The notes under the pieces: model-generated
Seen by the model: only the letters and a program-made list of their open reading frames with translations
What the model was told of the DNA's origin: nothing
Databases searched by the model: none
Assembly: GCA_027021785.1 (NCBI GenBank)
Contig: JALUTR010000265.1
Coordinates: 1-32,001, forward strand
Length of the DNA stretch: 32,001 bases
DNA from: Fidelibacterota bacterium
GTDB lineage: Bacteria; Fidelibacterota; Marinisomatia; Marinisomatales; JAADGP01
Direction: 5' to 3'
Position numbers and translations under genes: made by a program
Shown here: positions 1-32,001 of the stretch, one piece after another
Layout of the letters: each line of letters begins with the position of its first letter
Position numbering within the stretch: the first letter of the stretch is position 1

Positions 1-407
1 CCCTCGGGCACAGCTTTGTCCCCCCGGCTATCCACGCGGGCGGTCTGCGTTATCACGGCGATGCGCCGTTATTATGTCACTTGGTAAAGGAAGGACTCAT
101 CGGCGCCGAAGCATACACACAAGTTGAGGTCTTTGAATCAGCCATCATATTCGCCAGAAACGAGGGCATCATTCCCGCGCCGGAATCCAATCACGCCGTC
201 CACGGCGCCATCAAGCATGCCCGGCAGGCAAAAGAAGAGGGTAAAGAAACAACCATCCTCTTTAACCTGTCCGGACACGGTTTCTTTGATATGGCCGCTT
301 ATACAAATTACCTGGCCGGCAACCTGGTTGATCATTCCATGACCGAGGAAGAAGTACGGGAAAACCTGGAGAAATTAGCCGGATTACCGCTTAGCTTCCC
401 GGGCTGA
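1..407 (+). CDS. trpB: TrpB2-type tryptophan synthase beta chain, C-terminal part (5' end outside window)
   Basis: PLP enzyme that condenses indole with serine to make tryptophan. Only the last ~135 residues lie in the window. The frame is already open at base 3, so the ATG at 81 is internal and not the start. Visible TrpB2 signatures are a stretch reading LGHSFVPP followed by HAGGLRYHG, then [24 protein letters not shown], where the glutamate-rich and PAPE-type segments are typical of the C-terminal half, and finally LSGHGFFD near the end. The HAGGLRYHG segment favours the TrpB2 subclass, which often occurs without an adjacent trpA. No trpA follows here. The gene ends in TGA at 405-407 and a strong hairpin terminator follows 20 bases later. 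Family is confident; the subclass is a motif-based judgement because the catalytic lysine region is not visible. Confidence 0.9.
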
Positions 408-426
408 ATCTTCTCCTACAATATTA

Positions 427-480
427 ATGAGTTTTCAATCCGGCCGTTAATAGTCGGATTGGAAACTCATTTTTATCTTT
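427..480 (+). terminator. Rho-independent terminator after trpB
   Basis: A 16-bp stem (427-442 with 455-470) contains one G-T pair and encloses a 12-base loop. A run of T follows at 470-474 and more T-rich sequence runs to 480. It lies 20 bases past the trpB stop and is oriented to stop plus-strand transcription. Confidence 0.88.
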
Positions 481-485
481 CCTCA

Positions 486-596
486 CCTTCCGCCTGGCGG
501 ATTGATTTTCCGAAATATCAGGATATCGCTGCGCTTTCCGCCGATCGGCGAATCCGGAACCCGACTTTCATCGGGAGTTCCCGATCCCGGGTTCCT
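486..596. repeat. Cluster of palindromes in the trpB / fusion-gene spacer
   Basis: Three consecutive inverted repeats lie in the 320-base gene-free spacer 408-727. The first is TCCGCC-T-GGCGGA at 489-501. The second is the perfect palindrome CGCCGATCGGCG at 539-550. The third is nested: an outer 8-bp arm pair at 556-563 and 588-595 encloses a 7-bp arm pair at 570-576 and 579-585. The sequence resembles an extragenic palindromic (REP- or MITE-like) element, but no second copy is evident in the window. The rest of the spacer is AT-rich and presumably holds the promoter of the next gene; I cannot place it with confidence. Confidence 0.6.
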
Positions 597-727
597 GTCC
601 GCCGGGAACATCACCCGTCAATACGGCATTACATAGCGTATTCCTATTCTCTCGTATTTTATTCGACCACTGAAACGTCAATTAGTAGGGGGCTGTTTTT
701 ACTCCCTTTTAGTCCTAAATTTACTCG

Positions 728-3700
728 ATGTCAACTTCTCTGAATAAGACGATTGCGCAATTCCTGGATCAGGCCAAACGGTCGAAAATAGATCCGCATG
801 AGCTCCTCGAACTCGCGCAACGGCTACAGAACAATGATGTGTCGCCAACCACGATTCATGAGTTTTTAAAATTAGGTCATTATCCCACCGTAAACTCAGG
901 TTTCACCCGCTCCGATCTGCGGAAAGAATGGTTTTCGGCACTGGTGAACCTGCTCAAATTGTCCAGGTATCATTTCGGGTACCTGATGCGACAGAGAGCC
1001 GAACAATACGCCGATAAACCGTTATTCCAGTTAATCCTTGGGAAACAGGTAAAATCATGCTCTTACCGGGAAAGCTGGGAGAGAATCAAGCAGATCGGCC
1101 GCTCAATTCTCTGTTTCACAGAGAAAACCGAGAATCCGGTAATCGGTATCTACACCCCTAATTCCCTCAAAGGGGCCTTGGTGGACTTAGCCTGCCTGTC
1201 ATTTAATTTTCGCGTGGTCCCGATTCCGGCCAATGTATCGGAAAATCACCTGATTTACATTTTACATCATTCCGGAATCACACATTTATTCCTGGGAGGA
1301 ACAACACCCTGTTCAAATTTTCAACAAATTCCCAAACAGTCATTGCAACTATCGGTAATTCAACTTTCCGATACCGATCATGTTGACTACTCCGCCATCT
1401 CGTGGGATTCGTTTATCGCACAGGGGGTTGGTGCTTCCGACAAAAAATTGTTCGATCGTTTTTCCTCCGTTGGAATGGATGAATTGGCTTCGGTAATGTA
1501 CACGTCGGGAACCACGGCCGATCCGAAAGGAATTATTTTTACGCAAACCAACATTATCTCCAAGCGATTTGCGCGGGCGTTGGCATTACCAGAATTTTCT
1601 TCCGCCGAGGTTTTTTTGTCCTATTTGCCCTTGTATCACACCTTCGGCCGTTTCCTCGAATTGTTGGGGACAATATTCTGGGGAGCAACCTATACCTTCG
1701 CCGAATCCCCGGCCTTTAAGGCCCTGTTAAAAGATTTTCTATTAGTAAAACCAACCGTATTCATCAGCATTCCCAAGCGGTGGATTCAATTAACGGAATT
1801 TTTAAGCTCGCAAATCAACCTTGAAGAGGCGCCAACCGAAAAGATCAAAGACAAACTGAAGCGGATCACCGGCGGGCGATTAAGATGGGGACTGTCCGCA
1901 GCCGGGTATTTGGATCCGGACATATTTATTTTCTTCCGGAAACACGGGATCAACCTGTTAAGCGGCTATGGAATGACGGAAGCCACCGGCGGGATTACCA
2001 TGACCCCTCCCGATGACTACCAGCGCGATTCGGTAGGAAAGCCCTTACCGGGAATAGATGTAAAACTGTCGGAGGATGGCGAGTTGCTTTTGCGCGGCCC
2101 GTATATATCACCCGGCTATTTTCATGACACCGAGCAGACTAACCATACTGACGGTTGGTTTCACACCGGGGACATTTTTCGGGAAAAACGGGGACATTAT
2201 TACATCGTTGACCGGAAAAAAGAAATATACAAAAACAGCCGGGGACAAACCATCTCGCCGCAAAGAATCGAAAATATGTTCCAGGATTTCGAAGCCGTCA
2301 AGACGGTGTTTTTGGTGGGCGATGGCCGGGAATACAATACCTTACTGATTTATCCCGATTTCGAACATACACCGATCGAATTTAAAAAAGGCAATGAACA
2401 ATCAATCAGGGATTATTTCAGTTCCCTGGTTCAATCCGTTAACAGCTTTTTAGCCCCCTATGAACGAATTGTCAATTTTGCTCTGATTCAACGTGACTTT
2501 TCTACTGAATACGGGGAACTGACACCTAAAAAAACGTATAAACGAAAAGTCATCCTGAAAAATTTCGCGTCCATAATCGAACCAATGTACGCCAAAAATT
2601 ACATCAGTTTGGTTTATGACGATTATGAGATCCAGTTGCCGAATTGGTTTCTCAGAGAAAAGGGAATCATAAGATCGGATATTACCTGGGATGGTCGTGA
2701 AATACGAATCCGTAATCATCACGACAAATTACCTTTGCAATGGAATGGGGAAACGGTGCTTGTCGGTGATTATCGCTATTCCTGTCCGCAAGGTGTGCTG
2801 GATATCCAGGCGCTGTTAATGTCGCCGGAACTATGGCTTGGGAACCAATCCCTGGTGGAATTTATCGGCGATCCCATTTTCAGAATTATCGAATTCGAAC
2901 GACCGACGGAAATAACGCTGAAGGAACAGGAACTGATTTTTAACCCGAATTCTTCCGGTCGAGAGTTATACGACATTTTAAAAACCAGCATCCGTGATCA
3001 AAAACCCACCCTCTCCGGTCTGCATACCGCGGCCAAATTATTGCAATGCGGCGAGCGTTATGAACTCCTGACGGCGATAAACCATTTGCACCAGGCCATT
3101 AACCAGCACCCCCATGAGATTGCGCGTATCGGATTGGCATTGCTGCACCGTATGCAATACCACCCCGCCCTCAAAATGAGACTGAAAACGCTGGAATTAA
3201 TGTTGCCCCTTCTCCCGGGAGATCAATTTATCACACTCCTGTTGGACATTTATTCCTACGCTGTTCAAACAAATTCGGTGGAAATTCTGATGCTGGATGA
3301 GCAGGCCCTTCAGGAATCGCACTTCCGTGCGCTACTATCGTATCTCGGCTATTTACGACAAGAACCGGACCTGATTACGAACGACCGGATCGGACTCATC
3401 CAGTGGTTACTGGATATTGTTTCCGATTATGGAAAAGTGCACCCTTCCAGTTATGTTTGGAGTCGTGCGGAGTTAATTTGGTGGCAAATGTCACCGGTTC
3501 CCGGACCCCTCCTTACGGCCTCGGAAAAAGCTTATCACGATCTCGTTGATGGGTTTCGCAAATGGCTGGGACCCGTGTCCAGGTTGGCCATAGACAGGGA
3601 AACCGGGGACGAATATAATTGGGCGGACGTGATCGAATTTGATTCGGGCATCAACCGGGAACTCCGGAACCGGTTGCTGTCAGCCCTGACCAACACACCT

Positions 3701-5344
3701 TTGGTCAGGGAGGCCGTTTTTATCTTTTCGAAACGCCGACTGATACAGTTGGACGATATCCAAAGGCGCGGAATCTGGATCAGCCTGCTCGGGCGAAATC
3801 ATGGAAAGAGCGTATTCCGTGTTTTGGTACAGACGCGCGAGATGGACGCTTTTAATTTTGTAATAAACGTAAACGAAGAATTGGATAAGGAATTTATTCG
3901 GGACGAAATACGGTGGCTGGTAATGACCGGTTCATCGATTCACGGTCCCAAACTGGTGGAAGATTTCGGTGGCTATTGGCCGGAATACGATCTTTACACC
4001 GAAGAATATGTCCCCGGTGAAACGCTTCATCAATACCTGGAACGCAACCGGGAAGAAATCGCCGGCAGAAAAGCCCTGGATCGTTGGCAAATGCGTTGGT
4101 TACACTTTATCTGGAATGGTTTAATGGCCTATTTTGACTTCTGGCGCCGTTCAAGTTATACGCTCCGGATTGACAACCCGTCCGCAAAAAATCTGATTAT
4201 TCCCGAACATGATTATACTTCCGGTACACGCTTAATCTCGATTTCGAACCGGATTTCCGTCGGTCGCGTAGCCGACCTGGTTTTTGATTTATTCGAACGC
4301 TTTATCCTCGCCACCGAAAATGAATATCCCGGTCTGAAACGAATGGCCGATTGGGAAGTCCTTTTCACGGCCATGTTACAGACCGTCTCCGTGAAAAGGG
4401 GAATCAAAATCCTCAAGACCCTGTTGGAGGAATTACAGGACAAATCACTTCTAAACAAAGCGCAGGCACTTGGACTAACACCCAAACGGATCACCGAATT
4501 TATCGATGATGTTAACCTGAACGGTATTCTTACCAAACAGGTCGTATTCGCCGCGCTGCGTTATGAACGCTGGTTGGAACTGAACCCCGAAGCCACTTAT
4601 AAAGCGCGAGGAAATATTCTTCAGGAATTATATAAAGATTACGGGTTAAACGATCTGCTGGAAGATTATCCGGAAACGCGGATCCGGTTTTTCCTGATGA
4701 CCTGTTTCAAAAACGCCAATCAGACTCTTACGGAAAGGTTGCTAAAATTACAAAAAGAACTTCGGGCGCGGACAATCGGTATTGAGGAACTGGAACACAA
4801 ACTGCACGAAATCCATGAATCGCTGGAATTGACCGACGAGGAAGAATATTTTTTCACAAGGTTGCTGTTCGAACATCTGGATGCCGCCGAATACGGAGAA
4901 CTGATCGCCTGGGATCTGGGGACCGGCGGACGATTGGATCTGATTACTTTAACCGAGGACAAATTCGGAGACCGTTACCGAATAAGACCGCCGTTTCATC
5001 CCAAGGAAATAGCCAGGTTTCATTCTATTTTGTTACAGGCGAATTTGTCAGCGAGGTTTCAACAGGCTCACGAATTCCTGTTAATAATAAATGAAAAAGA
5101 TCAACTCGTTGGTGGTGTTTATTGGAAAAAGGTGAGCCCGAAAGTGGCCTACGTGGAAAAAATCGTCATTCGACGACAGTATCAGAAACGTCACTTAAGT
5201 GTTCGCTTATTGGAGGAATTATTCAACCGCTTGCGAACCCGGCGCTTCAAGTATGTAACTGTTGGGTTCTTCCACGCGGGTCTTTTCTACAAATACGGTT
5301 TCCAGATCGATAAACAATTCGGCGGCCTGGTAAAAGTCCTCTGA
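728..5344 (+). CDS. Acyl-CoA ligase (AMP-binding) fused to a kinase-like segment and a C-terminal GNAT-like acyltransferase domain
   Basis: A 1538-residue protein, over twice the usual ~600 residues of a long-chain acyl-CoA synthetase. Residues ~70-640 are a full adenylate-forming ligase: phosphate-binding loop YTSGTTADPKG at 258-268, GYGMTE at 413-418, DGWFHTGD at 475-482, hinge DRKKE at 495-499, and C-terminal ELTPKKTYKR at 597-606, the region that carries the catalytic lysine in this family. Expected chemistry is ATP plus fatty acid plus CoA giving acyl-CoA. Residues ~640-970 have no family I recognise; part is helical and repeat-like. Residues ~1010-1200 look like a degenerate protein-kinase/APH-type fold. 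Residues ~1330-1400 are charged and helical, possibly coiled coil. Residues ~1430-1538 resemble GNAT (VEKIVIRRQYQKRHLSVRLLEEL, then FYKYGF). No signal peptide or membrane segment is evident, so it is probably cytoplasmic. The ATG at 728 has no clear Shine-Dalgarno. It is monocistronic. Ligase call is firm, GNAT likely, kinase-like segment tentative. Confidence 0.85.
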   Translation: MSTSLNKTIAQFLDQAKRSKIDPHELLELAQRLQNNDVSPTTIHEFLKLGHYPTVNSGFTRSDLRKEWFSALVNLLKLSRYHFGYLMRQRAEQYADKPLFQLILGKQVKSCSYRESWERIKQIGRSILCFTEKTENPVIGIYTPNSLKGALVDLACLSFNFRVVPIPANVSENHLIYILHHSGITHLFLGGTTPCSNFQQIPKQSLQLSVIQLSDTDHVDYSAISWDSFIAQGVGASDKKLFDRFSSVGMDELASVMYTSGTTADPKGIIFTQTNIISKRFARALALPEFSSAEVFLSYLPLYHTFGRFLELLGTIFWGATYTFAESPAFKALLKDFLLVKPTVFISIPKRWIQLTEFLSSQINLEEAPTEKIKDKLKRITGGRLRWGLSAAGYLDPDIFIFFRKHGINLLSGYGMTEATGGITMTPPDDYQRDSVGKPLPGIDVKLSEDGELLLRGPYISPGYFHDTEQTNHTDGWFHTGDIFREKRGHYYIVDRKKEIYKNSRGQTISPQRIENMFQDFEAVKTVFLVGDGREYNTLLIYPDFEHTPIEFKKGNEQSIRDYFSSLVQSVNSFLAPYERIVNFALIQRDFSTEYGELTPKKTYKRKVILKNFASIIEPMYAKNYISLVYDDYEIQLPNWFLREKGIIRSDITWDGREIRIRNHHDKLPLQWNGETVLVGDYRYSCPQGVLDIQALLMSPELWLGNQSLVEFIGDPIFRIIEFERPTEITLKEQELIFNPNSSGRELYDILKTSIRDQKPTLSGLHTAAKLLQCGERYELLTAINHLHQAINQHPHEIARIGLALLHRMQYHPALKMRLKTLELMLPLLPGDQFITLLLDIYSYAVQTNSVEILMLDEQALQESHFRALLSYLGYLRQEPDLITNDRIGLIQWLLDIVSDYGKVHPSSYVWSRAELIWWQMSPVPGPLLTASEKAYHDLVDGFRKWLGPVSRLAIDRETGDEYNWADVIEFDSGINRELRNRLLSALTNTPLVREAVFIFSKRRLIQLDDIQRRGIWISLLGRNHGKSVFRVLVQTREMDAFNFVINVNEELDKEFIRDEIRWLVMTGSSIHGPKLVEDFGGYWPEYDLYTEEYVPGETLHQYLERNREEIAGRKALDRWQMRWLHFIWNGLMAYFDFWRRSSYTLRIDNPSAKNLIIPEHDYTSGTRLISISNRISVGRVADLVFDLFERFILATENEYPGLKRMADWEVLFTAMLQTVSVKRGIKILKTLLEELQDKSLLNKAQALGLTPKRITEFIDDVNLNGILTKQVVFAALRYERWLELNPEATYKARGNILQELYKDYGLNDLLEDYPETRIRFFLMTCFKNANQTLTERLLKLQKELRARTIGIEELEHKLHEIHESLELTDEEEYFFTRLLFEHLDAAEYGELIAWDLGTGGRLDLITLTEDKFGDRYRIRPPFHPKEIARFHSILLQANLSARFQQAHEFLLIINEKDQLVGGVYWKKVSPKVAYVEKIVIRRQYQKRHLSVRLLEELFNRLRTRRFKYVTVGFFHAGLFYKYGFQIDKQFGGLVKVL

Positions 5345-5372
5345 GCTTATTCCGGTGATTGGTGAGACTTGC

Positions 5373-5501
5373 CAAGAACCAAGAACCAGGAACCAAGAAC
5401 CAAGAACCAAGAACCAAGAGCCAGGAACCAGGAACCAAGAGCCAGGAACCAGGAACCAAAATTATAATCATTTGGCTCTTGGAATTTGGCTCTTGGCTCT
5501 T
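5373..5501. repeat. Heptamer tandem repeat array with inverted copies
   Basis: From about 5373 to 5457 the sequence is a run of about twelve near-identical 7-base units of the form AAGAACC, with AGGAACC and AAGAGCC variants. After a 16-base AT-rich gap, reverse-complement units (GGCTCTT) appear from 5474 to 5501. A perfect 10-bp arm pair, 5435-5444 with 5473-5482, can form a hairpin. It begins 29 bases after the stop of the fusion gene. The 7-base period leaves frames open on both strands, which creates spurious ORFs rich in NQEPGT-type residues. It is not a CRISPR because there are no spacers. Confidence 0.88.
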
Positions 5502-5592
5502 CAAACAATATTACTTCAACCGCTATTATCTACAAAGCATACGGGTCAAACAATAATCCCAGATTATGCATTAACAACCACGATAAATCGGG

Positions 5593-5699
5593 GAATTAAA
5601 CGAAAAAATATTAAGAGTTAGGACAAATCATTGAACTAAAATTTTCTTACTCGGGATATTGATTTGAATCCTTATTATTTCGATAGTTTCGTTTAATTC
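5593..5699. repeat. 13-bp perfect inverted repeat pair flanking 81 bases
   Basis: GAATTAAACGAAA at 5593-5605 has its exact reverse complement at 5687-5699. The 81 bases between are AT-rich and contain no gene. The flanks show no obvious target-site duplication. It could be the remains of a small mobile element or a long hairpin. It lies downstream of both the fusion gene and the oppositely transcribed tRNA-Leu, so a bidirectional 3' structure is also possible. Confidence 0.55.
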
Positions 5700-5739
5700 G
5701 TTGTTCCTGTTATATTATTTGGGATAATCGAATATCGCG

Positions 5740-5823
5740 TACCGCGGGCGAGACTCGAACTCGCACGGCCTCGAAGCCACTAGATCCTAAATCTAGCGTG
5801 TCTACCAATTCCACCACCGCGGC
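5740..5823 (-). tRNA. tRNA-Leu (anticodon UAG)
   Basis: Read on the minus strand this is an 84-base class II cloverleaf. The acceptor arm is GCCGCGG pairing with CCGCGGU, where G1-U72 is a wobble pair, and the discriminator is A73 as expected for leucine. The D-loop region is GGTGGAATTGGTAGACAC. The anticodon stem CTAGA/TCTAG holds the loop TTTAGGA, giving anticodon TAG (UAG), which reads CUA and probably other CUN codons. A long variable arm follows (GTGGCTTCGAGGCCGT). The T-loop is GTTCGAGTC. The 3' CCA is not encoded and must be added after transcription. It stands alone, with no other tRNA nearby. Confidence 0.96.
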
Positions 5824-6041
5824 ATATTTAAAAAACCATCGGTTCGCCTGAAATATTCGGAAGATGTAGCCCGTTCAAATCCGCCATGACATAAACGGAG
5901 CAGGACAATCCATTCACGAAAACTCATGTCAGACCGGGTTGTTTGCTGCCTGAGAAAAAGCGATTGAAATTACAACGGAATGCCTTTCCTGAAAATGAGT
6001 GTTATTTTCCCCTGATGTTATTTTTTGAATACTCACCTTGG

Positions 6042-6112
6042 AACCTTCTTTCAGGCCGCAGAAGAAGGTTGTCACAGGGTTAAGGGCATTCGAATAATTC
6101 CTTAAACCTGTG
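6042..6112 (-). terminator. Two tandem hairpins at the 3' end of secA (possible terminator or 3' stabiliser)
   Basis: On the minus strand, the first hairpin pairs 6100-6112 with 6073-6085 (12 of 13 positions match, 14-base loop) and includes the secA stop codon. The second pairs 6062-6070 with 6042-6050 (9 of 9, 11-base loop). No T-run follows either one, so this is not a textbook intrinsic terminator. The rest of 5824-6041 shows no gene or recognisable RNA. Confidence 0.4.
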
Positions 6113-9100
6113 TATATCCCCGATTAATGTATTGTTGCAGTTTTTTATATTTGACCTGAATTTTTTCTCCTTTGGGACTGACAACGGTAACCTTTTCATT
6201 ACGCCCGATCTTTGGGCCTGCCTTAACCGGTATCCGCGCTGCCTGTTGAGGACGGTTGGGCGCTTCCTGTCGGGTTGCGGTTGGTTGACCGGCAAAACCC
6301 ATGCCGGTTGTATCTTCATGTTGAATCCGGACATTTCGGACTCGTTGTTGTGCCACCTGGGGCGCCTTTTCCAACCCCTGGATACGGGTACGAAACAGCC
6401 GCTGAATAGTTGTCCGGTTCATATCGGCCATCATTTCCCGGAAAAGTTGAAATCCTTCCGTTTTATATTCCAACAATGGATTTTTTTGTCCGAACGCACG
6501 CAGGTTTATCCCCTCCCGGAGTTGATCCATGGCATAGAGGTGGTCCTTCCACTTCTCGTCGATGGTTCGCAATATCACAAACCGTTCGAACCCGCGCATA
6601 ATTTCTTCCGGGATCAACGCTTCCCGCGCTTCATACACACTCTTGGCCTGTTCAAAGATAAATTGTTTAACATCCTCGGCCGTGAAATCATCCGTGCCGA
6701 GCGCTTTTTCAAGAACCGACAAATCCACATCAACCAATAGATGGGAAGCAATGGTTTGTTTTAATCGATCCCAATCCCACTCCATGGGGTGCCGGTCACG
6801 ATACGTGTTGATTTCATCGTCGATAAAATCTTCCATGATTTCCAGCACTGTCGCTTTCATGTTCTTGCCGTGCAGGGCCTGATTCCGTAAATCGTAAACG
6901 ACTTGCCGTTGCTGGTTCATCACGTCATCGTATTCAAGCAGGTGTTTCCGGATACCGAAGTTCCGGGCTTCGACTTTCTTTTGCGCGTTTTCGATCGCCC
7001 GGGTCACCATTCGATGGGTAATTACTTCTCCGTCTTCTATGCCCATCCGGTCCATGATGGAAGCGATCCGATCGCTGCCAAAAAGACGCATGAGATCGTC
7101 TTCCAAAGACAGGTAAAAGCGTGTGGAGCCGGGGTCGCCCTGGCGCCCGGCTCTTCCCCGCAACTGCAAATCAATCCGGCGCGACTCATGCCGCTCGGTA
7201 CCAATAATATGCAGGCCGCCCAACTCCTTTACCCCTTCTCCCAACTTAATGTCGGTACCTCGGCCGGCCATATTGGTAGCGATGGTAACCGCGCCTTTTT
7301 GACCCGCGCGCGCCACAATCTCCGCTTCCCTTTGATGCTGTTTGGCGTTTAAAACATTATGAGGAATCCCCCGGCGCTTTAACATCCTGGATAACAGTTC
7401 CGAAACCTCTACACTAACGGTACCAACCAGGACCGGCTGTCCCCGCCGGTAACAACCGGTGATTTCTTCAATTACCGCATTATATTTCTCACGCTTGGTT
7501 TTGTACACCAGGTCATTATGGTCAATCCTGATGATCGGTCTATTGGTTGGGATTACCGTTACGTCCAGATTGTAAATGGCCCCCAACTCTTCGGCTTCCG
7601 TTTCGGCGGTACCGGTCATACCTGCCAGTTTATCATACAACCGGAAGTAATTCTGAAGCGTAATCGTGGCCAGTGTCTGGGTTTCCCGCTCGATCGTGAC
7701 ATTTTCCTTGGCTTCCAGGGCCTGGTGCAAGCCTTCGCTGTAGCGTCGACCGGGAAGGATCCTTCCCGTAAATTCATCAACGATAAGCACCTTTCCGTTC
7801 TGGACTACATATTCCACGTCCTTTTCATATAACGTGTAGGCGCGAAGCAATTGATTAATATTATGAATCCGTCCGCTGCGTTCTGCGTGTAATTGGTATG
7901 CTTTTTCTTTCTCCTCGGCTTTTTCCAGCGTTGATAAATCTTCCCGATTTTCAATATCATGGAGCATTTCCCCTAAATCGGGTATGATGAATGTTTCCGG
8001 GTTTTCGGGTGCGATCGTACTACGCCCTTTCTCAGTCAGATCAATAATGTGGGTTTTTTCTTCGATACTGAAATATAAATCCTCATCCACTTCGTGCATT
8101 TTCTTGTCCCGCAGGAATTCCGATTCCACCTCATGCACCAGTTTCTTCATACCCGGTTCCTGGAAAATTTTCATCAACTGGCGATGCTTGGGCATTCCCC
8201 GACTGCATTGTAACAGTTTTATTCCCGCTTCCCGGTCCTTGCCTTCCTTCAACAACCTTTCCGCTTCGCGAACAAGCTCGGAAACCAATGCCGTCTGCTT
8301 ACGCACCAGACTCTGAACCATCGGTTTCAATTCCTGAAAGGTATTGTCCACCGGCGCATCGACCGCGCCGGAAATAATGAGCGGCGTCCGGGCCTCATCG
8401 ATTAACACGCTGTCCACTTCATCGACTATTGCATAATAATATCCCCGCTGCACTTGTTCCTCGGGAGAAAGGGCCATATTATCCCGCAGATAATCAAAAC
8501 CGAATTCATTATTCGTCCCATAGGTAATATCGCTGGCATAAGCCTCCCGACGTTGATCATTATCCATCGTGTTCTGGATATAACTAACCGTCAGTCCCAA
8601 TCGCCGGTAAATTTCGCCCATCCATTCGGCGTCACGACGGGCCAGGTAATCGTTCACGGTTATCACATGGACTCCCCGGCCGGTGAGCGCGTTGAGATAA
8701 ATGGGCATGGTAGCCACCAAGGTTTTTCCTTCACCGGTTTTCATTTCGGCCACCTTGCCCTGGTGCAAAATAATCGCCCCGATTAACTGCACATCATAAG
8801 GGACCATATCCCAGGTAATCTCCTGCCCGGTTATCTTCCAGGTTTTTCCCACCAGACGTCGACAGGTCTCTTTTACCATCGCAAACGCTTCGGGCAGTAT
8901 TTCATCCAGTTTTTCCTGCTCGACCTGATAAAGGCGTTTATGTATCTCATCCCGGTCCAGATGATCCTTTGCCAACGCCCGCTCGGTTGTCTCCCTGAGA
9001 TGCCTGATTTCGGCCTTGAATTCCTCCGTCCGCGCCACCAGTTCCTCATCGCTCTTTTCACTGAGGGTTTCATAGATGGCGTTTATCTGTTCAACAATCG

Positions 9101-9167
9101 GTTGCAAAGCTTTAATTTCACGTTCCGATTTGGTGCCGAATAATTTCTTTAATAATGTGTTTGCCAT
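6102..9167 (-). CDS. secA: Protein translocase ATPase SecA
   Basis: Motor ATPase that drives unfolded preproteins through SecYEG at the inner membrane. Length 1021 residues, longer than the ~900 of E. coli. The Walker A motif MKTGEGKT is at 142-149. [12 protein letters not shown] (Walker B/DEAD region) is at 249-260. [13 protein letters not shown] lies just before it, and downstream are [13 protein letters not shown] and [23 protein letters not shown]. Between about 280 and 400 there is an insertion with a charged helical stretch, a feature I associate with Bacteroidota/FCB SecA. The usual C-terminal zinc-binding CxCxSG tail is missing: after GRNEK the protein ends in a basic tail with no cysteines. 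The ATG at 9167 is 21 bases after the nusB stop, so nusB-secA is probably one transcript. Confidence 0.98.
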   Translation of the reverse strand: [1021 protein letters not shown]

Positions 9168-9188
9168 TATGTTAATTCTTTTTTTCTT

Positions 9189-9629
9189 TTATGTTTGCGT
9201 AGTATCCCGGTCAGTCATTTCTTTATACACGGCATCCAAAATTCCGTTCACAAAACCGGGACTTTCTTCCGTACTATACCCTCTTGCTATTTCAATCGCT
9301 TCGGTGATCGAAACCTTCGGAGGCACGTCTTCAATAAAATATAATTCGCTGATCGCCAATCGTAATATCAGGCGATCCAACCTTGCCACCCGGTCAAAAT
9401 TCCAGTTCTCCAGATGGCGGGTGATTTTTTCATCAATCCAGGAACCATTATGTACGGTTTTCCAATAAAGGTCCTGCACAAATGTTCTGGTATCCTCATT
9501 AAAGTCATAGCGGGAAAGGATATCCTGTATAACCTTCTCCGGATTGTCCCGCGTAAGTTCCAGGGCGTACAACGCCTGGAGCACGCTCTCGCGCGCCTGT
9601 CGACGAGGATGTTTGTTACCGACAGTCAT
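9189..9629 (-). CDS. nusB: Transcription antitermination factor NusB
   Basis: Small all-helical RNA-binding protein. With NusE (ribosomal protein S10) it binds boxA and supports rRNA antitermination. Length is 146 residues, normal for the family. The signature RRQARESVLQALYALEL is near the N terminus. The C-terminal half has DRLILRLAISELYF, then PPKVSITEAIEIARGYSTEESPGFVNGILDAVYKE, which is the conserved NusB core. It is upstream of secA with a 21-base gap. Upstream toward the dehydrogenase gene are 119 bases with a hairpin, so nusB may have its own promoter there. The call is confident from motif order and length. Confidence 0.97.
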   Translation of the reverse strand: MTVGNKHPRRQARESVLQALYALELTRDNPEKVIQDILSRYDFNEDTRTFVQDLYWKTVHNGSWIDEKITRHLENWNFDRVARLDRLILRLAISELYFIEDVPPKVSITEAIEIARGYSTEESPGFVNGILDAVYKEMTDRDTTQT

Positions 9630-9661
9630 TTCCGTTCACCCGGTAGTGGTTTATTACAAAG

Positions 9662-9690
9662 AACCACGTATTTGTGGTTTTCTTTTATCT
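9662..9690. terminator. Hairpin between the acyl-CoA dehydrogenase gene and nusB
   Basis: AACCAC (9662-9667) pairs with GTGGTT (9674-9679) around a 6-base loop. On the plus strand it is followed by TTCTTTT, an ideal terminator tail, but both neighbours are on the minus strand. Read on the minus strand the tail is CTTTGTAAT, weaker. It probably ends the thiolase/dehydrogenase transcript, imperfectly. Confidence 0.4.
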
Positions 9691-9748
9691 TCATCATTGC
9701 CAATAAGTACGATCCGATTAATGTTCTGATTGATGTTTGGGTCGCGAC

Positions 9749-10897
9749 TCACCCGTTACCTTTTAATACTTCACGGGCGATGACCATTTCCTGAATTTCG
9801 GAGGTGCCTTCATATATTTGCGTGATTTTGGCATCGCGCATCAATCGCTCCACGCCATACTCCTGCATATAACCGTAGCCGCCGTGTATCTGAACACATT
9901 CACGTGCCGCATCCACCGCTGTTTGGGACGCAAACAATTTCGCCATTGAAGCTTCCTTCACATAAGATTTACGTTCATCCTTCAATTTGGCGGCTCGCCA
10001 AATCAATAAACGAGCGGCATCAACGCGGGTAGCCATCCGGGCAATCTTCGATTGAACGGCGCCGAACTGAGCAATCGGCTTCCCGAATTGTTTTCGCTCC
10101 TTTGCATAATCAATACTATGGTCCAATGCCGCCTTTGCTATTCCCAGGGCCTGGGAAGCGATTCCGATCCGCCCCCCGTCGAGCGTATGTAAAGCAATCC
10201 GAAAACCAAGTCCTTCCTCACCAATCAGATTCGCGGCCGGGACGTGGCAATCCTCAAAATACAATTCACATGTATCCGAGCCCCTGATGCCCAACTTATC
10301 TTCCTTTTTACCCGTCGAAAACCCGGGAGTTCCTTTTTCGACAATAAAAGCCGAAATCCCCTTATAACCAATCCCTTTTTGCGTAATCGCGAAAACGATC
10401 ACCACACCGGAATGAATGCCGTTGGTGACCCAATTTTTGGTTCCGTTTAAAATATAATCACCGCCCTTTTTCACGGCATAGGTACGCATATTGCTGGCAT
10501 CCGAACCGGATTGCGGTTCGCTCAGACTAAAGGCTCCCAGCAATTCACCAGTCGCCAACTTGGTAAGGTATTTTTCGCACTGTTGCTCGTTCGCCCAATC
10601 CACAAGCAACTGACATACCAGGGAATTATTTACCGACATTACAACACCCGCGGAAGCATCCACGCGGGAAATTTCCTCGATTGCAATCACGTAACTGACC
10701 GTATCCAGGCCGGCGCCGTTCCACTTTTCAGGCACCATCATACCCAGGAAGCCTAATTTCCCCATCATTCGAATTTGTTGAGCGGGGAACTCCGCTTTTT
10801 CATCCCGCATAATCACCCCGGGAGCCAAATGCTTTTCGGCAAATCGGCGCGCGGTCTTCCGAATTAATTCCTGTTCCCCGGTCAGATGAAAATTCAT
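9749..10897 (-). CDS. Acyl-CoA dehydrogenase (short/medium-chain type)
   Basis: FAD enzyme that makes a trans-2-enoyl-CoA from an acyl-CoA, the first oxidative step of beta-oxidation. In the reverse direction it is the last step of butyrate-type pathways. Length 382 residues is typical. FAD/substrate-loop signature FSLSEPQSGSD is at 123-133. GIRGSDTCELYFEDC and RKQFGKPIAQFGAVQ follow in the usual order. The C terminus has QIHGGYGYMQEYGVERLMRDAKITQIYEGTSEIQ, with the expected catalytic base Glu363 in YEGT. Its start codon overlaps the thiolase stop as TGATG, so the two are translationally coupled. No ETF genes are in the window. Substrate chain length cannot be read from sequence alone; butyryl-CoA is a reasonable guess given the thiolase partner. 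Confidence 0.95.
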   Translation of the reverse strand: MNFHLTGEQELIRKTARRFAEKHLAPGVIMRDEKAEFPAQQIRMMGKLGFLGMMVPEKWNGAGLDTVSYVIAIEEISRVDASAGVVMSVNNSLVCQLLVDWANEQQCEKYLTKLATGELLGAFSLSEPQSGSDASNMRTYAVKKGGDYILNGTKNWVTNGIHSGVVIVFAITQKGIGYKGISAFIVEKGTPGFSTGKKEDKLGIRGSDTCELYFEDCHVPAANLIGEEGLGFRIALHTLDGGRIGIASQALGIAKAALDHSIDYAKERKQFGKPIAQFGAVQSKIARMATRVDAARLLIWRAAKLKDERKSYVKEASMAKLFASQTAVDAARECVQIHGGYGYMQEYGVERLMRDAKITQIYEGTSEIQEMVIAREVLKGNG

Positions 10898-12084
10898 CAG
10901 ATTCTTTCGATTATGACCGCCGACGCTTCCCCCCCGCCAATACAGAGGGTAGCCAACCCGGTCCGTGATCGGGTTCTTTCCAGCGCATGGACCAGGGTGG
11001 TTAAAATCCGCGCTCCCGAGGCCCCGATCGGGTGTCCCAGGGCTATTGCCCCACCGTGAACGTTCACTTTTTCAGGGTCTATTTTAAAATCATCGATTGC
11101 CGCCATCGCGACGGGAGCAAAGGCTTCGTTGATTTCCCATAAATCAATATCACCGGGCTCCATTCCGGCTTTTTTCAGCACCTTCCCTATGGCTTTTGTG
11201 GGGGCGGTGGTAAACCATTCCGGCGCGTGGGCCGCCGATGCCTGGGCAATGATGCGTAACCCGGGATTCAAATTCAAATCTTCCGCCATCTCACGGGACA
11301 TAAGCAAAATCGCTGCTGCTCCGTCATTGATTTTGGATGCATTGGCGGCGGTGATTGTTCCGTCCCGTTCAAAAGCCGGACGTAGTTTGGCCATCTTCTC
11401 AAACCTTGCACGTCCCGGTTCTTCATCCTGATTAATCGTGATCGGCTCACCCTTGCGCTGAGGAACTTCCACCGGGATAATCTCCGAAGCAAACCACCCC
11501 TCGGACTGCGCGTGCTGTGCCTTGAGATACGATTTTTTCGCAAATTCGTCCTGCTGTTCGCGGGAGTATTTCTTCTCCCGGGCACAAAGTTCGGCACAGT
11601 TTCCCATGTGCATATCGTTGTATACGTCCCATAATCCGTCTTTAATCATACTGTCGATAAGTTTCCCGTGTCCCAGGCGATATCCCTCGCGCGCCTTCGG
11701 CAACAAGTAAGGCGCCGATGACATATTCTCCATACCCCCGGCAACTACGCACCGGGCATCGCCCACCTGGACGGCCTGCGCAGCCAACATCACGGCTTTC
11801 AACCCCGAACCACACATTTTATTAATGGTTAAACACTCGACATCATTCGGAAGACCGGCAAATATAGCCGCCTGCCGTGCCGGCGCCTGTCCCAATCCTG
11901 CGGACAACACATTCCCCATGATAACCTCGTCCACCTGTTCAGGATTAATCCCGGCCCGGTCGACCACACCTTTGATGGCCAGGGCGCCGAGGCGCGGCGC
12001 GGATAGTGAGGACAAGGCACCCTGGAAAGAACCGACCGGCGTTCGCCCGGCGGCAATAAGTACAACTTCATAGATCTGGGACAT
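10897..12084 (-). CDS. Acetyl-CoA acetyltransferase (thiolase)
   Basis: Thiolase II family, joining two acetyl-CoA to acetoacetyl-CoA or cleaving 3-ketoacyl-CoA. Length 395 residues is standard. The nucleophile Cys91 is in NKMCGSGLKAV (88-98). The catalytic His351 is in GGAIALGHPIGASGAR, and the acid/base Cys381 is in LCIGGGEASAV. The start is supported by AGGAAG five bases upstream of ATG. It is the first gene of a two-gene unit with the acyl-CoA dehydrogenase, whose ATG overlaps this stop by one base. The pair would work in fatty-acid oxidation, or in chain elongation to butyryl-CoA if crotonase and 3-hydroxyacyl-CoA dehydrogenase are encoded elsewhere. Those two are absent here. Confidence 0.96.
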   Translation of the reverse strand: MSQIYEVVLIAAGRTPVGSFQGALSSLSAPRLGALAIKGVVDRAGINPEQVDEVIMGNVLSAGLGQAPARQAAIFAGLPNDVECLTINKMCGSGLKAVMLAAQAVQVGDARCVVAGGMENMSSAPYLLPKAREGYRLGHGKLIDSMIKDGLWDVYNDMHMGNCAELCAREKKYSREQQDEFAKKSYLKAQHAQSEGWFASEIIPVEVPQRKGEPITINQDEEPGRARFEKMAKLRPAFERDGTITAANASKINDGAAAILLMSREMAEDLNLNPGLRIIAQASAAHAPEWFTTAPTKAIGKVLKKAGMEPGDIDLWEINEAFAPVAMAAIDDFKIDPEKVNVHGGAIALGHPIGASGARILTTLVHALERTRSRTGLATLCIGGGEASAVIIERI

Positions 12085-12487
12085 TCGCTGCTTCCTGTTG
12101 AGTTATGGTTTGAAAATTGGTTACATTAAATATGCTCGCCCACAAAACCCGCCTGACAACTGGCAACACGTGAAACAAACCCGGCGGATCAGGAGACAAC
12201 CCCCTGATCCTTCGGGTCCCGTCGAATCGGGGCCTTATGGTGACAGTGGAAAAGATCACATTTACCGTCTTTTGAATACCTTATTTGAATGGATCATAAT
12301 CCCTATTGATGCGAGGTTACCCCGCAGCTAATCCATACTTGAAATTAGTAAAATTTACTGCTATTCACATAAACTTTCGACCCCAACTCATATTATTTGG
12401 GTGACGGCGGATTCGTTGGAATCATCGCGAATAGTTTCAGGTCCTCCTCCAATGATCGACGGTTTTATTTTCCGGGACTGTTCAGAA
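12085..12487. other. Gene-free spacer between thiolase and phoH, with a parS-like half site and a hairpin
   Basis: There is no credible gene in these 403 bases. 12162-12177 matches the right half of the ParB-binding consensus exactly (GTGAAACA at 12170-12177) but the left half poorly, about 12 of 16 overall. An 8-bp perfect hairpin pairs GGATCAGG (12186-12193) with CCTGATCC (12203-12210), with no T-run on either side. The thiolase promoter should be near 12100-12160 on the minus strand but is not clear enough to place. Confidence 0.45.
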
Positions 12488-13423
12488 TTAATTCGCACGA
12501 TCATAAGCCTTGATGATTTCCCGGACCAGATGATGCCTGACGACATCCTCTTCGGTAAGTTGCACGAAACCGATGCCATCGATTTCTTTCAGGATATCGA
12601 TCACCTGAATCAGGCCCGAATCCGATTTCCGGGGCAGGTCCACCTGGGTAATATCACCGGTGATTATGGCCCGGGAATTAACTCCCAGGCGGGTTAAGAA
12701 CATCTTCATTTGCATGGTGGCTGCATTTTGGGCTTCATCCAAAATCAGGAAAGCATTGTTTATTGTACGTCCCCGCATATAGGCCAGCGGAATTACTTCA
12801 ATAATGTTCTTCGCCAGCAACGGTTTAAGCCTGGTTTGAGGGATCATCTCCCCCAATGCGTCATAAAGAGGCGTTAAATAAGGATCGACTTTCTCTTTCA
12901 GGTCCCCGGGCAAAAATCCAAGACTCTCGCCGGCTTCCACGGCGGGACGACAAAGGATTATCCGGTCCACCTCATGATTATCCAGGGCCGCTACGGCAAA
13001 GGCTACAGCCAGGAACGTTTTCCCCGTTCCCGCCGGACCCACACTAAAAACGATATCGTTTTCCTGTACCGTACGCACATACCGTTCCTGCCCCGGGGTT
13101 TTGGCCGAGATAGCGCCTTTCCGCCCATAATGAATCACCGCGTCCGGCACTTTGCTCTCATGCCCGTTGTCAACGGTTACAATATGAATAAGCTGCCGCA
13201 CATCATCCTGGGTCAGGCTGCTTTTCCGCGATAAGGTCTGTATCATTTCATGGAAAACTTCACGGATTAAATCGATTTGAATCCGGTCTCCTTCAAGGTG
13301 AACTTCATTACCCCTTACCAGAAGTTTGGTCGCAAACGCATCTTCAATCAGTTTCAAATGGGAATCGGCCACCCCGAATAAGGCGGTAAGATCCACACCT
13401 TTTAATTCAATTGTCTTTTTCAT
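12488..13423 (-). CDS. phoH: PhoH family ATPase (PhoH/YbeZ type)
   Basis: Cytosolic P-loop ATPase linked to RNA metabolism and ribosome maturation in bacteria, often with ybeY. Length 311 residues fits. The N-terminal ~70 residues look like the KH-like domain of this family. Walker A GPAGTGKT is at 129-136, then LCRPAVEAGESLGFLPGDLKEKVDPY, the diagnostic PhoH stretch. Walker B LILDEAQ is at 226-232, followed by FLTRLGVNSRAIITGDITQVDLP. The ATG at 13423 has AAAAGGA just upstream. No ybeY is adjacent. The gene is divergent from the lipoprotein gene, with a 73-base shared upstream region at 13424-13496. The biochemical role is known only in outline for the family. Confidence 0.96.
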   Translation of the reverse strand: MKKTIELKGVDLTALFGVADSHLKLIEDAFATKLLVRGNEVHLEGDRIQIDLIREVFHEMIQTLSRKSSLTQDDVRQLIHIVTVDNGHESKVPDAVIHYGRKGAISAKTPGQERYVRTVQENDIVFSVGPAGTGKTFLAVAFAVAALDNHEVDRIILCRPAVEAGESLGFLPGDLKEKVDPYLTPLYDALGEMIPQTRLKPLLAKNIIEVIPLAYMRGRTINNAFLILDEAQNAATMQMKMFLTRLGVNSRAIITGDITQVDLPRKSDSGLIQVIDILKEIDGIGFVQLTEEDVVRHHLVREIIKAYDRAN

Positions 13424-13496
13424 TCCTTTTGATCTTGGCTATTTTCTGACCATTAATTTAAGGTATGCAAAAGTTTTACCCAGCTAATTACACCGA

Positions 13497-14381
13497 ATGA
13501 GAACAACTGGCAATTACGGATTCGACGGTCTTAAAGGGTTTTTCATCGTCGTGCTTTTCATTGTTTTTAGTTGTCAGCCTTCCCGGTTTACATCACAAGG
13601 CACCCTTGAAAAAAACGCGAACTACCTGGAGCAACAGGGTTATTCGCATTGGGAAAAGCGGACAACTTCAAAAGATGCGCGCATGGCCCGCTATTATTTA
13701 TCGCAGGCTTATTCCCTGAAGCCGAAGAATCCCGAACTGGCAATTGCCGTCAGTCACGCCTATTATTATGAAGCGCAATATATTGAACCCGACCCGGCCG
13801 TAAAAGACAGCCTTTTCCTGCTGGGAGCGGAAATCGCGAAGGAGGCGCTTCTGAACTCCCCCCGCGTTGTAACGGCATTACAGGATGTGGCGGGAGACAG
13901 CAACGATATTATACAAAAGGCCGTCGAGGTCACCGACGAATCGCTGGTTCCGGCCCTGTATTGGTGGGCGGCAAACATGGGGAGTTACCTGGTTACAAAA
14001 GCCGTAATGACCCGTATGCGACACCGGGAACAACTTGAAATAATTATGCATCGCGTTTTGACGCTGAATCCGAATTATTACTACGGTGGGCCATACCGCT
14101 TTTTCGGGACCCTTTACGCCCGTCTGCCAGGCGTAGCACTGTCACAATCCAAAGCCTATTTTGACCAGGCTATCACCGCCTACCCGGACTTTTTGGCCAC
14201 CCGAGTGCTCCTGGCACAGTATTACCATACCAAAGCCGGCAACCGGGAACAATTTCATACCGAACTGGAAAAGGTCATTGCCGCTGATCCCACCCTGATT
14301 CCGGAGGCTATGCCTGAAAACCTGTATGAACAGGAACGGGCAAAAAAATTGCTGGAACAAGAAGCGTCACTGTTCGAGTAG
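13497..14381 (+). CDS. Predicted lipoprotein, TatT-like (TRAP transporter T-component family)
   Basis: A 294-residue secreted protein. Residues 1-25 form a signal peptide with a hydrophobic core (FFIVVLFIV), and VFS-Cys26 is a plausible lipobox, so it should be lipid-anchored in the periplasm. The mature part is helical and TPR-like: RYYLSQAYSLKPKNPELA near 65-85, ALYWWAANMGSYL near 155-170, LTLNPNYYYGGPYRFFGTLYARLPG near 185-210, then SKAYFDQAITAYPDF and LLAQYYHTKAGNREQFHTELEKVIAADP. This order matches what I know of TatT, a trimeric partner of periplasmic TRAP-type ligand binding proteins first described in Treponema. No TRAP membrane or solute-binding genes are adjacent, so the partner is unknown. 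The ATG lacks a clear Shine-Dalgarno. Confidence 0.75.
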   Translation: MRTTGNYGFDGLKGFFIVVLFIVFSCQPSRFTSQGTLEKNANYLEQQGYSHWEKRTTSKDARMARYYLSQAYSLKPKNPELAIAVSHAYYYEAQYIEPDPAVKDSLFLLGAEIAKEALLNSPRVVTALQDVAGDSNDIIQKAVEVTDESLVPALYWWAANMGSYLVTKAVMTRMRHREQLEIIMHRVLTLNPNYYYGGPYRFFGTLYARLPGVALSQSKAYFDQAITAYPDFLATRVLLAQYYHTKAGNREQFHTELEKVIAADPTLIPEAMPENLYEQERAKKLLEQEASLFE

Positions 14382-14478
14382 TTTTGGACAACAATCGATT
14401 TATCTGTTTCCACTCTTTACACATTTATTTTAAAATCAAACCGGTAGTGTTGACGAAACACGAACTGCGGGTAAGACG

Positions 14479-15090
14479 ATGATGACCATTTTATTGTCAG
14501 CGACCCTCGTTATCCTGTTTACCTGTATTCTCCTGTTCCTTTTTTTCCCATTCCATGTAATGGTTCGCGGAACATTGATAATGAATACTTCCGTATTTAC
14601 TCTAAACGGGAAGGTGTTGTTCGGCGGGAGATCCTTCGGTGTAGGCGTTAAATCAACCCGGTTCAATGAGCTGTTTTTCGGTCCCTATTCAAAACCTTGG
14701 TTTACATTCCGGTTTAAACCGGAATCGGGGGAAAAAGCAAAAGGAGAAATCGAACCGAAAACATGGATCACCAGGATCAAGAAACAATCCTCTCTGATTA
14801 AAAGCCTACGGGCCGGTTTGGGCGCTGTTAAATGGGATCATTTTTCACTGCGGGGAATTGTTGGGTTTCAGAATCCCATGACAACCGGAATTTTCTTCGG
14901 ATTGATTCACGGTATCCGATCCATTATTCCCGACGATCGGGTTACGGTTGTCATCACTCCCCGGTTTCCGATGGCAAGTCGTGAATTATCCGGATTACAC
15001 ACCGATCTTTCGGCATCACTGGGAATAAAATTCCGACCGGGCCTATTTGTCTGGAAAGCTGCGCAGACCTATTTAAATTTCAAACCTTAG
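14479..15090 (+). CDS. DUF2953-like membrane-anchored protein (YtfI-like)
   Basis: A 203-residue protein of unknown function. It has one N-terminal membrane segment, about residues 3-25, rich in L, I, F and V. The rest is soluble and beta-rich, with GTLIMNTSVFTLNGKVLFGG after the helix and YSKPWFTFRF further on. Late in the protein are FQNPMTTGIFFGLIHGIRSIIP and VTVVITPRFP, an arrangement resembling the DUF2953 family. In Bacillus the DUF2953 protein YtfI is encoded next to YtfJ, and here the next gene is also GerW/YtfJ-like, which strengthens the assignment. The gap to that gene is 12 bases, and the Shine-Dalgarno of the next gene starts right after this stop. Family is likely but not certain. 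Confidence 0.65.
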   Translation: MMTILLSATLVILFTCILLFLFFPFHVMVRGTLIMNTSVFTLNGKVLFGGRSFGVGVKSTRFNELFFGPYSKPWFTFRFKPESGEKAKGEIEPKTWITRIKKQSSLIKSLRAGLGAVKWDHFSLRGIVGFQNPMTTGIFFGLIHGIRSIIPDDRVTVVITPRFPMASRELSGLHTDLSASLGIKFRPGLFVWKAAQTYLNFKP

Positions 15091-15102
15091 AAAGGAGTGC
15101 TT

Positions 15103-15510
15103 ATGAACATAACCGATTTAATAAAAAACACCCTGGAAGAACTCCAGAATCTGATGGTTTCAAAACTGATTGTCGGGGATCCGATCCAAACCGGTGATCA
15201 TACGGTTATTCCCGTATCGAAAGTAATGTTCGGTTTTGGCGGGGGCGGGGGTGAGAATACATACAAAAAAGACAATACCGGAACCGGCCAGGGAATCGGT
15301 GGCGGCTGGTCAATCGAACCGGTTGCTTTTGTTGTCATCGGTCCGGACGGAGCACGTTTATTAACGATCGGGGAAAAGGAAAACGCCGTTTCAAAATTGA
15401 TTAACCTTGCGCCTAAGGTCGTTGATGCCGTAAAGGATATGGTCGAAAAAAAGAGCGAGCAGTCAGAGGAAAGTGACCAATCCGGAGATGAATCTTCGTC
15501 TGAAAAATGA
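15103..15510 (+). CDS. GerW/YtfJ-family protein
   Basis: A 135-residue cytoplasmic protein. Near the N terminus it has LIKNTLEELQNLM. Next is GDPIQTGDHTVIPVSKVMFGFGGGGG (25-50), a second glycine-rich run GTGQGIGGGWS (60-70), and IEPVAFVVIGPDGARLL. This is the GerW (YtfJ) pattern, named for a Bacillus spore-germination protein but widespread in non-sporulating bacteria with no known role. The C-terminal ~25 residues are very acidic and serine-rich and look disordered. I chose the ATG at 15103 because AAAGGAG (15091-15097) sits five bases before it. The in-frame GTG at 15097 overlaps that site and is unlikely. It forms a pair with the DUF2953-like gene upstream. Confidence 0.85.
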   Translation: MNITDLIKNTLEELQNLMVSKLIVGDPIQTGDHTVIPVSKVMFGFGGGGGENTYKKDNTGTGQGIGGGWSIEPVAFVVIGPDGARLLTIGEKENAVSKLINLAPKVVDAVKDMVEKKSEQSEESDQSGDESSSEK

Positions 15511-15607
15511 ATTGGGTTTCATTTCATATGTTTCTTATCCCCCAATTATCCTCAACCAAAATCTCGCGGCGCAGTTACTTAGGGTATTCATAGCCGGTCG
15601 TCTTCGG

Positions 15608-15615
15608 AAAGGAGG
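15608..15615 (+). promoter_or_regulatory. Strong Shine-Dalgarno with no ATG/GTG/TTG at proper spacing
   Basis: AAAGGAGG here is an excellent ribosome binding site. The first conventional in-frame start, TTG at 15637, is 21 bases away. At the ideal 6-base spacing the in-frame codon is ATC (15622). The codons before it are ATA. This bears on the true start of the PlsY-like gene. Confidence 0.7.
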
Positions 15616-15636
15616 ATAATAATCCCTGTATTTAAA

Positions 15637-16236
15637 TTGTTTTCCGTTGCGGTAATCGGCTATTTACTGGGCAATATCCAAACCGGTTATATTCTAACCC
15701 GGTTAACCCGAAAAGGTGATATTCATCGTAAAAACTCCGGCAAGGCCGGGGCACCCAATACAGTAGTCACTCCTGGATGGAAATATAATCTGGTTACTCT
15801 CTTTATTAATGCTATAAAAGCCACATCGGCCGTTTATATCAGTAACTTTTTGTATCCGGATGAAACGGTGTTGGCCTTTTTTGCCGGTATCATGGCTGTA
15901 TTAGGGGATATTTATCCGGCGGTAATAAAATTTAAAGGAGGGAAAGGAATCGCGCCACTTTTAGGGGTGTTACTGGGTTTTGATATCAGGCTTGCCTTAC
16001 TCCTGGTAATAATCGGAGGTGCGGCGGTAATAATATCGAATTATGTTATGCTGGGAAACGTGGTTATTGTCGTCCTGTTGCCGATCTTTTTGTTTTACTA
16101 CGGTTATTCAACCCCTGTTATCCTGATGAGCATGTCTATCTCGATTTTGGCGATTTGGAAACACCGGATTAACTTTCAACGCCTGGTAAGCGGGGAAGAA
16201 GAAACCTTTCGATCCCTGTTTAAAACAAAAAAATGA
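15637..16236 (+). CDS. Divergent PlsY-like glycerol-3-phosphate acyltransferase (membrane)
   Basis: PlsY transfers an acyl group from acyl-phosphate to glycerol-3-phosphate, the first step of phospholipid synthesis, in the inner membrane. The ~199 residues and the hydrophobic profile fit. Three loop motifs are recognisable. The first is GYLLGNIQTGYIL followed by NSGKAGAPNT, where most relatives have GSGNIGATN. The second is GDIYPAVIKFKGGKGIAP, where most have GH-x-FP and end in AT. The third is WKHRINFQRLVSGEE, which keeps the expected His, Asn and final Glu. The substitutions make this a divergent member, perhaps a paralogue with altered activity. The coordinate given uses TTG as first conventional start. 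A start at 15622 (ATC) is better placed against the Shine-Dalgarno and would add five residues. It lies 126 bases after the GerW-like gene, in the same direction. Confidence 0.8.
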   Translation: MFSVAVIGYLLGNIQTGYILTRLTRKGDIHRKNSGKAGAPNTVVTPGWKYNLVTLFINAIKATSAVYISNFLYPDETVLAFFAGIMAVLGDIYPAVIKFKGGKGIAPLLGVLLGFDIRLALLLVIIGGAAVIISNYVMLGNVVIVVLLPIFLFYYGYSTPVILMSMSISILAIWKHRINFQRLVSGEEETFRSLFKTKK

Positions 16237-16470
16237 TGATTGACGCAATCTTGTCACATATTATGGAAATGTTCATATGCCCAAACGGAAAAAGGGTTAC
16301 GGTGATCTCCGGTGATCGGCTTCACGCATCACGTTTCATCCGCCTGTCGGCAGATTGCCTCAGCCTCAATCCGGGCCCGTTCCTGACGAATATCCGGGAA
16401 TGGAAAATATAAACGACACCATTATAAATTTAAGAGATCGTAAACCATGGATTAAGAAAAGGAGACTTTC

Positions 16471-16875
16471 ATGCCAACCAAGTTCACCGTAAGAGATTTT
16501 ATGGCAAAACATTTAATTACTTTCTCACCCGATATGAATGTTTATGCCGCGATTGACACCCTTTTAAAAAACAAAATTTCCGGCGCCCCGGTTGTTGACG
16601 AAAATGGGGAAATCATCGGAATGTTGTCCGAAATAGATTGTATGCACACGATCCTGGAAGCCTCCTACTACAACACGCCCGGAGCCTTGGTCGCCGATCT
16701 TATGTCGACCAAAGTAACCACCGTCGATGCTAATATGAGCATTGTTTCCCTGGCCGAAAAATTCATCAACAATTCCTACCGCCGATACCCGGTGGTCGAA
16801 GATGGAAAATTGGTGGGACAAATCAGTCGGCGTGATGTTTTACGGGCAATTCAAAAAATTCATAAGGCCGGGTAA
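16471..16875 (+). CDS. Two-CBS-domain protein
   Basis: A 134-residue cytosolic protein consisting only of a CBS pair (Bateman module). CBS1 is about 6-60 (VRDFMAKHLITFSPDMNVYAAIDTLLKNKISGAPVVDENGEIIGMLSEIDCM). CBS2 is about 75-130 (VADLMSTKVTTVDANMSIVSLAEKFINNSYRRYPVVEDGKLVGQISRRDVLRAI). Both carry the usual G-x-[IL]-[ST]-x-x-D ends. Such modules bind adenine nucleotides (AMP, ATP, SAM) and pass the signal to a partner; no effector domain is fused and no obvious partner is adjacent. The start is set by AAAAGGAG a few bases upstream of the ATG. The 234 bases before it (16237-16470) hold only a 7-base direct repeat, GGTGATC at 16301 and 16311. The gene converges on aspS with a hairpin between them. 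Confidence 0.93.
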   Translation: MPTKFTVRDFMAKHLITFSPDMNVYAAIDTLLKNKISGAPVVDENGEIIGMLSEIDCMHTILEASYYNTPGALVADLMSTKVTTVDANMSIVSLAEKFINNSYRRYPVVEDGKLVGQISRRDVLRAIQKIHKAG

Positions 16876-16888
16876 GAAGAGTATAATC

Positions 16889-16923
16889 AAAAGTGCGATA
16901 TGGTGTTCCAAACCAGGTCGCAC
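16889..16923 (-). terminator. Terminator hairpin between the CBS gene and aspS
   Basis: GTGCGA (16893-16898) pairs with TCGCAC (16918-16923), then a symmetric 3x3 internal loop, then GGT (16902-16904) with ACC (16912-16914). On the minus strand it is followed by TTTTGATT, 33 bases past the aspS stop, so it should end aspS. It may also serve the plus-strand CBS gene, where the tail is CTTCCTTCT. Confidence 0.7.
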
Positions 16924-16955
16924 CTTCCTTCTAAATTAACTTATTGAACGGCGGT

Positions 16956-18707
16956 TTATTCCTCTTTCAACTGAAGCCCCAACTCATCCAACCGTTCTTT
17001 CGATACCGGGCTGGGGGCATCATCCATCAGGGACATGGCTGATGTGGTCTTGGGGAAAGCGATTACTTCGCGGATATTCGGCGCTCCCGCCAACAGCATA
17101 ACCAGGCGATCAAAACCGAAGGCAATCCCACCATGAGGTGGGGCGCCATACCTGAACGCTTCAAGTAAAAACCCGAATTTTTGTTGGGCTTCGGCATCGC
17201 TGATACCCAGCAATCTGAACACGCGACGCTGAATATCGCGTTTATGAATACGAATGGAACCTCCGGCGATCTCGTACCCGTTCACTACCAGGTCATACCC
17301 GCGGGACCGCGCCGATCCCGGATCGGATTCCAGCGTATCAAGATCTTCCGGTTTGGGCGAGGTAAACGGATGGTGCATGGCCGTGTAACGTTGTTCCTCC
17401 GCATTCCATTCGAACATCGGAAATTCAACCACCCATACCGGCTTGAAGACATTTCTATCAACCAAACCTTCCCGCTGACCCAGTTCGGTTCTTAAAGCGC
17501 CCAATGCCTGTAAGACGGTTTCGCGCATTCCGCCGACAATGAACAGGATATCGCCGACCCCGGCGTTCAGATCCCGCCGAATTTTCTGTTTTAATTCGGG
17601 ACTGAAGAATTTCGAAATACCCCCGGTCAATCCTTCCTCATCCACTTTCATCCAGGCCAATCCCCCGGCACCGTAATGCTTAACAAAATCGGTAAGTTGG
17701 TCGATCATTTTCCGGCTGTACTTACTCCCCCCCTCCAGGACCAGGGCTTTGACACATTCAACCGTTTTAAAGGCATTAAACTCCGATTGGTCGGAATAGG
17801 GTTTGAACTCCTGCAGCCGCATATCGAACCGTAAATCGGGCCGATCGGTCCCGTACTTTTCCATTGCTTCATTGTAGGTGATTACCGGGAAGGAATCGGG
17901 TAAATCGATGTTTTTGATTTCCTTGAATACGGTTCGCGTCAATCCGGTACACAATTCCAATACATCTTCTTCATCGATAAACGACATCTCCAGATCGATT
18001 TGCGTAAACTCCGGTTGGCGGTCCGCCCGTAAGTCTTCATCGCGAAAACATTTTACGATCTGGAAATAACGATCAAACCCCGAGATCATCAATAATTGTT
18101 TATATGTCTGCGGCGACTGGGGCAAGGCATAAAACCGCCCGTGATGCAACCGGCTGGGAACCAGGTAATCGCGGGCGCCTTCCGGAGTTGACTTCATCAG
18201 GCAGGGGGTCTCGATTTCAACAAAATCGTGTTCCGATAAATAGCGGCGAACGGTTTGATACGTCCAATGCCGTATCAGCAGGTTTCTTTGTAATTCTTCG
18301 GTTCGAAGCTCCAGGTAGCGATATTTCAACCGGAATTCTTCCGTCGCGCTGTTGCGATCGGAGATCAGGAACGGCATTGCCGCGGCTTCGTTCAATATTT
18401 CCAGTTCACGTACCAATACTTCGATTTCACCAGTCGGAAGCTTCGGATTTACGGCCGACGGATCACGTTTTTGGACGTTTCCCTTTACGCTGATAACATC
18501 TTCCACGGACAATTTTTTCACCAGGTCGAAATCACCCTTGAAAGCGTCGGTGTTAAACACCAACTGCGTCTTACCGTATCGATCCCGGAGATCGACAAAT
18601 ATGACTTGTCCGTGGAGGCGTACCGAATTTACCCAACCATTCAGCGCTACCGACCGATTCACATCCTGAATTTTCAGGGTACCACAAGTATGTGTTCGTT
18701 TAAACAT
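16956..18707 (-). CDS. aspS: Aspartate--tRNA ligase (probably non-discriminating Asp/Asn)
   Basis: Class IIb aminoacyl-tRNA synthetase that charges tRNA-Asp. Length 583 residues and an internal GAD-type insertion mark the bacterial form. The N-terminal anticodon-binding OB fold runs to about 110. Motif 2 FRDEDLRADR is at 221-230 and motif 3 contains GFDR at 531-534. Residue 32 is His, in GWVNSVRLHGQVIF. In bacterial AspRS a His at this site (Pseudomonas H31) goes with relaxed specificity that also charges tRNA-Asn, while Leu goes with strict enzymes. That predicts tRNA-dependent asparagine formation by GatCAB, which is not in this window. The gene stands alone. The 186 bases between it and atpC hold only a weak 7-bp AT-rich hairpin (18854-18876). 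Confidence 0.97.
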   Translation of the reverse strand: MFKRTHTCGTLKIQDVNRSVALNGWVNSVRLHGQVIFVDLRDRYGKTQLVFNTDAFKGDFDLVKKLSVEDVISVKGNVQKRDPSAVNPKLPTGEIEVLVRELEILNEAAAMPFLISDRNSATEEFRLKYRYLELRTEELQRNLLIRHWTYQTVRRYLSEHDFVEIETPCLMKSTPEGARDYLVPSRLHHGRFYALPQSPQTYKQLLMISGFDRYFQIVKCFRDEDLRADRQPEFTQIDLEMSFIDEEDVLELCTGLTRTVFKEIKNIDLPDSFPVITYNEAMEKYGTDRPDLRFDMRLQEFKPYSDQSEFNAFKTVECVKALVLEGGSKYSRKMIDQLTDFVKHYGAGGLAWMKVDEEGLTGGISKFFSPELKQKIRRDLNAGVGDILFIVGGMRETVLQALGALRTELGQREGLVDRNVFKPVWVVEFPMFEWNAEEQRYTAMHHPFTSPKPEDLDTLESDPGSARSRGYDLVVNGYEIAGGSIRIHKRDIQRRVFRLLGISDAEAQQKFGFLLEAFRYGAPPHGGIAFGFDRLVMLLAGAPNIREVIAFPKTTSAMSLMDDAPSPVSKERLDELGLQLKEE

Positions 18708-18893
18708 ATCTTTACTCGAATATTAAGGACTGGAAACGTTGCTTGATATTAATACTAATTGTTGATAGAAATTGACAGAAATAGTCGCTCAACAGGCATC
18801 GGACCAACGTGGATCAAACGAGTCCCAGAGCGGGGGAACAGGCAAATTTTACAGAAAAGAATCCACTTCTCTTTTCAACGGTGTAAACGGTAA

Positions 18894-19292
18894 TTATCTT
18901 TGCGCTACGCGAAGTCGATTCAACGCCCTCTGAAGGGACGATTCCGCGCGTGTCACATCGATTTTTTGTTTTTGTGAAAGGCGATCCTTGGCGCGTTGTA
19001 TCGCCTCTTTTGCCCTCTCCACATTTATTTCATCCGACCTTTCCGCGGACTCCAACAACAGTTGCACCTTTCTACCCGTTACTTCCGCATATCCACCGCT
19101 GGTGGCAAAATAACGGGGTTCTTCATTCTCCCGGATAATTTTTATCTCCCCCACGGTCAACGCGAATACCGACTTGGTATGGTTTGCCATCACGCCAAAA
19201 AGACCGTCGATTCCGGGGCAACGGACATAAGCAACCTCCCCTTCATCATAGACCCGGGTCGGCGTAACTATCTCTAAATGAAAAGTACTCAC
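18894..19292 (-). CDS. atpC: F1 ATP synthase epsilon subunit
   Basis: Central-stalk subunit of F1, linking the gamma shaft to the c-ring and, in many bacteria, inhibiting ATP hydrolysis. The 132 residues have the N-terminal beta-sandwich (FHLEIVTPTRVYDEGEVAYVRCPGIDGLFGVMANHTKSVFAL) and a full C-terminal two-helix part (about 85-132, RSDEINVERAKEAIQRAKDRL and following). It is the last gene of the operon, two bases after atpD. The complete C-terminal helices mean inhibition through the extended state is structurally possible. Confidence 0.97.
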   Translation of the reverse strand: MSTFHLEIVTPTRVYDEGEVAYVRCPGIDGLFGVMANHTKSVFALTVGEIKIIRENEEPRYFATSGGYAEVTGRKVQLLLESAERSDEINVERAKEAIQRAKDRLSQKQKIDVTRAESSLQRALNRLRVAQR

Positions 19293-19294
19293 AC

Positions 19295-21578
<2,284 letters not shown>

Positions 21579-21590
21579 ACAACCAACCGA

Positions 21591-23120
21591 TTAAGACGCT
21601 TCTTTATAGGCGGCCAGAAAATCTTCGATCACTTTTCGCAGTTCCGTTTCAATATCCTCCGTGATTTCCTGTTTCTCCCGGATACGGGTCAGAATCGGAC
21701 TCCCGGACGACTCAAGATAACTTAAAAACTCGCGACTGAATTCCTTGGTCTGTTGAATCGACAAGCTATCAAGATAGCCATTGACGCCGGCAAAAATCAC
21801 CACCACCTGGTGTTCAACCGAAAGGGGCTCAAACTGGCCCTGGTTCAGGATTTCCACCAACCGGTATCCACGGGTCAATTGTTGCAGGGTGGCTTTATCA
21901 AGATCGGAACCGAATTTCGCAAACGCTTCCAGTTCACGAAACTGCGCCAGGTCCAGTCGCAATGAACCGGCAATCTGTTTCATCGCCTTAATCTGGGCAT
22001 TACCGCCCACCCGCGAAACGGAAATACCTACATTAATCGCCGGACGAACGCCCGAGTAAAAAAGGTCCGATTCCAGAAATATCTGGCCATCGGTAATTGA
22101 GATCACGTTGGTGGGAATGTAGGCCGACACATCACCTTCCTGGGTTTCGATGATCGGCAAAGCCGTTAAGGAGCCACCGCCAAGACTATCATTTAACTTG
22201 GAAGCCCGTTCCAGTAAACGACTATGGAGATTGAAAATATCACCGGGATACGCTTCCCGTCCCGGCGGCCGTCTTAATAATAAGGACAGTTGCCGGTAGG
22301 CAACCGCGTGTTTTGAGAGATCGTCATACACGATCAAGGCATGTTTCCCATTATCGCGGTAGTACTCGCCAAGCGTGCTGCCGGCATAGGGGGCGATAAA
22401 CTGCATCGGCGCCGGGTCGGAAGCATTCGCGGCGATAACGGTTGTGTATTCCATGGCTCCGCGGGCTTCCAGTTCAGCAACCACACGGGCAACCGTGGAA
22501 GCTTTTTGCCCGATAGCTACATAGATACAGTAGACAGGTGAATCAGTTTCGTGCGTATATTTCTGGTTGATAATCGCGTCGATCACGATAGCGGTTTTCC
22601 CGGTTTGCCGATCACCCAGGATGAGTTCCCGCTGCCCTCGTCCGATCGGAATCATGGCGTCAATCGCTTTGATACCGGTCTGAAGCGGCTCCTTCACCGG
22701 TTGTCGTGCCAAAACCCCCAGCGCTTTCCGCTCGATCGGCATTGATTCCCCGGCCGAAACGGGCCCCTTTCCATCCATGGGATGCCCCAGGGGATTCACG
22801 ACCCGGCCCAACATTCCCTCCCCGACGCCGATTTCAACCACCGCGCCGGTTCGTTTTGCCAGGTCACCCTCCTTGACCAGATAGCTTTCCCCGAAGAGTA
22901 CCAGGCCGACGTTGTCTTCTTCCAGATTCAGGGCCATCCCGAATACACCATTAGGAAGTTCGACCAATTCACTTGCCATGACATTTTCCAACCCACTTAC
23001 GTGGGCAATACCATCCCCGACTTCCAGTACCTCACCCACTTCGGAAACATCGATGTGAACATCGTATTTTTCGATCTGTTCTTGTAAAAGTGCTCTTATT
23101 TCTTCGGTTTTGATTTCCAT
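21591..23120 (-). CDS. atpA: F1 ATP synthase alpha subunit
   Basis: Non-catalytic nucleotide-binding subunit that completes the beta active sites. With the ATG at 23120 it has 509 residues. Walker A GDRQTGKT is at 169-176. The arginine finger equivalent to E. coli R376 is R370 in [16 protein letters not shown]. The C-terminal helical domain ends normally. A TTG five codons upstream (23135) is also in frame. I prefer the ATG because the resulting N terminus (MEIKTEEI) resembles the family start, though neither has a strong Shine-Dalgarno. It follows atpH by 18 bases. Confidence 0.97.
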
Positions 23121-23138
23121 AGATTTACCAACCAATTG

Positions 23139-23678
23139 TTAAGTGTGTAAAAGTTCCTGCCTGAGCTGTTTCAAACGATGTTGCAGCGATCCATCGATAA
23201 CGATATTTCCGATCCGGAATTTAATTCCACCAAGAAGACCCGGATCGACAGTAACCTGAAGGTCCGCTTTTTTACCGGTGACCTGTTCCAAAGACTCCCT
23301 TATCCGTATACGGATATCTTCTTCCAGCTCCAGGGCGCTGTAGGCATTAACCGACACCAGGTTCAAAACCTCGTTTTGTTTCCCCCGGTATACAATCGCC
23401 GTCCGTGGGAACAGGTGCCATTCCCTTTTCCCGGCAAGAACACCGAAAAACTCGGCCGCTATCGGGTGACATTTTTTCTTCAGAATCGCCAACAATATTT
23501 GGGTCTTGTCCTTCGGGCTGATTTTGCCGGTATGGAAAAAGGCCCTGAACGCACCATCGGTTTTTATCAGCCTGGATACAATCCCCAACGATTCCCCGAC
23601 TTCAACGACGGCATTATAATGTTGGGCAACATTTATCAGCGCCGCCGCATATTGCTTCGCTTTCCGGTTAAGCTTCAT
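23139..23678 (-). CDS. atpH: F1 ATP synthase delta subunit
   Basis: Peripheral-stalk subunit (OSCP homologue) that ties the top of alpha to the b subunits. Length 179 residues. The N-terminal helical domain begins with AKQYAAALINVAQHYNAV. The C-terminal conserved stretch is VTGKKADLQVTVDPGLLGGIKFRIGNIVIDGSLQHRLKQLRQEL, which is diagnostic. The start overlaps the end of atpF by 11 bases, so the two are translationally coupled and probably made in linked amounts. Confidence 0.96.
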   Translation of the reverse strand: MKLNRKAKQYAAALINVAQHYNAVVEVGESLGIVSRLIKTDGAFRAFFHTGKISPKDKTQILLAILKKKCHPIAAEFFGVLAGKREWHLFPRTAIVYRGKQNEVLNLVSVNAYSALELEEDIRIRIRESLEQVTGKKADLQVTVDPGLLGGIKFRIGNIVIDGSLQHRLKQLRQELLHT

Positions 23679-24174
23679 GAATTGTTTTTACACTTTTTAA
23701 GGAATCCCGGATAAGCGCCAGATTTTCATCCTTTGACAAATTTTTCCCAATCAACTTACCGGCTATTTGCAGAGATAAATCCACCATTTCGACTTTTATC
23801 TCCTTTATCGCCTTTTCCTTTTCCCGCTGGATTTGTTTCTCGGCATTTTTCAGCATCGCATCCGCCTTCCCCTTGGTTTGCTCCAAGGTCTCATCTCTGA
23901 GCCGATTGGCAATAACCTTTCCTTCGGAAACAATCTTTCGCGCCTCATTTCTGGCCTTGGCAATAATGGCTTCCGATTCTTGTTGCAACCGTTCCAGTTC
24001 CTGCCTGGCCTTTTCCGCGTCGTCCAACGATTTGCGGATTGTCTCTTCCCGTTTCTCCAGCATGGCCAACAACGGTTTCCAGGCAAACTTGGCCAACAGG
24101 AAAAGGAGAACCAAAAAAGTTATGATGGTCCAGATAAATAAGCCTGGATCCGGTTGTACTAAGGGATTCGTCAT
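23668..24174 (-). CDS. atpF: Fo ATP synthase b subunit
   Basis: Peripheral-stalk subunit. The 168 residues have one N-terminal membrane helix (about 10-30, LFIWTIITFLVLLFLLAKFAW), followed by KPLLAMLEKREETIRKSLDDAEKARQELERLQ and a long charged coiled coil to about 140. Only one b-type gene is present, so the stalk should be a homodimer. It overlaps atpH by 11 bases. The 159-base gap to atpE upstream is the longest inside the operon. Confidence 0.96.
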   Translation of the reverse strand: MTNPLVQPDPGLFIWTIITFLVLLFLLAKFAWKPLLAMLEKREETIRKSLDDAEKARQELERLQQESEAIIAKARNEARKIVSEGKVIANRLRDETLEQTKGKADAMLKNAEKQIQREKEKAIKEIKVEMVDLSLQIAGKLIGKNLSKDENLALIRDSLKSVKTIHEA

Positions 24175-24333
24175 CGCTTTCTCCCAGTATTCGGGTGGTT
24201 CATTGTTTGGTTAGTGACGTACCACATCGTTTTTGTATTGATTACAACCTTACTCTATTCTCAGGTGAAAGGTTATTGTATACGTTACACGGGAGTCCAC
24301 CAACCAATATAAATCACCGTCCTTCCATACTAA

Positions 24334-24558
24334 TTATTTCATCAGGACAATGAGTAATGCAAAGACCTCAGCCAGGATTGCCACCCCTTCCAAAAGGAAC
24401 AACGGCAGGTTTACGGCGGCGGTAATTTTATCTGCTGCTTCGGGTTGTCGCGCTATACTTTCCGCTGCGGCAGCAGTGAAACGACCAATTCCGATACCCG
24501 CACCGATCACAATCATCCCCAGACCGAGCGCAGCGCCAAAGTAGTGTAGGTTTTCCAT
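24334..24558 (-). CDS. atpE: Fo ATP synthase c subunit
   Basis: Proteolipid of the rotor ring, 74 residues. Helix 1 has the glycine-rich run GLGMIVIGAGIGIGR and the loop has ARQPEA, the F1-contact motif. Helix 2 has LLEGVAILAEVFALLIVL with the ion-binding Glu57. The residue after it is Gly and the helix 1 glutamine of Na+-type rings is absent, so H+ coupling is more likely. A second acid, Glu64, sits two turns further along the same helix, which is unusual. The start is supported by GAGGTG seven bases upstream. The ring stoichiometry cannot be read. Confidence 0.97.
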   Translation of the reverse strand: MENLHYFGAALGLGMIVIGAGIGIGRFTAAAAESIARQPEAADKITAAVNLPLFLLEGVAILAEVFALLIVLMK

Positions 24559-24589
24559 GATTCACACCTCTAGTTATTATGTTTAATGT

Positions 24590-25513
24590 TTAATGATGAA
24601 CGTTTATTGCCATGCCGATAAAAACGGCCGACAGCATGGTAAAGACATACGCCTGAACCAGAATTACGATTATCTCCAAAGCCGAAACACCAACCGCCAG
24701 AGGGACGGAAATGACGATGCCGACTCCGATTCCGGCCAATGCACTGTGAAACAGGCCGGAAAAGATAAAGACAAACGAGAGGATTGCCAGGATGGCAATA
24801 TGGCCTCCCGTCATGTTGGCGGCTAAACGCATCGTCAAGGCAAATGGTTTAACCAGCATCCCCATGATTTCAATGGGTATCAGCATGATATAAAGGGGCC
24901 ATGCAAAACCCGGGGGAACCAAATTTTTCCAATGTTGAATAAATCCGTGCGCTCTTGAGCCCGCGATAATGATCGAAATAAAAGTAACCAGAGCCAGACC
25001 GGCGGTTACGTTATAATTACCGGTGGCGGTGACGCCGCCGTGCAAAAGGGTATTTATAAACTGCTTCTCCTCCGGCCCGACCCGGAGAATCAGACGGTTT
25101 ATGGCTCCTAACACGTCAAACACGGGGATCAAACCGAATCCATTGGCAGTAACAATGAAAAAGAAAAAAGTAAGAATCAGGGGAGTCCATGATAATAAAT
25201 ACTTGCGGCCCACGTTGGGCAATACAATCGAATCCCTGATGTATTCCACAATCGCTTCCAGGGCGTTCATGAACCCGGTCGGAACCGGGCGATCCTGTTT
25301 TAAATATTTTCTGACCGACCAGGTAACCGCCGTAAAAACCAACGCGGATACAATCCAAAGCAATAAAACGTGTTTGGTGACGGAAAAATCAATTCCCCAC
25401 AGGGTCGGCAATTCAAATATCGGGTGTTCCAGTGAACTATTGGAAACGTGTTCAATAATTACCTCACCAGCGTCAAATTCATTGGCGCCGTGGCCTTGTA
25501 CCGCTAAGCTCAT
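24590..25513 (-). CDS. atpB: Fo ATP synthase a subunit
   Basis: Stator channel subunit, with half-channels carrying ions to and from the c-ring. At 307 residues it is longer than E. coli (271), with an N-terminal extension and an extra loop near 135-170 (IGAINR-like to NYNVTAG) that I associate with FCB sequences. The essential Arg229 is in KPFALTMRLAANMTGGH. Five or more hydrophobic segments are evident. The start is set by AGCGAGGA just upstream. The gap to atpE is 31 bases and to the AtpI-like gene 18 bases. Confidence 0.96.
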   Translation of the reverse strand: MSLAVQGHGANEFDAGEVIIEHVSNSSLEHPIFELPTLWGIDFSVTKHVLLLWIVSALVFTAVTWSVRKYLKQDRPVPTGFMNALEAIVEYIRDSIVLPNVGRKYLLSWTPLILTFFFFIVTANGFGLIPVFDVLGAINRLILRVGPEEKQFINTLLHGGVTATGNYNVTAGLALVTFISIIIAGSRAHGFIQHWKNLVPPGFAWPLYIMLIPIEIMGMLVKPFALTMRLAANMTGGHIAILAILSFVFIFSGLFHSALAGIGVGIVISVPLAVGVSALEIIVILVQAYVFTMLSAVFIGMAINVHH

Positions 25514-25531
25514 CGTCCTCGCTTAAATTGT

Positions 25532-25891
25532 TTAATTCTGTTTAGCTCTGAAGGTCTTGGTAAAATAAATCGCTTCCAAACCATGAAGCAGGATAAAAAA
25601 GCCTGCGAAGCTAACAATAAATGCTAAAGGGTCAAAACCTAAAATTACAACAATCACCACTATATAAACACCGTATAAAACCATTTTCGCTATCAAGGCT
25701 TTTACCAAGAGATTCGTCACTCTCCGCGGTTCCTTATTATGGGTATGCGTTACTATCAAAACGGTTGTAACCCCCACCAGGAGGGGTGCGATCATTCCTG
25801 CGAATATTTCCCCCGTATAACCGGGAATCAACCTCGCGAGAATTCCCCAGGCACCGAAGCAGAACAAGGTTAAAAAAAAACTGAATTTCAT
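25532..25891 (-). CDS. AtpI-like membrane protein (ATP synthase subunit I family)
   Basis: A 119-residue protein with four hydrophobic segments (about 3-21, 28-48, 62-85 and 88-110). Subunit I proteins assist c-ring assembly and Mg2+ supply in some bacteria, and their genes lie at the start of atp operons. Sequence conservation in this family is low; placement just before atpB and the four-helix profile are the main support. The function is inferred. Confidence 0.75.
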   Translation of the reverse strand: MKFSFFLTLFCFGAWGILARLIPGYTGEIFAGMIAPLLVGVTTVLIVTHTHNKEPRRVTNLLVKALIAKMVLYGVYIVVIVVILGFDPLAFIVSFAGFFILLHGLEAIYFTKTFRAKQN

Positions 25892-25981
25892 CGGGAAACA
25901 CCCATACCCATTGAGATTCTACAAAACGGACTCAATGATACAGCCGACAAGAAGCGCTAAATTCGAATATTCTCATCCGGA

Positions 25982-26227
25982 TCACCGGCGATTTTTCCAC
26001 ACGACTTTCGCAATCTCGTAAAAACCAACGATTATTCCCAACAACAAACCGCCCAATAAAAACCACGGTCTCGTGTCTTGCCAGCGATCAATTAAATAAC
26101 CTAATCCCCCTAACAGGATAATCGCACCGATCATGGTATAGGAAGCGGAGGCGGCGGGACCACTTTGACGAACTATTTTTTGCAGATAGCGAAAAGAGCT
26201 CGCTAAAAAATTTTCCTCATCAGCCAT
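25982..26227 (-). CDS. AtpZ/AtpI-family protein (small ATP synthase accessory protein)
   Basis: With the start at 26227 this is an 81-residue protein. It has two membrane helices (about 28-45, SYTMIGAIILLGGLGYLID, and 52-70, WFLLGGLLLGIIVGFYEI), separated by DRWQDTRP. The short hairpin and the G-Y-x-x-D-R-W motif fit the AtpZ family, whose members are thought to form Mg2+/Ca2+-related partners of AtpI. A longer in-frame start at 26296 would overlap the bactofilin gene by 41 bases. I prefer the internal ATG, which leaves 28 bases. The gap to the AtpI-like gene is 90 bases. Confidence 0.82.
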   Translation of the reverse strand: MADEENFLASSFRYLQKIVRQSGPAASASYTMIGAIILLGGLGYLIDRWQDTRPWFLLGGLLLGIIVGFYEIAKVVWKNRR

Positions 26228-26255
26228 CGATATGCCTATTCCATGCAGCGTTAAA

Positions 26256-26633
26256 TTATTTTTTCCCGACATTGTTTGCCTGAACCGCTGATTCATTCAA
26301 TGACCTGACATCACAACGTCCCTCGAATTGCGCTCCTTCTTCGATTGCCAATCGGCGGTAAACCAAATCCCCGGCGAGCGCCGATTCGTGGCCTAACACC
26401 ACACGGTTTCCGGCCGTCACATTACCTTTTACGGTGCCGCCGATATGTACGTCGCTGGCGGTAACATTGCCTTGCACTATTGCACCTTTCGCTATCCGCA
26501 CCGGCCCCTTGGTAGTGATATGACCATATATTTTTCCATATACGATCAAGCCACCCTCCAACTCAACATTGCCGGTCACCGTCGCATCCGCGCCGATCAT
26601 CGTGTGAACATTCTGAAAATCGATCTTACTCAT
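26256..26633 (-). CDS. Bactofilin (polymer-forming cytoskeletal protein)
   Basis: A 125-residue protein forming one beta-helix domain. The regular repeats of G, V and N are plain to see: GADATVTGNVELEGGLIVYGKIYGHITTKGPVRIAKGAIVQGNVTASDVHIGGTVKGNVTAG. Short termini flank it. Bactofilins polymerise without nucleotides and position cell-wall or segregation factors. Its start overlaps the M23 peptidase gene by 8 bases, so the two are coupled. M23 peptidases commonly neighbour bactofilins and act on peptidoglycan under bactofilin control. Confidence 0.93.
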   Translation of the reverse strand: MSKIDFQNVHTMIGADATVTGNVELEGGLIVYGKIYGHITTKGPVRIAKGAIVQGNVTASDVHIGGTVKGNVTAGNRVVLGHESALAGDLVYRRLAIEEGAQFEGRCDVRSLNESAVQANNVGKK

Positions 26634-27432
26634 TGTTTCCCGGACTTAAATCCACGGTTTTATATTCGGGGAAAAATTCCATCGGATCAATTGCTTTTCC
26701 GCCGTGCCATACTTCGAAATGCAAATGGGGCCCGGAAGAAATACCGGTATTGCCGACCAACGCGATAACATCTCCCCGCTTTACAAAATTATGTTGTTCC
26801 ACCAGGTTCTGCTGATTATGACCATAATGGGTAAAGTATCCGTCGCCATGATAAATGATGACAATATTGCCCAAATCGTATGTCCATCCCGCATACACCA
26901 CATAGCCCGAGGAAGCGGCCAGTACCGGATCCCCCTTTTTTGCGGCAATGTCAATCCCGTAGTGGTTTTTCTGGTGATAAATCGACGCCTTGTCCATGCG
27001 TTGGGTAACATACCCTTTTACCGGTGCCAGGGAAGGGATATTTTCCACATAGGAAATGTGAAATTCTTCCTCACCTGAATATTCCGCTGAGGACACGGCC
27101 GCGCTGGTATCGGTCAAACCTTCGTCGGGGGTAAACTTTAATTCCGTCCCCAACGTTTTCCGGATTAACTGGTCCATCTGCTTCATGCGTTGCAAATCCT
27201 GCATCAGCGCCATGATCTCCATGCGTTCTTTTACCATCCCATCATATTTGGTCTGCATTTCATCGAATTGACGCGCTTTCGGCAAGGAATATACTCCGAC
27301 TCCAATCAGACCGACCAAAATCACGATAAGGATGAAAATGGAAAGCACCAGTTTACGGCGGGATATCGTGAACTGCCTGTTCTCATCCCCATTATCGGGA
27401 ATTACTAAAACCGTATACCTGTCCGGTTTCAT
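26626..27432 (-). CDS. M23-family (LytM) peptidoglycan endopeptidase, membrane anchored
   Basis: A 268-residue protein with a cytoplasmic N terminus and one membrane helix (about 29-48, VLSIFILIVILVGLIGVGVY). A short coiled coil follows (about 55-95), then a periplasmic M23 domain from about 140. The metal ligands are complete: H157 and D161 in NHYGIDIAA, and H238 in PHLHFEV; H205 and H236 are the expected catalytic pair. It should therefore be an active zinc endopeptidase cutting peptide cross-links. It sits between parB (6-base gap) and the bactofilin (8-base overlap). Confidence 0.93.
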   Translation of the reverse strand: MKPDRYTVLVIPDNGDENRQFTISRRKLVLSIFILIVILVGLIGVGVYSLPKARQFDEMQTKYDGMVKERMEIMALMQDLQRMKQMDQLIRKTLGTELKFTPDEGLTDTSAAVSSAEYSGEEEFHISYVENIPSLAPVKGYVTQRMDKASIYHQKNHYGIDIAAKKGDPVLAASSGYVVYAGWTYDLGNIVIIYHGDGYFTHYGHNQQNLVEQHNFVKRGDVIALVGNTGISSGPHLHFEVWHGGKAIDPMEFFPEYKTVDLSPGNNE

Positions 27433-27438
27433 TTCACA

Positions 27439-28305
27439 TCATGAAATTGAGCGTAACAAATCGATAATCCGTTCCAGATCATCGGCGGAGAAATAGGATA
27501 CTTCAATGCGACCGCCTTTTCGTTGCGGAACAATTTTAACTTTTGTTCCCAGGATCGATATAAGTTCATCTTCCAGGGGCTTAACCGGCCGGTCGACAAC
27601 TTTTTCGGCGCTTTTTTTCTGCGGTGCCGGTTTCGGGGCCGCCTTTGATTTCGCATAAGCCTCCGCCGCCCGGACACTCATACCATTTTGTACAATTTGT
27701 TTCCACAGTTTGTATTTGGCGGCGGTTGTTTTCATCATTAGAATAGCGCGACCGTGCCCGGCTGAAATGCTTCCTTCACGAATACTATCGCGGATTTCCT
27801 TGGGGAGCGTCAATAAACGTAAGGCATTGGCGACGGTCACTCTCTTTTTCCCCACCGCCTGAGCGATCTTTTCCTGGGGTAAATCAAACTTGCTGTTTAA
27901 AAAAGCGTACGCTTCCGCTTCTTCGATAGGATTCAGATTTTCGCGTTGGATGTTTTCGATGAGGGACATTTCCATCATTTCCGCTTCATCGGACACCTCC
28001 ACCAAATAGGCCGGGATATCACGTAATCCGGCCATTAACGCCGCGCGCAGGCGACGTTCCCCTGCCACTAAATAAAACCGGCCGTCCTCAATCCTGACCG
28101 TAATTGGCGTAAGCACCCCCTTCTCCTTAATCGATGCCGCCAATTCCTCCAGTGCAACTTCGTCAAATTCCTGTCGCGGCTGATGAGGGTTGGGTTTAAT
28201 ATCCTTAATCGGAATAGTGGCGGCGCCCTGCCGGGTGGTGGGGAGCGTATCTTCACGAGGTCTTATTAAGGCTTCCAGGCCCCGACCTAAGCGTTTATCG
28301 GACAC
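27439..28305 (-). CDS. parB: Chromosome partitioning protein ParB (Spo0J type)
   Basis: CTP-dependent DNA clamp that loads at parS and spreads. With the GTG at 28305 it has 288 residues and starts MSDKRLGRGLEALI, the family N terminus that stimulates ParA. The CTP-binding GERRLRA is at 82-88. ENIQRENLNPIEEA follows at 117-130, and then the helix-turn-helix (LPQEKIAQAVGKKRVTVANALRLL). The C-terminal dimer domain is at 235-288. I chose GTG because AGGAG lies 10 bases upstream; the in-frame TTG at 28323 overlaps that site. It overlaps parA by 11 bases. Confidence 0.96.
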   Translation of the reverse strand: MSDKRLGRGLEALIRPREDTLPTTRQGAATIPIKDIKPNPHQPRQEFDEVALEELAASIKEKGVLTPITVRIEDGRFYLVAGERRLRAALMAGLRDIPAYLVEVSDEAEMMEMSLIENIQRENLNPIEEAEAYAFLNSKFDLPQEKIAQAVGKKRVTVANALRLLTLPKEIRDSIREGSISAGHGRAILMMKTTAAKYKLWKQIVQNGMSVRAAEAYAKSKAAPKPAPQKKSAEKVVDRPVKPLEDELISILGTKVKIVPQRKGGRIEVSYFSADDLERIIDLLRSIS

Positions 28306-29059
28306 GTTCCAGAATCTCCTCAACTAAATTCATATAATTGCGAGCCCCCGTGGAATTGGCATCGTACAGCAAAGCCGGTTTCCCAAAACTGGGGGCTTCT
28401 CCTAAACGGACATTACGATGAATCACGGTTTTAAACAATTTATCTTCGAAATAGCTCTCTACCTCCTGAGCCACTTCTTTCGACAAATTCAGCCGGCTGT
28501 CGTACATCGTAAGCAATACCCCGGCAATCGTTAAATTTGTGTTCAAATGTCTTTGAACCAATCGAATCGTATTCAACAGTTGTCCCAGACCTTCCAGAGC
28601 GTAATATTCGCATTGAATCGGAATAATGATCATATCCGAAGCCGTAAGCGCATTGATCGTCAACAATCCTAAGGACGGGGGACAATCCAGGATAATAAAA
28701 TCGTATTTGGATTTAATCGATTCCAGGGCGTTTTTCACCTGATATTCCCGTGCCATCAAACTTACCAATTCAATTTCCGCCCCCACCAAATCGTGGGTTG
28801 AAGACACAAGATCAAGGTGGTCAAACTGCGTCCTGGTGATGGCCTGATCAACGGGGATGCCCCGGATTAATACGTCGTAGATAGTCGCCGGTGAATCCTG
28901 GGTCAAATCCGAAATACCCGTAGTGGCGTTGGCCTGGGGGTCTAAATCGATTAATAAGGTTTTCATTTCGGTAACCGCCAAACTCACCGCTATGTTAACG
29001 GCCGATGTGGTTTTCCCCACACCACCTTTTTGATTTGCTATTGAAATTATTCGTGACAT
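28295..29059 (-). CDS. parA: Chromosome partitioning ATPase ParA (Soj type)
   Basis: Walker-type ATPase that binds DNA as a dimer and moves ParB-parS complexes. The 254 residues lack the N-terminal domain of plasmid ParA, so this is the chromosomal type. Deviant Walker A KGGVGKTT is at 11-18, with the signature lysine K11. LLIDLDPQANATTG follows, then DFIILDCPPSLGLLTINALTASD. The C-terminal half is complete. It is the first gene of the long minus-strand cluster. There is no Shine-Dalgarno before the ATG. The promoter should be just right of 29059. Confidence 0.97.
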   Translation of the reverse strand: MSRIISIANQKGGVGKTTSAVNIAVSLAVTEMKTLLIDLDPQANATTGISDLTQDSPATIYDVLIRGIPVDQAITRTQFDHLDLVSSTHDLVGAEIELVSLMAREYQVKNALESIKSKYDFIILDCPPSLGLLTINALTASDMIIIPIQCEYYALEGLGQLLNTIRLVQRHLNTNLTIAGVLLTMYDSRLNLSKEVAQEVESYFEDKLFKTVIHRNVRLGEAPSFGKPALLYDANSTGARNYMNLVEEILERVR

Positions 29060-29759
29060 ACAAAAGGAGATTTTGAATTTACCTTCAAAAAAAGGGAAAT
29101 GAATTTACTTGTATGTTACTGGGGATACAAGGCGGTTACCGTTTTGTTGCCGAATAATACATCTGTCCAAGATAAATGTTTTGAAGAATTATTTGGACAG
29201 CATATTCCAAGTTAGTTTTGGATTGTGTGCTCAAAGTATCAGAAAATCCCCTTTCTTAAATCTTTTATGGGGATTGTTTCAGGAAGAAAAGGCCAAATCC
29301 GTCCAAGACCGGGGGGCACTATCATTGAATTGTCGCTCTTTTAAAATATTTCGGACAGTAATGGGCGAATAACAAATAATTTTCACAACCGACCGGGAAG
29401 CGAATAATCGGGTAATTGTCTCGTAAAAAAAGCGCAAGCAGAGATTGGGGAACAGATTTTGAAATCCGCAGGCCGGCGGACCGGCGCATATCGCGGAGCC
29501 AATCTACCGGCACTGATTGTCCGTTTTTAAACTTTTACCCTGTTTTTCCTGCAAATGTCCTTTTGTTCATGGTCGGGAGACCATGAACGATCAGGCTAAA
29601 GTGTAATCCGATTCTGCGATCAGCCTGAGAATTGGTTCTCCACCCATAACCGAGGCATTACAACCCGGCTTGTAAATAAATTGTCCCGTCCCGAAAGGGA
29701 CTGTAAATTTAACGAACAATAATGCGCTAAAGCTTTATTGTAACAACACCCAAACGGAT
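29060..29759. other. 700-base gene-free region between parA and tdh, with several hairpins
   Basis: No convincing gene: ORFs here have odd composition and no family features. Toward tdh there are four inverted repeats. GCCGG-CGGA-CCGGC lies at 29472-29485. GTTCATGGTC-GGGA-GACCATGAAC lies at 29565-29588. A 7-bp pair with 24-base loop lies at 29591-29597 and 29622-29628. GTCCC-GAAA-GGGAC lies at 29688-29701. Two of the loops are GNRA tetraloops. This may be a structured tdh leader RNA or a set of protein sites. It matches no riboswitch that I recognise. Confidence 0.5.
29565..29588. other. Perfect 10-bp hairpin with GGGA loop
   Basis: GTTCATGGTC (29565-29574) and GACCATGAAC (29579-29588) are exact complements around GGGA. 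There is no T-run on either side, so it is not an intrinsic terminator. It lies 171 bases before tdh. Confidence 0.8.
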
Positions 29760-30785
29760 ATGAAAGCTCTGGTTAAACGGTCCGCCGAACCCGGCATTTG
29801 GATGGAAGACGTTCCCGCCCCCGCCCTCTCCACGAATGATATTTTAATCAGGATCGAAAAAACGGCTATCTGCGGCACCGATCTTCATATATATGAATGG
29901 AATGACTGGGCCCAACGGACCATCAAACCGCCGGTAATTATCGGCCATGAATTTGTCGGTGAGGTCGTGGAAATCGGGCCGGGCGTCACCCATTATTCGG
30001 TGGGCGACCGTGTTTCCGGGGAAGGACACATCACCTGCGGGTATTGCCGTAATTGCCGGGCCGGTAAACGACATTTGTGCAACCTTACGATCGGGATCGG
30101 CATTAATCGTGACGGGGCGTTTGCCGAATACCTGGTAATGCCCGAAAGAAATATCTGGCCCGTCCATAAAGATATTCCCTCCGACATCGCTTCCTTTTTC
30201 GATCCTTTCGGCAACGCAACCCATTGCGCCCTGTCATTTGAAATGGTTGGTGAGGACGTATTGATTACCGGAGCGGGGCCGATCGGAATCATGGCGGTCG
30301 CGATTTGCCGCTTCGTGGGCGCCCGCCACATCGTCATCACGGATATTAACGAATACCGACTCGCGCTGGCACGTAAAATGGGCGCGTCGCTTACCTTAAA
30401 TGTGACGCGGGAAAAAATTGAGGACAGTATTGCCAGGCTCGGTATGACCGACGGATTCGATATCGGCCTGGAAATGTCCGGTAATCCACGGGCTTTTAAC
30501 GACATGGTAAAAACCATGTATCATGGTGGTCGAATCGCTTTACTTGGTATTCTGCCAGAAACCACACGGATAAACTGGGACGACGTAATTTTTAAAGGTC
30601 TTCATATCAAAGGGATTTATGGCCGGGAAATGTTCGAAACCTGGTATAAAATGACCCAAATGCTGCAAAGCGGGCTGGATATTTCTCCGGTTTTAACGCA
30701 TAAATTTCACGTCGACGATTTTCAACAGGCCTTCGATATAATGGAATCAGGCCGTTGTGGGAAAGTAATATTGGAGTGGGATTAA
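29760..30785 (+). CDS. tdh: L-threonine 3-dehydrogenase
   Basis: Zinc- and NAD-dependent medium-chain dehydrogenase converting threonine to 2-amino-3-ketobutyrate. At 341 residues it is the same length as the E. coli enzyme. Catalytic zinc residues are C38 ([15 protein letters not shown]), H63 and E64 ([12 protein letters not shown]). Structural zinc cysteines are C93, C96, C99 and C107. The Rossmann motif GAGPIG follows. The start is the first Met of the conserved N terminus; Shine-Dalgarno is weak. kbl follows after a single base, so the two are co-transcribed and the unstable product can pass straight to Kbl. Confidence 0.96.
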
Positions 30786-30786
30786 T

Positions 30787-31971
30787 ATGAAACAAGGTAA
30801 AGAAATATACCAATCCACGCTCAACCGGATTAACGCGGACGGTTTGTACAAAAAAGAACGCACAATCACAACCCCGCAAGGGGTAACGATCAATACCGTG
30901 GAAGGGGGCGAAGTCCTTAATTTTTGTGCAAACAACTACCTGGGGCTGGCCAACCATCCGGACATCATCGCCGCGGCCCGGAAAGCATTGGAAGACTACG
31001 GATTCGGGCTGGCGTCGGTGCGGTTTATTTGCGGGACACAAGACATCCACAAAAACCTGGAAAGAACGATCGCGACTTTTTTCGGTACCGATGACGCCAT
31101 TTTGTACACCAGTTGTTTTGACGCCAACGGGGGATTGTTCGAGACCCTGTTAGGGCCGGAAGACGCCGTTATCAGCGACGCGTTAAACCATGCTTCCATT
31201 ATCGACGGGATCCGGTTGTGCAAAGCCCGGCGCTATCGCTACGCGCACAGCGATATGTCGGATTTGGAGGACAAACTAAAGGAAGCGCAATCCGCCCGGT
31301 TGCGCCTCATTGCCACCGATGGTGTCTTCAGCATGGACGGGGATATAGCCCGCCTGGATGAGATTGTTCCGTTAGCGAAAAAATACAATGCTATGGTCAT
31401 GGTTGACGATTCGCACGCCACCGGATTCGTCGGCCCGACGGGCCGCGGGTCAGGAGAATACCACGATGTTTTGGACGAGATCGATATAATAACTTCAACT
31501 CTGGGGAAAGCCCTGGGCGGCGCTTCGGGAGGTTTCACCACCGCAAGCCGGGAAATCATTGACCTGCTGCGGCAGCGATCCCGCCCCTATCTCTTTTCCA
31601 ATACGTTGACCCCGGCCATCGTGGCAGCGGGAATCAAGGTGTTTGAAATGCTGTCAGCGACAACGGAATTACGCGACAGGCTGGAAGCCAATACCCGGTA
31701 TTTTCGGCAAAAAATGACTGCCGTCGGGTTCGACATCAAACCGGGAGACCATCCGATTGTCCCCATCATGCTGTATGACGCGGTACTGGCGCAGAAAATG
31801 GCCGCCGCCCTCCTCGAGGAAGGAATCTACGTTATCGGGTTTTTCTATCCGGTGGTTCCCAAGGGTGAAGCCCGCATACGGGTGCAAATTTCCGCCGCGC
31901 ACGAAAAGGAACACCTGGATCGGGCGGTAACGGCGTTTGAAAAAACGGGGCAAAAACTGGGCGTCATTTAA
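30787..31971 (+). CDS. kbl: 2-amino-3-ketobutyrate CoA ligase (glycine C-acetyltransferase)
   Basis: PLP enzyme of the alpha-oxoamine synthase family that splits 2-amino-3-ketobutyrate with CoA into glycine and acetyl-CoA. Length 394, close to the E. coli 398. The N-terminal [14 protein letters not shown] is canonical. The PLP lysine is K241 in [14 protein letters not shown], and [16 protein letters not shown] lies before it with the cofactor-binding Asp and His. It completes the two-step threonine-to-glycine route with tdh. The gene ends 30 bases before the window edge; that tail is too short to interpret. Confidence 0.96.
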
Positions 31972-32001
31972 TAACCGGTCTTATCGCTTCGGGATATTTT
32001 T

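Follow-up and report, generated by a model that had tools for sequence, protein, structure and literature searches.

A conserved bacterial fusion of an AMP-forming acyl-CoA ligase, a predicted kinase-like fold and a GNAT domain

Introduction

Five types of bacterial GNAT protein acetyltransferases have been published, and neither an AMP-forming ligase nor a kinase-like domain is part of any of them (PMC8556138; PMC11254643). In types I and II, an inactive NDP-forming ligase domain is joined to the GNAT domain (PMC8556138). In another described system, AcuA binds the AMP-forming ligase AcsA and acetylates its A10 lysine K549, by which AcsA is shut off (PMC11255334).

Here we describe a gene of a Marinimicrobia genome whose product joins an acyl-CoA ligase, a kinase-like fold and a GNAT domain in one chain. 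A prior description of this combination was not found in the open-access literature, and neither an AMP-forming ligase-GNAT fusion nor a pseudokinase of Marinimicrobia was found there, most subscription journals lying outside this body of literature. The fusion protein is real and ancient and, judged by sequence constraint, functional.

Results

The fusion gene occupies positions 728..5344 on the plus strand of the window, i.e. the whole 32,001-nucleotide stretch of DNA that was analysed, and encodes, from an ATG start, 1538 residues plus a stop codon without any internal stop. All of its features given below are on the same strand. The AMP-binding N-domain of an acyl-CoA ligase was found at 989..2122 (residues 88-465; PF00501, E 1.9e-56), and the ligase C-terminal domain AMP-binding_C_3 at 2237..2596 (residues 504-623; PF23562, E 3.9e-12). 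The P-loop YTSGTT..PKG lies at residues 258-268 and the A5 motif SGYGMTE at residues 412-418; with A7 and A8 also present, the protein has the full motif set of an AMP-forming acyl-CoA ligase (ANL, PF00501). Residue conservation was counted over 67 non-redundant family members, and it was found that K267 (the P-loop lysine), E418, D482, R496, K498 and K601 were invariant in 67/67. The initial annotation had credited the ligase half with every expected motif, and both the Pfam matches and these invariant residues agree with it. Because the motif residues, including K601, are kept in every member, the ligase should be active. K601 (2528..2530, in K-G/N-T-F/Y-K-R) is probably the catalytic A10 lysine, although pairwise alignments to carboxylic acid reductase (CAR) set it 1-2 residues away from the A10 lysine of that enzyme. 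The closest ligase relatives in NCBIfam and the PDB were FadD-type fatty acid-CoA ligases and the CAR A domain, suggesting that the acid is probably of medium or long chain. The NCBIfam score for FadD11 was 174.7 bits against a cut-off of 950, and the ligase fell under every curated cut-off among the matches listed.

The roughly 800 residues in the middle had been described as matching nothing. By sequence profile this still holds, since no Pfam family was found over residues 625-1420 of the window protein and no credible Pfam or PDB match was obtained with profiles of the middle region. Matches to NB-ARC, seen in six members out of 39 with a best E of 0.0032 and below the cut-off in the window copy, were judged to be spurious hits on the glycine loop HGKSVF. 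By fold it does not hold, as AlphaFold2 and Foldseek revealed a kinase-like part. The AlphaFold2 model of residues 630-1538 (39 sequences; pLDDT 87.3, pTM 0.75) placed a small beta-rich subdomain with conserved W, G, N and F positions at 2615..2887 (residues ~630-720), then an all-helical array at 2960..3577 (residues ~745-950), neither of which could be matched to a known family. They were followed by the kinase-like fold at 3725..4717 (residues ~1000-1330) and, at 4718..4888, by a helical connector leading to the GNAT domain.

For residues 965-1330, AlphaFold2 gave a model with pLDDT of 91.8 and pTM of 0.88 (60 sequences). Foldseek of this model against the PDB returned 665 matches at E <= 0.001, and the best 50 of the 665 were all of kinase fold; the kinase-fold matches included JAK2, FGFR2, Bud32, PRPK, CK2 and small-molecule phosphotransferases. 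The predicted model and the Foldseek matches thus both indicate a bilobal kinase fold. The TM-scores to kinases were modest (<=0.56 by target length among the matches listed), which suggests that the kinase-like fold is a divergent one, and sequence similarity to known kinases was undetectable in a profile search against the PDB. The kinase motif positions were placed by hand from the alignment and the AlphaFold2 secondary structure. The beta3 lysine was replaced by asparagine (N1047) in 63/67 members, and aspartate was observed in just 20/67 at the HRD position and in 13/67 at the DFG position; the window copy has N1150 and N1155 in the catalytic loop and N1174 at the DFG position. Hence, most of the 67 members lack the residues of an active protein kinase (beta3 Lys, HRD Asp and DFG Asp) and are probably pseudokinases. 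Retained were K1027 of the glycine loop (60/67), E1060 of alphaC (60/67) and N1155 of the catalytic loop (59/67), and a catalytic loop of the form D-x-x-x-x-N persisted in some members (KSB1, f31). The retention of these three residues together with the loss of the catalytic ones would suit a binding role rather than phosphotransfer. K1027 lies at what we take to be the place of the WNK kinase lysine, which serves as a lead only.

It had been noted earlier that the C-terminal ~110 residues look like a GNAT fold. A GNAT domain was indeed found at 4889..5341 (residues ~1388-1538): Acetyltransf_10 was matched at residues 1422-1512 (E 5.8e-7, 30.0 bits against a cut-off of 23.6) and Acetyltransf_1 at residues 1443-1525 (27.5 bits against 20.7), and a GNAT Pfam family was matched in 39/39 aligned relatives. 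A profile built from 35 GNAT segments found Tetrahymena GCN5 (tGCN5) at E 1.3e-10 as well as other GCN5/KAT2 chains, and RimI was the commonest NCBIfam match of the segments (20/35), with the member shown far under the equivalog cut-off. Residues 1400-1538, on whose fold the initial proposal had been made to depend, are predicted by AlphaFold2 to fold as a GNAT domain, which Foldseek superposed on tGCN5 (1qst) with an rmsd of 2.0 A over 114 columns. Known GCN5 and RimI members are acetyl-CoA enzymes acting on proteins.

The pyrophosphate (CoA) loop of this GNAT domain does not follow the pattern Q/R-x-x-G-x-G/A; in the window copy it reads QKRHLS (5183..5200, residues 1486-1491). Across the family, the first glycine was present in 24/67 members, and the final position was Ser in 62/67 and Gly in 5/67. 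His takes the place of the first glycine in the lineage of the window. Deep-branching members carry SGRGIS (f31), RGRGLS or RGGGVS (f30) and RKKGVS (KSB1), and RGRGIS was also found among them. On this alignment, the first glycine has been lost in a large part of the window's order rather than throughout the family. The column of E1477 (5156..5158, strand beta4), two residues past that of the tGCN5 catalytic Glu, holds E or D in 66/67 members, making E1477 a candidate general base; the catalytic Glu column itself holds mostly His (47/67). In the first half of the domain, R1420 was invariant and H1448 and K1426 were nearly so.

Selective constraint was estimated as NG86 dN/dS in eight close pairs for four modules, the GNAT value being computable in seven pairs. 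In 7/7 usable pairs, dN/dS was lower for the GNAT domain (0.010-0.091) than for any of the other three modules, which argues that this domain is not a relic. Between the window and its sister, the values were 0.020 for the GNAT domain, 0.045 for the kinase-like part, 0.048 for the ligase and 0.093 for the helical array, which was the highest, and thus the least constrained, in 8/8 pairs. The degenerate CoA loop had led the initial annotation to regard transferase activity as uncertain. The degeneracy is confirmed for the window copy, but the doubt about activity is eased by the low dN/dS and by the canonical or near-canonical loops of the deep branches. The same evidence makes it improbable that the protein is otherwise an ordinary acyl-CoA ligase whose GNAT and kinase-like folds have no catalytic role and serve for ligand binding or as scaffolds. 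Such a role would agree with the absence of the first loop glycine from most of the window's order and with the mostly lost kinase catalytic residues; it agrees poorly with a GNAT domain that is the most constrained module, keeps an acid at 1477 in nearly every member and has an intact or nearly intact loop in the deep branches.

Searches were made genome by genome in two phyla. In the window's phylum (Marinimicrobia), 95/245 genomes gave a match; after eight matches to the GNAT end only (E about 3e-5 to 4e-4) were left out, the fusion, nearly always full-length, was counted in 87/245 genomes, some of which belong to the two distant families f30 and f31. It was also found in 10/82 genomes of the phylum of the KSB1 genome. 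A near-full-length protein in one frame was common to many families of the window's order. The fusion was not found in the small-genome family f15 (among the members listed) or in most families at middle distance. An independent collection yielded 37 loci from Marinimicrobia/Neomarinimicrobiota, one 'FCB group', a few 'bacterium' and one KSB1. The survey proposed at the outset thus showed recurrence in ~97 genomes of two phyla, so that the architecture is not specific to one assembly; with the same domain order, nearly always in one frame, a chimeric contig or read-through artefact is next to impossible. A plasmid-borne or mobile element was also rejected, as tblastn of residues 630-1538 against 72,556 plasmids gave no match. 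At two loci (L062, 7941-12546; L064, 7941-12558) the fusion ORF was in two overlapping frames, probably owing to a MAG frameshift or recent decay. Two genomes had a second, partial copy (G009:C9, at a contig end, and G105:C52), possibly a paralogue.

Separate FastTree trees of the ligase, middle and GNAT modules recovered broadly the same groups, the short GNAT alignment being weakly supported. Such broad agreement would follow from a single joining of the modules and their common inheritance thereafter, and the fusion appears to have arisen once and to have descended undivided in both Marinimicrobia and KSB1.

One reading of such joint conservation, put forward in the initial annotation, is a relay in cis: the acyl-CoA made by the ligase would serve the GNAT domain as donor for the N-acylation of an amine, which might be found on an amino lipid head group, on a polyamine or on a lysine of a protein. 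This relay is somewhat doubtful. In its favour, the two phyla have kept the ligase and GNAT modules together, the ligase motifs are complete, the GNAT domain is strongly constrained, and invariant R1420 with nearly invariant H1448 and K1426 suggests one fixed acceptor. Fusions of acid-activating and acyl-transferring enzymes are common in biosynthesis (Aas), which was also counted for it. However, the closest relatives of the GNAT domain are GCN5/RimI, not the long-chain N-acyltransferases; being GCN5/RimI-like, it points to acetyl-CoA, so that donor and product may not match with a FadD/CAR-like ligase. Recurring biosynthetic neighbour genes were not found.

In the window, the tail of a TrpB-like gene lies just upstream of the fusion gene and secA is convergent downstream; here the gene does stand alone, as had been described. 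A recurring same-strand neighbour that could be an operon partner was not found across families. Most Marinimicrobia loci (most of L038-L071) have a convergent DUF420-SCO1-ctaB-ctaA-cox cluster and a divergent GAF-HD-type gene, an arrangement not present in the window's lineage. Elsewhere in the window, the minus strand carries ATP synthase genes, of which those for subunits epsilon, beta, gamma, alpha and a were identified, and after them parB and parA (18894-26633 and 27439-29059). A zinc alcohol dehydrogenase-family gene and then a class I/II aminotransferase-family gene (29760-31971) are possibly threonine dehydrogenase and glycine C-acetyltransferase. A Spore_YtfJ family protein (15097-15510, E 6.2e-24) adjoins a weak DUF2953 match; to our knowledge, the window's group is not known as spore formers.

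In f30, in f31 and at the KSB1 loci L124 and L126, no more than a few genes separate the fusion gene from a citrate synthase gene, and a third KSB1 locus (L127) has an acetate kinase gene (ackA) nearby; in all, one or the other lies a few genes away at L102-L111, L124, L126 and L127. The citrate synthase neighbours belong to two different subfamilies and lie on both sides of the fusion gene, and neither they nor ackA are ever co-directional with it. This pattern, spotted after the fact, is only suggestive of a tie with acetyl-CoA metabolism. An NADP-glutamate dehydrogenase gene is divergent in f30/f31.

These neighbours bear on another reading, in which the protein is an acetyltransferase of the sensor type, comparable to Pat types I-III, that modifies other proteins, e.g. 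citrate synthase, with the ligase and pseudokinase reporting acyl-CoA or nucleotide levels to the GNAT domain. This is unlikely. The recurrence of citrate synthase neighbours of two subfamilies on both sides, and of ackA, would fit it, and in the published types I and II a GNAT domain is linked to a ligase-like domain that provides allosteric control (PMC8556138); but every ligase catalytic motif is kept in all members, unlike in the inactive ligase domains of Pat, and the neighbours never run in the direction of the fusion gene and differ in the window's order.

Discussion

We tentatively favour the reading that the protein is an acyl-CoA ligase with its own GNAT regulator, a possible rather than a probable one; it is preferred only slightly, relay to an external amine being a near-equal rival. 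In this cis-regulation, the GNAT domain, being GCN5/RimI-like, would probably use acetyl-CoA and would acetylate a protein lysine, most likely K601 of the ligase itself, so that abundant acetyl-CoA would switch the ligase off; the action of AcuA on AcsA is a precedent in trans (PMC11255334). The two ends would be kept together by the pseudokinase and the helical array, which may also gate the reaction via nucleotide binding. The complete conservation of the ligase and GNAT modules suits cis-regulation and relay alike. Cis-regulation is favoured a little because kinship with GCN5/RimI speaks for acetyl-CoA as donor and a protein as acceptor, and it is as good an alternative as the relay because the published ligase-GNAT pairs (AcuA/AcsA and Pat types I/II) are regulatory; the citrate synthase and ackA neighbours in deep branches also fit a link to acetyl-CoA status. 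Against cis-regulation stand the His at the first loop glycine in the window's lineage and in most members at the GCN5 catalytic Glu column, the inexact A10 register of K601, the fact that the citrate synthase neighbours never form a same-strand operon, and the inactivity of the fused ligase domain in the published types I/II.

It is conceivable, if rather doubtful, that the protein represents a sixth type of bacterial GNAT acyltransferase, a new cis-acting switch or relay with a complete AMP-forming ligase, a nucleotide-sensing pseudokinase and an acyltransferase; one chain would then make, sense and spend acyl-CoA. More broadly, one chain may link the making of a CoA thioester to its use or sensing. 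Should its parts communicate, the fusion would offer a one-gene system for testing the coupling of a CoA ligase to protein or amine acylation and would add a bacterial pseudokinase within a metabolic enzyme. The hosts are marine and sediment bacteria with little biochemistry to date.

Each module has known counterparts. The ligase domain is homologous to FadD11, PRK06187 and the CAR A domain, but FadD-type ligases and the CAR A domain are without a C-terminal fusion of this kind. The kinase-like part shares the order of beta1-beta3, alphaC, hinge, alphaE and catalytic loop with eukaryotic-type kinase folds (Bud32/PRPK, FGFR2, JAK2, CK2), whereas it is without their beta3 Lys and most of their Asp residues. 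GCN5/RimI GNATs are the nearest profiles and share the fold; compared with them, the fusion GNAT has mostly His at the catalytic Glu column with E/D two residues on, and Ser instead of Gly/Ala at the last CoA-loop position.

As a whole, the fusion resembles type I/II proteins (Pat, PatZ) in having a large ligase-related domain and a GNAT domain in one chain. The Pat/PatZ ligase domain is NDP-forming and inactive, and this family was absent from the Pfam matches of the window protein, whose unrelated ligase is AMP-forming and motif-complete and is accompanied by a pseudokinase. The fusion protein thus lies outside the five published GNAT types but may nevertheless work like types I/II. With AcuA/AcsA of Bacillus subtilis it shares the pairing of a GNAT domain with an AMP-forming CoA ligase and the A10 lysine as a possible target; AcuA and AcsA are two separate proteins (PMC11255334), whereas the fusion holds both functions in one chain, with a ligase that is FadD/CAR-like rather than an acetyl-CoA synthetase.
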